Source: Liolophura sinensis
Taxonomy: Eukaryota > Mollusca > Polyplacophora > Chitonida > Chitonidae
DNA length: 64,000 bases
Direction: 5' to 3'
Assembly (NCBI RefSeq): GCF_032854445.1
Contig: NC_088307.1
Location: forward strand, 24,377,953 to 24,441,952
A program made the translations under genes and the position numbers. Positions 1 to 64,000 of this stretch are shown in pieces (within the stretch, counting starts at the first letter, position 1; every line of letters begins with the position of its first letter). The notes beneath the pieces were generated by a model that made no database searches, was not told the DNA's origin, and saw only the letters and a program-made list of their open reading frames with translations.

Positions 1-904
1 ATTTTAAACATTAGATTTGACCAAAAACGGCAACCTTTAAAAGCATTATGAAATAATAACAAAAAGACGCTAATGAAAAGTCTTACAGCCAGTCAGCTCA
101 AAACTTTTCCAAATAACAGCGCTCAGAGATTGGTAAAAGAAAAATATCATATACGAACCATTCAAATAACATAGGCCGGCAGGTATATAATGACTGAATA
201 ATTTTTACCAGGTGGCGTCAGTGTTTGGTATCTAACTTGAAAACTTTTAAAACTAGAATATTCTGACACCTTTGTCAAACTGTAGAGATTGAGAAGGTGT
301 ACATTCGGGATGTTTGTAGTCTAGGATCGAGGACCGCTGCAGGTGTTTAAAGTTAACTTTTACCTCATACACTTAGATCTTTAAGTCTATCCCATCTAAA
401 TAACATGGAGACTTTGTGTAAGATCACATGAAATTAATCACTGTAGAAGATAAAGTATTTTAATTCTGCAAGCCGTTGATCAATAGCAAATAAATTATTA
501 TTTTGCCCCTGTTTTTCTTGTACTCGATTGCTTATCAATCTCGGGTTCAAATCCAGGTTGCTGTTTAAATATAAGCATGGACATTTTTTCCGCACATTTT
601 AAATATAAGCATGGACATTTTTTCCGCACATTTTGGCCACCCTATTGCATTATTATTATTACATGTGCCATTAAAAGCATTTCTCACTGAAGCGGTTAAC
701 TAATTTTGGTGAAATTTAAAATTTAGATAGAACACGCTGGGTTAAATTAATGCCTTCCGCAAAAATTGTCTATACATCTGGAAAACTTTGGAAACGAACC
801 GATTACCGAATTTGTCATGACCAAAAGTTTTTGAATTTAAATAATATGAGTTTGCTTCATGATGTAATGCATCATTCTAATTAGGTGTCTGGTGTTATTT
901 TCCC
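1..904. other. No gene seen; short tandem duplication
   Basis: AT-rich sequence upstream of the lectin-PAN exons. It may be intron or 5' flank of that gene, since the lectin exon at 1812 needs an upstream exon ending in phase 1, but I found no convincing one. Positions 564-597 and 598-631 are two adjacent copies of a 34-bp unit. Confidence 0.5.
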
Positions 905-1002
905 GATTTCCCTCCCCTCGGGCTCTCTCTGATTTTCTTCCACCATAATGCTGGTGAAATATTCTTGACTGAATGGCGTAAAACACCAATCAAATAAATA
1001 AA
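905..1002 (+). mobile_element. SINE-A fragment, 3' part
   Basis: The 3' conserved part of the commonest SINE of the window (SINE-A): the block reading CACCATAATGCTGG followed by GGCGTAAAACACCAATCAAA and an AAATAAATAAA tail. The tRNA-like head is missing and the conserved block has a small deletion. Confidence 0.75.
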
Positions 1003-1811
1003 GTTGTTTTCCTTTTCAAAGGGTTATATATTTACTGTCCGTGTGTGTTAAATCGTTGAGCTGTGATAATAAATACAAAACTTGCAGGGACTCAAAAACT
1101 GTAAACATGGTGAAAGGTCGATTTATGGCTTTTATTACCATGTCAAACCCTTTGAACGTTGGGAGCCGTGTTGTATGATGCTTACATGGTTATAAAGGTA
1201 TATCATTTCACAGATTTGAATGAAATTTCAGCAAATATATGTCCTAGGTTTGGCGCAAAGAATTTGAATATTTTGAGTGAAGTGAGCCACGTGACATGAC
1301 GGTTATATTGATTACATATATTTAAAAAATGAACTACTAAAGCGTTCAGTTTGAAACTGAGTACACGCGAACAACGATCCACCAAGGCATACTTTTCGAA
1401 TTTCGGAATTTTGAAAGTGCATAGCAGCAAATTTTTCTCCCAAAACGCCTATGACATGAGAACGTGACTTTAAGAGGTTTGAAGGAAGACAGCTCAAACA
1501 GAAGTACAAGTACGTTGGGTGAAATGGCACCTTCCTGTCACTAAGGTTGATGCTTTCTCTTTACTCATCGTAGCCTAGATTAACTGAACATGTGAAACCG
1601 GGACCAGATGTCTACACGCCTCAAGGTCGCCTTTGTAGTATCATTGCCTGGCCACATCATCCGATATGATATTGATGTATGTAGACTTATACTTTTCTTC
1701 CTAAAAATAAAAGATTGAGTGTTTTGATCCGTGTTTAACGTTAAACTCAACAAAGATTCAAACATCGTTTTGTTGTTGTTGGTGGTGGTGTTGGCGATGT
1801 TGTTGTTACAG

Positions 1812-1997
1812 GCAATATGTTCTCCTGGGATGATGGTACCCCGGTCCGAGAAGAACTGTGGGCTGTCGGTGAGCCCAAAAACAGTTCGCCAGATGATAAA
1901 TACGTCAGCATAACGAAGGTACCTTGGACTAAAAGGGACATCTATTCGCTCGATGACGTAGGCCTGAAAGAGCAGTACATGATTGCCTGTGAGAAGG
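1812..1997 (+). CDS. Exon: C-terminal half of C-type lectin-like domain
   Basis: Preceded by TTGTTGTTACAG. The frame reads SWDDGTPV, then LWAVGEPKNSSPDDKYV and ends YMIACEKG. This matches the lectin-fold order W-x-DG, W-x3-GEP, and the closing Cys of an 'F-I-C-E' type strand. The residue pair WT-K-R-D stands where canonical lectins have WND followed by a Cys; that Cys is absent, so the usual second disulfide and the WND calcium site look lost. N-linked glycosylation is possible at NSS. Confidence 0.7.
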
Positions 1998-4488
1998 GTT
2001 AGTATGCTTATAACAAGTTAGTGTGCTTATAGCGAGTTAACATACTCAGTTCTGTTGAAATGAAATTGAAAACTGTGGAAGAATTTATTGATGAATTTGC
2101 CTGGTTGCCATACTCACAAATGTTTCACCCATAGCCAAAGACACCGCTTCTACCCGGGTACCTTACAAATACCGGTACGAAACTAAAGTGGTAGTCGGGC
2201 CATAAAGATGTTAAACTTTGAAATTACGTCTCATGTGGCCTCAGACTGTAATCAATTTCTTTGCCCTTATACGTATTTCCGTTCAGTACCTCAAGCCCAC
2301 TTAGCCCACTGTTGAGCGGCCCGAGGGCATCACCGGTCAAATGTTTCGATATGTGACGATGGCAGAACAGGGCCTGGTATGGCGAGGAGCGGAATCGGCT
2401 CCATCCCAAGGATTTGTGCATCTCAAGGAGCCAAATCGACCATAGATGTGGTTGTGATTGACAGCTGCTCACACCTGCGTTTTCTCATTTCTGTTTTACT
2501 CCCCTTTTTGCTGTTCTATGACAAGCGTGTGAGTTAGAAAGATCCACGATAAACTGAAGTGAATCTATAACCATCTCTGCGATGTATACGTCATAAAATT
2601 GGAAAATGGTAGTCTATCGCGTCACACACTGAAATACTTGTTGTGGGGAGGGAATGGGGGGAAAACTGCATCACAAATGAAACTAAAGGATAAACGATCA
2701 CATGTACTGTCAACGTATTCATTTATTTGATTGGGGTTTTACGGGGAACTCAAGAATATTTCACTTACACGACGGCGGCCAGAATTATGGTGGGAGGAAA
2801 CCGGGCATGGCCCGGGGAAGCCCACGATCATTCGCAGCTTGCTGCAAGACCTTCCCAGGTACGTCCGGAGAGGAACCAGCATGTGCTGGATTTGAACTCA
2901 CAGCGACACCATTGGTGAAAGGCACCTGGGTCATTCCCTAACCCCCTCGGCCACGAGGTCCAGTTGTGCTGGGATTTTAAAATTTGCATTTTCTTATTGT
3001 ATCTCTCTGGGGCCGATTCTCCGCGTTATTATACCAGATCCTTTCGTTTTCACCTGTCCAGCATTGCACATCTTTATAACAAATTAAAGGTTCTCTTTCG
3101 ATTCGCTGCTGTAGGACCCTTGACTGAACTGAATACTGTCGGTAATTCGAACAAGTTACAATTTAGTGTTAATTAGGCCATCCAAGGAAAACTCTCCGCA
3201 CATATCTTCACCCACACGTTGTTTTCTAAATGTGTGGCTTTTAAGTCAAGTCTGCCTTGTCCACTTAAGACAAGCACTGTGATAGTCGCAGCAGCGTTTC
3301 GCTCTGACACTTTATTCGCCGAAAGGTGCTATATGTTTCTGAACTGGACTCGAATTACCAACCAAAAATGTCAGATTCATTCCCGAAGAGATTACGGGAT
3401 GACCTCCGGTATAGCGCGAAAGCTGTATAGCAGGGCTTCTAGATCCTTTAACCCACAATCACCTATCTCCATTTTCGGCTAATTAGCTTTGATTAGACAT
3501 ACCTTTGGAGAAGAGATGCAAACAAAGTGTTGTCAAACTGACGTCACTCGAAGCCTCATCACTACTTGATACATTGTACCGACTCGACAAGAATTTAAAG
3601 GTTTTATCAATGAACCTCATACCTGCAGTTTAGAGATATTTTCAAACCAAGCATGTACCAAAACTGACTGGCCGATAGCAAAACACTTTACATTCATAAA
3701 TACACAAACTTACATACTCTTACGAAAAACAGAAGTGATATAACAAGGTCATTTTCGCTAATAAGATTTTTGTCGTCAGTCTTAATCGTACGTCCTAAGT
3801 CGTAAGTTTTACCCAGTTGATAAACTATAAGGCATAGGATGTATTGTTTTGTGAAACAGTCGTAAGCTTTAACTTAGGACCAGAGATTCGAATTTAGTTA
3901 AATGGAAGTCTGATTCTGGAAAGCTATAGCCGCCATTAAGGGGGATATGCGTGACTGTATATGCCTACGTTAATTTCGTCGCCGATGAATGCTTAACTTT
4001 CTTTTTAATCGTCCGTTTTACCAGTCGGCACACAATGTAGGTATTATTTTTCGTGAAACTGTCCTATGTCGTAAGCTTGAACTTAGGACCAGAGTTGGGA
4101 CTTACGACTGATTTCAAAAGACTGTCGCCATTGTGAGGGAGCATCTTTGACTGTAATTGCTACCGTTATAATTTCGTCCATGACAAATGCTGAACTTCCT
4201 TTCTTTTTATGATTTCTTTTCTTAGACGACCTTGAAATGGGGGGCTCAAAGAAAAGGATGCTGTTTTGGAGCTTGGTAGACAAGGATGTGATTTACCGTG
4301 ATCACGTGACCACTACTGTCAGGGACGTAGACACCGTGATGGAGTGTATCGTACATTGCCAGAACTCCCGTGACTGTAACTCTGTCTTGTACCTTGCCGA
4401 TCAGACCACCTGTTATTACCACTTCCGAAAACTCGGAGCTTTTACTGGACAGTCATCTCCACTTCCAGGAGCTGTCTTCTACCAATAG
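1812..4488 (+). CDS. C-type lectin-like plus PAN/apple domain protein, last two exons
   Basis: Partial spliced gene; only its 3' end lies here. Exon 1812-1997 encodes the C-terminal half of a C-type lectin-like domain and exon 4226-4488 a PAN/apple-type module ending in a stop. The exons join in phase 1 (G plus AC gives Asp), with GT donor GTTAGT at 1998 and acceptor TTCTTTTCTTAG ending at 4225. Such modular proteins are normally secreted or membrane-attached and bind carbohydrate or protein; no signal peptide or membrane segment is visible because the 5' exons are missing. The PAN module runs almost to the C-terminus (VFYQ-stop). The intron holds a SINE-A and a tandem duplication just before the acceptor. 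The upstream exon, ending in phase 1, was not found between 1 and 1811. Confidence 0.7.
2003..2715. other. Intron sequence, nothing recognised
   Basis: Part of the intron between the lectin and PAN exons. I see no repeat family or coding signal that I can name. Confidence 0.5.
2721..2961 (-). mobile_element. SINE-A, near full length
   Basis: tRNA-derived SINE on the minus strand. The head (right end, complement of CCTCGGCCACGAGGTCC) contains a box A-like segment and a box B-like GAGTTCAAATCCAGCA. The conserved body and the AAATAAAT tail lie to the left. It lies in the lectin-PAN intron. Confidence 0.8.
3836..4205 (+). repeat. Tandem duplication of about 200 bp before the PAN exon
   Basis: Two diverged copies, about 3836-4010 and 4036-4205, offset by about 209 bp. 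Both carry CGTAAGCTT followed by AACTTAGGACCAGAG, and both end in an ATGCT-AACTT pyrimidine stretch. The second copy runs into the real 3' splice site of the PAN exon. Confidence 0.7.
4226..4488 (+). CDS. Exon: PAN/apple domain and C-terminus
   Basis: Acceptor TTCTTTTCTTAG ends at 4225 and the stop is at 4486-4488. The module shows the PAN pattern: a strand near its start (LFWSLVDKDVIY), a helix with the signature ECIVHCQNSRDC (C-x3-C-x5-C), then the NSVLY strand and a fourth Cys in TTCYYHF. It ends soon after (PGAVFYQ), so the PAN module is probably C-terminal in the protein. Confidence 0.7.
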
Positions 4489-5174
4489 TTTCCTCCATGG
4501 TCACAACGCAGTCGCACAAGTGGGTTCCGGTCTCAATTTGTGAAGGGTAAAGGATGTCAAGTGCCTAATGGTGTATTACGTCTAATCTTGTAAAACGTGT
4601 AATCATGGTTACTTTTCAAGTATAAAAAATGGACACTATGTGGATATCAATGATGGTATTTTTTTCAGTCCCCTAATTCAGTGACATTACTGGAATATTT
4701 TTCTGCTATTCACGTCCATACGTAGCCTACAGAGGAATGGGTTCAAAACATCCGATGTCCTATCCGATTGTAACGTCATGATGTTACAGAGAGATTGAAC
4801 ATTTCTAACCAATCTGTGGGACATCCGGTTGACCTGCTTATAACAACATTGATTATGATTGGTCACATTGTTCTTAATTGACGGTTAGGAAAAATCTAAT
4901 CGTGTAATTTTCCGAATTTATAGAAAAATCGGAATTCAGCAACATTGAACTTACCGGTTGACGCAGGAAACGTTCCCTAGCTATTTAGTCACCGAAAACT
5001 TATACAATTTGTATTAACGCAACCGGCACGGAACAAATTCCCTGACAACGTAAATGGCAACTCAAGCATTCTGAAAATCTGAAAAATACATGCGATGAGA
5101 AAATTACGTGAAATGAAGATAAAGTGTTTTCATTTAATGAAAATCGTGGTTTTTGTTCAATTATTTATATAAAT

Positions 5175-5320
5175 ATCTGATGCCTGGTGTCATATTTGGT
5201 GTCAAGCCTAATGGAATGTGTAGTGTCATGTCTGATGTCATGTTTGTTGTCAAGTCTGTTATCATGCCCTGCACAATGTCTTGTCTGAAATCATGTCTGT
5301 CTTCAGTGGGATTTAGCAGC
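5175..5320. repeat. Degenerate 14-bp minisatellite
   Basis: Repeated TGTCTGATGTCATG-like units (for example GTGTCATGTCTGATGTCATG). The complementary unit forms a second array at 46895-47040, so the two arrays are related and in opposite orientation. Confidence 0.65.
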
Positions 5321-5807
5321 TGCACAGCAATGCAGCTGTCCAGTTCAAGAGGCGTCGTCTGAAAAATATGACCGAAAAAAAGATTTTAAAAAAGAGAAAT
5401 TTCAACCCGACACAACCATCAGATAAACTGTTCCAGCTGATTACATCTTCAGTTCCAATCGTGTTGAACTTATTAACTCTTGAACATGGCGGTCGTCTGG
5501 ATTATGGGTGGTGGAAACTGGACAGAATTCCGCCGTTATACTGGCTATTTTCCTCTTCCATTTGCATATGAGCGGCTTCCGGGCACAATAAATGTTACGT
5601 GACTGCTCAATGGGGAGAGCGTTCGCCATATTTGACATATCTGACAAGGGAACATGTTTGACACAATCAAAAATAGAAGTATGTCATTGTGGTGGGAGTT
5701 TTTATTCTCGTATTTTAACGACTTATCCGTTGATGAGAACAAAGAGCAGTTCAATCCAAAACCGAAACTTTGTGATGGATCTTTATATCTGTAATAAAAC
5801 AAATCAA

Positions 5808-5958
5808 TGCTGACTCCCTCTGCGGCCGTATCTGGGAAGGCCTGCAGCAACCTGTGGATGGTCGTGTGTTTCCCCATCCACCATAATACTGGCCGCCGTG
5901 GTATAAGTGAAATATTCTTGAGGTACGGCGTAAAACACCAATCAAATAAATAATAAAT
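5808..5958 (+). mobile_element. SINE-A, 5'-truncated
   Basis: Conserved body from CTCTGCGGCCGTA through CACCATAATACTGG to the tail AAATAAATAATAAA; no tRNA-like head. Confidence 0.8.
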
Positions 5959-5959
5959 A

Positions 5960-6600
5960 CTTGAAAATAAAATAAATCAGCACTTGGTGTACGGTCCCAT
6001 TCATATATTCAACACACAATTTGTAAGACGAAACAAAATCTGCCTCCCCCCCCCCTCCACCTCCACAACCAAGGAAAAAAAACAAACAAAAAAAACCGAA
6101 GAGATGTTAGCCCATGTATTTACAAACAAGACAGTGGGGCCATCGTTAGTACCGATGGTGTTTCAGATAACCTATTTTATCGGCTGCACCTGTTATACAT
6201 AACTTCATACAAGGGGAAAGCCTCGTGTCATTCCATAGAACAGATCTGTTGGTGTGAGCGGGCTGGTAATCACTCATGCACCTTGGTCTAGCACGAGCTT
6301 GCTTGACACATGATCAGTGGAATCATTCCATTCTTCCCACAGAGGGCGTTAAAAAATTTACGAAGCGTGCACAGGATGTCATCAGGAGAAGCACTCATGT
6401 TACTGTCATGAATATTCACTATATATGGCATGTAGGTTATTCCACTGTTGCAAATTTCAGTCTGAATAAAAACCGAACTGAAACACTGCCAAATACGACA
6501 CGTCAAACCTTTAATAAATTTTTCAAGTATCTGTTTACGTTCGCATGGTTGATGTGTTTTTCTCGGCAAGGATCCTTTATGCAGTATCTGGCAACTACTA
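5960..6600. other. No gene seen
   Basis: Unique-looking sequence with a C-run near 6040. Open frames on both strands here show no domain or composition that argues for coding. Confidence 0.4.
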
Positions 6601-6784
6601 GAGGAGTTGTTTCCTGCCGTCCTCCTTAGCCGAGATGTCTAGCGCGCCATCGCGACGCAGTGACACAGGAGATACATTTTCTCGGTGCATCTGCATACCG
6701 CGCCGAATAACAGAGCACATGCCTCCCACCATCACCACGCCGAGCTCACATGTCTCCACCACAATGCCACACACCTGCTTCACC

Positions 6785-7075
6785 ATAGATCTTTACTCTT
6801 CACGTAGTCTGTCATTCTCCGATCCCTGCCTAAAGACAGATCTAAGACAGATCCGGCAAAGTGGCCACCAGGCGCGTTAGACAAAATCACAAACGTCATC
6901 GGTGAGCTCACGGACGCTGCTGCCGTGTTTTCAACACGCCGTTCGGTCTGTCATTCTCCAACCCGTGCTCCTTGCCACGCCACACCAACATATTCTTCAG
7001 CTATATACAGATGAGGAAAAGTGGCCGCCTGGCGCGTTAGACAATGTCACAAACATCACGGGCGAGTGGTTGGAC
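6785..7075. repeat. Imperfect direct duplication
   Basis: CTGTCATTCTCC recurs at 6809 and 6948, and GGCGCGTTAGACAA at 6871 and 7031, within related contexts (AAAGTGGCC before, TCACAAAC after). The copies differ by indels. Confidence 0.6.
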
Positions 7076-7159
7076 CCCGGGTTCTTATCTTCCACCGTTC
7101 GCGGTGATCTCAGTCCATCAACAAAATTAATCTCCGACTTGGCCTCCAATAAGTCAGGA

Positions 7160-8520
7160 CTTATTTATTTGTTGTTTTTTTTTGTTTTATTTTTTTTTTT
7201 AAATTTTACATACAAACAAATTGAATACTTTATAAAATGATACAGTAACGATACAAAACAAAACAAAGCATTTAACGCGTAACCTGATTCCAAATTTAAC
7301 TACGACAATCATTCAGCTTCATGGAACTTGTCAGTCTCAAGTACCAGACACGGAAAGCTCTAGTACCGGCTAACTTTACATTTAACGCTGATTACAAAAT
7401 ACAAAACTACTAATACAGAAAAAAAACAACGCACCTATGAGTATAACATGATTCCAAGGCAAGTGCCACAATCTCAATGCGCAATAAAACGCTTCATTAC
7501 AAAAGGGACAGTTGTGGCCCTCCAACTGTGCTACGCAAAACCCACAAATGGCCGCGGAAACATAGGAAACATCTATCCGACGGCCGCGTGTAACAGATCC
7601 GACACTGTCTCGGGGGGATGGGTTCATGATCCGTCGACCTGGTTGACGGTGGTGCCGTCACCCCATCCAGGGTGGGTACCCGGTCACTCTGGTGTTATTC
7701 ACCGCTACTGCTGCTGCTGACGGCACGTGTGGTTCATCACGGGCCACCATGGCCTGCTGTGGCCTCAGTTTCACCCCGCCCCGCATCTTTCTTTCCCTGG
7801 AGATCCACCTGTACCGGCCACGACCCACGCCAACTGGTCTCTGAGGTAATGTGAATACCTGAACCACCCTGAGGGGTGACGGTTGGGATCTCCGGCCTCT
7901 TGGCGTGGATCGGCCTCTTACCCACCATCCCACTGTCTTGCTGGGGTGGGAGGGCTTGTGCTGAGTGATCTGGGTGATAGGGGTCGGTATGCCTCGTCTC
8001 ACTCATCCCGGTGTTTGTGTCATGCCTGACTCACCTCTATTGGTGGAGTAGAGGGACTCCGTGATCTCACTATCCCCTTGTGATAATAGTCTCTCGCTTG
8101 GCGGAGTAAGAGACCTTCGAGTATATTCGGTGGGCGAGATGGTCGGCGTACCATCTCGGGCGAGTCGGGTATCACAATAACGTTGCGCTGGTTTGACGCC
8201 GGCCCTCTCCTCCCCGTCCCACCTAGGTTTGGACTCCTCGGGTGTAATAGCCCGGATCTCCCACGGCCCAGTTGACGGCCACTGAACACTAGCTGTAGCG
8301 CTACCTAACTTATGGTTGGTGACAGTCTCATCTCTCCCACTGCCGTGTGGGCTCGTCATCTTCACCCGCTGCGGGGGAATACAGCGCGTGTCTCGAGAGG
8401 GAGAATAGGGCACCACGGTGAGTATTCCCCTTGGAGGGAGGAGGGATGAACAGCATTCCTTCCTAGCACTCCCCATCAAATTCAGTGTCGTCCCAATCTC
8501 AACTGGATAAATATACATTA
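7160..8520 (-). other. GC-rich coding-like island of unknown identity with A-rich 3' end
   Basis: On the minus strand several long open frames follow one another: 8518-8003 (171 codons), overlapping frames at 8006-7737 and 8002-7658, and 7627-7382. They are rich in Pro, Ser, Thr and Arg. The last contains CGFC, then GHNCPFC, a possible C-x2-C, H-x-C-x2-C metal-binding knuckle. About 180 bp beyond its end lies an A-rich stretch (complement of 7163-7203), the arrangement of a retroposed sequence with an A-rich tail. I recognise no family. It is more GC-rich than its surroundings and looks decayed. It could equally be the remnant of a host exon cluster. No function is proposed. Confidence 0.35.
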
Positions 8521-8821
8521 CACCACCTTTATTAATGAAGCACTAGGTTAAGCAAATCGAAATCAAATCCGACATACAGAATGATTTTATGCCACGCTTA
8601 GAATAAAAACGATTTAGCGCTAAGAGATAGTGTTCGCTAGAGATAATGGAGTCACAGGCACAACGACCTTGGAAAAATAGGGACGGTCAATGAAAGACAG
8701 CAAAGTTCTTCTACTTAACTAGGTCCACGTGAGTGCAAGTTTTTTGTCAACTGTTGGCAAGACTTATATCGATACCGTGATAACAAGCCTGTCATGAAAA
8801 AATACAAAATGACACCGAAAA

Positions 8822-8888
8822 TGTACATGTTCTTTCCGATGCCTAAGTGTACTTATGGTATACTTAGGCATCGAAAAGAACATGTACA
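8822..8888. repeat. Near-perfect hairpin (27-bp arms, 13-nt loop)
   Basis: The arm at 8822-8848 (begins TGTACATGTTC) pairs with 8862-8888 (ends GAACATGTACA) at 26 of 27 positions, leaving a 13-nt loop. The size, about 67 nt, is that of a short foldback element or a small-RNA precursor; the near-perfect stem is compatible with a young inverted duplication. Confidence 0.85.
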
Positions 8889-8889
8889 G

Positions 8890-9265
8890 TTTGGTAATCC
8901 AGACAGCAAGCCTTAAACAGAGACGTAGGGTGTTTACGAAGTAACGGAGACACACATCCCAACACTTCCAAAAAAAAAAAAAAACAATTGTCAAAGTCAA
9001 CTAAAAAGAACAGATTTACCACACATAACCTGGCGCACAGGAGATACAGATTTGGTGAAAAAAAAAAACAGTTTTAATTCAAAGCTGCCACACTCGCCAA
9101 TGGAAAAAAAAAGGACTTTCACTTCACATGTAGATTCCATAAGGGGCGTCTATAAATGGCATATTTATCCGCAGAAAAGTACAAGTTTTCACCAAGAGCT
9201 CCGGTTTACCTGCCCTGAAACGTAATCGTCGTCATTCACATGAAGTAAAACAATCTTGTAGACAC
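8890..9265. other. No gene seen
   Basis: A-runs and unique-looking sequence between the hairpin and an R2 copy. Confidence 0.4.
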
Positions 9266-9267
9266 AA

Positions 9268-9770
9268 CTTTAATATAAGACACCATAGCATGGAGAGCAA
9301 AACCTGAGCAGCGACGATAGTATGACATTTGGTTAATGGTTACACCAGAAGCTTGCCAGTTTAACTCAGTTGGGATATTATTTGAACTGTTTATGTAAAT
9401 GCATAAATTTATTTATTTATTTGATTGGTGTTTTATGCCCTACTCAAGAATATTTCACTTGTACGACGGCAGCCAGAATTATGGTTGGAGGAAACCGGGT
9501 AGAGCCCGGGCGAAACCCACGACCATCCGCATGTTGCTGGAAGACCTTCACACGTACGGCCAGAGAGGAAGCCAACATGAGCTGGACTTGAACAGCATAT
9601 CTGTTCTGATACAGAAGAAATGCATAAATTAGTGTCACGTCTAAAGCAGAATTAGGTAACAAAATCCAGCCATGGTAACTGCAATTTGTTAGACACCCAA
9701 AGGTCTAAGATTACTAAATATACTGCATTGTCAGTACACTTAATAATCACATAAAAACAACAGAAAACCC
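9268..9770 (+). repeat. R2 repeat copy, split by a SINE-A
   Basis: Matches the R2 copy at 41345-41690: CATGGAGAGCAAAACC and GAGCAGCGACGAT near the left, TTATGTAAATGCATAAA in the middle, then GCAGAATTAGGTAA and ACTGCAATTTGTTAGAC to the right. A SINE-A sits inside it at 9410-9617. Confidence 0.75.
9410..9617 (-). mobile_element. SINE-A inserted in R2, with 13-bp target duplication
   Basis: Minus-strand SINE-A, truncated before the tRNA-like head. AAATGCATAAATT stands on both sides (9397-9409 and 9618-9630). The R2 copy at 41345-41690 carries the same site uninterrupted near 41515-41527, a paralogous empty site. Confidence 0.9.
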
Positions 9771-10189
9771 CAAACGAAGACGAATAAATGAATGAACCAA
9801 ACCAGGCATGGACGTTTTCTGACTTTACCTCTTTATTCGCCAGAAATATAACACCGTATTTCCCTCTTATATATGAATAATGCTGATATATACATACGTG
9901 GGTGTTTGTGTATATACATGTATTCACAATAAGTTATTTCACAACTATATACAAAATATGCCAGCGTTGAAGAAAAAGGATTTAATAGCAAAGAAGGAAG
10001 TCGCTCCCATGCTTTGTTACTGTATATGACTATATAGTCCACCACCTTTGAGAAGGCCTTCAGCATAAGCGCCATAAAAAACACTAAACTTTATCGAACC
10101 TTCAAGTTTGTCATGCAGAGGTTATGAGTGGGGAGGTACATGAATGTCACAGGAGATGTGCACTATGCGTATGAAGTTGTTCACATTAT

Positions 10190-10600
10190 TGTTATTACGT
10201 CATGTTAATTTTGCACAATAATAATGTTCATATTATTAATGGCATACATGTCAGTGTGTATATTGTTAATGGCATACATGTCAGTGTGTATATTGTTAAT
10301 GGCATACATATGTCAATGTTCATATTGTTAATGTTGTACCCATGTTAATGCTGACATTATTTATTTATATTATTTATTTTTATTGATGTTTTACGCCGTT
10401 CCCAAGAATATTTCACTTATACCACGGCGGCCAGCATTATGGTCGGAGGAAACCGGGCAGAGCCCGTGGCTGACATTATCAATGTTGTACACATAATGTT
10501 CACATTCCTTATACTGTCCACAGCTTACAAAGTTTAAGCTGTACACAGAATAATGCTCACATTATTAACAGTGGACATATGTTAATGTATGTACACTTTA
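10190..10600. repeat. Degenerate 30-bp minisatellite split by a SINE-A
   Basis: Units such as TTAATGGCATACATGTCAGT repeat two to three times at 10235-10320. Looser TGTTAATG / ACATAATGTTCACATT units continue to about 10580, on both sides of the SINE at 10361-10468. Confidence 0.7.
10361..10468 (-). mobile_element. SINE-A, 5'-truncated, with target duplication
   Basis: Tail and conserved body only. GCTGACATTAT is repeated at 10350-10360 and 10469-10479. Confidence 0.85.
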
Positions 10601-10794
10601 GTTTTGATAGAATTTACTGCCATTATTATTTACTATAGCTATGCATATTTATACAGATTACAAGAAAATTTCCTTCGCATCACAATTGAAATTGCTTTTA
10701 ATAAAATGCATATACAGGGGATAACACTTGAGGATATCCAATTATCAATTACCGCTAAAAACCATATTGCTTACATCACATCGGCAGCTCTACG

Positions 10795-11150
10795 ATCTCT
10801 TTACAACGCTGATACCACTGGACAAGCTTCGTCTTTGAAGTCTGTTTAGGCTTAGCCTCATCGCCAGTATCCTCCCGCCGACCTATACTCAGCATTCGTC
10901 GATAAAACTGTTTCAGGTGTCCCTTAGAATCATATACTTTAGACACAGAGAATGTATGTGTATGAAGTATAAACAACGGTTGAGACAGAGCATTTTTTCG
11001 GACATCTCCTGCCTCATCACCGAGGCCCACTGGCCTTGACCACCGAGGCCCAGTGTCTTTAGCGTTGCGCAAGATTTCTGAATAAAATTTATTAGTTTAG
11101 TGGTGGCAGTGATGTATATTGAACGTAGAGACCGGCGCATGCGCTGTAAA
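10795..11150. repeat. R1 repeat, copy 1
   Basis: Shares ACAAGCTT, CAGCATTC, AAAACTGTTTCAGG, GGTTGAGACAGAG, CTGCCTCATCACCG and the closing GGCGCATGCGCT with copies at 40685-41060 and 49850-50890. It contains GTTTAGGCTTAGCC, the empty-site equivalent of a transposon insertion in copy 3. Confidence 0.7.
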
Positions 11151-11484
11151 GAGCATAAATAAAATCTGAAAATGTATAGATATGTATTTAAGTACATACA
11201 TAAACTCTTTGCCAGGCTATCATTCCATCATAGGCTCAGTACAATACACGATTGTGTATACTGTGCATTTAGTGTTTACATAGGTTTCAATATTAATACA
11301 TAGTTTCCTGAACTTGGGAAAATCATACATGATATGTAACTACATATAAATAAAGGGAATGTTTACTTATATCATAACTTGAACGCTGATCTTAAGGAAC
11401 CAGACTGAGAGTTTTCTTCACACACCAATTCAAAATATAGGCTAAGAAATAGCCTTTATGACAAAGCACCTATGACAAAAACTT

Positions 11485-11653
11485 ATTTATTTATTTATTT
11501 TATTGGTATTTTTCACCGTATGCAGGAATATTTCACTTATACAACAGCATTATGGTGCGAGGAAACCGGACAAAGCAAGGGGGAAATCCACGACCATCCG
11601 TAGGTAGCTGACAGACCTTCCCACGTACGGCCGGAGAGGAAGCCAGTATGAGC
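11485..11653 (-). mobile_element. SINE-A, head-truncated, with 12-bp target duplication
   Basis: Minus-strand copy reaching GGAGAGGAAGCCAGTATGAGC. TGACAAAAACTT flanks it at 11473-11484 and 11654-11665. Confidence 0.9.
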
Positions 11654-11665
11654 TGACAAAAACTT

Positions 11666-13070
11666 TAACAACGAAAAACATTATTATTTAGGCCTAGGAC
11701 AATGATACCAGTCATTGGTGAAGCCAACCCAAGAAAGATCGCGTGGTAAGTCAAGTAACCGTATTTACTCGTTCCATTTGTTTGTTGTTCAAGGTCAAAT
11801 ACTCAAATATTTTCCTGGATAGTCTAGAGAAATTTATACTACACTGGGTAAAAAAAAGCCGTTTGCATCTTCCCTCGCTTCCCTGCATTGTCCATACACT
11901 TTGCTTTGGAACTTTACATTGACATGTCTGCTTTTCAATTCACTTTTATTATCGTCGTACTGACGATCACTATTACCACTCGATTGATGAGTCGAATTAC
12001 AAACTTTACAGTATCACAGGAAATAGGGGCAGTTTCAAACCCAAGCAAATAAAAAGAAGTACATGGATAAAGAAAAGTCAACTGGCAAACGAGACGGTAG
12101 TACTTTTTCACTAAGTATGGGTTACAAGACTAGGTCAGCTAAAGGTCAACAAAAGGTGGGCGATCAGGGATTGGCACCTGTTAAAGCGTTGTGGTCAAAA
12201 TGAATAGTTCTGCAACAGCTACTATGACTAGACGTGATTTTAAATCGAATGCGAAATAAATATCAGACTATATAATCACTACAAGGCCTTGAACGAGGAA
12301 TCTGGGTTTTCCTGGGTTAAATATTGCAGCCTTGGTCGCACATGAACAAATATACCATACCCAAAAATTCAAGGCCTGGACTTGCCTATCTCTCAAAGCC
12401 GCCAATCAGAGTCGATTCTGTATCTCTTTAACGAGGATCATTTGTCTTCCACCAAAATAGTGCATATATGGGCAAGCTACTGGAAAAAGTTTGCCACTAA
12501 GAAAGCGAACAAAAGTCTTGTGTCCTAGTGACTGAAAGACAAGAATTTTAACTGTGAACTGCCCTTGTCTTTTGATACGGAAGAATTCACACACTTTAGC
12601 AGCTGCAGCAGAAGTTCCCTAAATGACCATAAATTTCGTCCATGACTAAACATGCTCATTTTTCCTGATTCTGAGAGTTCTACTGATTTTAGAAATGTGT
12701 TTCGAGGTTTGCTTGGAACATGGGGTGATATTCTACTGGTTAGACACAAGTTTCAGTGCCAAAAATAATATTTTGTAACATTTATCTGCCTCAAAAAAAA
12801 AACACTTTTGTGGGCGAAATTTTTGGTCCTTTAGGGTACTTCAGTTCTTTACATTGAGGACTAAGGGAAAATGGCAGAACCACATCTGGCTGATTCCCAG
12901 TCAGAACCTTACCCATGTTACACATGGTCCATTGTTTTCAGTTGTTACCAAAGTGGTAAACATACTATTTAAACTTGGGTGTTCTTCTTCCACGATTTTA
13001 ATTAAATTGTGCAGTTGTACCATAAGCATTACCCCCTTTACATAGAAATGTGTCCATTACCATAGCAACA
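11666..13070. other. No gene seen downstream of SCYL3
   Basis: The 3' flank of the SCYL3-like gene. Open frames at 12406-12749 show no domain or repeat that I recognise. Confidence 0.4.
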
Positions 13071-13071
13071 T

Positions 13072-13077
13072 TTTATT
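13072..13077 (-). terminator. Candidate poly(A) signal of SCYL3-like gene
   Basis: TTTATT on the + strand (AATAAA in mRNA sense) lies 14 nt past the stop codon. A usable polyadenylation signal this close to the stop would give a very short 3' UTR. Confidence 0.5.
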
Positions 13078-13091
13078 ACTTTTAGTCTGTA

Positions 13092-13151
13092 TTATTGTTC
13101 TGTTGATTCCCAGTCCCAGTTCAATTCTTCATCACCCCAACCATCCGGCTC
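13092..13151 (-). CDS. SCYL3: SCYL3-like exon 12, C-terminus
   Basis: 20 codons including stop: EPDGWGDEELNWDWESTEQ after TTTCTCCCTCAG. Matches the human C-terminus EGWEEEGELNWEDNNW. Phase 0, fitting exon 11. Confidence 0.9.
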   Translation of the reverse strand, partial: EPDGWGDEELNWDWESTEQ

Positions 13152-16100
13152 CTGAGGGAGAAATGAGAAGTTAGTATTCACGACGTCATGCATCTGAGTT
13201 CATATTTCTTAATAATTTTGGCGGTGTCAAAACCTTCAACAACACTTTTCACATCCTAAATTGCTCATGAATACCTTAGCAGTGCACGTCATGCCACAAC
13301 ATTTACAGACATCAATACTAACATAATGCATCTGTGATATATAATAAGTGTTAAAAAGTGTTAAAAAATTTAAGTACAGGCAACTTGAATGAATAGTATG
13401 TGATGCTACATTTATTTCATTAGCATTAAAAAAAATTTAAGATTACACATGGAGTCAGCCTGCTTTATATGTGAAGGAAAACCAGAGGTGGTCAGCTTTT
13501 CATGTGGAGGAAACCAGAGGTGGTCAGCCTTTCATGTGGAGGAAACCAGAGGTGGTCAGCTTTATGTGTGGAGGAATCCAGGGGTGGTCTGCTTTTAGTG
13601 TGGAGGAAACCAGAAGTGGTAAGTTTTTTGTGGAGGAAACCAGAAGTGGTAAGCTTTTAGTGTGGAGGAAACCAGAAGTGGGCAGCTTTTCGTAGAGGAA
13701 ACCAGAGGCTGTGAGCTTTATGTGCAGAGGAAACCACATATGGCCAGCTTTCTGTGTGGAGGAAAGCTGAGGTGGCCAGCTTTTTGTGTGGAGGAAACCA
13801 TAAATGGGCATCTTTTTGTGCGGAGGAAACCAGATGTTGTCAACTTTATGTGCAAAGGTAGCCACAGATGGCCACCTTTTCGTGTGGATGAAACAAAGTG
13901 GCTAGCTTTTTGTGTTGAGGAAACCAGAGGTGGCCAGCTTTATGTATAGAGGAAACCAGAAAGACATGTGTGTAATAAACAATGAGACAAATGCAGTTTA
14001 TACATGTAGTCCCCAACACTAGGTCTACAACACTGAAAAGGTCCATACTTGTATTGTACAAAATATCATGAAACGAAGAAAGACAAGGTATACAGCTATC
14101 TCAGACAGTTATGCTTTTACTGTAACTCTGATATCAAAACTGCGCTATGATTATATGGCCCCTAGAGCTCCAGGTTTATAAGCAGAATTAGGTAGATATT
14201 TACAAAGGCCCAAAAGATAGTGTTCAACACAACTGTGAGACGGGATAATGTAATATTCACTTACTGTTACGGAGTCTTGTGTCACTGCGAACGACAAAGA
14301 AGGTTTCGCCACCGGTGATGCCTTACTAGCCACAGGGCTTCCCTTGGAATGTGACGTGTTGGGTAAACGAACATCAGCTTTAACTGGAGTCTTGATTTCG
14401 GGAATCATATCAGAAAAAAAGTCTGGCTCTGCTTCCACAGTGACCACTTTCTTTTTCACTTCAATTTCCATAATGTCAAACTCTGCCCCAAGTGGTCTCG
14501 AAGGTTTGGGTGGGGTTGATTTCAACTTGTTCTTTCTGGATGAACCCAGTTTTAAGCTGCTGTTTTTTCTGAACGAGTCTGAGCTAAACTGACAGATCAT
14601 GACTACCGTCACCTGCGTTTTTGCCACTTGAATTTTTTCTGCCTGCGGATCCAAGGCGTAAAACTCGACTTTTCATCTGCCTTGATGATGTCTTTTCTTG
14701 ATTATCGTCATTCTCCCACAAATCCTCACTATGTTGACTATTTCTCGACCAATCAAATTTTGTATCACTTGAAGCACTTTTCACAGACCCAACTGGGGAG
14801 GTTTCTTTATCACCTGGGCTTTTTGGAGATTTCGGTGAAATTGTTGATGGCATTTTTTTTAGTTCGTTTTCAATCTGATCACTAATATTTCCATCGCTGT
14901 CACCATTGTTACTTCTTTTCCCAGTCATATCATCCCAGGACTCCCACTCTCCATCAACTTCAGAGTCGTCATCAGTTACCTCCCCTTGTGAACCTCTTCT
15001 TTCATGTGACAGGGAAGTACGATTTTCTTTAAGTTCATTTTTGTTCAACCCTTCTTCATCATCATTCCAGCCCTGGACAATTTTGTTTTCTGGAAAACAA
15101 ACAAAAAGGACAACACTTTAGTACTCCAAAATAATACAATACAAAACCAGAATACTGACATCATGTCTATAATTCCAATTTTAAGGGTTAATATAGTGAG
15201 TGAGTGAGTGCTTGGGGTTTAACGTCGTACTCAACAATTTTTCAGTCATATGACGATGAAGGAATCATTAATCATCATTAATCATGTAATGTGCCTCCTT
15301 GCTGCAGGACGGATTTCCACCGCTCTTTTATTTAGTGCTGCTTCACTGAGACGACTTACCGAAGGCAAGTAAGCTGCCCCGCCCGAGCCATTATACTGAT
15401 ACGGGTGAACCAGTCGTTGCACTATCCCCTTCATGCCGAACGCCAAGCGAGGAAGTAACAACTTCCTCTTTTGAAGTCTTAGGTGTGACTCGATCAAGGA
15501 TTGATCCTGGATCTACCGGTCCCGAAGCTGACGCTCTACCAACTGTGCTATCCGGGCCGGTAGGGTTAATATAAGTCTACTGTAGACAGCATTTTATTTG
15601 ACTGGAATTTTATGCCATACTCAAGAATATTTCACTTATACGACGGAGGCCAGTATCATAGTGGGAGGAAACCGGGCAGAGCTCAGGGGAAACCCACGAC
15701 CTTCTGCAGGTTTCTGGCAGACCTTCCCACATATGGCCGGTTCATTCATAGAGTACATGTACTATGCTACAAATTGCATGTCATATTTTCCCATAATGCA
15801 TTATTAGTCTCGTGTCAATCACAGGTTTCAGTGATCCCAGTGCACAATAGAACGTTCTGTCTACCTTGTTTTTTGGCAGTTATCTCCCTTAATAATTTTT
15901 TCTCCTTCAGAAGCCGCCGTTTCTCCTCTCGCCTCAGACGAGCTTCCTCTTGCTTTTGTTCCCGGTCACGCCTGCGTTTCTCGTCCTCAAGGTCATCGCC
16001 ATGGATACTGTTCATTCTGTTGAGATTGCCATTTTTACTCAAGCCCCTAACAAACATGAACATTTATCTATTTACTTAACTGGTGTTTTACATTGTATTC

Positions 16101-19100
16101 ATGAATATTTCACTTACACGACGGCGGTCAGCATCATGGTGGGAGGAAACCCGGGGGAAACCCACGACCATCCGCAGGTTATAACACGAATAAGAAAGTA
16201 AGTTAAGTATATAAGCATCCAGCTCCTTATCTGGAGATTCTTCATTGATTTGATTTGATTTATTTTATTGCTGTTTTATGCTTTTATGCACTCTTCATGG
16301 TCCAAAGTTAACTGATGTTTGTTTTTCAAGCCAAATGAAATACACTGCAGACCAGCGAACCATAACTTTCTTAACAGCCTTAAGAATGACTCCTTAAGTT
16401 TAATGCCTAATGCTTAATAAATACTAACATCGCAGTATTGGTGGTATTTATTTCTTTGATCTGGGAACAACCCTCTCATGTTTAATGAATTGCTAATGCC
16501 AACGTTGAATATAGTCACAAAAGAAGATTTAGCGGCGAAGCTTAACAGGAGCTGGTAAAACTGACAGCTACCAGGCAAACATCCTAACTATTCAAGTCAC
16601 CGCTGACTAAACCTCAAATTTCACCCATGAAAGTGCATTTTAGAGGCAAATAAACGTCACATTGTCATAGTATTATATTTGGTGCTAAACGTTACAATTT
16701 TCCACTAGAATATCATCTCATGTTCCAGGCAAACCTCAAAACACCTTTTTATGATCAACAGAACTCTCAGAATCACGAAAATTGGACAATTTAGTCCTAG
16801 AAAAAATTTTACAGGTATGATCATTAAGGGTATGCATGTGTGAGAAGCCCACCCAGTAGCCAAGTCCTTCAGCAGAACCTTTTTGCTCAATGTTTTGCTC
16901 ACACTCTTCAGGTCCGTTAGATCTTTCAGCCTCTCATTAATTTCCTGCTGACAGAAACAGAAAACCACTTCTTGAATAATGTTCTGAATAATGAAGGTAA
17001 CATCTGACTTCACTTCACTTCTAGATACCTCAGACACTACATTATTAACAAATGTATACATCATTCTTTTTTTCCCAATTTAGTCCCAATTAACAGGTGA
17101 GACAGAAGGTCTAAGAGTAAAGGTATATGAACATTTGGGTGGACAAAATGCCAAAGAATTGGGCAGATGAAAAGATAAAGAACTGAACAAAGTGCTGATG
17201 AATTGGACAGACAAAATGATGGTGAAGTGGACAGACAAAACAGTAGAACTGGACAGACAAAATGAAGAATTGGACAGGACAAAACACGGATGAATTGGCC
17301 AGACAAAACACTGATGAATTGGACAGAAAAATGGTAATGAATTGGACAGACAAAACAGTGAAGAATTGGGCAGACAAACTTAAGAAGCATTGGGCAAACA
17401 AAGCTCTTATGAATTGGGTAGACAAACACTGAAGAAATGGACAGACAAAACACTGAAGAATTGGACAGACAAAAAAGTAAGAATTGGACAGACAAAAAAG
17501 TGAAGAATTAGAGAGACAAAAATATGAAGCATTGGAAAAACAAAACTCCCAAGAAACTGGACAGACAAACCCTGAATTGAACAGACAAAACACAGAGAAA
17601 TGGGCAGACAAACCCTGAAATGGACAGAAAAAATGGTGAAGAAGTTAGAGACAAAAAAAAAAAAGGACGAATGCAGTCAATAGGCTGAAAAGTTTTCAGT
17701 AGACAGAAGGCTAAGGAATCTGTGGAAGACAGAAACAATGCTAAAAGGCACATAAATGACATAATATTTTAAGGAGACCAAAGCTGAGGATATAAATGTA
17801 GATCTAGACTCATGCTAAGGGATATGCTCATATGCTGTAGAACAAACCTTTGGTGTGCCTGCTGTGAAGATATGTTTACTGCGTCCCCCAATCACAGTCT
17901 CTCCTCCCAGCACGAGGACGAGGTCTGCTAAGGCGCGCAGACTGGCCGCCACAAGTTGGTCATCAGAATCCGCCACACCCAATAGGATCTGTGTGATAAA
18001 CAGGTGAGTGAGTGATGGGTTCAGACTTCGCTTAAAGGGCAAAGATCAATGTATCAAGACAGGTGGAAACCTGGCAATGAAACTCATCTGCCAGGAAACA
18101 GGCCTGCACGACCACAGCCAAAATTGATAACATGGGCGTACTTTCGACTTCCTCAATGTGTACATGTTTGCCTGCTTTGATATGTGATATCTCAGTTATG
18201 CAGTATCAAAAGACAAGAAGTTATGCATGTTAAACTTCAAGGTCGGATATTTTAGCGATGCATATGTATGCATTTAGTCTAGTGTTGTCTTTTTTTTTTA
18301 CCGGCCCCGATAGCACAGTTGGTAGAGAGTCCGCTTTGGGAAGTGGTTGACCCACGTCAATCCTGGTTGAGCCACACCTAAGACCTTAAAAGAGAAGTTG
18401 TAACTTCCTCGCTTGACGTTCAGCTTGGAGGGGATAGTGCAATGACTGGTTGACCCGTATCAGTATAATGGCTCGGGCGGGGCGGCTTATTTGCCTTCAG
18501 TGAAGCAGCACTAGACAAAAGAGCGGTGGAAATCCCAAGCACTCACTCTTTTCTTTTAAACCATAATGAACTGGACTTAGGGCAGATTCAAGTCCTGTGG
18601 ACTGGGATAGTGAACTTCCACTCCTGGCTAAGCAACAGATTGGCTGGGTTGTCAGCTTCTTCAGAGCTTCTAGGAAAGTGTTATTTTGTTAATCCTGACA
18701 GAATAGTATTGTCAAAACCTGATAATACAAAAACCTTTTGTACACAAAAAAGGTTGATTTTATGTACATGATTTGGTTTTTATGTTGTACTGAACAATTT
18801 TTCAGCCAGATGAAAAGGAGAAGTCATTAGTGTGTGTACATGTACTGTGACTCCTTGTGGCAGAGTGAGTCCAGTCTGCCAAAGTGTTGTCGCCACTGAA
18901 TTATCATGCCCAAGACACTAGAAGTGACACCACACGCTTTCAGATTATACTGACACTGGGCCAACCTGTTTCCTCGCTCTAATCTCTCAGTGCCAAGCTA
19001 GGTAACAACAAGTACCATATTTAAAGTCTTTGTTATGACCTGACCTGTTTCCTATTGTAAACATTGAGGCAGACCCTCTAACTGTTAGGCCACCAAAGTG

Positions 19101-22100
19101 GTACGGGCAGATTTGAACATATTTCCACGTATCAGCACCCGCACATACCTGTGGCATAATGGAGGTCTTTAGATGCGTCCTGTCAAACGCGCTGACAAAC
19201 GAACCAAAGTTGTTCAGGAGAACCATCCGAATGTGTGTGTCGTGAACATGAAATATCTTGAACACTTCTGGAATCACGTGAGATTTGAAGACCTGCTCCG
19301 TCAACACTGGAGTTATCTCCCCTTTCTTGCAAATGGTCGGTCGTGCTTCAGCTAAAACAATAAAGGAACCTTCAATTATTTATTAAATTATTTGACATTT
19401 TGCTATTTCCACATTCTTCAGATATTTTGAATAGCTTTGACAACAATAATCAGCCAGGCAAAGAGTATAATGTCAATACGACTACATATCCCCCAAATTT
19501 TGATTCGTTTTAGACTTTTATATATGCGTTACATCCCATCCAGAAAGTTCAATTTAGCTGTCATTCACCTTAAGGTTAGTGTGTAAAAATGCACTCTCCG
19601 AAGCAAGTGAAGGACATAAAATGATTATTTTGATGCCAACATTTCTGTTTTTTCTGGTAAGAAATGAATCAAACTTGACAAAAAAATCTGAAATGGTCCA
19701 CTCAGGTGGATGAATAAACCGAAATATGAAATCTGAAAAATGCTAAAGTTTAAGTGAAATACAATACTTGACAAGGAATGTAGGTTTCCCATGGGCCAGT
19801 TTTGTTACCTGGTTGTTCTACTTTATCAGATGTTATTTACTTTATCTTCATTTAACTGGTGTTATTTTCCACTTGTACCTCATTGTCAGGTTTATAGAAG
19901 GAGGAAACCATAATGGAAGGAGGAAACCATAAGGAAGGAGAAAACTATTGCCCCTTCCCAAGAACATTTCATACCCACTGATCTCATTGGTCAAGGTGTA
20001 GTAGAAGGAGTATTAAATGTGCTAAGGTAGAAACATCTCACATTACCTCTACAAGGGGTCAAAAGATGGGGTACCATGTACGCTGTGGCAGATTTATCCA
20101 ACAGAACGAACCGAGACAAAAGTGGCTTCACCAGTCGTCTGGCAACCAGTTGCTCTGGCAACCCAAGAAGCTTTGGGATGACAGATCTGCAAGTAAATTC
20201 AAATGTAGTTATAAACTGAAATACAAACGCAAATAAAACTGTGTCAGTACAAAGAAAGTGATAAATAAATATGGATGTAAATAGATATATATATATAATG
20301 AAAAAATAAATAAAACAGGATTCAGGAATAAAGGTATGTTAAAGTTTTAAAATTTAAAATACCTGAAGAAATCCTCTTTCTCCTGTTTTGACTTCAGTGG
20401 AATATGTTTCAGAAATGCTTGAATTTCAATGAAGTCATTTCTGTAAGACAATGAAGAAAACATGTTATCAGACAAAAAAAAAAGCAGAATTTCCGCCTGT
20501 GCCCTAACTGGTCAGGGACTGATTGGCTTCAGGGAGAACACTACTTCAGTCAAATGAGATAGATTATTATTTGTTTTTCATTTGTGTTTTCCTTTACCAT
20601 GATCAGTGAGAGTTTGGGAGTTACCTAGCTGTTGAATGTTGGAACAATATTGACTCAAAATTCTATAATTATCATAAGTACCATAAAGCTGGGAAACACT
20701 GGATTTTCAGGTATCTTCAGACAAATTATAATTTGGATTATCTAAAAAATATAATGCAAACCTGAATGTCCCCAACAAGAAGACAGCTGGAATAAAACCC
20801 TAACTGACATAAATTGAGAACAGTCCAGATTTCAAATGTTACAGGTGATCATTTGCCAACAACAACACTGTCATCTCTGTTCTGATTTTACTCTGTGCTT
20901 TTGTTTTTTATACTGTCCAAGGTTTCGGGCTTAAATTTGTTTTTGGTGTAAGAGAAATCAGCTCAGCTCATTTATTCAAAAACTACAACAAAAAGCATCC
21001 ACGCATACACACGTCCCAAACTTCCTGACCATAATGGCCTTCATACTTTTTACCCAAATGTCAACAAATGAAGCCTTCAACAAGGCTACCTACATGCATA
21101 ATAAAGGCCTGAGACTATGTTCATATTTTCCACTATTGGGTAGATTTCAGCTAACAACTGCATGTGGAGAGAATATCTGCCACTGGCTTAGTGTCCAATG
21201 TTCCCCAACATTAAATTACAGTTTTACCCCATGTGTGAAGAAGTGTGAGATACTTGATCCTACACGTACATGTACTAGAGTTCTTACACTGGCTCTGATT
21301 ATGACTACCGTACAGTCTTCATAATTTGGGATGCATTATGGGTAACTATATACCATGATGCCTTGCGAGGGCTGTTGTCCTAAGTTGTAAACTCTCTATG
21401 GGGAGTAGGGTATATATACATCTCTTCAAGGTATCGGTTCAGTCCATATTTAATGTTTAAGGGTCGATGATGATGAAAGCAATTCCCGGTGATGTTTGGG
21501 ATGTGATTTTGCATTTTTTCCCGCTGGTTGGGTGCTATCACATGGCACAAGGAGGAGTACAGCAGGCTTCAAAGTATTCTTATGGGGATAAATTTATTAT
21601 GCCCAAGTTTTTGCGTAACTGGAGACACAAGTAAAAAGAAGAAGTAAGTCCTGGTGCACTTGCTATCTCTGTCGGAGTGAGGTTGATACTGTTTTCATAA
21701 GTTTCATCAGTAAAAGCCTATTAGCAATTTGAACAGATTTGTTGCAGGGTACGAGGATTATCAGGCCTGGCATGTTTGGAGCTTTCCAATTTAGATACAG
21801 CGCTGGGTGGCCATGTGACCTAGATTTTTGAACCAAAGATAAAAGGGACATAACCCTTGCTGCTCACCACAGTTTACACTACCCATTAGACTCACCTGAA
21901 CAGGCTGTTATCAATCAAACTCCTTAGATGTGGTCGTGAGCCGGGATCTGGGCTCAGGCATTCGTCCTGAATAATCAACTCAAACGTCTTCGTGGCACTA
22001 CCTGTTGACATATGTCAGACGCACTTATTTACCTCATTTACATATTTCTGTCATAACATCGGATCACCAGAGATTTTGGCAAAAAATGCATATTCACCTA

Positions 22101-25100
22101 TCAAAGAAAATTTTCTGTATTTACCAAGAATTCCTCAAATTATTGCCTTTTAAGTAAATATCAGACTCTTGCTTGTACTATTTATAGTGAAAGGTAAATT
22201 ATTTGCGTTGTCTGAAAATAAAAGCAAAAACTGAATGGGATTATGCACTGAGTTTTTGCCCCAAATCGCTGGTACAGCTTCTTTGACTTCACAGAAAAGT
22301 GTGAGAAGTTCTGCAAAGCAACATCTTGATAATAATTCTCAAAATAAGGAAAAAGTATTGATGACTCACGCTGACATTCCAAGCTCATGTTTGAACGTTT
22401 TCCTACATAATTTTCACTACACATATCGCTTCAACAAAAATTTCATGCTACTCTGCAAGGGAAAGGCAATTTTTTATAGCTATGTTGCACAGATAATGCA
22501 ATTTTCTAATTGGGTCATTTCTCCTTTTTGTACAATCTTACCTACGTCCCCCAATAACTCTAGCATAAAGTCAGCAAGGACTCCAAAAGCATAAACATCT
22601 CGAGAATGTCCTTGCTGGGTTTGAGCCTTGAATGAGCTCTCCTGCAAGACAAGACCCCAAAAACGTACTTTACACATAAACAATGTTTTACAACAAAGAC
22701 AATGCAAATGTGTTTTGTACAAAAATCTCTAAAATAAATAAATGCAGTAAAGCTATTGTTTTTAATAGGCACAAACTATCCCACTAAGGTAGGAATTAAA
22801 AGTGGACTACATGCATGTTACTTTGGCCCAAAAGTACTTTAGGTGGGAAAGACCTGCTATTTATACATACACTTATAAATATGTATATAAAAGTGTTTGG
22901 TGAAAAAATTTTACCTTTTCTTCAGGGGCAATAGCATTTTCACACCTGTATGCCAGGTGTAAATCGAGAAACTCCCGGGTGGCATCCTTGAAGAGACACG
23001 CATGTTCAAACCCACCCAGCCTCCAGCGGCCATCTTGGCTCACAAAAACCGCAGCAAGGCTGATGTTGTTGTGGCAGACCTTAACCTGGAATAACGGTAC
23101 ATGCATCAGCATCAATTGCATGATATATCTGTCTCAAGAAATCAGCTTTTCAGTACTTATACTAGCTGTAGCTAGTGGGAATTTCCCTTTACCTCCATTG
23201 TAAGAGCGCTGGCCCTGGGATCACAAAGGCATCCAGACTTAAGTCAAAATTTCAATCATTAAACTTGACATGTTCCTTTCAGTTACTTTAGCTGAATCTT
23301 ATTTTACAATAACTTACTCAGAATTTACATTTCAAAGTAATGAGACTTCAAAACCACGTGTAATCTGATGAGTCAATCTTTCAACCATTACACTTGTTAT
23401 GCAGATGTTCGTGAAAATTTTTCTCATTTGTCTGCTGAGGGCTTTCACTTGAGTGAGTGCTTGGGGTTTAACTTCGTACACAACAATTTTTCAGTCATGT
23501 GACGACGAAGGAATCCTTAGGGTTTATCTAATGTTCCTCCTTGTTTTCAGGACGGATTTCCACCGTGCGGGTCAACCAGTCAATGCATTATCCCATTCAT
23601 GCTGAACGCCAAGCGAGGAAGTTAAACTTCCTCTTTTAAGGTCTTGGGTGTGACTCGACCCAGGACTGACCCTGGATCTACCACTCCCGAAGTGGACGCT
23701 CTACCAACTGTGCTATCGGGGCCGGTTGCTTTCACTTGATGAGTCATATAAGGTAAGAATGTTGCACTTTAGAAAAATAGTCCGTCCTACGGATGGAAAA
23801 AAAGGAGTAAACTATCCGCCCCAGGCAAGTAAAAAACTGAAACTTTAAGCGAGAATACCCCAACTCAATACCCACGACACGTGACTTGCTCAGTTGAAGA
23901 TTTAGTGTTAAGCTAAGCATACACGAAAGCTTAAGATTCCACTGAACTCAACTGGTTGTTCTGTGGTGGTCCCAGTCCTTGATGGCCGTATGAATGCAGA
24001 CTGAACCAGAATACATGTGACTACTGGCGTACAACTATGTTGAGCCGTATTGTTATTTAGCATTCACAAACGCTTTAGGGTCCTACATCATTTACGATAC
24101 AAACCCAGAGCTGGGAAGTTGCGTATGGATGCTGGCTTTTCTTTACAGCTGATCCCTTGCTGCTAACAGTTTTAACACGCCAAATATTTGATAAAGGTGT
24201 TCACTACTTACAATATTACAAGTATCAGTCATAATTAATGAAACACTTCATTGCAGTTTCAGTACAAGGCAGATTAACTCTTAATATGTGGATGATCTTA
24301 CTGTATCATGAAGGAATATAAGAGCTTCCAATATGTCACGTAAGCCAGAGACGACCTCTTCAAAGGTCAGAGAGGAGAGCACTGCATCAAGGGGCACAAC
24401 TCTCTCTGTCATCAGATATGAGCCATCTGAGTTCTGTCCTGATGCCACATAACGCAGAATGTGTGGATGTCGCAGAGTTTTCAAGTGCTGAAAACCAAAA
24501 AATAAATAAGCAAATAAATAAAAATAATAAAAATGAAAGAAGTTCCCTTTTTTTTTTGTTTACTTTCCTTTAAGTGGATAGCAACATTACCGGTATATAT
24601 TTATTTTGCTTTGGATTTTCTTTTCGTAATGCTATGCTGGCTTATGACACAAATCAGTTAGGAAAACTCAGTGTGCAACCATACTTCACTGAATATCCAA
24701 AAAAGTAACAACATATAAAGATCAGTATCTACAAACTTGAAGAATTACAAATACATGCAGGCTTACAGCAAGGGTTTGACTATTTGTCATGTCAGTTAGA
24801 AAACAGGCCAGCTTGCCTGCATAGATTACACAGTAGTCTCAGCTACATGTACTGTGTCTTGACAGTACATGTGATGTTGTGGGAAAAAGCTTTCCAGTGG
24901 GACTATCAATTTAGCTCAGTTGTTAGAGCAATGGATTTCAGATAAGGAGATCCAAGTTCAAATTGGAGTATGGCCAACAGAGTAAATCCTTCAACACTTA
25001 CACTGGTGTCGTGACCAAACAGGTTCTAAGAAGGGTGGGGCTCGGGGTCTGGGAATGTGGGCGTGTCTTGGGAGGGGAGGATTTACTGTAATTATTCAAC

Positions 25101-26978
25101 CTTTTCACATGTTCTACTTTTTATTCATGCGTATTCTGAAGGCATTATCCTGTGCTGACTGATAAAAGTGTACCTTTAGTGAAGCCCTGAAACTGCCAAT
25201 CCAACCAAAGTAGTTTTGTCTACAAAATTAAATTCAAAATGTGCCTAAATTGCTCTGAAAGTTGCTCTTCAGTTGCGATAAGGTTGAGGAATTAGGGTAA
25301 GTCGGGAAAAGTTTAAAGACAGCAGGTTTCCAGTGTTTATACTAGGAGTAGCTAGTGGGTAGAGCGGTGTGGAGATCTAAGTTCAAATCCTGCTCCACAG
25401 GAGTAAATCTTTACATTGATGACCAAACAAGTTTCAAGAAGCATGGGGCACAGAAAGGAAATTCTTTATTCTTTATGTACATGTATAAAGAAGAGTCAAC
25501 ATATTTCTTCATCTGTTTATTTATTTGATTATTTTTTTAAGGCCGTACTCAAGAATACTTCACTTATACAACGGCAGTCAGGATTACAGTGGGAGGAAAC
25601 CGGGAAGAGCACATGACACATGACCATGTGCAATTTGCTGACAGACCCATATGGCAGGTGAGGAAGTCAGCTTGAGCTGGATTTTAACTCACAGCCATTG
25701 CATTGGTGAGAGGCTCCTGGGTCACTGCATAACAATGGCACTAACCACCTGGGCCACGAAGGCCCCTTGAACCCATTTCAGAGGGCTAATTGCCTCTCCA
25801 ATCTTTTTCATGATTTCATTATAATCAAGCTCATATGAACCAGCACAATGAGGTATTGGTGCAGCTGTCTCTTTCCCCACACGTTGCGGCCCCCGATCTG
25901 ATGATGGCACCATGACAAGCAACATCGAAGACACCGCTACCTGTAGTTTGTGGTTACCTGCTCGTCGATGCTTAAATCTAGCTGGTGAAGATGATAATTA
26001 GGAAATTATGGACGGAAATAGGGTGTAAATGCGAATTTATCCTGTATCATACCAGGAGTAACAGAAACTGAACAGCTCAGTACTGTAGTTCATTGCTACA
26101 TCTGCCCTCAGCCTTTTGTGGACCTATTTTGTGCTCCACTCACCTCCACTAGTCTGCGCTACCACTCAAGAACTGTTATTTGTCAGTTGTCAAGTCATGT
26201 CACACAGTCAATCTTGATGGACTTGGTGTGCTATCTCAATATTGTGACATTCATCTTCACCCTGAGTCCATCGCCACCTTTCAAAAAATCGCTGCACATC
26301 TGCGCACTCCATCTTAAGGGGCCGATTTCAATGAGGTCCGTGCTGACAGCACCCAAATTTACCTGCACCAAAATGCATGTTCTTTTTTGTGCCTTTTTGG
26401 TTTGAATTACAATGACTGAAGCTGTTCTTGCAAACGGCAATGGATATATAATAGTTTTCTGAAGGATTTCAATGCCGAAACTCAGGAAGCAAGTGAATTA
26501 GTTCCATTGGTGTGGATAGTAAATAAAGAGGACAGTACTAGAGATTCCCTCGGGGAATTACTGCCAGAACGAGATGGGAGTCTGAAATGTCTCCCATGTT
26601 TTTTAAGAGGAGTTGATGGACTCAGTGTTAGAATGAATGTCAGAATTTTAAAATAACACAGTGAGTCCATCTACATGTAGATGGACAACGTCACACACAG
26701 CTGTCACATTACTGTAATCAATCACTGAGCAGACATTTACACATCATTTAATCACGTCAGTATTTACCGGCATTTGTATTACAATAAGGTGCTTCTGTTA
26801 CCTGTGAATTAAGTTTTAACAGGTCCAAGTCTCTCTTCTCCCTTTTCTTGTAAACAAATATAGACACGTCTTGGCCGTCACCACTGATGGCATCATGGAG
26901 ATCCCAGTTTACGTTACCCGCTTGGGGAACTAATTCGCCGATTTCGCTGTCTTGCAAGGCACTGCTCTCCGCCCCCAT
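13092..26978 (-). CDS. SCYL3: SCYL3/PACE-1-like pseudokinase, near-complete gene
   Basis: Twelve supported exons and one candidate encode about 820 residues (human SCYL3 has 742). Order: N-terminal kinase-like domain (about 27-245), HEAT-like helical repeats (about 255-480), Lys/Glu-rich helix (about 466-526), acidic Ser-rich linker, and the C-terminal motifs DMIPEIK and DEELNWDW shared with SCYL3. The kinase fold lacks catalytic residues: CHNN replaces HRD-x4-N (residues 125-128) and LGG replaces DFG (144-146), as in the SCYL family. Members of the family scaffold membrane traffic; SCYL3 is known to bind the ezrin C-terminus. The start MGAESSAL resembles human MGSENSAL, a likely N-myristoylation site. 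Phases agree across all joins except two: exon 9 to 10, which needs an extra exon, and exon 11, which changes frame once by a single base. Introns hold SINE-A, -B, -C, -D and minisatellites. Confidence 0.93.
13460..13965. repeat. 31-36-bp minisatellite in SCYL3-like last intron
   Basis: About 15 units built on GTGGAGGAAACCAGAGGTGG followed by CAGCTTTT and CATGT. Open frames on both strands are a by-product of the unit. Confidence 0.9.
14265..15089 (-). CDS. SCYL3: SCYL3-like exon 11, linker and C-terminal motif, with one frame change
   Basis: Opens NKIVQGWNDDEEG after TTTTCCAG and continues acidic and Ser-rich (EWESWDDMTG) to about 14590. The conserved stretch FDIMEIEVKKK ... FFSDMIPEIK, matching human FTIQVKKK ... 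WFADMIPEIK, lies in a frame shifted by one base. The exon is 825 nt, one base more than the phases of exons 10 and 12 allow. The shift lies between about 14585 and 14700, where A-runs (AGAAAAAATT, GGCAAAAACG) are candidate sites of an indel. No intron of plausible size explains it. Donor ACA|GTAAGT. Confidence 0.85.
15196..15561 (-). mobile_element. SINE-B, full length, with 12-bp target duplication
   Basis: tRNA-derived SINE of a second family. The head (right end) is the complement of GGCCCGGATAGCACAGTTGG, a tRNA-like box A region, followed by a box B-like segment. The tail (left end) is TTGAGTACGACGTTAAACCC read on the minus strand. AGGGTTAATATA flanks it at 15184-15195 and 15562-15573. 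It lies in SCYL3-like intron 10. Confidence 0.93.
15591..15740 (-). mobile_element. SINE-A, 5'-truncated
   Basis: Tail and conserved body on the minus strand, only 30 bp from the SINE-B in the same intron; the head is missing. Confidence 0.8.
15865..16046 (-). CDS. SCYL3: SCYL3-like exon 10, charged helix
   Basis: 182 nt; 60 full codons reading GLSKNGNLNRM ... EEARLRREEKRRLLKEKKLL ... TAKKQ. It is a strongly charged, probably helical or coiled segment. Acceptor TTGTTAG at 16047, donor CAAG|GTAGAC, phase 1 out. Confidence 0.8.
16068..16180 (-). mobile_element. SINE-A fragment
   Basis: Conserved body ACTTACACGACGGCGGTCAG on the + strand; begins about 20 bp upstream of the exon 10 acceptor in gene sense and has a shortened middle. 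Confidence 0.75.
16853..16947 (-). CDS. SCYL3: SCYL3-like candidate exon 9b
   Basis: Proposed because exon 9 ends in phase 0 while exon 10 opens with a lone third-position base, so about 3n+2 coding bases are missing. This 95-nt open segment (acceptor TTTCTGTCAG, reading QEINERLKDL...LKDLATG, donor GG|GTGGGC) restores phase. The donor is weak and the acceptor is a CAGCAG tandem with two possible cut points. Sequence similarity to SCYL3 is not evident here because the linker is poorly conserved. Confidence 0.4.
17120..17690. repeat. About 24-bp minisatellite in SCYL3-like intron 9
   Basis: Degenerate units of GAATTGGACAGACAAAAC plus ACTGA. The long minus-strand frames (VCPILLFCLSNSSVF type) are repeat artefacts. 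Confidence 0.85.
17848..17988 (-). CDS. SCYL3: SCYL3-like exon 9, HEAT region
   Basis: 47 codons, phase 0. ILLGVADSDDQLVAASLRAL and VLGGETVIGGRSKHIF match human LLGLRDTSDSIVAITLHSL and LGPEVVVGG. Donor AAG|GTTTGT. Confidence 0.92.
18300..18546 (+). mobile_element. SINE-B, internally deleted
   Basis: Head GGCCCCGATAGCACAGTTGG and body AGTATAATGGCTCGGGCGGG are present; the segment before the CCCAAGCACTCACTC end is missing. In SCYL3-like intron 8. Confidence 0.88.
18775..19101 (-). mobile_element. SINE-C, near full length
   Basis: Third tRNA-derived family. The head (right end) is the complement of GGCCTAACAGTTAGAGGGTC. The body includes GCCAAAGTGTTGTCGCC and GGTAACAACAAGTACC; the tail TATGTTGTACTGAACAATTT (left) is related to that of SINE-B. 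Confidence 0.85.
19149..19351 (-). CDS. SCYL3: SCYL3-like exon 8, HEAT region
   Basis: 203 nt. FKSHVIPEVFKIFHVHDTHI then RMVLLNNF matches human FQSRVIPVLLQLFEVHEEHVRMVLL. Acceptor TTTTAG, donor CAG|GTATGT. A SINE-C ends only about 48 bp past the donor. Confidence 0.93.
20047..20186 (-). CDS. SCYL3: SCYL3-like exon 7, HEAT region
   Basis: 140 nt. LPEQLVARRLVKPLLSRFVL corresponds to human LSEELIASRLVPLLLNQLVF. Donor G|GTAATG, phase 1 out. Confidence 0.92.
20363..20440 (-). CDS. SCYL3: SCYL3-like exon 6
   Basis: 78 nt. NDFIEIQAFLKHIPLKSKQE matches human NDFLEVVNFLKSLTLKSEEE. Acceptor TTACAG, donor AG|GTATTT. Confidence 0.92.
20790..20905 (-). repeat. R2 repeat fragment
   Basis: GGAATAAAACCCTAACTGAC through CAGGTGATCATTTGCC and TGATTTTACTCTGTGC match R2 in reverse orientation; in SCYL3-like intron 6. 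Confidence 0.65.
21896..22001 (-). CDS. SCYL3: SCYL3-like exon 5
   Basis: 106 nt, phase 1 to phase 0+2. SPDPGSRPHLRSLIDNSLFR corresponds to human NPIPKCRPALCTLL-FFR, the end of the kinase-like domain. Donor AG|GTGAGT. Confidence 0.92.
22542..22641 (-). CDS. SCYL3: SCYL3-like exon 4
   Basis: 100 nt, phase 0 in, phase 1 out. GHSRDVYAFGVLADFMLELL matches SCYL3 GHARDAFSFG, with the helix F Asp retained. Donor AG|GTAAGA. Confidence 0.92.
22915..23085 (-). CDS. SCYL3: SCYL3-like exon 3, degenerate catalytic loop
   Basis: 57 codons, phase 0. VCHNNISLAAVFVSQDGRW then RLGG covers the catalytic and activation loop positions without the HRD Asp or the DFG Asp. Ends AIAPEEK before GTAAAA. Confidence 0.93.
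23453..23727 (-). mobile_element. SINE-B, internally shortened, with 12-bp target duplication
   Basis: Tail GGGTTTAACTTCGTACACAA at left, head complement of GGCCCCGATAGCACAGTTGG at right. GCTTTCACTTGA flanks it at 23441-23452 and 23728-23739. In SCYL3-like intron 2. Confidence 0.93.
24302..24487 (-). CDS. SCYL3: SCYL3-like exon 2
   Basis: 62 codons, phase 0 at both ends; begins HLKTLRHPHILRY after TTGGTTTTCAG and ends LIFLHDT before GTAAGA. Close to human HLKTLRHPCLLRF and LALIFLHD. Confidence 0.93.
24908..25040 (+). mobile_element. SINE-D, tRNA-like repeat
   Basis: TTTAGCTCAGTTGTTAGAGC (box A region), then a box B-like CCAAGTTCAAATTGG, followed by AGTAAATCCTTCAACA and GACCAAACAGGTT. The last elements recur in the copy at 25335-25450. 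Only two copies, so tentative. Confidence 0.55.
25335..25450 (+). mobile_element. SINE-D, second copy
   Basis: AGCTAGTGGGTAGAGCGGTG, TAAGTTCAAATCCTGC, AGTAAATCTTTACATTGATG and GACCAAACAAGTTTCAAGAA parallel the copy at 24908; the head is more degraded. Confidence 0.5.
25513..25769 (-). mobile_element. SINE-A, near full length
   Basis: Tail at left, conserved body, and a head at right ending GGGCCACGAAGGCCCCT on the + strand. In SCYL3-like intron 1. It shows many substitutions, so probably old. Confidence 0.82.
26216..26671. repeat. Foldback element with about 70-bp inverted arms
   Basis: The arm from 26216 (ATGGACTTGGTGTGCTAT ... CTGAGTCCATC) is matched at roughly 75% by the complement of the arm ending 26671 (ATGGACTCACTGTGTTAT ... 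CTGAGTCCATC). Spacer about 315 bp. Lies in SCYL3-like intron 1; family not recognised. Confidence 0.65.
26802..26978 (-). CDS. SCYL3: SCYL3-like exon 1 (start codon)
   Basis: 59 codons from ATG at 26978; reads MGAESSAL and ends KLNSQ before donor GTAACAG. SIFVYKKRE is the strand carrying the equivalent of the kinase ATP-site Lys. Start chosen by match to the SCYL3 N-terminus, including Gly2. Confidence 0.9.
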
Positions 26979-26979
26979 C

Positions 26980-27890
26980 GAAGTTCAGGCACAAAAAAGA
27001 ACTATCTCATACGTATAACGTCGATCACCTTTCAAAAGGGAATGAGTTGGCGTGAATGTCTCGAACAAAATTGCAGTATCGTCAGTTGACACACGGTCCT
27101 GTGGGCTTGACAATCCCGTTCATCTTCAAACATCGATATGTGTCTAGTCAGAATGGCCGAGTTTTAGCAGGCATCATGTTATTTTTCTGCAAACCTTGGA
27201 GCAGGTGAATGAGGCAGGCATGCAAAATGTACGGATGCCAGTTAGTGCCAAATAAAAATATTTTCCAAACCTATGTCTCGTAATTACTCGAAAAGTAGCG
27301 AGTAAATATGAATAATTACATGCAAGATAGTTTTCTGTTAATTAAAACTGGCATTTCCGAGAAATGCGGTACTAGTATGTTCAAAAAGTTTGGCACTAAA
27401 TGGCTTCCATAGATACAGCTCCAGAAAGCCCCACAAGGAAGTAGGGCGCCTGCATGTTTAATCTCGGGACCTCAAGTTTTATTCTTTCCAAATGCTTCTC
27501 CAACCATGTCGTTTTTACGCCTCTGTACGTATAGGGCTTTTACTGTTCAGACCCTATCTCATGTAGATGGCTGAGAATTAACTCGTCTACGGCAATCAGG
27601 GGTGGGGAGCTTCGGAGACTAGACGACCCATAATATGCCACCCAGCTTCCCACCTCCAAGTTTTTGTTTCCTATGGATCAGCGTCGCTGTTCTTGGACAG
27701 CTATAGATCATATGCAATGTGGTCAAAGGCAAGTACAGAAATAATCAGTTTTTGGAACACGTTCGTGTTGATGTTGTTCCTGTGTACCTGAAAAACGACG
27801 CCAAGCTATATATCATGTCTTCCCGGCTGTAAGCGTTAGAGCTAAAAAAAGAGGAAAACCTTTTGAAGTAGTGCATGCTATCATATAATA
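26980..27890. other. 5' flank of SCYL3-like gene
   Basis: Should contain the 5' UTR and promoter of the minus-strand SCYL3-like gene. I see no TATA box or other motif that I would call with confidence. Confidence 0.35.
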
Positions 27891-27896
27891 GCTTAC

Positions 27897-28096
27897 AGGG
27901 CCTCTTGTCTAGCGGTTAGCGTGACATAGTGCAAATCAACGGTTCGCGAGCTTTTCATAAATGGCATTGCTGTGAGTCCAGTTCTTCTCCGGTCGTAGGG
28001 GGCCTATAAGGGAAGGTTTGCCAGCAACCAAGGGATGGTCGTGGGTTTCCTCCCATCATTATGCTGGCCGTTGTCGTATAAGTCAAATATTCATCT
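27897..28096 (+). mobile_element. SINE-A with head
   Basis: Head GGGCCTCTTGTCTAGCGGTT, body GGATGGTCGTGGGTTTCC, ends before the usual tail. First of two copies in direct order with similar flanks. Confidence 0.75.
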
Positions 28097-28129
28097 ATGG
28101 TATCATATACTAGTAATAGCTTACAGGGT

Positions 28130-28318
28130 CTCTGTAAAAAAATGATCCAGGAGCTTCTCACCAATGTTGGATGTGAGCCCAGCTCATGCTGGGCTCCTCT
28201 CCGGTCGTACGTGTCAATGTTTTTCCATCACCTAGCGGATTGTCGTGGGTTTCTCCCCAAAGTATAATACTGGCCGGTGTCGTATAAGTGAAATATCCAC
28301 GAGTAACACCAGTGATAT
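28130..28318 (+). mobile_element. SINE-A, partial head
   Basis: Starts within the head (CAGGAGCTTCTCACCAATG) and reaches GAAATATCCACGAGTAACACC. ATAGCTTACAGGG precedes both this copy's locus (28112-28124) and the previous one (27887-27899). Confidence 0.75.
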
Positions 28319-28319
28319 A

Positions 28320-29145
28320 AATGAATATAATAACATACGATCCCATGCACCAGGTTGTCGACAGAATAGATGGGGTGATTAAAAGAAGACAACATGATGT
28401 TTGAAAACCATAATGAACTTTTTGTCCTTGTAATGTTGCATAATCGAGATATTGCAGTTCAATGTAAGTAAAATGGCACACAATGAGAAAATCAAAAGCA
28501 CCGCCATGTTATCAGTTTTGATCAATTGGACAAGAGGTCTCTCTGTAACTCGAGAATGCAGCCGTTTCCGCTTACGTCACCGGATCCTTTGTCTTTTAAC
28601 CATATGTGCTTGGGCTACAAGTAACGCGACATCGCATTTTCAGTTGCTTTAACATGGCACATCCCGATTTAAAGGAAATTCTGGACGGTGCCCTTCCTTT
28701 ATCTCTTTCACGAATGGTTCATCTCCGGAGGATGAACCGAATGACACATTCTACTATGCACCGAAGCCTTGCAAACATGCCTTGGTAACCAAACTAAGTG
28801 ATTGACCCCGCCTGTAATTAGAGCTGGTTGTACAGCCTGACGTTCGCTGAAGCGCCCTTGTCTTTTACCAATATATGGCGTGCGAACCTGTTCGTCAAAG
28901 TTGGGTTGTTTTACCCGTTTCCTCCAACCACAATATGACGTTATATATCAATCAATCAATCAACCGAACGCTCTCTATCCGTTGGATTCGGCAGCCTCGC
29001 TCTACCCATAATAGAACAAGCTCTACTCATCTGTATTGCTTGCCTATGTCATTTCGGTATCTGGAGATTTCTTATAAAAACTATATTTCAATGCCTTTAA
29101 CTTAATCACCAGTAATATCTTTTTTCGCTCTCAACCTTGCTTATC
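28320..29145. other. Intergenic, no gene recognised; short hairpin
   Basis: An ATG-initiated frame at 28654 (MAHPDLKEIL...) is short and has no family match that I know. It contains the hairpin GGTTCATC / GATGAACC with loop TCCGGAG. Nothing else stands out before the R4 element. Confidence 0.35.
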
Positions 29146-32100
29146 AACTCTGAAGATAATAATCTGTTAAATTTAACATAAAGTGTATTTTCTGAGTGAT
29201 GCAATAGTATTTCTGTTATTGTCGCAGATTATTCTGTTATTGTACCAGACCATTCTGTCATTGCTGCAGATTATTCTGTCATTTTTTTCTTTTGCTGCAG
29301 ACCATTCTGTTATTGTTGTAGATCATTCTGCCATTTATGCAGATCATTCTGTCATTGGGACAGGCCATTCTGTTATTGCAGTAGATCATTCTGCCACTGC
29401 AGCAGACTACTCTGTCATTGCAGCAGATGATTCTTCGATTGTGCAGATTATTCTGTCATTGCTGCGGAGGCATTCTGTCATTGCTGCGGATCATTCTGTC
29501 ATTGCAGCAGATCATTCTGTCATTGCAACAGATTAGTCTGCCATTGCAGCAGATCATTCTATCATTGCTGCAGATCATTCTGTCATTGCAGCAGATCATT
29601 CTGTCATTGCAGCAGATCATTCTGTCATTGCAGTAGATCATTCTGTTATTGCAGCAGATCATTCTGTCATTGCAGCAGATCATTCTGTCATTGCTGCAGA
29701 TCATTCTGATATTGCTGCAGATCATTGTCATTGCAGCAGATCATTCTGTCATTGCAGCAGACCATTCTGTCATTGCAGCAGATCATTCTGTCATTGCACC
29801 AGATCATTCTGTCATTGCTGCAGATCATTCTGATATTGCTGCAGATCATTCTGTCATTGCAGTAGATCATTCTGTTATTGCTGCAGATCATTCTGTCATT
29901 GCAGCAGATCATTCTGTCATTGCAGCAGATCATTCTGTTATTGCAGCAGATCATTCTGTCATTGCAGCAGATCATTCTGTAATTGCAGCAGATCATTCTA
30001 TCATTGCAGTAGATCATTCTGTTATTGCTGCAGATCATTCTGTTATTGCAGCAGATCATTCTGTCATTGCTGTGGATCATTCTGTCATTGCAGCAGATCA
30101 TTCTGTCATTGCAGCAGATCATTCTATCATTGCAGCAGATCATTCTGTTATTGCAGCAGATCATTCTGTCATTGCAGCAGATCATTTTGTCATTGCAGCA
30201 GATCATTCTGTCATTGCAGCAGACCATTCTGTCATTGCAGCAGATCATTCTGTGATTGCATCAGATCATTCTGTCATTGCAGCAGATCATTCTGTCATTG
30301 CTGCAGATCATTCTGATATTGATGCAGATCATTCTGATATTGCTGCAGATCATTCTGTCATTGCAGTAGATCATTCTGTTATTGCTGCAGATCATTCTGT
30401 CATTGCAGCAGATCATTCTGTCATTGCAGCAGATCATTCTGTTATTGCAGCAGATCATTCTGTCATTGCAGCAGATCATTCTGTCATTGCAGCAGATCAT
30501 TCTATCATTGCAGTAGATCATTCTGTTATTGCTGCAGATCATTCTGTTATTGCAGCAGATCATTCTGTCATTGCTGTGGATCATTCTGTCATTGCAGCAG
30601 ATCATTCTGTCATTGCAGCAGAGCATTCTATCATTGCAGCAGATCATTCTGTTATTGCAGCAGATCATTCTGTCATTGCAGCAGATCATTTTGTCATTGC
30701 AGCAGATCATTCTGTCATTGCAGCAGACCATTCTGTGATTGCAGCAGATCATTCTGTGATTGCAGCAGATCATTCTGTTATTGCTGTGGATCATTCTGTT
30801 ATTGCTGCAGATCATTATGTCATTGCAGCAGATTAATCTGTCATTGCTGTGGATCATTCTGTCATTGCTGCAGATTATTCTGTCATTGCTGCAGATTATT
30901 CTGTCATTGCTGCAGATCATTCTGTTATTGCTGCAGATTATTCTGTCATTGCACCAGATCATTCTGTCATTGCTGTGGATCATTCTGTCATTGCAGCAGA
31001 TTAGTCTGCCATTGCAGCAGATCATTTTGTCATTGCAGCAGATCATTCTGTCATTGCAGCAGACCATTCTGTCATTGCAGCAGATAATTCTGTGATTGCA
31101 ACAGATCATTCTGTCATTGCAGCAGATTAGTCTGCCATTGCAGCAGATCATTCTGTTATTGCAGCAGACCATTCTGTCATTGCAGCACATTATTCTATCA
31201 TTGCACCAGATCATTCTGTCATTGCTGTGGATCATTCTGTCATTGCTGTGGATCATTCTGTCATTGCAGCAGATCATTCTGTCATTGCAGCAGATTAGTC
31301 TGCCATTGCAGCAGATCATTCTGTTATTGCAGAAGATCATTCTGTCATTGCAGCACATTATTCTATCATTGCACCAGATCATTCTGTCATTGCTGTGGAT
31401 CATTCTGTCATTGCAGCAGATTATTCTGTCATTGCAGTAGATTATTCTGTTATTGCAGCAGATGATTTTGTCATTGCAACAGATCATTCTGTCATTGCAG
31501 CAGATTATTTTGTCATTGCAACAGATCATTCTGTCATTGCAGCAGATTAGTCTGTCATTGCTGTGGATCATTCTGTCATTGCTGCAGATGATTCTGTCAT
31601 TGTAGCAAATTATTCTGTGATTGCTCCAGATTATTCTGTCATTGCTGCAGATTATTTTGTCATTGCAACAGATCATTCTGTCATTGCTGCAGATCATTCT
31701 GTCATTGCAACAGATCATTCTGTCATTGCTGCAGATTATTCTGTCATTGCTGCAGATTATTCTGTCATTGCTGCAGATCATTCTGTTATTGCTGCAGATT
31801 TTTCTGTCATTGCACCAGATCATTCTGTCATTGCTGTGGATCATTCTGTCATTGCAGCAGATTAGTCTGCCATTGCAGCAGATTAGTCTGCCATTGCAGC
31901 AGATCATTCTGTTATTGCAGCAGACCATTCTGTCATTGCAGCACATTATTCTATCATTGCTGTGGATCATTCTGTCATTGCTGTGGATCATTCTGTCATT
32001 GCAGCAGATCATTCTGTCATTGCAGCAGATTAGTCTGCCATTGCAGCAGATCATTCTGTTATTGCAGCAGACCATTCTGTCATTGCAGCACATTATTCTA

Positions 32101-34204
32101 TCATTGCACCAGATCATTCTGTCATTGCTGTGGATCATTCTGTCATTGCAGCAGATTATTCTGTCATTGCAGTAGATTATTCTGTTATTGCAGCAGATGA
32201 TTTTGTCATTGCAACAGATCATTCTGTCATTGCAGCAGATTATTTTGTCATTGCAACAGATCATTCTGTCATTGCAGCAGATTAGTCTGTCATTGCTGCA
32301 GATTAATCTGACATTGCTGCAGATGATTCTGTCATTGTAGCAAATTATTCTGTGATTGCTCCAGATTATTCTGTCATTGCTGCAGATTATTTTGTCATTG
32401 CAACAGATCATTCTGTCATTGCTGCAGATCATTCTGTCATTGCAACAGATCATTCTGTCATTGCTGCAGATCATTCTGTCATTGCTGCAGATTATTCTGT
32501 CATTGCTGCAGATCATTCTGTTATTGCTGCAGATTATTCTGTCATTGCACCAGATCATTCTGTCATTGCTGTGGATCATTCTGTCATTGCAGCAGATTAG
32601 TCTGCCATTGCAGCAGATTATTTTGTCATTGCGACAGATCATTCTGTCATTGTAGCAGATTATTTTGTCATTGCAACAGATCATTCTGTCATTGCTGCAG
32701 ATCATTCTGTCATTGCTGTGGATCATTCTGTCATTGCTGTGGATCATTCTGTCATTGCTGTGGATCATTCTGTCATTGCACCAGATCATTCTGTCATTGC
32801 TGCAGATCATTCTGTCATTGCTGTGGATCATTCTGTCATTGCTGTGGTTCATTCTGTCATTGCTGTGGATCATTCTGTCATTGCAGCAGATTATTCTGTC
32901 ATTGCAGCAGATTATTTTGTCATTGCGACAGATCATTCTGTCATTGTAGCAGATTATTTTGTCATTGCAACAGATCATTCTGTCATTGCTGCAGATCATT
33001 CTGTCATTGCAGCACATTATTTTATCATTGCAACAGATCATTCTGTCGTTGCAACAGATCATTCTGTCGTTGCAGCAGATCATTCTGTCATTGCTGTGGA
33101 TCATTCTGTCATTGCTGTGGATCATTCTGTCATTGCAGCAGATTATTCTGTCATTGCAGCAGATTATTTTGTCATTGCGACAGATCATTCTGTCATTGCA
33201 GCAGATCATTCTATCATTGCAGCAGATCATTCTGTCATTGCAACAGATCATTCTGTCATTGCACCAGATCATTCTGTCATTGCTGCAGATCATTCTGTCA
33301 TTGCTGCAGATTATTCTGTCATTGCTGCGGATCATTCTGTAATTGCTGCAGATCATTCTGTCATTGCAGCAGATTATTCTGTCATTGCAGCAGATCATTC
33401 TGTTATTGCTGCAGATCATTCTGTCATTGCAGCAGATTAGTCTGCCATTGCAGCAGATCATTCTGTGATTGCAGCAGATCATTCTGTTATTGCTGCAGAT
33501 CATTCTGTCATTGCAGCAGATCATTCTGTCATTGCTGCAGATTATTCTGTCATTGCTGCGGATCATTCTGTTATTGCAGCAGATCATTCTGTCATTGCTG
33601 CAGATCATTCTGTTATTGCTGCAGATCATTCTGTCATTGCAACAGATCATTCTGTCGTTGCACCAGGTCATTCTGTCATTGCAGCAGATCATTCTGTCAT
33701 TGCAGCACATTATTCTATCATTGCACCAGATCATTCTGTCATTGCTGTGGATCATCCTGTCATTGCTGCAGATCATTCTGTCATTGCTGCAGATCATTCT
33801 GTCATTGGTGCAGATTATTCTGTCATTGCTGCAGATCATTCTGTCATTGGTGCAGATTATTCTGTCATTGGTGCAGATTATTCTGTCATTGCTGCAGATC
33901 ATTCTGTCATTGCAGCAGATTATTCTGTCATTGCTGCAGATCATTCTGTCATTGCTGCAGATTATTCTGTCATTGCTGCAGATTATTCTGTCATTACTGC
34001 AGATCATTCTGTTATTGCTGCAGATTATTATGCAAATTATATAACACTCGTATTATATCAGTCCAACATAAAGTTTATATTGGATTAAGATGATGTTATG
34101 TTAAATATGAGATAGTATTACTCTGTAATAAAACTGCGGTATACACATTCTGGAATCACCCAAGAAAACGACTTTCCGTTAAAATTGACACATCTTTTGG
34201 AGTG
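29146..34204. repeat. R4 inverted-repeat element with giant internal 21-bp array
   Basis: The left flank (29161-29215: AATCTGTTAAATTTAACA, then TGAGTGATGCAATAGTAT) and right flank (34040-34204: CCAACATAAAGTTTATATTG, TGTTAAATATGAGATAGTAT, CTTTCCGTTAAAATTGACA) are the two halves of R4, a 245-bp MITE-like element whose compact copy lies at 45152-45396. Between them the element's own central motif is repeated about 230 times. The normal R4 centre has this motif about once, with ATTCTGTTA on both sides of it. Confidence 0.9.
29217..34035. repeat. 21-bp satellite array, about 230 units
   Basis: Unit ATTCTGTCATTGCAGCAGATC and variants (TGCTGCAG, TGCTGTGG, TGCACCAG, GATTATT, GATTAGT). Being 21 bp, it reads as 7-residue repeats in all six frames: HSVIAAD and QQIILSL forward, MICCNDR on the reverse. 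One reverse frame is open for 1,248 codons (34007-30261). Higher-order periods are visible: 504 bp (24 units; TGATATTGCTG at 29831 and 30335) and 735 bp (35 units; blocks near 31617 and 32352). I read this as a satellite, not a gene. Confidence 0.95.
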
Positions 34205-34498
34205 AGGGCCATCTGTAAAATCTTGGATGTCTTTTCTTACTGATGAGGAGAAAAATAGTGCGTTCTTAAACATTCCGCTCCTTTGTTGCCTCCACCCTTG
34301 ATTCGTTGACAAAAAACATTTTGGCAAATGATGCTTTCCGACGAGTTAAAATAATTTCCGTCAAATAATGACACTACACGAACATGAATGAAAACACAAT
34401 TTAGGACATCCGACACACTGACATCTGAACTCTCGAACGATTGCTATTGAATATACACGATCCAATTACCAAATCCTCGATTGAGAAATGCTCAATGA
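34205..34498. other. Unique spacer between two R4 copies
   Basis: No feature recognised between the expanded R4 and the compact copy at 34499. Confidence 0.4.
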
Positions 34499-34745
34499 TA
34501 CACTAAAAGTTAATCTGTTGAATTTACCACAGTCTGTCGTTTGAGTGATGCTCGAATGTATTCTGCTACAGATTATAACACAATATTGTGTCATATTCAA
34601 CATAATATCTTGTTACAGTGTCACAAAATCGTTATATTAGAATTATCAGTACATATGCACTAAGTCTAACAGAATAATCCGCCGCTAGGATAGTGTATAT
34701 TATAGAATCACTCAGATAAACAGGCTTTCTGTTAAAACTATGATG
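34499..34745. repeat. R4 copy, compact
   Basis: Left end ACACTAAAAGTTAATCTGTT, then GAGTGATGCTCGAATGTATT, centre TTCTGCTACAGATTATAACA, right end GGCTTTCTGTTAAAAC. Only one degenerate central unit. Confidence 0.8.
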
Positions 34746-34939
34746 AATTGCGTATTTGAAATGAGGCGTGGATTTCCAGCTGAACATGCAATGAAGGAGA
34801 CACACCTTTTTTTTTTTTGTTCACTAAACATCACGGCAAAATTAGGAAAAAACACTAAAAGTCTGATCGGTTTAAACCCGAATGATGTACTTGCTGTGTT
34901 GATTTATTGCTACATGCACAGATAAGATATTTCACTAGA

Positions 34940-35515
34940 ATATAAATGCTATCACAGTCAAACATGCATTCAATCAGATTTTTCAACACAGAATATCAGT
35001 CATACAGGTCAGATATTTTTACACACAATACAAAAAATATCCTCCAACCACTCGTATACAGGCCAGATATTTCACACAGGCTACAAAATGATATCATCCA
35101 AGAATTCGTATACAAATAAGCTTTTTAACGTACAATATAAAGTGATATCAGCCAAGCACTCATATATGCATGCGTATACAGGTCAGATATTTAGCGTACA
35201 ATACAAAATGATATCTCGAAGAGCTCGTATACAGGTCAGATATTTTACATACAATGCAAAATGATATCACCCAAGCACTCATACACACAGATATTTCACT
35301 TAATATACAAAGTGATATCAGTAAAGCATTCATATACAGATTACATATTTCACTTAGTATACAGGGTGATATCACTAAAGCATTCATATACAGATTACAT
35401 ATTTCACTTAGTATACAGGGTGATATCAGTAAAGCACTCATATACAGACATTTCACATAGACTACACAATGGTATCACCCAAGCACTTGTATATACCGAT
35501 CAGATAATTCACACA
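34940..35515. repeat. 54-60-bp minisatellite
   Basis: About ten units, e.g. TAAAGCATTCATATACAGAT then TACATATTTCACTTAGTATA and CAGGGTGATATCA; the best pair is 54 bp apart (35322, 35376). It lies between two R4 copies. Confidence 0.9.
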
Positions 35516-35654
35516 GAATTCAATGTTATATATTCAAAGTTTAGCACCATGTGGTCAATCAATGCTAAATCGACAGCCAAAACAGCAAAATAAAACACAA
35601 ATGCGTCTGTACGGCACGACTATACATTTATAAAACAACGTTGGAAAGCTATAG

Positions 35655-35812
35655 AATGTATTCTATTATTATAGCCTAATACCTTATCATATTCAATATA
35701 ATATTCTGTTCGTTTAATACAATCTTAATGTTGAACTAATAGAATATGTGTAGAAGAATAATATCAGACAAGAGGCTTTCTGTTAAATTTAACAGATTAC
35801 GTTTTTTAGAGT
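35655..35812. repeat. R4 copy, 5'-truncated
   Basis: GAATGTATTCTATTATTATAG, TATTCAATATAATATTCTGT and the end GGCTTTCTGTTAAATTTAAC plus AGATTACGTTTTTTAGAGTA. It begins 18 bp beyond the GPCR stop and probably forms part of its 3' UTR. Confidence 0.78.
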
Positions 35813-35830
35813 ATCTGCAGTAAAGTTAAA

Positions 35831-37210
35831 TCAGGTGGAGGTTTCGTTTATTACAATGTTTACTTGATTGGTGGGAGATGAACTGTCCGTTGAAGACGTC
35901 CTGAGACAGCAATGGCGACCACAACAGTCTCTACAACTTTGGCAGTCGTGACAGCCAAAAATACGACGAAGGAGATGTTTGTAGGCCTGTTGGAATTGTG
36001 CGTTCGTCATGGTGTACACAACGGGGTTCAGCGAGATCTGCACCCAGGTGAACAAGGGCGTTATCACGTGACACGTTCTGCAGTTCATCTTGGGGTCAGC
36101 GATACCGACCAGTGTGTTTGGACCGACACAAAGGATGAACAATACACATATGGCCAGCATGGACAGCGTGAGTTGTCTCCCCTGTTGGTCACGCGACAAG
36201 CTCTCGCCGCTAGGTGGCCGATGTCTTTGCATCCGCCGCCGACTCTTGTATAACACAATCCCGATGCTGCAGTATGAGACAACCATGAGGACAACAGGCA
36301 CAGCCAAGAAACTGGCATAGATAACGACTCCGTGGCTGTCGGTGTCCGTTGTGTCATCGCTCCCGTAAGTACAACTCCGTATCTTTCGGCGGAAAGAATA
36401 CTCACCCCAAGCTTTGAATATAGCGGGTATATTGAGAACAACCGGAGCCAACCAGCACGACACCAGCATGGCAGCTATTTTCGACCGAGTGTATATTCGG
36501 TCCTTGTGTTCAGGATACACTACATTGACAAAGCGGTTCACAGCGATGGTGCACAGCGAAAACACAGCGATGCCAAATACGGTGTGCTTCGAAGCTGCAA
36601 ACCAGCTACAGAAGGTATCGTCCCAAAGCCAGCTGCCGGCGTGGAGGACCGATGCATTGAAAGGGAGGATTACAGCACAGAAGAGTGCATCGGCTGCGCT
36701 TAAATTACACACAAACAAGTTATTGGCGTTCCCTCTCAGTTTGGGCGTGATGACGATTGTTAACAGCGTAAAAATATTCCCAGTAAAACCAAGCACGGAA
36801 CAAAAGATAGCCGCCACTTCCGCTGCAACAAAGGCGCCACGAAGTGTATCGTCGCTGGAATTCATCCACGGTGTCATCGTCGTCATATTCAGAGTCATAG
36901 TTCCAGTTAAAGCCACTGTAGCATTATTGTTATCTAGTAATGTCATGCTTGTAGTCGACACTGGTCTCGGGGTTGTTCCCGTCATCATTACTGCGCTTGA
37001 CGACGTCATGGTTACAGTTGAATGTGTTGACGTTCCTGACGTCAAGGCCGCGCTCAAGCTCTTATTCCCATCACTTAATGTCGTATCCTGACTTGTACTT
37101 GTTGAATCGGTTACGGTTGTTGTGAAGGTGGACATTACCATACCGTGCCTTAATGAGGAGCAGATTACACAGCCACACAGCATGAAGCTAACATCACTCC
37201 ACCCCTTCAT
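35831..37210 (-). CDS. Class A GPCR, Tre1/moody-like, intronless
   Basis: 459 codons in one open frame. Residues 1-120 form a Ser/Thr-rich, probably heavily O-glycosylated ectodomain with N-glycosylation sites (about N49, N96, N108, N117); residues 10-20 are hydrophobic and could be a signal sequence. Seven membrane segments follow at about 126-152, 163-185, 200-224, 243-263, 294-321, 346-371 and 382-401. Class A marks: GN at 144-145, NLSAAD (169-174), Cys201-Cys280 disulfide, NPVVY (395-399). The DRY motif is replaced by NRF (225-227), and CWxP by LCVGPN, as in the Tre1/moody/GPR84-like group. The tail is Cys-rich (420-435, seven Cys), a likely palmitoylation cluster. It probably couples to a G protein at the plasma membrane; the ligand is unknown. 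ATG at 37210 is the first in frame. Intronless, so possibly a retrocopy or an ancestrally single-exon receptor. Confidence 0.88.
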   Translation of the reverse strand: MKGWSDVSFMLCGCVICSSLRHGMVMSTFTTTVTDSTSTSQDTTLSDGNKSLSAALTSGTSTHSTVTMTSSSAVMMTGTTPRPVSTTSMTLLDNNNATVALTGTMTLNMTTMTPWMNSSDDTLRGAFVAAEVAAIFCSVLGFTGNIFTLLTIVITPKLRGNANNLFVCNLSAADALFCAVILPFNASVLHAGSWLWDDTFCSWFAASKHTVFGIAVFSLCTIAVNRFVNVVYPEHKDRIYTRSKIAAMLVSCWLAPVVLNIPAIFKAWGEYSFRRKIRSCTYGSDDTTDTDSHGVVIYASFLAVPVVLMVVSYCSIGIVLYKSRRRMQRHRPPSGESLSRDQQGRQLTLSMLAICVLFILCVGPNTLVGIADPKMNCRTCHVITPLFTWVQISLNPVVYTMTNAQFQQAYKHLLRRIFGCHDCQSCRDCCGRHCCLRTSSTDSSSPTNQVNIVINETST

Positions 37211-37620
37211 AACTGGAGGGTGTTTCCTACCGACTCGGGGTGGTCGCTTGCGTCATTAGAAATCTCAGGGTTGGCCACTTGCTCTTCAATCTCGATCTGT
37301 GAGCCTGAAACCAAATCCGTTCGACAAAATTCATTACAGGTGGTAAGTAAACATCGTCTGATCGCTTTCTTTCCAAGCAAATTTTGAAATTACCGTTTGA
37401 AAATTCTATAAAATAAGAATGTAAGTTCAACATTCTCTTTGTATGACCCACTCCATTTCTTAAATGCATTTCTTCCATCCAACTTAACCATTTCAAACAT
37501 CACCCATTTCACCTTTATATTTTCGTTCCGACCAACTTCGCTCCGAATGTTTGAGATACTATGGCTTCATGAACTGATCGTATTGTCCACGTCTCATACT
37601 TGACACTCGTTGTCACCATT
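37211..37620. other. 5' flank of the GPCR gene
   Basis: Upstream of the receptor ATG. An open frame at 37227-37496 has no recognisable domain. Confidence 0.35.
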
Positions 37621-37624
37621 CTAA

Positions 37625-37722
37625 ACGTTTTAATTTTAACAGAAATTCTGTTGTATGAGTGATGCTAGGGTGTATTCAACATAATAGTCTGTTAGTTTAA
37701 AGTGAACATAAAGTCTGCCACT
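37625..37722. repeat. R4 copy, internally deleted
   Basis: TTTTAACAGAAATTCTGTTG then GAGTGATGCTAGGGTGTATT, jumping to TCAACATAATAGTCTGTTAG; the central motif is missing. Confidence 0.7.
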
Positions 37723-37724
37723 AT

Positions 37725-38635
37725 TCATACATCGAAAAAAGGCTATAGGACACAGTTATCACCGAAAATGTGTAAAAAAATTCTATGAAGCTTTGAAAGC
37801 CGAGAAGATGAAGTTCAGCGTTGGGGATATGGCACTGACGGACAATTCACTCCGAGTTGCCATGTTGTAGAAGCCCTTATAAATGAACTTGAACTGAAAG
37901 CGTCACGTGATAATTGATTGTCACGTCCAAAAAAAGCCTATAAGCTTCCTATTGCCAGTTTTTTTTTATAGGGGATAGACAGATATTGATGCAATAAACC
38001 GGATTCTGTGGTTATTTTAAGTGTAAGCTGATGCATTTCGGATCATACATTTATGAGCAGAGCAAGGAGAACTGCTGCCCCAGTCACAATGCGTACATGT
38101 TGAGCAGGAGACTACAGTAACTTGTCAGGGTGAACTGGCAAGAAAACCGCCTCGGGAGAGTCATTGCTTGAAGAAAAATATTGTGACGTTACATTATTTT
38201 TCATTAGCAAAATCAGATTTATCACGAAAGTATCTTTCCAAAATGTGCATGAAAGAGTGTTCCAAATCAGAAGGTCCTGCTATGTTCGATAAATTCACTG
38301 ATGTCGGTACACCCAGCTAAGCCTAATGCTTACACCCATGCAGATCGAAGACGAGGACGAGCAGGACCGATAAGAAACGACGGTTGTGCCGACAAAGACC
38401 GGCCCTTTGAAAACGTAATATTGTATTTTTTCATTGTCACATTGTTTATACCGATGGTACGGAACAGCTCCTAGGTTTTGTGACGTCACTCTAGTTAGCT
38501 ATAAAATGTCAAAATGGCGTCACCAAATGAGTGGCTAGGTACTGACAATCATTTGCTATTTATTTTGTTGATAGGCGATGTAGAATGTTTTAAAAATATT
38601 TTTAGAACATTTCTGGAATACCACTCCAGTCATTC
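37725..38635. other. No gene seen
   Basis: Intergenic sequence without a repeat family or open frame that I can support. Confidence 0.4.
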
Positions 38636-38639
38636 AGAT

Positions 38640-38803
38640 TTAGTGTCTGTCTTTATGTTTACTTTATAAAATCTTTGTATTGAATTAATAGAATGTGTGT
38701 TATATTTAACAGAATAATATGTGACAGTAGCAGAATGCATTCTAGCATCACGCAGACTAGAGACTTTCTGTTAAAATTAACAGATTAATTTTTTTTAGTA
38801 TAG
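38640..38803. repeat. R4 copy, partial
   Basis: GAATTAATAGAATGTGTGTT, TATATTTAACAGAATAATAT, GCATTCTAGCATCACGCAGA and the right end CTTTCTGTTAAAATTAACAG. Confidence 0.78.
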
Positions 38804-39080
38804 ATCCCAATTTAAGATTCTATCCCTGAATTGAGCACGCGCCTGTTTAACAAAAGAACATCCGTTTTCGCAGTTGGGAAGAATTTCCATCAACAATGTG
38901 AGAAATTCTATTTCTGTATGAACTTATTCGTTGCACATCACACAACACATTCACTGTTTTTTCACCACTCTGAACGACTTCATTTATATAGTATTCCTGC
39001 ACAAACCAGGATTCTGCTTGTGGACTAAGCACCCCCGAAGCTTTGTCCCTTTGCTTTGTTTTAATGTAATTGTATGTTAA

Positions 39081-39656
39081 AGGAGAAGAAAACTTTAAAA
39101 AAAAAATGACACTATAAGCTGAAAAGAGCACATTTTTTTCTATCTGGTTGTGTCTGCTGCATAATTTTGCGATTTTTCCTCGCCATACACGTAAAGCATG
39201 AAAACGGCAAAGCTGGCATAAATCACTGAGTTCATCGCCTCCTCCATCTTTTACACCCTGTAATTTATGCTGGGAGTGTGTTGCCTCTCAGCCAGTGAGA
39301 CTCGTTAAAACTGCCTGCTTGTTCGTGTAAACTTGGAACCAACGTCCAACATTCCGGTTTCCCGATCGTCAAGCGGAAAACGAACTCTACTGTTCGCTAC
39401 TTTCTGAGAAGAAGAGTTCCACCGGAAATGTACGATCTGCACTTCGGCGGTTTCGGACGGCAATTCTCCTCCTAACACAGGAGACTTCAGGACTAGTTCT
39501 TAGGCCAAATGGAGTCGCCTACAGCGGATGTTGGCGCTGACTTTATTTATAATTTATCAAATTGAGGTACATATTAGAATTTTTATGGCATGCACCTGCG
39601 AGGAAATGCATACTCTTTTCAATGATATTTGATTGATATTTACATTTTCTTCTCCT
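39081..39656. mobile_element. 576-bp MITE with TTAA target duplication
   Basis: Terminal inverted repeat AGGAGAAGAAAA (39081-39092) and TTTTCTTCTCCT (39645-39656), bordered by TTAA at 39077-39080 and 39657-39660. TTAA targets are typical of piggyBac-type transposases; no coding sequence inside, so non-autonomous. Confidence 0.8.
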
Positions 39657-39660
39657 TTAA

Positions 39661-39955
39661 ATGTTATGATAGTACAGTATTTTTAGTATTTCTACACCAG
39701 TAACATCTAACAAATTGCGATGAACATCACTGCATTTGTTTTACATAATTCTATTTAACCCATGGTGATAGGGGGCGTGTAATTTGCTACTATTTACAAA
39801 AATAGTTGGAATATAACCCTGACTGAGGTAAATTGACAACAGGCTGTATTTCACAGGTTACGTGTGACCATTTGCCAGCTGTCACAGTGTCATCGCCGCG
39901 GTGGTTTTACTCTCCTCGCTGTAGGTCTTTAATTATATTATGTTCCAATGCCAGC
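39661..39955 (-). repeat. R2 repeat copy, reverse orientation
   Basis: Complement of CGCCCCCTATCACCATGGGT, GCAGTGATGTTCATCGCAAT and TTACCTCAGTCAGGG-like blocks that mark R2. It directly abuts the TTAA of the MITE. Confidence 0.75.
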
Positions 39956-40314
39956 TTTAGAGATTCTATATTAGCTGACAACCTCATTTTCCACCTACTG
40001 ATATATGGGCGTCTTCCATTCCATTATCAAAGATTCTATCGTCCAAATGAGCTGAACATCTCAGCACCTTATACAGAACCATTGTGACATACTATGGCTC
40101 GATCAGTGAACAGATAATCTGTACCATGCAGTGATGATAACAGACCGAACAATCAATCATTTCCTAACACCTCAGCTTACCATCGAATGTAACGAGCAGA
40201 TTTTATGGGAGTTCACTTTCAGCACGCAGCACAAATTCTAAAGATGGAAGTCCCATTCGGATTTCCAACCACTAAACTCACAGTGAGGTTCGTAACGGCC
40301 AACAATATGTTTAC

Positions 40315-40455
40315 TTGTTTCATTGTAATATTAGTGTCAGTCATGCTCATGAATGACTTCGCACGTACGATCAGTTTTATGAGGAGAGAAAACCGGAGTG
40401 GCCGTGGTATAAAACCATCTACATTTGGCAAGTTTCTGACAAACTTCCAGATAAC
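40315..40455 (-). repeat. Divergent SINE-A relative
   Basis: AGGAGAGAAAACCGGAGTGG and GGCAAGTTTCTGACAAACTT resemble a variant of the SINE-A body; a similar piece lies at 60196-60310. Confidence 0.45.
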
Positions 40456-40684
40456 CCCAGCTTTGATGTACAGATATTCACGTCAAACTTAGTGAACATT
40501 ACCGATTGCGCAAGAGATGACGAAAGACTCGCCAACCGGTTACGGTCAACAAGGCCCCACGGACAGAGCGAGAGGTGAGAATGGAGGATCTACCAATTCT
40601 CTATCGATACTCGGCATTGAATCAGAACGTCGCGTGTCTGAGAGATTGCAGTATATGTCAATCAACAGGTTAAAATATACTCCT

Positions 40685-41060
40685 TACAGCGCATGCGTCG
40701 TTTCCTAAGCCCGCTTTACGTTACTACTACAGTTAGACAAGCTTGCTCTTTGGAGCCTGCGCGACACACATGGTCGTCCCGCCGGCTCACAATCAACATT
40801 CAGCAATAAAATTGTTTTAGATGTTCCTTGGAATCATAATATGTACACTTTAGATGAAGAGCATGCACGTGTATCAAGTATTATGAAAAACCAAAGTTGA
40901 GACAGAGAGTTTTTGTTTTATTACATCACTTGATGCATCCTCATCTCAGTGACCCCTGTGACTTTAGCTTTGTTCAGTATTTTTGTGCAATATCTGCTGA
41001 AGGTGGCAGTGATGTGAAGCGAACGTTTAGAACGGCGCATGCGCTCTTAGTAGTATAGAC
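40685..41060. repeat. R1 repeat, copy 2
   Basis: Begins near ACAGCGCATGCGTCG and ends GGCGCATGCGCTC. Internal AGACAAGCTTGCTCTTTGGA, CAGCAATAAAATTGTTTTAG and AGTTGAGACAGAG align with copies 1 and 3. Confidence 0.72.
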
Positions 41061-41344
41061 TTTAGGCAATTATTTTGTCGGGTCACTCTTTGTGATAATG
41101 CGTGCAGCCTTAGATTTACTTCCTTAAACCTCGAATATTGGTACCCCTCTGCAGGTTATGTCCTGTTTGCTTTACACAAAGAAGTATGCAGTATAGTAAA
41201 ATAATACACACACATGGCCAAACACACATTGTTCACGCTAGACTATTCTCAGGAGGCCGTTTTCTCAGGCTGACGTCAAACTAAAGTTAAATGCAAAAGG
41301 CCCCATACCAGGCGTGTGGACTTCAATAAAATATCAATGGATAC

Positions 41345-41690
41345 AATGAATATACTATAATTAAAGACGTACAGCATAGAGAGTAAGACCAGAGCAGCGA
41401 CGACAGTGTGATCACATGAGAGTGATTACACTGTCATGGCTGCTCTGGCCTGTAGTCGGTAAAATACGGCCTCTTGTCAATTTACCTCAGTCAGGGTATT
41501 ATTCTAACTGTTCATGTAAATGCATAAATAGTAGCAATTCACACGCCCCCTAGCACCATGGCTTAAGCAGAATTAGGTAAAAAATGCAGTGATGTTAACT
41601 GCAATTTATTAGACGTCACTGGCCTACAATTACTCTAAATGCTGTGTTGTCGTCACATTTAACATACAGTCACATCAAAACAATGCAAAG
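41345..41690 (+). repeat. R2 repeat copy with internal hairpin
   Basis: Contains one core unit (GACGTACAGCATAGAGAGTA), an inverted repeat 41389-41415 / 41422-41448 (24 of 27 paired), then CTTGTCAATTTACCTCAGTC, ATGTAAATGCATAAATAG and CACGCCCCCTAGCACCATGG. It holds the empty site for the SINE inserted in the copy at 9268. Confidence 0.78.
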
Positions 41691-41862
41691 ACTGACATCG
41701 AAGTTAACGTTTATTGACTATGGTACACCGCACTTGAGAGAATGAATGGTGTTTAAGGACGTACCGGAACTGACGAACTTTTCTTTACACATATCAGGGT
41801 TTAATGATCGAGTAAACCGCCGGCCTTCATCGGACAGGTATCTGACAGGCCTCCTGCATAAT

Positions 41863-41969
41863 TTATTTATTTATTTGATTGGTGTTTTACGCCATACTCA
41901 AGAATATTTCACTTTTACGTCGGCGGCTATCATTATGGTGGGAGGAAACCGGACAAAGCCCGGGGGAAA
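41863..41969 (-). mobile_element. SINE-A, 5'-truncated, with 13-bp target duplication
   Basis: CCTCCTGCATAAT flanks it at 41850-41862 and 41970-41982; only tail and part of the conserved body are present. Confidence 0.92.
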
Positions 41970-42347
41970 CCTCCTGCATAATGCCACTGCGGAAACGTTC
42001 ATACCTGGATTCGAACACACCAAATCGTTGTTCGAGGGCCTGATACTCGCTGTGTTAAATGTTCATACAATGTTGCGTGTCATGGTTGTGTCCAATTTGA
42101 CAGTAATAAAAATAACTGTTTTAAAAAAATCTATGAAACGTGCGGCTTTAATTTCTTAATGTGTCGCTTAGAGCGTGTTATATAATTATAACACAAAAAT
42201 ACAAATACAAGAACATCGCAGACTTGTTTTTTCAGAGGTTTAAAATGGCTTTCAATTAAAATTCCAGCGATATGTTAAAAAAGTGTGTAGCCTGGACTTG
42301 GGAACTTTACGGCGACAGCTGTCAAAACAACTATGTGAACCAAAAGA

Positions 42348-42478
42348 TTTATTTATTTATTTATTTGATTGTTGTTTTACGCCGTACTCAAAAATATTTC
42401 ACTTATACGTCGGCGGCCAGCATTATTGTGGTAGGAAACCGGGCAGAGCCCGGGGGAAACCCACGGCCATCCGTAGGT
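42348..42478 (-). mobile_element. SINE-A, 5'-truncated, with 14-bp target duplication
   Basis: TGTGAACCAAAAGA stands at 42334-42347 and 42479-42492. Lightly diverged, so probably recent. Confidence 0.93.
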
Positions 42479-42507
42479 TGTGAACCAAAAGAGTCCTAAA
42501 GGGATGT

Positions 42508-42526
42508 GGGGGGGGGGGGGGGGGGG
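42508..42526 (+). repeat. 19-base G homopolymer
   Basis: Uninterrupted G run 16 bp beyond the SINE-A target duplication; quadruplex-prone and hard to sequence. Confidence 0.95.
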
Positions 42527-42639
42527 TGTCGGAGGTGGTGGGTGATGGGATTTTAGTGCGTGAACGGGATTTCCCAAAAAGACCTGGTACGGTAAGAAAG
42601 TGCAGATTTCAAAATTCCAGCACAATTGTGTAAATTTTC

Positions 42640-43160
42640 AAATCAGAAGTATAAATGTTGGTCGATGCACCCGTAAAAGTTACATGGTCATAAAAGAAAT
42701 GGTTCCCTAGTAATATTCCGCCAAAAATACAGTATGAAGATCAACGTTAGTCGGAAAAATATCTTTACTGAAACTTTCATGTGTGTATTTCTAGGCGGTG
42801 CCACAGTTCCGTTTTGGTTAACGTTGGTCTTCATGTGTAAAACATAAACCTTATAATATTGTCAGTGTTGTCATATTTTGGCAAGTCTAAAATCCGTATT
42901 TCTGCCAGTCTCTCGGGCATCCTTTATAGTATTAGTTTCACCTCCAGGAAGAGTTCGAGTCTTTGTGTTACCTTTTTTTTTCTCTGGAGACATATTTTTG
43001 TCTGATTGAAGATATACGCCGTGTAGTATTAAATAAGTTTTATCGTGAATTATAATGGATAATTGCTAAGCTATTACGTAACATGTGACGAAATCATGCG
43101 TGAATCCTATACGTTAACATGCTATGCGTAGCGGATTTATAAGGCCGAGAGTTACATTTG
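42640..43160. other. No gene seen
   Basis: AT-rich intergenic sequence, nothing recognised. Confidence 0.4.
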
Positions 43161-43371
43161 TTACGTACTTATTTAATTGATTGGTTCATAACTGCGTCCT
43201 CAAGAATTTTTGAGAAAGTTACATTTGCCAGTGATGCGGTACAGTGTGTAATGCACAAAAAAAGATATAGTGAGATTGGAGCAAGACACTATTTCTCGCC
43301 ATTATGAGTTATAGATCGCTACAGTGCATGTTTGGAGCTTTGTAAGTCGCATTTTTGTCATATAACAGGAA

Positions 43372-43508
43372 ACGTGGGAAGGCCGGCCAGCAAACCTGCA
43401 GATGGTCGTGGGATCACCATAATCCTGGCCGCCATAATCCTGGTTGTATAATTGAAATATCCTTGAGTACGGCGTAAAACATCAATAGAATAAATAAATA
43501 AATAAATA
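43372..43508 (+). mobile_element. SINE-A, 5'-truncated
   Basis: GGCCGGCCAGCAAACCTGCA to the tail AATAAATAAATAAATA, with a small duplication of CATAATCCTGG inside. Confidence 0.8.
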
Positions 43509-43509
43509 T

Positions 43510-44505
43510 AACAGGAAAGGAAAAGTAAATGGAGCTGAAAAACGAAGTGACCTTACGAGTGTGTCAAGAGCTGTCACTCACATCAATTATGGTCAGTTTC
43601 GCACAGTTTCTTGCACTGGGGCTGATTCCCCGCTTTACCATACCAGGTCCTTTCCGCCCTCTGAGGCAAAATATGATTACAATAGAGGTGTAGTTTTGAG
43701 ACATAAAATATCCCCCAAAAAAGAAAAAAAAATTAAGAGTTACTTTTCACGTATCCTTCGGCAGTTCTTAATGTTATCTGATGGAATAGTGATGGTATTT
43801 AAGTTTATACCAAAACGCGTCCGTCTTAATGTGTATATTAGTACATAAAAGTGCCTTATGGCGTGAGGTGATCTTATATCCGACAACACTTCATCATCGC
43901 ACAGCGTGAATGTATTGTTCAAAACTCGGCCTATATACCGCCATTTTACTGGAACAGTGTTTACCTGTACAAGGCAACAGCAATTGCAATTGTTGTTTTA
44001 CAGGAAAGACAAATATTTTTTTCAGTGTCGGAGGAGGATATACAAATTTTAAAAAATCATTTAATTTGTGAAAAATGTAGACTATCCTTGTAATTTTTCT
44101 CATTGATGACACAATTACATGATCAAAAAGCCTTGAAAAACAGGAAAATCAGAAAAGAATCAAAGGTGGGATTTTCAGTTTTATTCCTTTTCCATTTTTG
44201 AATTTTTTAAGTGTCATTTCCCGCCCCTTCCTCCCTCCTTCTTAAGACAGGAAATAAAATTGTCGCCTGAAATGAAACAGTGCATGAGGAAGATGGAGTA
44301 CGCTCTCATAGTACATTTTATTTGACTTAATATTTGACACGCGTTTGGGAAGATGTACAGACATCGTGTTAAGAATCACTGCGCTGTATGTGTATATGTA
44401 CACGTTCTGGGCAAGCACTTAGGAACTGACAAGCATTCATTACCACCTTGCTTTCTCAACTTAAAACTTAAATAAATTATGATCAGTTATTATTTATTCC
44501 AATCT
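43510..44505. other. No gene seen
   Basis: AT-rich; open frames here lack domains. A short stretch at 43615-43660 resembles 3010-3050 (GGGGCTGATTCCCCGC / GGGGCCGATTCTCCGC), a minor dispersed repeat. Confidence 0.4.
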
Positions 44506-44523
44506 GTCTCTCAGTACAAAAGA

Positions 44524-45110
44524 TTTACAGCATAGAGAATAAGAACGGGGCAGTGACGACAGTGTGATAGACGTACAGCATAAACAGTAAAGCCAGAACA
44601 GCGACGACAGTGTGATAGGCGTACAGAAAAGTGAGTAAGGCCAGGGCAGCGAAGACAGTGTGATAGACGTACAGCATAGAGAGTAAAGCCAGAGCAGCGA
44701 CGACTGTGTGATAGACGTACAGAAAAGAGAGTAAAGCCAGAACAGCGACAACAGTGTGATACACGTACAGCATAGAGAGCACAGCCAGAGAAGGGACGAA
44801 AGTGTGATAGACGTACAGCATGGAGAGTAAAGCCAGAGCTCCGACGACTGTGTGATAGACGTACAGCACAGACAGCACAGCCAGAGAAGGGACGAAAGTG
44901 TGATAGACGTACAGCATGGAGAGTAAAGCCATAGCATCGACGAAAGTGTGATAGACGTACAACATGAAGAGTAAAGCCAGAGCAGCATACCAGTTAAAAC
45001 AGAACACTGACAACAGGTGTGGTAGTTAGTCACACGTAACCGGATAAAATGTGGTCTCTTGTCAATATACCCCATGTATAGTTTTATGCTGGAGTCATTT
45101 GGTAACACAC
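44524..45110 (+). repeat. R2 copy with expanded 48-bp core array
   Basis: About nine units of GTGATAGACGTACAGCATAG then AGAGTAAAGCCAGAGCAGCG and ACGACAGT, followed by the unique R2 right part (CACACGTAACCGG, CTTGTCAATATACCCC). The 16-residue repeats in open frames (LLSMLYVYHTVVAALA) are by-products. Confidence 0.9.
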
Positions 45111-45151
45111 CTGTATTATAGTGTTTAGGCCAATATAGACTTAAGACTTAC

Positions 45152-45396
45152 ACACTCAAAACATCAATCTGTTATTTTTAACAGAATGTCTGTTGTGATG
45201 ATAGAATGTTTCCTGCTATTGCAGCAAATTTTTCTGTTAAATATAACGCACATATTCTATTAATTCAACATAAAGATTCTATTAGACTAACGGGATATTA
45301 TGTTATATATGACACAGTATTATGTTATAATAACAGAACATAATCTAGCATCACTCAGACTTTCTGTTAAAATTAACAGAATAATTTTTTGAGTGT
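45152..45396. repeat. R4 reference copy, compact and complete
   Basis: Ends ACACTCAAA (45152-45160) and TTTGAGTGT (45388-45396) are inverted repeats; both halves carry CTGTTA-type inverted blocks, making the element nearly palindromic at its ends. Its centre TGCTATTGCAGCAAATTT then TTCTGTTAAATATAAC is the single-unit form of the 21-bp satellite. Confidence 0.85.
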
Positions 45397-45399
45397 ACT

Positions 45400-46425
45400 G
45401 TAATGAGTATACTGTACTAAACAGTCACTCAAGTCTGTTGGTGACGGCTTTAGTCCGAAGTTCCGGGATTAAAACAGGGTAGAGTAAGACTTTAAAGATG
45501 GTACTTGCTAGTGCCTTGTTTGACGCTCAGCACTGAGATGTCAGAGCCAGGAAACAGAACTGGTTGGTCAGGTGTCAGTTTAATGTGACATAGGGTGGCA
45601 TGTCTGGTTTTTCGGCTTAATACACCGCTGGCGTCAGCACTCGCCCTGGACACAAGAAGACACATTATATGTACACACACACCAATGACTTCTCGTCGCC
45701 CAGTAGCTGTAAAATTGTTAAGTAAGACGTAAAACTACAGGCATACATACATATATACATACAAGTCATTTGGTAAATCATGTCTGACACCGTGAGTCAA
45801 CTTAGACCGAAAAGGAGGACAGCTTATGAGTCTATAACGCCTATATAATTATTACTGGGCTTTGATAGTCGGCACCTGGAATTCTCGCAACATACCTAAC
45901 TGGCAACTATAACACTGTAGTCCTCAAATAGACATCCTTGCGCTTTAGCATTTGAACAGGCTTTTACTAAATCATTTAATTCTTACTTAATCATTTAATC
46001 CTTTAGGAATTGCAAATTTCTTACCTTTGGTTTGACTGCGCGATCACGAAGAGTAATGGAGTTGGACGTTTACCGATAAAATAGCGTATGTCTCCTGTCC
46101 TGCTGCGTGTTTCTGGGATCAAATATCACCCAGGGTGTCCTTATATTTTTTTTTTGCACTTGGACAATGAACGCCTCCACAGAGCATGAACTAAAGTTTA
46201 CGACGTATCGTGTACGTTGACGCAAACCCCAGCGATTTGTTTGCTCTGCCATGCATGACTCTTCCTGGTTCAAATTACTCGCATGGCTCCTACATTTTAA
46301 ATTTAGTCTGTGCTAACATGGCACAGGATGTAAACTATAAGATATGGTATATAAAAATTTCTAGAACATAAAAACTAATGAGCCTGTATCAACTTTCTAC
46401 AGCCTTGTATTCCAACTGCGTTTTT
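45400..46425. other. No gene seen
   Basis: Intergenic. A SINE-C tail-like trace (45650-45720) is possible but too weak to call. Confidence 0.35.
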
Positions 46426-46429
46426 CGCG

Positions 46430-46648
46430 TCAACGACTAGTTGACCCATATCAGTATAATGGCTTGGGCGGAGCGGCTTAGTAGTCTTCGGTAAGTCGTC
46501 TCAGTGAAGTAGCACCAGATAAAAGAGAGGTGGAAATCCGTCCTCCTACAAGGAGGCACATTACACAAACCCTAAGGATTCCTTCGTCGTCATATGACTG
46601 AAAAATTGTTGAGTACAACGATAAACCCCAAGCACTCACTAACTCACT
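46430..46648 (+). mobile_element. SINE-B, 5'-truncated
   Basis: AGTATAATGGCTTGGGCGGA through GGATTCCTTCGTCGTCATAT to the tail GTTGAGTACAACGATAAACC and CCAAGCACTCA. Confidence 0.88.
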
Positions 46649-46894
46649 CGCGTGTATCGTTACTGATTTGTTTGATTTGATTGAAATATCTCCTTGGGAC
46701 AAACTGGGGAGAGAAAACCCGGCTGATGATGATAATAATTTGTTTGATATGTGTCGCCATCCGCGGTAGTTTTTTTATGTGTATAAATATGGCCGTTAGG
46801 TCATGGGTGATTGACAGTTAATTTAAGTAACATCGTTACTTAAATGATGTTACTTAAAATGGGGGGCAAGCAGAAACTCGGAGAGAATCAAACG

Positions 46895-47040
46895 GAACAA
46901 ATACCAGACAAGGCATGACACCAGACATGATACTAGGCAAGATAATAGACGTTACACTGGACATGACATCACACATGACATCACATATGACACCAAACAT
47001 GATACCCTGCATGACACCAGACAAAACAACACATTTTTCT
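46895..47040. repeat. Degenerate 14-bp minisatellite
   Basis: Units such as GACATGACATCACACATGAC; inverted relative of the array at 5175-5320. Confidence 0.65.
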
Positions 47041-47087
47041 CACCTACTGAAAAGCATGAGCAAATCATGATAAATTTATTTAGCGGC

Positions 47088-47190
47088 ATTTATTTATTTC
47101 ATCGGGGTTCAATACTCGACTCCAAACCATTTAACTTATATGATGGCGGCCAGATCTATGGATCGGGGAAACCGGAATGCTCAGAAAAAA
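47088..47190 (-). mobile_element. SINE-A relative, strongly diverged
   Basis: Tail TTATTTATTTC, then ACTTATATGATGGCGGCCAG and GGGGAAACCGGAATGC in the expected order. Confidence 0.6.
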
Positions 47191-47342
47191 CCAGAGTATA
47201 TCGCGGAAAAATTAAATTTAACTGTAGAGCAATATATTTATGATGTATATATTTCATCAACCGCATGATAATATAATATGATCATATACTGTTGTCTTTT
47301 GTATTTATTATACCCGGTTTGACAGTCATTGTTTCAATCCAT

Positions 47343-47553
47343 GTAAGTCTTCTTGTGGCAGGGTGAGTTCATGCCGCCAAAGTGCTGCCGCCACTGAAGT
47401 ATCATGCCGTAGAATCCAGACATGACACTCCACCCTGTTACATTTTATTGACAGCGGGTCAACCCAGTGCTGTTTCCTTGCTCAAACCTGTCAGTGCTGA
47501 GCGCCAAGCGAGGCAGCAACAAGTACCACTTTAAAGTCTTTGGTAGTTTAAAT
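47343..47553 (-). mobile_element. SINE-C, partial
   Basis: GGGTGAGTTCATGCCGCCAA through GCGAGGCAGCAACAAGTACC; both head and tail ends are missing. Confidence 0.78.
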
Positions 47554-47986
47554 TTGGTCGATGAACTAATGAATGATTTCCTCTTAACGCCACAATATTG
47601 CATTCTTATCGCGGCGAGAGCATCAGTTGAAAATGACAGTGTATGATAGTGTTTGTTACATCGTAATGTACTGAATATTACATTACATCGGTATCGAGTA
47701 CCATTACTGAGACCATCAACACCATATTAAACAAGGTTGTGGACTTTGCATTCACGCAGTTTTCATTCCTTGTCTCGACCATTTCTTGCGGCCTCCTTTA
47801 CCAACATTTTGGTTTGTTTTGTCTGTAGTGCTGTCTGATTGATAAAGAACTTTAATGCGGCTATCCATCTAATCTACTCATCTAATCTACTCATCTAATC
47901 CACTCATCTAATCTGTTCTATTCATCTAATCTATTCATCTATTTGTAGAGGAAGGAATCTCTGTTTGTCTGTCTGTATGCTTGTGT

Positions 47987-48226
47987 GTCGCCATACTCAA
48001 GAATATTTTACTTATACCACAATGGCCAGCATTATATGCTAGGAGAGAAAACCGGAAAGACCCCGGCGGAAACCCGCAACCATCCGCAAGTTGTTGCCAG
48101 ACCTTTCAACGTAGAGGAAGCCAGCATGAGCTGAACTTGAACTCACAGCGTCCGCATCAGTGCGAGTCTCCAGGGTCATTGCGCCGCGCTGGCACGCTAA
48201 CCAAGCAATCAGCCACGGAGGCCCTG
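47987..48226 (-). mobile_element. SINE-A with head, tail missing
   Basis: Body ACTCAAGAATATTTTACTTA through CAGCATGAGCTGAACTTGAA; head complement ends CAGCCACGGAGGCCC at right. Confidence 0.82.
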
Positions 48227-48258
48227 TTTATGTTTGGGTGTATGTATGTATGCGTGTA

Positions 48259-48262
48259 TGCA

Positions 48263-48331
<69 letters not shown>

Positions 48332-48600
48332 TCTGTCTGTCTGTCTGTATGTATGTGTGTCTGTATGTATGTATGTATGTATGTATGTATGTATGTATGT
48401 ATGTATGTATTTATGTATGTATGTATGTATGTATGTATGTATATTTGTATGTTTGTTTGTATCTATGTATACATGTTTGTATCTGCGTATGTATGTTTGT
48501 ATCTATGTATACATGTTAATATCTATGTATGTTTGTATGTATGTATGTTTGTATGTTTGCGTACGTGTGTGTAGGTATATATGTATGAATGGATGGACGG
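48259..48600. repeat. (TG)n and (TATG)n microsatellite
   Basis: TG dinucleotides to about 48335, then GTCT and TATG tetranucleotides to about 48580. The Cys/Val/Met-rich frames here are artefacts. Confidence 0.95.
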
Positions 48601-49061
48601 GTGGATGGATGAATGGATGAGTATCAGATCGGCTTCGTACTTGCCGGGTGTATTGATGAAAGTACAGTGTCGAGTATGGAATAATTGCGAATCTAAATAA
48701 GCAAATTACACGCAGATGAATGGCGTCGTAAATCTCGCAATTCCTTCCATATGCCGGATTTATGCAAAGAAACCCACATTCTTTTCCTCTAAAAAAAACC
48801 CCGCCTATTGTCAGTTCACACGAGTAATAAAAATAAAAAGGGGAGATAAGCATTGCAGATATAAAGTTGACGACAATATTCACTATACATATTATAAATG
48901 TATATAGACATCACTGCTTACATTTTGTGCAGTGTTAAACCACAGAAAGAAAAGGTGTGTGTTTGCTGACAGGATGGGGCGTAATGAGACCGGATACCGA
49001 ACTGCCACATATTGCTAAACTCGATATGCTGTAGTGTTATATTGAATATGGTGATTTGACA

Positions 49062-49237
49062 CGCTGTCTTCCTCTCCGGCCGTACGTGGGAAGGTCTGTC
49101 TGCAACCTGCGGATGGTCGTGGGTTTCCCCCGGGCTCTGCCCGGTTTCCTCCCACCATAATTCTGGCCACCGTCGTATAAATGAAATATTCTTGAGTGCG
49201 GCGTAAAACACCAATCAAACAAATAAATAAATAAATA
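49062..49237 (+). mobile_element. SINE-A, 5'-truncated, with 17-bp target duplication
   Basis: AATATGGTGATTTGACA flanks it at 49045-49061 and 49238-49254. The body is close to the family consensus, so likely young. Confidence 0.94.
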
Positions 49238-49289
49238 AATATGGTGATTTGACAACCGTAATATACCGTGACCATACGACTTACGTACT

Positions 49290-49432
49290 TCTACCCGACT
49301 ACATTCACGCCAATGGCAAGAGGCTGTATTTCACCGGTTATGCGCATGTGACCATTTGCCATATATCACAAAGTCGTTGATGCTCTGATTTTAATCTCTT
49401 ATGCTCTACGTCTTTAATTATATTCTATACGG
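49290..49432 (-). repeat. R2 repeat fragment
   Basis: GGCTGTATTTCACCGGTTAT, GTGACCATTTGCC and CTACGTCTTTAATTATATTC match R2 in reverse. The next SINE is inserted at its end. Confidence 0.72.
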
Positions 49433-49768
49433 GGCCTCCGTGGCCAGGGTTGTTAGCACGCTAGCACGGCACATTGACCCAGGAGCCTCTCACCAATGCG
49501 GTCGCCCTGAGTTCAAGCCCAGTTCATGCTGGAAGGTCTTCCACCAACCTGAGTATGGTCGTGAGTTTTCTACCCGGTTTCCTACCACCATAATGCTGTC
49601 CTCCTCTCCGGCCGTGCGTGGGAAGGTCTTCAGCAAACTGCGGATGGTCTTGGGTTTCCCCCGGGCTCTGTCCGGTTTCCTCCCACCATAATGCTGGCCG
49701 CTGTCGTATAAGTGAAATATTCTTGAGTACGGCGTAAAACACCAATCAAATAAAATAAATAAATAATT
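49431..49768 (+). mobile_element. SINE-A, full length with internal duplication
   Basis: Head GGGGCCTCCGTGGCCAGGGT through the whole body and tail. The segment GGAAGGTCTTC ... CACCATAATGCTG occurs twice (about 49531-49600 and 49610-49693). TTCTATAC flanks the insertion at 49423-49430 and 49769-49776. Confidence 0.88.
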
Positions 49769-49911
49769 TTCTATACAGTTTTGATGATGGTTTGTACTAC
49801 AGGTTATGATATTTAATGAAGCTAAACCCAGTCGTGCTCCTTAAACTCCCAACACTGAACAAGTGTTGACCATTGAAATCTGTGCGACGCATTTTGGCTT
49901 GTTTAGGCTTA

Positions 49912-50629
49912 AGCCGCGTTTAGACTACAGCCGGGCCGGGCCCAATTTAGCAGGGTCGCGCTTGATCAGGGCCGAGCCCCCTTGACAAGTACCGTTTACA
50001 TTACACGCCTCGCTGGCGGGCCAAATCCATTATCACAAACAGGAACGACAACTCAGGTTGAGTTGGGCTATTTATTTGTGGCACTCTTCAGACATTGGAG
50101 GTACAAACACTTTATTCAGCTGCGAAAATGGCGCTGCCAGTAGTTGTAAGGCAAAGATACAGACGGCCTTTTCGAAACTCATATACATCCACCTGTATGA
50201 TGTTCTCGTTGTGACGAGCGCTCTCAAGTTGCGCCTGCACGTTTTCCTCGCCCCAAATAGCTAATAGCTGTTCTGTCTCCTCTTTTGTCCAAGTAGCGCC
50301 ACGATTTGTTGACATATTTAAATTCTTATTGTTCGAAAAAAAGTGCGCCAATTGAAAAGCCGGAAGTGGAAGGTCAGAGGAAGTTGCCTTTAAGCATGCG
50401 CAGTTAAGTCCTCTGAGTGGGCCAGGCGCGGTGACGCGTTTACACTACACGTTTGGCTAGCCGAGCCGAGCTTCAGCTGGGTCGAGCCTACCTCTCGTTG
50501 AGGGGTTCGGCCCGGTCAAATCTGGCACGGTGCCGAGTACGCTTAACCCGTTTAGACTACCCAATTTTTTGCCGGGCCGTGCCCCATCAGGGCCGAGCCC
50601 GGTTGAAAAGCGGTAGTGTAAACGGGGCT
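49912..50629. mobile_element. PIF/Harbinger-like element, 718 bp, non-autonomous
   Basis: Imperfect terminal inverted repeats: left AGCCGCGTTTAGACTAC, right complement AGCCCCGTTTACACTAC. Target duplication TTA at 49909-49911 and 50630-50632, the usual PIF/Harbinger target. Sub-terminal GTTTACACTAC / GTTTAGACTACCC copies recur inside. It carries one Myb/SANT exon but no transposase. Confidence 0.8.
50193..50315 (-). CDS. Myb/SANT-like DNA-binding exon inside the Harbinger-like element
   Basis: 41 codons from ATG at 50315: ATWTKEETEQLLAIWGEENV then QAQLESARHNENIIQ, the first helices of a Myb/SANT-like (trihelix-type) domain, followed by donor CAG|GTGGAT. Harbinger elements are known to encode a Myb-like protein beside the transposase. 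The rest of the domain is not in the element, so this is a remnant first exon or one captured from a host relative. Confidence 0.65.
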
Positions 50630-50930
50630 TTAGTCTCACCCCTGGTGTCCTCGCGCGTAACCAGCATTCAGCCATAAAATTGTTTCGGGTCTTGGTTACA
50701 ATCATGTTACACATTCTGTGAATAAAGACGCTGCATGTGTATAATGTGTCATAACAAACAAAGGTTGAGCCAGAGTTTTTGTGGTTTTTTTACATCAATT
50801 CCTGCCTCATCACCGTGACCCCCGTGGCCTTCTCGTTGTTTAAGATTTCTGTACAATTTAACTGCGCTGTAGGGAGTATGTATCCCAGCATAATGTACAT
50901 GTACAATTATGGCGAACTTTTAAACTCGTG

Positions 50931-51319
50931 TTAGTAAACATTCGCATTCTCAAAAGTCACATGTCCTGACCGCTGTAAACTGCAGCTCACTGAATCCTGA
51001 ACACCCGAAAGCCAAGATGGCGGTCCAGTGCCCGGGATACTCGGCAGTAGGTGGCAATTGTTGGATCTTTCAAACTGAATCAATCCTTGCTTCGACGTTC
51101 TGTCGGACAATCGGCATTTGGGCTGAAAAGAAGGGGCGGGCGAACAAGTGTAAGTTTGAGCATCCGTTATTTGGCTTGGAACTCTGGTATCCAGGAACGC
51201 ATTTCCTGCGCATGCGGCTTGATTATCTGAGGTAATCTGCTGGACACGTGACGAGTCGACTGCCTCCGTCAACACATCTCCGCACTCTGGCCACGAAGGG
51301 AAGGGTGGAAACTGAAAAA
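50931..51319 (-). CDS. Candidate 3' exon of the LIM-homeobox gene
   Basis: 129 codons open to a stop at 50931. The acceptor TGTTTATCAG leaves two bases (TT) that complete the phase-1 end of the homeodomain exon (G plus TT gives Val). The sequence is Pro/Ser-rich and low in charge ([13 protein letters not shown] ... [16 protein letters not shown]), like the C-termini of LIM-homeodomain proteins, but I see no specific homology. A second AG eight bases on would give the wrong phase. The intron would be 4.7 kb. Confidence 0.35.
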
Positions 51320-52512
51320 CTGATAAACACATATGCATGTGAATAGTTAGTTGCATTTCAAGAAAAATGTTAAGAAAATATCAATCAATTACAACTTATC
51401 CGTATCAGTCGGGGCTTTCATTTTCAAGATGACTGCAAAAAGTTAATGGGTTAAATTTACCAGAAAGCCTGTTGTTTGAGTGATGCTAGAATGTATTCTG
51501 TTATTAAAGCAGATTATTCAGTTAAATATAACTTACATATTGTACTAATTCGACATAGTTCTATTATAGATTGAGAGGATATTATGTTGAACATGACAGT
51601 TACATTCCAGCGTCACTTAGACAACGGACGTTAAATTTAACCGATTAATTTTTTGAATTTTCGGTTTCAATTTTTGCAAACGTTATTATCAATAGGCTTT
51701 TCCAGTTATTTTATAAAGTTAGGAGTTCTTTTTGTAAAACATTTCACTTAGTATTTTTAACGGAAATGTTTACAAAAGTCGAACGTATTGCTGTACCGAA
51801 ATGCCCATTGCTCACCTCTCCTTGTTTTTAGAACGTTGCTGAAGCTATTTAAAAATGTACCAGTCTTCGTGACGTCACTGAGAGGAAGATGAGTGAATCA
51901 AGGCCACATTGACGTCACGAAGCTCCAAGATCCAATTCAAGGGGAACAAGCGATGGCTTTTTGAGAAAATTATAGGCTGCGTATATGATTTCGTATGATT
52001 TCTTTCTATTTGTTTCATTACCTGTAAATTACATACAAGTTTACAAAATAATAGAAAATTGTGAGACAATCCTTACATTTTATGTACTCTAATAACTTTC
52101 GGTTTCAGATTAATAATGCAGTTCATCTTTAAATTGTTCCCACACCGTAAAAGACTGTTCCAACAAGAAGCAGCAGTTCCAAGTAAATTACTTCAGGCGT
52201 TATATACACATATATGCTTGCTCCAAGAATGAATGAATGGTTATGGCTTCACGCCACATCGGCAATATTTCAGCAATATCGGGTCGAGACATGAACGGAG
52301 AACAACGGGAGCAATTCCTCAGAAAGATGAGTAAAAAAGAAAACATCGCTATAATACGCAGTTTACCGCCCCTACAGTTTAAAATTGTTTCTACATAAAC
52401 CTGTTTGTCACAACATAAAACTTATGTGTTGTCAATATTAAGTGTTCATATGATATAGATCACATTTCAGATTTTTTCTTAAGTCAACACTGGCTTCGTG
52501 ATTACGATCCTT

Positions 52513-52600
<88 letters not shown>

Positions 52601-55600
52601 CTATTTCAGCGTTTTTATCCAATAAGTCAGGCACATGAATCAACCGAACAGAGATTCCATTAGCTAGCAAATGAACCCAAGTCAGGGGAACGAATCAACC
52701 GAACTGAGACGCCATTACCTAACAAATGAACCCAAGTTAAGCACATGAATCAACCGAACTGAGACGCCATTACCTATCAAATCAACCCAAGTCAGGCGCA
52801 CGAATCAACCGAACTGAGACGCCATTACCTAACAAATGAACCCAAGTCAAGCACATGAATCAACCAAACTGAGACGCCATTACCTATCAAATCAACCCAA
52901 GTCAGGCGCACGAATCAACCGAACTGAGACGCCATTACCTAACAAATGAACCCAAGTCAGGCGCACGAATCAACCGAACTGAGACGCCATTACCTAACAA
53001 ATGAACCCAAGTCAGGCGCACGAATCAACCGAACTGAGACGCCATTACCTAACAAATGAACCCAAATCAGGCGCATGAATCAACCGAACTGAGACGCCAT
53101 TACCTAGCAAATGAACCCAAGTCAAGAACATGAATCAACCGAACTGAGACGCCATTACCTAACAAATGAACCCAAATCAGGCGCACGAATCAACCGAACT
53201 GAGACGCCATTACCTAACAAATGAACCCAAGTCAAGCACATGAGTCAGCCGAACTGAGACGCCATTACCTAACAAATGAACCCAAATCAGGCGCATGAAT
53301 CAACCGAACTGAGACGCCATTACCTATCAAATGAACCCAAGTCAAGAACATGAATCAACCGAACTGAGACGCCATTACCTAACAAATGAACCCAAGTCAG
53401 GCGCACGAATCAACCGAACTGAGACGCCATTACCTAACAAATGAACCCAAGTCAGGCGCACGAATCAACCGAACTGAGACGCCATTACCTAACAAATGAA
53501 CCCAAGTCTTGCTCATGAATCAACCGAACTGAGACGCCATTACCTAGCAAATGAACCCAAGTCAAGCGCATGAATCAACCGAACTAAGACGCCATTACCT
53601 AACAAATGAATCCACAGACACTTTACAAGTGTAACAAGCACTAATGTTTATCAACCACTTTGTCTTATATTTGGCATTATCCAACAAACCGTGTTTCAGA
53701 AATGTAGTCAAATGACTACAGATGTGCCCTGAACCATTCATACATATTGGTGGGATTTGAAGTTTACTGAGGACATATCCAAATAATTCCCTCCAGAAAA
53801 ACACGCACTCGATGGTCGTAAGAATCAGTCTTGTTGCCAAACTGTCTTGTACCCATCATCAAGCAACGCAATCCCATGGAATTGCATGACAACCGACACT
53901 TTTTGCAGCTCGAACATTTCACCCTTTAAACGCTAGAGCAAAATAGCGTTTCCGAAACAGCCGGAGAAGTTTCCGTCACAATGACGATTATTTCGGATGG
54001 CTCTTTAGCTTTTGATTGGCCACCAGTCTAATCATCTCTAATTGCGTGGCGCCATCAAGAGGGGGCCGGAAGTGGCTAATGACCCAGGACGAGACAGTCT
54101 TGACTGGCACTGACTCGTTCCCTGCCAGGAGGTTATCGAGTCTGCCCATGTGCTGTTCACGTGTTGTCAGAACACTATCACTTAGATCAGCACAGTGTCT
54201 TCAGATCGTCTTAGGTTTTCCTGAGATTCTGTAATTTTAATAGTCCTGTGTTGAATGACACTGAAAGCGGGTTCCTTCTTGCCAAAAAATCTTCCACTGA
54301 TGCACTAATTTCCATGCGTATCTCTGAATTCTTTTTGCACTTAATATTGATGTTTTAAACGCCTTCACGTAAAAGACTGTGCATTTGTGCCGTTCAGAAT
54401 ATTTCACCTTTTCATTCCTGAAACAGCGTGCCTAGATATATCTTTTGGAATGGTGAGTCCATGCCGCCAAAGTGCTGCCGGCATTTAAGTATCATGGTGA
54501 AGACACCTGACGTGACACTCCATCCAGTCACAGTATATACAGACACCGGACCAACCAGTCCTGGTTTCCTTGCTCTAACCTCTCAGTGCTAAGCGTCAAG
54601 CCAGGCAGCAACAAGTACCATTTTCAAAGACTTTAATATGACCCGGTCCGGGTTTGATCCCAGGTCCCCAGACTTCGAGGCGGACACTCAAACCACCGAA
54701 GCGGTCTTGTTATATTATGATAATTATATAGTAAAGAAAGCCAGTAGTAAAGAAAGAAGTTATACCAATTAGTCAGTTGTAAAGAAAGTAGTTATACCAA
54801 TTAGTCATTGGTAATAAAAGTAGTTACTTCAATTAGTCACGGTCTGGCATCAACCTGCGGATGGTCGTAAGTTTCCCCCGGGCTCCGTCCGGTTTCACCC
54901 CACCATAATGCTGGCCGCGGTCGTGTACGCGAATATTCTTGAGTACGGCGTAAAACACCAATCAAATAAATAAATAAATCAATTAGTCAGTTGTAATGAA
55001 AGTAGTTATACCAATTTGTCAGTAAGAAAGAAAGTAGTTATACCAATTTGTCAGTAAGAAAGAAAGTAGTTATACCAATTAGTGAATAGTAAAGAAAGTA
55101 GTTACACAAATTAGTCAGTAGTAAAAAAGTAGTTATACCAATTAGTCAGAAGTAAAGAAAGTAGTTATACCAATTAGTCAGTAGTAAAGAAAATAGTTAT
55201 ACCAATTAGTGGGTAGTAAAGAAAGTACTTGTACAAATTAGTCAGTAGTAAAGAAAGTAGCCGTGCTAATTAGCCAGTGGTAAAGGAAGCAGTTATAACA
55301 ATTAGCCAGTAGTAAATGAAATAGTTATACCTATTAGTAAGTAGGAAAGAAAGTAGTTATACTAATTAGTCAGTAGAAAAAACATAAGTTATATCAACTA
55401 GTAGTAAGAAAATCCGCGGAGAAAAATACACCAAACGCAGCAGAGGAACACGTGGCCATGGACGTGAAATTATGTCACAAATTCATACTTCAAAAATGGA
55501 CTCGAATTTTAAGTCGACCATGCAATGTTTATTTATCAGTGTTGTAAAATGTTTTTGTATGCATTTCTTCGATTGCTGTGAGCCGCTTCGGTGGCCTAAT

Positions 55601-58600
55601 GATTAGAGCGTCGGCCTCAAGGTCGTGAGATATAGCAATTTGGCGGCATCGACATGCCCTGCTACAAGAGGATACACTGTATGTACACACACTCAACGAC
55701 TCATCGTCGTCGTATGCCTGAATAATTGTTCAGTGCGGTGTGAAACCCCAAGCACATATACCTGCATACATTGGTGTGTAATTCTTTACTTAGAATTCTT
55801 CACTTACATGACTATACAGGTTCATGGGTGGAGCAGACGTGCGAAGACATGCATGGAGAAACAATTATGATTGGCCCCCGAAGGACCACAACCACTGAAA
55901 AGTAGCGCATGCGCTCTGGAATTGGTGAATGTCGAGTAGAGAGGTCCTTGCCACTTGGCTCAAAGGAGAAGTAAAATGGTATGAGAAGTAAAATGGTATG
56001 GTACCCATCATTATCGATTAATATCATTAAACCCGATTACCAAGGGATAAAGAACGTACAAAGCCTACCCCCAAAAGTAAATTCGTTTGCATGCTCCAAA
56101 CTTGATTCGCCCATGTTGTTTTTGTTGCAGTAAGTGTTCACAGTCGATGGTGCCATATTACAGAACAATCTCTCTCGGTCCACTGGTCGAACTGTTCGGT
56201 CCCACATCGGCCTGTGTCGTCCCGCATCCTTCTTTAGTCGTTTTTCCTTTGCTCTGCGGTTTTGAAACCAGACCTGCACAACGCGCATGTCCAGACCGGT
56301 GTCGCTGCTGAGTTTTTCCCGCACGTGCCGACTCGGCTTGGCGCTTTTGGTGTAGGCGGATTTCAGGGCCTCCAGCTGTGTCGCCGTTATGGTTGTCCTC
56401 GGGCGTTTGATGCCGCTGTCAGAATCACCGCTTCTTGAATCTGAAAACCCGCATGTTTAAAATGTTTTCTTCAAAGCAAAACCGATGTTGTCCAAACGAC
56501 AGAGTGGAGGTTCAACACTCGTCAAAAAAAAAAGAATTGCTTTGTGACTTTTGTTTTAGGTTGTTTTGGAAATCGATTTTCCGCTTATCGACCTGAAACC
56601 CCCGATTTATGGTTTACGAAAACTATGCATCGAAACAGACATTCGTATACCAGCAATCAGTAAGAACGTTCCAGGTCAATAATCGCCAGGTCAATTCCCA
56701 AAAACCATGCATAACCCAAACTACCTAAGAACTAAGAAAGTATATTAAGTACGAAAATGGGACGAATCATTCATTATTATTTTGCAAAACTTGACGCTCA
56801 GAACGCACGCGTAAATGGCGTCGAGACGTATGCATTTATTATTATTTACAAGATCGCAAAAACGAATTCTTTCTAGGTTATTTGTCCGAAAAAATTCACT
56901 TTTACGTTGTGGAGGACATGTGCCAGAGAACAAAGGAAACCTCTGCTTTGATGGCTTTCTTTACAGCTATATAAGAACAAGGCCTCACACTGGTTCCGAT
57001 CGTTGGAGCACTGGTTCGTTGCGAATTTCGGCTGTGACCCAATGGTTGGTAACTAGCTTTTGGTTTGGAGTCACAAAGTTTTCTTAGATATCTATATCAT
57101 CAAATACAGTAGTTTATTCTGGGTATAGATTAGTCCAGATTTCCTCCACTTATAGGCTGCTACCATGCACATGAATAAGTCTAAGCTAAAAATTCTAGGA
57201 ATATTAAACCACAATAACATAAATAAATCAATCAATAGATCGAAAAAAGAGTGCCTCGTATTGGTGGTTGTTATTGTTATATACGGTAGTAATGAAGACT
57301 TACCTCTGCCATCAGATGAATAGGTATCAAAATCACTCTTGCAAACCAACTTCCGATTTTCCAGAAGATAAAACTGGTCTCCAGTGGCAAACGTTTGTGA
57401 ACAGACAGAGCACGTGAAACACCGAGTGTGATATACATGCGACTGCGCACGCCGTACCACCTCTGTTGGTGGGATACCTTCTTTGCATCCGGCACATTTG
57501 CACCCGTACTTCCTGAAAGGGATGATCGCTTTTTAAAACATGTTTTATTGAATATTCCAGTACATTTTAGGCCACGTACATAGCAAAGATTTATTTGCAT
57601 AAATATAATTAATTTGTTCGTACATTAAACTAAGCTGCTAGATAAAGCAGAATTAACACTTAGAATGAAACCCTAATTTTGGTACAAGCGACTGGATTTC
57701 ATTGGTTAAGTATGATCATTTCCCTTCTATCACACGGTTGTCACTCCTCTAGTTTTACTCTCCATACTGTAGTCTTGTTTTCCTATATTTTTTCCTGTAT
57801 GCAAATGTTATGCTGTGTTCGTAAATGCTTTTCTCAGCTGATGTACACACAAAATAACGTAAAGAGAACTTGAAATGCCCCCCTCACAGCAATCTCACCA
57901 CTACGAAAGGTTTTCCAATATTTAGGGTGATCGTATACAAGTACTTGGCACAATTCATGTAAATCCCAAGCCTAAAAGCGTCTTAGTCTGGATTTTAAGA
58001 ATTGCTGATCATTGACCATAAATATTGTGAGTCCGAATACGTCCTGAGAGAGTTTCATTAGCCCGTCAACCCGACCTCTAATTACCTTGATAGCTTAATT
58101 GTTGACTCAGACCTAGTGCCTGTGCTAATTGCCCCACAATCGTCCTGTCTCTGACTAATTAGGCAACATTTATCCTGACCGGCGTCTGGACAGTTTAGCA
58201 AGGTTGCTGGCTGGCCAATAACGGAAACATTGACTTACATATATAGATGTAGACTGTACTCCATCATACCCATGAGATCTGATCTTAAAGACAAAGAGCT
58301 GACTTCCTCTCCGACCGTATGTGGGAAGGTCTGTCACCAACCTGCGGATGGTTGTGGGTTTTCCTCTGTGCCCTTTGCCCGGTTTCCTCCCACCATAATG
58401 ATGGCCGCCGTCGTACACGTGAAATATGTGTACCTGGCACAACATTATCCCTGAAGCATATCAGCTTGACAGTATTTATCACACAGCCTCCTCTGTGGAT
58501 GTAGGTAAGGAATAGGACGGTTGACAAGTACTCGATGAAGGGCGGTGACTATCTCCGGACGGTAGGCTTCCACAACACTTAAAATTAATTTGTGTCAGAT

Positions 58601-61600
58601 TTCCTTGAAAACATCCTCCACACAGAAGATCTGATCCTCATTTTCTAACTTTTGCCACACTTAATTTTCCTCGGGAAAAAGGATCTGATCCACCTTGCAT
58701 TGGGTTGCCATTAACCTCCAGCTTGTGTTTACCTGGACAAATCTTCGACACAGATCTGATCCGTACTGAATCAAACTATCCTTAACGTATAGGTTGTGTC
58801 AGACTTATCGAATACACCGAAGGGTCCTGCATATGGCGTGGACATATCTCGCCTTGTAGCAATTGTTAGATCCTGCGTATTCTGTGACGATCTCAATCAA
58901 CGTCACAAGTTATTACTGCAAAAACTAGTGTGTCAAGGTTATTCCATCAAACGCCTTCACTCCAAGTTTCTTAAGTTTGACAATGAGTATTGCATGACTC
59001 TTTGCATGATTCCGTCCTATTTTCGTACTTTATATACTTTCTTAGTTCTGTGGTGGTTTGTGTTTTACGTCGTTTTGGGAAATTGTCGTGCGATTATTAA
59101 CCTGGAACGTAATTATTCGTTGACGGCTGGTATACAAATGTCTGTTTCGACGCATAGATTACATGAAGAAATCTTCCCCAGATAGTGTCTGATACATTTT
59201 AAATCAGATATCCCTTCACATGCAGCTTGTGTCAGACTTACTTAAAGAGATATTCGACACTAAAGATCTCATTCGGTATGGATCAGATCATCTTCAACAT
59301 CAAGTTTTTATCAGATTAATTTGAAGACCTTCTGCGCGCAGAAGAAGAGATTTTCCTTTGACCCGATCCTCCTTTTCATTCAGCTTGTGTCAGACTTATT
59401 TTAGCAAATTCCTGGCATAGAAGATCTGATTTGCCTTGGATTGGGTCATCCTTCACATCCAACTTGAACCGTTTTCATTACTTTGATTACATGTGATAGC
59501 TATGTTAAATATGACAACACATCCTTTGCGGTAAGTATAGACCAGTGACGTCTAATGAATAGAGATTTTCATCAATTCAGTATTATTTCTTTTGCTAAGT
59601 GTGGCTTAACCCATAGTGATAGAGACTGTAAATGTTGCTACTATTGAAATATTCACATAGGCAGTTAGAATAAATCTCAAAATGACGTAAACTGATAAAA
59701 TGTCGAATTTCACCGGTAACAGGAACATCATACTCTGATTTCCTCAGTTAAAGAAAACAATTTGCTGGCTGATCGACTGATTGACTGATTTCCTCAGTTA
59801 ACGATCTTCATACCAGCTTCTGTTTACTCTTTTGTTTGAACTCGACCTGATCTGTAGGTGGAAATATTCTTCAGTGCGGCGTAGAACACCACCTTATTAA
59901 ATATTTATTCATAATATCATATCCTTTTGACTTTTATGGTGTTTGTAATATTGTGTCAAACGTACTTGAAAAAATCCTCGGCACAGAATATCTCATCCCC
60001 CTTGGAGAAACATGATGAAGAAAGTGTCACCCCACAGGCGGTACACGTCAAGCAGTGCGGGTGGTATGTGCGGGTCAACACCTTCAGGACATACCTACCC
60101 ATTATAGCCTGGCCACATCGGGAACAACGGAGTGGCGAACCTGAAAGGCGATTGTTTGACTTGATGACTGGCTGATGAAGTGAATGATTGATTGATCGAT
60201 TATTGCTGTTTAACGCCATGCTCTTAAACCAGAAGTTTTCAGTTTTCAATGTATCCGGAATAAACCACCGACCTTTGACAAGCTACTGAAGAACTTTCCC
60301 ACGGGTGTATACTGCCAGAAGACAAGCCGTCTTCCATAAATATTTAGACTACGCAAACGGCTATACGGATGTGGTCAACCGCTTACTATCACCAAAGCGG
60401 CTACAAACAATTTGCTGGCTGATTGACTGATTTCCTCAGTTATAGATCTTCATACCAGTTCCTGTTTACTCTCTTGTTTGAACTCGACCTAATCTCTAGG
60501 TGGAAATATTCTTCAGTGCGGCGTAAAGCACCACCTTATTAAAATATTAATTAGATTTGATTTATTTGATAGGTTTTTTACGCCGTACTCAAGAATATTT
60601 CACTTATACGACGGCGGCCAGCATTATGGTGGGGAGAAATACCGGCCAAACACCCGGGCAAACCCATGAGCATCCGCAGGTTGTTGCCAAACCTTCCCAC
60701 TTACTCTTATTAAATAAAATGTTTGTCTATTGGAATTTAAGCTTAACGTCGCTTTCAACATTATTGCGATCACGTAATGGCAGTGTAGTTGGCTGGTTGG
60801 TTGGTGTTTGGGATATTGGCGTGTACCAGTTCCCTGGTGGGGCTGGTTTACCTCACAACCATATGAGTGTCTACGAAACTTCTGTATATTGTCATTTTTA
60901 TTATTGTGCTCTAATTACACAGATAACGTGGTGAGATTTTTATTTGGCATTTTAGTCACCAAAGTTTTATACATTACACATACAAATATACACATATTTC
61001 AGACTCTGATACAATGTTTCGTCGAGACATACGTCCACATACGTCCTTGTTTCATCCCACATTCAAACTTTTGTAACAGAGACATAGGCTGAAACATTAT
61101 CAAAACTAGAACCTGGAGGTCCGAAATGCCCCACCACCAAAATCCACCCCACTCCACCCCCACCCCCACCCCCAGCATGTTCCAGAATAAGAAATAATAA
61201 TCGGGCCGTCATTACTATTAAGTATGTAGATGTTTATACGATATGAAAGGTACAGGCAAAGTTTCAGCGAAATTGATGAAATACTTTAGCAGGAGATGCA
61301 AGGTCAAAATCTGTGTACTTGAAAATCCATTATTGCACTGAGTATCTGAACGGGAGTAAGAATGAAAATAATTACTCGATTGTCAGTATACTTACACACT
61401 CACAAGTTTACATGATAGGGAAAATGTAAGATAAGTTTCTGGGAAATAGGTTCAGCACTTTAAGAAGAGTTGCATGGGCAAAATCTGAATACATGAGAAA
61501 GTACTACTGGGACCTAAATGGAGGTAATTATGAAAATAATTACTTGATTGCCATTAACCTTAAGACGCAGAAGTTTTAGTTGATACAGGCAAAACGTATG

Positions 61601-62184
61601 TTAGGTTTCATCAAAATCGGTGCAGTAAGTTGGGAGGAGATGGATGGACAAAATTTTGTTTACAGACAACTGGACACAGGGACAGGCAGGGTGATTCCAG
61701 AATACACCCTTCCTCCCCTTCGCTGAGGGGGTTATAATTAAATATGTTTTCAAATAGTTAATATATGAACAATGGAGATATACGCTTCTGAACATGATAT
61801 GAAATATGAACAAGGGAGATTTACGCTTCTGAACATGATATGCATTATGATCAAGGGAGACACACGCTTCTAAACATGATATGAAATACGAACAAGGGAG
61901 ATATACGCTTCTGAACATGATATGAAATATGATCAAGGGAGATATATGATTCTGAACACGATATGGAATATGAACAAATGCAAATTGTGACCGTATAAAT
62001 CGATGACCAATGTAAGTGGATGTATCTGAAGGTTTCCCTTACCTGTCGTGTAACCCTGCGCAGAGCTTTGTCCTTTCAACTCTTCCGTTTCCAGAGTTTT
62101 GCCGGACGATGGTCTCGTGTCATCACGAATAACTTTATGTCCCGAAACACTTTGAAAGTCATTGGATTCCGGTGAATCAGACAT
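50931..62184 (-). CDS. Lhx3/4: LIM-homeobox transcription factor, Lhx3/4 (Lim3) class
   Basis: Four firm exons (62184-62043, 60140-59966, 57512-57304, 56440-56069) join in phase and encode a short N-terminus, LIM1, LIM2 and a 60-residue homeodomain; 50931-51319 is a candidate last exon, so the 3' boundary is uncertain. LIM2 ([36 protein letters not shown]) and homeodomain ([47 protein letters not shown]) match vertebrate Lhx3/4. Family role: nuclear DNA-binding factor in motor-neuron and neuroendocrine fate, acting with LDB cofactors that bind the LIM domains. After KKDAGR the protein departs from the usual RWGQYFRNM, and LIM1 is diverged, so this may be a derived paralogue. Introns contain R2, R3, SINEs and several tandem arrays. 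Confidence 0.9.
51433..51655. repeat. R4 copy, compact
   Basis: GGGTTAAATTTACCAGAAAG, GAGTGATGCTAGAATGTATT, centre CTGTTATTAAAGCAGATTAT, right end AACCGATTAATTTTTTGAA. One central unit. Confidence 0.82.
51656..52510. other. No gene seen
   Basis: Would be intron if the candidate Lhx 3' exon is real. A weak SINE-like stretch lies at 52225-52335 (CGCCACATCGGCAATATTTC). Confidence 0.35.
52516..52598. repeat. (TA)n microsatellite
   Basis: About 41 uninterrupted TA units, cruciform-prone. Confidence 0.97.
52610..53615. repeat. 55-bp minisatellite, about 18 units
   Basis: Unit CGAATCAACCGAACTGAGAC, GCCATTACCTAACAAATGAA, CCCAAGTCAGGCGCA. Variants alternate AGGCGCAC, AAGCACAT and AAGAACAT. Directly follows the TA microsatellite. 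Confidence 0.96.
53620..54435. other. No gene seen
   Basis: Unique-looking sequence between the 55-bp array and a SINE-C. Confidence 0.35.
54440..54709 (-). mobile_element. SINE-C with intact head
   Basis: Body GTGAGTCCATGCCGCCAAAG through AGGCAGCAACAAGTACC; head at right, complement of GACCGCTTCGGTGGTTTGAG, with box B-like GGGATCAAACCCGG. Confidence 0.87.
54725..55400. repeat. 32-bp minisatellite interrupted by a SINE-A
   Basis: Unit GTAGTTATACCAATTAGTCA then GTAGTAAAGAAA, about 16 copies, split by the SINE at 54840-54978. Confidence 0.93.
54840..54978 (+). mobile_element. SINE-A inserted in the 32-bp array, 11-bp target duplication
   Basis: TCAATTAGTCA borders it at 54829-54839 and 54979-54989. 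Since the array itself contains this word, the insertion clearly post-dates the array. Confidence 0.9.
55585..55757 (+). mobile_element. SINE-C, short form
   Basis: Head GCCGCTTCGGTGGCCTAATG through ATTAGAGCGTCGGCCTCAAG, then directly the tail ATAATTGTTCAGTGCGGTGT and CCCCAAGCAC; most of the body is missing. Confidence 0.85.
56069..56440 (-). CDS. Lhx3/4: Lhx exon 4: homeodomain
   Basis: Acceptor GGGTTTTCAG at 56441. After a short acidic linker (SRSGDSDSG) the full homeodomain runs from KRPRTTI to KRLKK, with W48, F49, Q50, N51 and R53 in VWFQNRRAK; then [16 protein letters not shown] and a tail to FTFG. Donor G|GTAGGC, phase 1 out. Confidence 0.92.
56600..56775 (+). repeat. R3 repeat copy
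   Basis: CGAAACAGACATTCGTATAC, GAACGTTCCAGGTCAATAAT and AAGAACTAAGAAAGTATAT recur, inverted, at 59000-59175 and in part at 63005-63195. Confidence 0.72.
57304..57512 (-). CDS. Lhx3/4: Lhx exon 3: LIM2
   Basis: Acceptor CCCTTTCAG, donor AGAG|GTAAGT. Zinc ligands follow the LIM pattern: CAGC, then HTRC, CSVC, and [15 protein letters not shown] is nearly the vertebrate Lhx3 VVRRAQDFVYH. Confidence 0.93.
57660..57790 (-). repeat. R2 repeat fragment
   Basis: GAAACCCTAATTTTGG, GGATTTCATTGGTTAAG, TCTATCACACGGTTGTCACT and CTAGTTTTACTCTCCATACT follow R2 order in reverse; in Lhx intron 2. Confidence 0.6.
58299..58428 (+). mobile_element. SINE-A, body only
   Basis: CTTCCTCTCCGACCGTATGT through CACCATAATGATGGCCGCCG; the tail is missing. 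Confidence 0.82.
58590..59465 (-). repeat. Tandem array of partial LIM1-exon copies with splice-donor region
   Basis: Seven degenerate units of about 66-80 bp (58590, 58651, 58721, 58792, 59225, 59302, 59381). In gene sense each resembles the last about 40 nt of Lhx exon 2 plus the first about 20 nt of its intron. Exon: GATGAGATATTCTGTGCCGA then GGATTTTTTCAAGTACG and TTTGACACAA. Unit at 58590: GATCAGATCTTCTGTGTGGA then GGATGTTTTCAAGGAAA and TCTGACACAA. An R3 copy interrupts the array at about 59000-59175. The array lies in Lhx intron 2, about 490 bp downstream of the true exon. Confidence 0.82.
59000..59175 (-). repeat. R3 repeat copy within the LIM1-derived array
   Basis: Complement of CGAAACAGACATTTGTATAC, ACGTTCCAGGTTAATAATCG and AGAACTAAGAAAGTATATA, as at 56600-56775. 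Confidence 0.75.
59575..59735 (-). repeat. R2 repeat fragment
   Basis: GCTTAACCCATAGTGATAGA, GTAAATGTTGCTACTATTG and GTCGAATTTCACCGGTAAC parallel the R2 copy at 39661-39955. Confidence 0.65.
59758..59910. repeat. Direct repeat flanking the LIM1 exon, copy 1
   Basis: CAATTTGCTGGCTGAT, CTCAGTTAACGATCTTCATA, TTGTTTGAACTCGACCTGAT and TTCTTCAGTGCGGCGTAGAA; copy 2 is at 60408-60553 on the other side of the exon. Both end in a SINE-A-like tail. Confidence 0.88.
59966..60140 (-). CDS. Lhx3/4: Lhx exon 2: LIM1
   Basis: Acceptor CGCCTTTCAG, donor CAA|GTACGT. Reads [20 protein letters not shown], then [11 protein letters not shown] and [18 protein letters not shown] ligands C-x2-C, H-x2-C, C-x2-C, C-x2-D all present. 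Phase 1 in, phase 2 out. Its 3' end is the source of the degenerate array downstream. Confidence 0.93.
60196..60310 (-). repeat. Divergent SINE-A relative
   Basis: TGTTTAACGCCATGCTC and ACCTTTGACAAGCTACTGAA, CTTTCCCACG in SINE-A-like order. Confidence 0.45.
60408..60553. repeat. Direct repeat flanking the LIM1 exon, copy 2
   Basis: CAATTTGCTGGCTGATTGAC, TTCATACCAGTTCCTGTTTA, GAACTCGACCTAATCTCTAG and TCTTCAGTGCGGCGTAAAGC; estimated about 90% identical to copy 1. Confidence 0.88.
60551..60702 (-). mobile_element. SINE-A, 5'-truncated
   Basis: TACGCCGTACTCAAGAATAT, GACGGCGGCCAGCATTATGG through AAACCTTCCCACTTA; abuts the direct repeat. Confidence 0.82.
61131..61174. repeat. C-rich tract
   Basis: CCACCCC / CCCCCACCCCCACCCCCA run, quadruplex-prone on the minus (gene-sense) strand, in Lhx intron 1. 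Confidence 0.85.
61195..61745. repeat. About 168-bp core repeats (pearl/Helentron-like?)
   Basis: Two to three diverged units: AAAATAATTACTCGATTG (61367) and AAAATAATTACTTGATTG (61535) mark the period; GGTACAGGCAAAGTTTC and TTCATCAAAATCGGTGCAGT belong to the unit. The right end is CCCTTCGCTGAGGGGGTTAT. Architecture (core repeats plus a distinct end) resembles bivalve pearl elements; I cannot prove the class. Confidence 0.6.
61765..61980. repeat. 41-bp minisatellite in Lhx intron 1
   Basis: Five units of GAACAAGGGAGATATACGCT then TCTGAACATGATATGAAATAT. Confidence 0.93.
62043..62184 (-). CDS. Lhx3/4: Lhx exon 1: start and N-terminus
   Basis: ATG at 62184 opens [20 protein letters not shown]; 47 codons plus one base, donor CAG|GTAAGG. 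Phase 1 fits the LIM1 exon (G plus GT gives Gly). N-termini of this class vary, so the exon is supported by splice site and phase rather than homology. Confidence 0.7.
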
Positions 62185-62870
62185 GTTTGATGTCGGCGTG
62201 CTAGCTTTGAGAGAGGTTGTGACCTTTTAAAAAGACTTTGGGAGAAATGAAAATAGCCGAAAACAAGTGAAACAGGGTATCGTCTTCATTGATCCAAAGT
62301 CGCCGTTCATTTGTACATATGCTCGTTCAACAACAGTAATGTAGCTGAATCCGTTGCATCAGTTTGCTCAATCCCTGTCTCTGTAAGATCAGCGGGGGAC
62401 TTGGATCGTCTCACGAAATCAAAGACATACGAAGTGTTCCAACAGGCCACTTGGTTCGTCCAAGGTCGATATTTTCTTATTGCTAACTCCCTATTAAGCC
62501 ACACTATTGCCGGAAAATGTCAGTTATAGACGCCACATAAGGCCTCTTCTGAGTGGTATTTGATAGGTCGAGACCCGGGCCAAAATATGCGCCAATTAAA
62601 TTACACCTCGCATGATGAATCCTAGTGATAAACAAATGCGATTGCACAAGACAAAGGATTTGCTCGCAAGAAATCTCTATTTCCATGAAAAGATGTTACA
62701 CAGAGATGAGCTCACCAAAGGAGAAAACCGTTTAACTAGCGGTCTTACTCATGTTCATCCAGTGTTTTTATCGTTTTTATTGTTATTATTATTAAGTTCT
62801 GTGTTATGAAAATGATTTCGAAATTCTCTTTTCGCTACATAGACTTCAGAATACGGTAGAAATGTTGTTA
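62185..62870. other. 5' flank of the Lhx gene
   Basis: Expected promoter region on the minus strand; no core motif called. Confidence 0.35.
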
Positions 62871-62877
62871 ATATAAA

Positions 62878-63045
62878 TGAAGGCGTACAGCATAGAGAGC
62901 AAGACCAGAGTAGCTATGACTGTGATAGCTGGCAATGGCCACTTGTAAGCGGTGAAATACGGCCTCTTTGTCATTGCATAGTGTTCCGTGTATTTAGGTG
63001 TTATTACTGACATTCGTATTCCAGCCGTCAACCATAATGGACGTT
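62878..63045 (+). repeat. R2 repeat fragment
   Basis: GGCGTACAGCATAGAGAGCA, CCAGAGTAGCTATGACTGTG and GTGAAATACGGCCTCTTTGT follow R2 order. Confidence 0.75.
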
Positions 63046-63195
63046 AAGGGCCAATAATCGTAAGACAAATTTCTAAAACAACGTAAGCCACCAAAGTGCT
63101 AATAAAGGCTGTAAGAGAACAAATTATGAATTTATCCGTGGAAACAGACATTGGTACACCAGTCGTCAACCGATAAGGACGTTCCGGGATGCATT
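63005..63195 (+). repeat. R3 repeat, one and a half copies
   Basis: CATTCGTATTCCAGCCGTCA, GGCCAATAATCGTAAGACAA, then GGAAACAGACATTGGTACAC and CCGATAAGGACGTTCC. Confidence 0.68.
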
Positions 63196-63639
63196 CGTTC
63201 AAAGAGAAGTCATCAACAGTTTTCATTGTTGACAGAAAGAGGTAAGGAACGTTCAACGCGAAGAAATTAAATCATTGTTCAAATCGTTTAGCATATTAGT
63301 TCATAATAATGGATTTTCGTTTATCAAAATATGTATTTCATTTGCACTTTAATTACAAGTGTTAATTTATCCAACGTTGCGTTCAACATAATAAATATGC
63401 AGGCAATATGACCTATTCTATTCCGGGGAGGTTGTTTGGTGTATTATTATATGTATCTATGTTAGATTCCAGGGTATGTAGATATATGTACTTTTTTGGC
63501 AACACTATAGATATTTTCTGCAATTACCTACATGTCCGTTACACACCTGTCGATATGTATGTAAAGATGTACGTGAATCTCTTTTGTTACCATTACATAC
63601 GTCTTGTTACATACGCCAGATTTCAATGCAATGCTAGAC

Positions 63640-64000
63640 AAAATCATTCATACAATACAATGGTAGCCGTAAGTATTCATATAATACAATGGTAGCCATA
63701 ATCATTCATACAAGGGTAGCCATAATCAATCATTCATTACAATGCTAGCCATAACCAATCATACAATACATTGATAGCCGAGATAATTCATACAATACAA
63801 TGGTATCAATAATCTATCCTTCAATACAGTACAATGGTAGCCATGATCACTCATACAATACAATGGTAGCCATAGTCACTCATACAATACAATGGTAGCC
63901 ATAATCACTCATACAATATAATGGTAGCCATAGTCACTCATACAATACAATGGTATCAATAATCTATCCTTCAATACAGTACAATGGTAGCCATAATCAC
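63640..64000. repeat. 29-bp minisatellite running off the window
   Basis: Units of ACTCATACAATACAATGGTA then GCCATAGTC, interspersed with a TATCAATAATCTATCCTTCA variant; about 12 copies to the window edge. Confidence 0.93.

What the first reader, a model, noticed from the sequence alone, without database searches (positions are those of the whole stretch)
29146..34204. A 5-kb satellite born inside a 245-bp inverted-repeat element
The 21-bp array is bounded on the left and right by the two halves of R4, whose compact form occurs at 45152-45396 and, in part or whole, at 34499, 35655, 37625, 38640 and 51433. In the compact copies the centre has the motif about once, already bordered by ATTCTGTTA on both sides, an ideal seed for slippage or unequal exchange. 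One copy of seven has gone from about one unit to about 230. This is direct evidence for how a satellite starts from a MITE centre.
Basis: seen in the sequence. Interest (0 to 1): 0.86.

Follow-up and report, generated by a model that had tools for sequence, protein, structure and literature searches.

The report
Repeat array grown inside a mini-transposon
In a chiton genome, one copy of a common 256-base mini-transposon has turned a 21-base piece of itself into about 230 tandem copies, and other copies elsewhere in the same genome carry 2 to about 20, so the birth of a repeat array can be followed in stages.

Summary
Observation confirmed. A 21-bp array (29210-34026, about 230 units) sits in phase inside one copy of a palindromic mini-transposon; both flanks match the element far above chance. 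Scaffold lengths identify the genome as the chiton Liolophura japonica. The element is a 256-bp, TA-flanked MITE; 1,619 places match its unit-to-right-arm junction.

Units share locus-specific variants, so duplications look local. Two duplicated loci differ by five units. The window array holds 24- and 35-unit block duplications.

Additions: the MITE interior is itself a decayed array of six ~22-bp units, and the array is a new expansion of unit 1. Unit 2 also expands, with a 23-bp period (8 loci); single loci show a 56-bp and a 235-bp (near whole-element) unit. Units 3 and 4 showed no convincing expansion.

Growth of MITE-internal repeats is already known (miDNA4, Xstir, Tetris). New here: the family, the graded series and the older array inside. 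"Satellite" overstates one 4.8-kb locus; no copy between about 20 and 230 units was found; the copying mechanism is inferred.

The parts
29146..29209 (+). Left arm of the array-bearing MITE copy (consensus about 13-63; the outermost ~12 bp are too decayed to align)
   Evidence: 89.8% identity to the consensus over 59 aligned positions; z 7.6-15.4 against six other copies, one in both orientations
29210..34026 (+). Tandem array, 230 units of 21 bp, consensus ATTCTGTCATTGCAGCAGATC; the first 15 units are clearly more divergent than the rest; 24-unit (504 bp) and 35-unit (735 bp) block duplications inside
34027..34204 (+). Right arm of the same MITE copy (consensus 85-256), in phase with the array, ending GGAGTG
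   Evidence: 81.5% identity over 173 positions; z up to 24.7
45153..45395 (+). Compact full copy of the MITE with one 21-bp unit (at 45210-45230)
   Evidence: 92.6% to consensus; one unit; DNA fold z -8.45
51433..51660 (+). Compact copy with one unit (51495-51515), internally deleted
   Evidence: 88.1% to consensus; one unit
38666..38794 (-). Truncated copy (consensus 6-136) with one unit
   Evidence: 93.0% to consensus
34499..34744 (-). Old copy (consensus 21-256) with one degenerate unit
   Evidence: 83.0% to consensus
35652..35812 (-). Copy that has lost the unit region
   Evidence: consensus 102-201 at 86.0%; no unit
37625..37672 (+). Fragment of the left arm (consensus 20-67)
   Evidence: 91.7% over 48 positions

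Best explanation
R4 is a 256-bp non-autonomous DNA transposon (MITE) with TA target duplications and near-perfect ~70-75-bp inverted repeats. Its interior is an old, decayed tandem array of six ~22-bp units. Adjacent units keep short direct repeats (ATTCTGYTA...ATTCTGTTA, 21 bp apart), so misaligned replication or repair sometimes duplicates unit 1, or unit 2, in register. Once two similar units exist, slippage and then unequal exchange between longer homologous blocks lengthen the array and homogenise it locus by locus. Most expanded copies found stay at 2-7 units; the window copy passed into runaway growth and reached about 230. Shown: the anatomy, the in-phase site, the graded series up to about 20, locus-specific homogenisation, block duplications and a five-unit difference between duplicated loci. 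Inferred: the molecular mechanism, the rate, and the order of events at this one locus.
For: In-phase array at consensus 64-84 with both arms present. Graded series in 26 non-window loci: 2 units x6, 3 x6, 4 x4, 5 x3, 6, 7, 8, about 12, 13, 17, about 19-20; 22 of 26 keep at least 15 aligned bases of the left arm and 25 of 26 at least 14 of the right arm. One-unit forms dominate: 1,619 unit-to-right-arm junctions (one per copy, multi-unit copies included) against 23 non-window loci plus the window with true unit-to-unit junctions among the 100 listed of 114 matches to an equal-length pattern. Units are more alike within than between loci, 0.882 vs 0.848, 0 of 2000 shuffles (15 loci, L074 left out as a duplicate of L073). 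L073/L074 have flanks identical at 531/544 and 381/384 aligned positions (56 and 16 gap positions) but differ by five units. Block duplications of 504 and 735 bp in the window array. The MITE interior self-aligns at lag 19-25 with scores 68-88 against maxima of 56-61 in 400 shuffles. Unit 2 expands at 23 bp in 8 loci. The first direct repeat has T at its seventh base, as the second does, in 22 of 23 scorable expanded copies (3 of 26 not scorable) against 65 of 100 listed exact one-unit junctions, Fisher p 0.002 (65/35 counted by eye's list).
Against: No locus between about 20 and 230 units was found, so the last jump is not documented. Unit 4-4 tandem junctions give 0 matches and unit 3-3 one doubtful match, although their direct repeats are as long (9 and 10 bp) (natural unit 4-5 junction 613 matches), so direct repeats alone do not explain the site. 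Single-strand folding does not separate expanding from non-expanding units. The array copy shows no TA duplication and its outer left 12 bp do not align. Units at the right end are not clearly more divergent than the interior (mean distance 2.0 vs 1.67; left end 3.73), so the edge decay expected under unequal exchange is seen on one side only. The T enrichment could reflect homogenisation rather than cause; its comparison set is exact matches only and includes a cluster of six neighbouring copies. No allelic or population length data: the left flank has a single place in the assembly.
Confidence: 0.85

Rival explanations
1. The ancestral MITE carried (or captured) several 21-bp units, and one-unit copies are contractions.
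For: Tandem arrays contract as easily as they expand; the interior is an old tandem array; unit 2 seems lost in four loci by the matched letters. A capture model was proposed for miDNA4 (review PMC12628747, mechanisms section). L063 and L067 share the GCATCAG unit variant, as descent from one multi-unit ancestor would give.
Against: One-unit copies outnumber detected multi-unit copies by roughly 70 to 1; neighbouring units share private variants, e.g. ATCAG in all four units of L063 and TGTAGCAG in all three of L076; each of the 26 multi-unit loci keeps at least one R4 arm.
Confidence: 0.08
2. An unrelated 21-bp satellite inserted into or recombined with an R4 copy by chance.
For: None found beyond the array's size.
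Against: The array unit is an R4 segment (its consensus differs from the R4 consensus unit at 3 of 21 places), it enters and leaves in register, and the same site is expanded in 26 other copies.
Confidence: 0.02
3. Growth was by rolling-circle copying of an excised circle and reintegration, not by stepwise slippage or exchange.
For: The gap between about 20 and 230 units, and block duplications of 24 and 35 units.
Against: The array is flanked by the two arms of one element copy in phase, which stepwise growth explains without excision; many copies hold only 2-7 units, and L073/L074 differ by a few units.
Confidence: 0.15

Closest known systems
miDNA4 MITE-satellite of Xenopus tropicalis (Scalvenzi and Pollet 2014; known here only through reviews: part 1 of the mechanisms section of PMC12628747, and passages of PMC9659126)
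   Same: Tc1/mariner-type MITE holding a satellite monomer as one copy or as a variable array, with short direct repeats proposed as the trigger.
   Different: There the review reports a proposed capture of a pre-existing repeat; here the unit is one of six related units of the element's own body. Different sequence and phylum; sequences were not compared.
Tetris / TIR-220 of Drosophila virilis (PMC4079207; abstract and first part of the discussion read)
   Same: Non-autonomous inverted-repeat element whose internal repeats grew into kb arrays; alleles with three versus four repeats.
   Different: About 220-bp unit inside the TIRs, 8-10-bp target duplications; here a 21-bp unit on one side only and TA duplications.
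Xstir of Xenopus (Hikosaka and Kawahara 2004; through review PMC12628747)
   Same: MITE, tandem array and composites of both in one genome, array from internal MITE sequence.
   Different: A stem-loop excision model between neighbouring elements was proposed there.
Pearl, DTC84 and Cg_HINE elements of bivalves (passages of PMC7492417 and PMC5139131)
   Same: Molluscan non-autonomous elements with variable central tandem repeats related to satellites.
   Different: Pearl repeats are about 160 bp, up to six, and Pearl was re-categorised as a non-autonomous Helentron; R4 has inverted-repeat ends and TA duplications.
BrickBuilt MITE of Porphyromonas gingivalis (PMC4596501, abstract read)
   Same: MITE containing a minisatellite of similar unit size (23 bp).
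   Different: Bacterial; sequences were not compared.

Membership tests
MITE (non-autonomous DNA transposon) | Short, with terminal inverted repeats | tested here: met
   256-bp consensus; positions 1-69 perfectly inverted, near-perfect to 74; hairpin z -8.45 for the 45152 copy
MITE (non-autonomous DNA transposon) | Constant-length target duplication | tested here: met
   TA on both sides in 7 of 9 copies whose alignment spans 1-256 (the exceptions are L023 and the copy at 45152); not visible at the array-bearing copy
MITE (non-autonomous DNA transposon) | High copy number, dispersed | tested here: met
   3931 first-look candidates; 1,619 junction matches, 808/811 by strand; listed rows together fall on all 13 large scaffolds
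MITE (non-autonomous DNA transposon) | No coding capacity | not tested
   No frame search was run on the consensus; 256 bp is too short for a transposase (inference)
MITE (non-autonomous DNA transposon) | Mobilised by an autonomous transposase (Tc1/mariner suspected from TA) | not tested
   No autonomous partner was sought
Satellite DNA | Tandem array with concerted evolution | tested here: met
   230 units, mean pairwise identity 0.864 over 225 ungapped units, 0.799 to units of other loci; block duplications
Satellite DNA | Abundant, long arrays at many loci or in heterochromatin | tested here: not met
   One 4.8-kb array; the other loci parsed have about 20 units or fewer, at the sensitivity of the patterns; heterochromatin not testable
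Helitron/Helentron (Pearl-like) | No target duplication, no long terminal inverted repeats (definition recalled) | tested here: not met
   R4 has inverted repeats and TA duplications

The most novel reading that the evidence does not exclude
R4 is a recurring nursery of tandem repeats: an old 22-bp array became a mobile element, was scattered in thousands of copies, and now restarts new arrays at two adjacent units (21 and 23 bp), at 56 bp and at near whole-element scale (235 bp). Array birth would thus be a cycle (array to MITE to array), with start probability set by the match between neighbouring units and by unit-specific structure.
Probability: 0.4. Interest if true: 0.7.

Novelty: new member of a known kind. 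Interest (0 to 1): 0.55.

Why it matters
How a tandem array starts is usually inferred from end products. Here one genome holds a common seed, about two dozen small expansions at the same position that look mostly separate, internal controls (units 2, 3 and 4 of the same element) and one runaway case. That allows start frequency, the effect of seed homology, step size and the small-to-large transition to be estimated from existing data and from population long reads.

Tried and rejected
Nine regions around other arrays in the window were checked for flanking inverted repeats. Six had none of 16 nt or more; one was swamped by an AT run; two had weak pairs (36 nt at 75% around the arrays at 54742-55406, 19 nt at 79% around 10230-10333) that I did not follow. 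So whether other arrays here sit in mobile elements is open. The first unit-counting alignment was too permissive and was replaced by a stricter one (discarded, one search used). L081 and L087 came up in multi-unit searches but have one true unit and are not counted. Ten further loci were classed as one-unit from the matched letters alone and not fetched (C11:5994542 is unclear). A single u3-u3 match (three mismatches) reads like a mutated natural u2-u3 junction and was not counted; it was not fetched. Folding of four-unit constructs gave low energies for units 1 and 4 and weaker ones for 2, 3 and 5; it does not match which units expand, so hairpin strength was dropped as an explanation. A random 10-kb sample of the genome, meant as an unbiased census, could not be fetched. 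Allelic length variation could not be tested: the unique part of the left flank has one place in the assembly (the right flank search did not complete). Rfam (gathering thresholds) and tRNA scans of the window were empty. Paper searches for earlier reports were made; none of the titles or abstract openings listed names this chiton repeat, but only those listings were seen and most subscription papers are not in that library.

Full report
WHERE. The window lies at G000:C13:24377953-24441952 in an assembly of 609,464,459 bases and 632 contigs. Contig lengths 96,433,062 (C1), 37,343,639 (C9), 25,057,479 (C4) and 19,479,325 (C5) equal the longest scaffold, N50, scaffold_12 and scaffold_13 printed for the chiton Liolophura japonica in PMC11068029, which also gives 632 scaffolds (passages read). 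The printed total, 609,495,693, is 31 kb larger than the tool's. That paper reports HiFi reads averaging 8,347 bp at 14X, so a read can in principle span the 4.8-kb array; I could not check reads.

THE OBSERVATION. TRF calls a 21-bp array of about 226 copies at 29292-34029 with a short piece at 29211-29283. Aligning unit by unit gives 230 units, the first at 29210 and the last at 34006. The left flank (29146-29220) and right flank (34021-34204) match the other R4 copies above dinucleotide shuffles (the one failure is the right flank against a fragment lacking that half).

THE ELEMENT. The compact copy has 39 other scored genome matches. Twenty-one of them at 20 fetched loci, plus that copy, gave a 256-bp consensus. 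Positions 1-69 are perfectly inverted in the consensus and 70-74 nearly so. In 7 of the 9 copies whose alignment spans 1-256, TA stands on both sides. All 21 carry exactly one 21-bp unit at consensus 64-84; they were found with a one-unit query, so this sample is biased. In 36 fetched loci (20 one-unit, 16 multi-unit) the longest insertion in the aligned path is 4 nt (large insertions would instead cut the local alignment short, and only the best copy per locus was scored). The window copies at 45152, 51436, 38794 and 34499 have one unit, degenerate in the last; 35655 and 37625 have lost the site.

THE SERIES. A 37-base unit-to-unit pattern gave 60, control 0. Two equal-length 35-base patterns gave 1,619 unit-to-right-arm junctions and 114 unit-to-unit matches; both controls were 0. 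Among the 100 listed rows, 23 non-window loci are true multi-unit copies. Together searches gave 26 such loci, all fetched and parsed: 2 units at L065, L070, L071, L082, L084, L085; 3 at L059, L069, L075, L076, L077, L083; 4 at L060, L061, L063, L068; 5 at L062, L064, L078 (one truncated); 6 at L066; 7 at L067; 8 at L073 and 13 at L074 (first unit partial in both); about 12 at L080 (first partial); 17 at L072; about 19-20 at L079. The counts are mine from a scripted alignment; L077 was scored 2 by the script and 3 by reading the printed flank. The searches allow at most three mismatches, so old or divergent copies are missed. About 1.5% of copies detected this way are multi-unit.

INDEPENDENCE. 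Within-locus unit identity is 0.882 against 0.848 between loci; none of 2000 shuffles reached the difference (15 loci L059-L073, L074 left out). Several loci carry a private variant or an alternating two-unit pattern (L063 ATCAG, L068 GCCGATT in three of four, L061 and L072 alternating). L063 and L067 share GCATCAG, so some expanded copies may descend from one expanded ancestor. L073 and L074 lie 105 kb apart, have flanks 97.6% and 99.2% identical over aligned positions (56 and 16 gap positions), and differ by five units inside the array.

THE WINDOW ARRAY. The first 15 units differ from the array consensus at 3.73 positions on average, units 16-215 at 1.67 and the last 15 at 2.0: clear edge decay on the left only. 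Exact repeats of 226, 162 and 160 bp recur at 735 or 504 bp, that is 35 and 24 units, visible as repeated unit-type strings. Single-unit slippage alone would not give this; unequal exchange or an equivalent block process would. The unique part of the left flank has no second place in the assembly, so no allele could be compared.

AN OLDER ARRAY INSIDE THE ELEMENT. The consensus interior 64-195 divides into units of 21, 23, 22, 21, 22 and 23 bp, starting ATTCTGCTA, ATTCTGTTA, ATTCTATTA, ATTCTATTA, ATTATGTTG and ATTATGTTA. Self-alignment at lags 19-25 scores 88 for the whole consensus and 68 for 85-195, which leaves out the expanded unit; the maxima of 400 shuffles are 61 and 56, and control lags score 14-34. 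TRF at relaxed settings reports period 22, 5.3 copies, at 85-201. The units resemble a 22-bp near-palindrome.

OTHER EXPANSIONS OF THE SAME ELEMENT. A unit-2 tandem junction gives 13 matches in 8 loci. All 8 lie inside R4 copies with 23-bp periods and 2.3-7.4 copies; L100 and L101 look like duplicates of each other. L086 has a 56-bp unit (unit 1 plus a variant of unit 2) in 2.6 identical copies. L104 has most of the element (consensus 52-254) in tandem at 235 bp, four long copies, followed by a 123-bp derivative (TRF counts 5.3). Unit 4 to unit 4 gives 0 matches while the natural unit 4 to unit 5 junction gives 613 at equal length and mismatch number; unit 3 to unit 3 gives 1, probably a mutated natural junction, not fetched. 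Units 5 and 6 were not tested. Four loci show unit 1 joined directly to unit-3-like sequence by matched letters; I fetched them, and the script anchored the right arm from consensus 107 in three; the two on C7 may be copies of one event.

MECHANISM. Most likely: direct repeats between neighbouring units allow in-register duplication by slippage or microhomology-mediated repair; longer homology then lets unequal exchange take over and homogenise. In favour of the homology step, the first direct repeat has T at its seventh base, as the second does, in 22 of 23 scorable expanded copies, against 65 of 100 listed exact one-unit junctions (Fisher p 0.002; 65/35 counted by eye's list, which includes six neighbouring copies on C11 and the last unit of L086) and 9 of 21 in the fetched sample (read). 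Homogenisation after expansion could produce the same bias. Why units 1 and 2 but not 3 and 4 expand is unexplained: direct repeats are similar and single-strand folding does not separate them.

KNOWN VERSUS NEW. MITE-internal repeats growing into arrays are established: miDNA4 and Xstir (through reviews), Tetris, Pearl and related bivalve elements, and a bacterial case. R4 works like miDNA4. It meets the MITE criteria tested; an autonomous partner was not sought. It does not meet the abundance criterion of a satellite. In the listings of six paper searches I saw no description of this chiton family; that is a limited check. Value lies in the completeness of the series in one genome and in the older array inside the element.

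Noticed in passing
window 35834-37252 (-): 473-aa open stretch of a rhodopsin-family receptor (7tm_1, E 1.2e-36), lying between R4 copies at 35652 and 37625; besides itself the search (8000 candidates scored) gave one close relative (67% identity) and one weak one.
   Followed up: partly
L104 (C11:29883361-29886601): Most of the R4 element in a 235-bp tandem array of four long copies, followed by a 123-bp derivative: near whole-element tandemisation of the same MITE.
   Followed up: partly
L086, 398-544: 56-bp unit inside an R4 copy, 2.6 copies, 100% identical: probably a very recent duplication.
   Followed up: partly
L096-L103: Unit 2 of R4 expanded with a 23-bp period, 2.3-7.4 copies, in eight loci.
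   Followed up: yes
C11:30860499-30898789: Six identical exact-match R4 junctions on one strand within 40 kb, possibly a larger duplicated block.
   Followed up: no
window 28390-28666: Part of another dispersed repeat family, with many places at 71-79% identity.
   Followed up: no
window 54441-54476 and 55634-55669; 10219-10237 and 10549-10567: Weak inverted-repeat pairs (36 nt at 75%, 19 nt at 79%) enclosing the 32-bp and 30-bp arrays; possibly two more arrays inside elements.
   Followed up: no
window 44526-44986, 52624-53614, 61763-61977, 63624-64000: Further tandem arrays (48, 55, 41 and 29 bp units); no flanking inverted repeats of 16 nt or more found, except that the 52624 region was obscured by an AT run.
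   Followed up: partly
L069 and L060, right flanks: Sequence resembling a tRNA-derived short element (box motif recognised from memory) next to or inside R4 copies.
   Followed up: no
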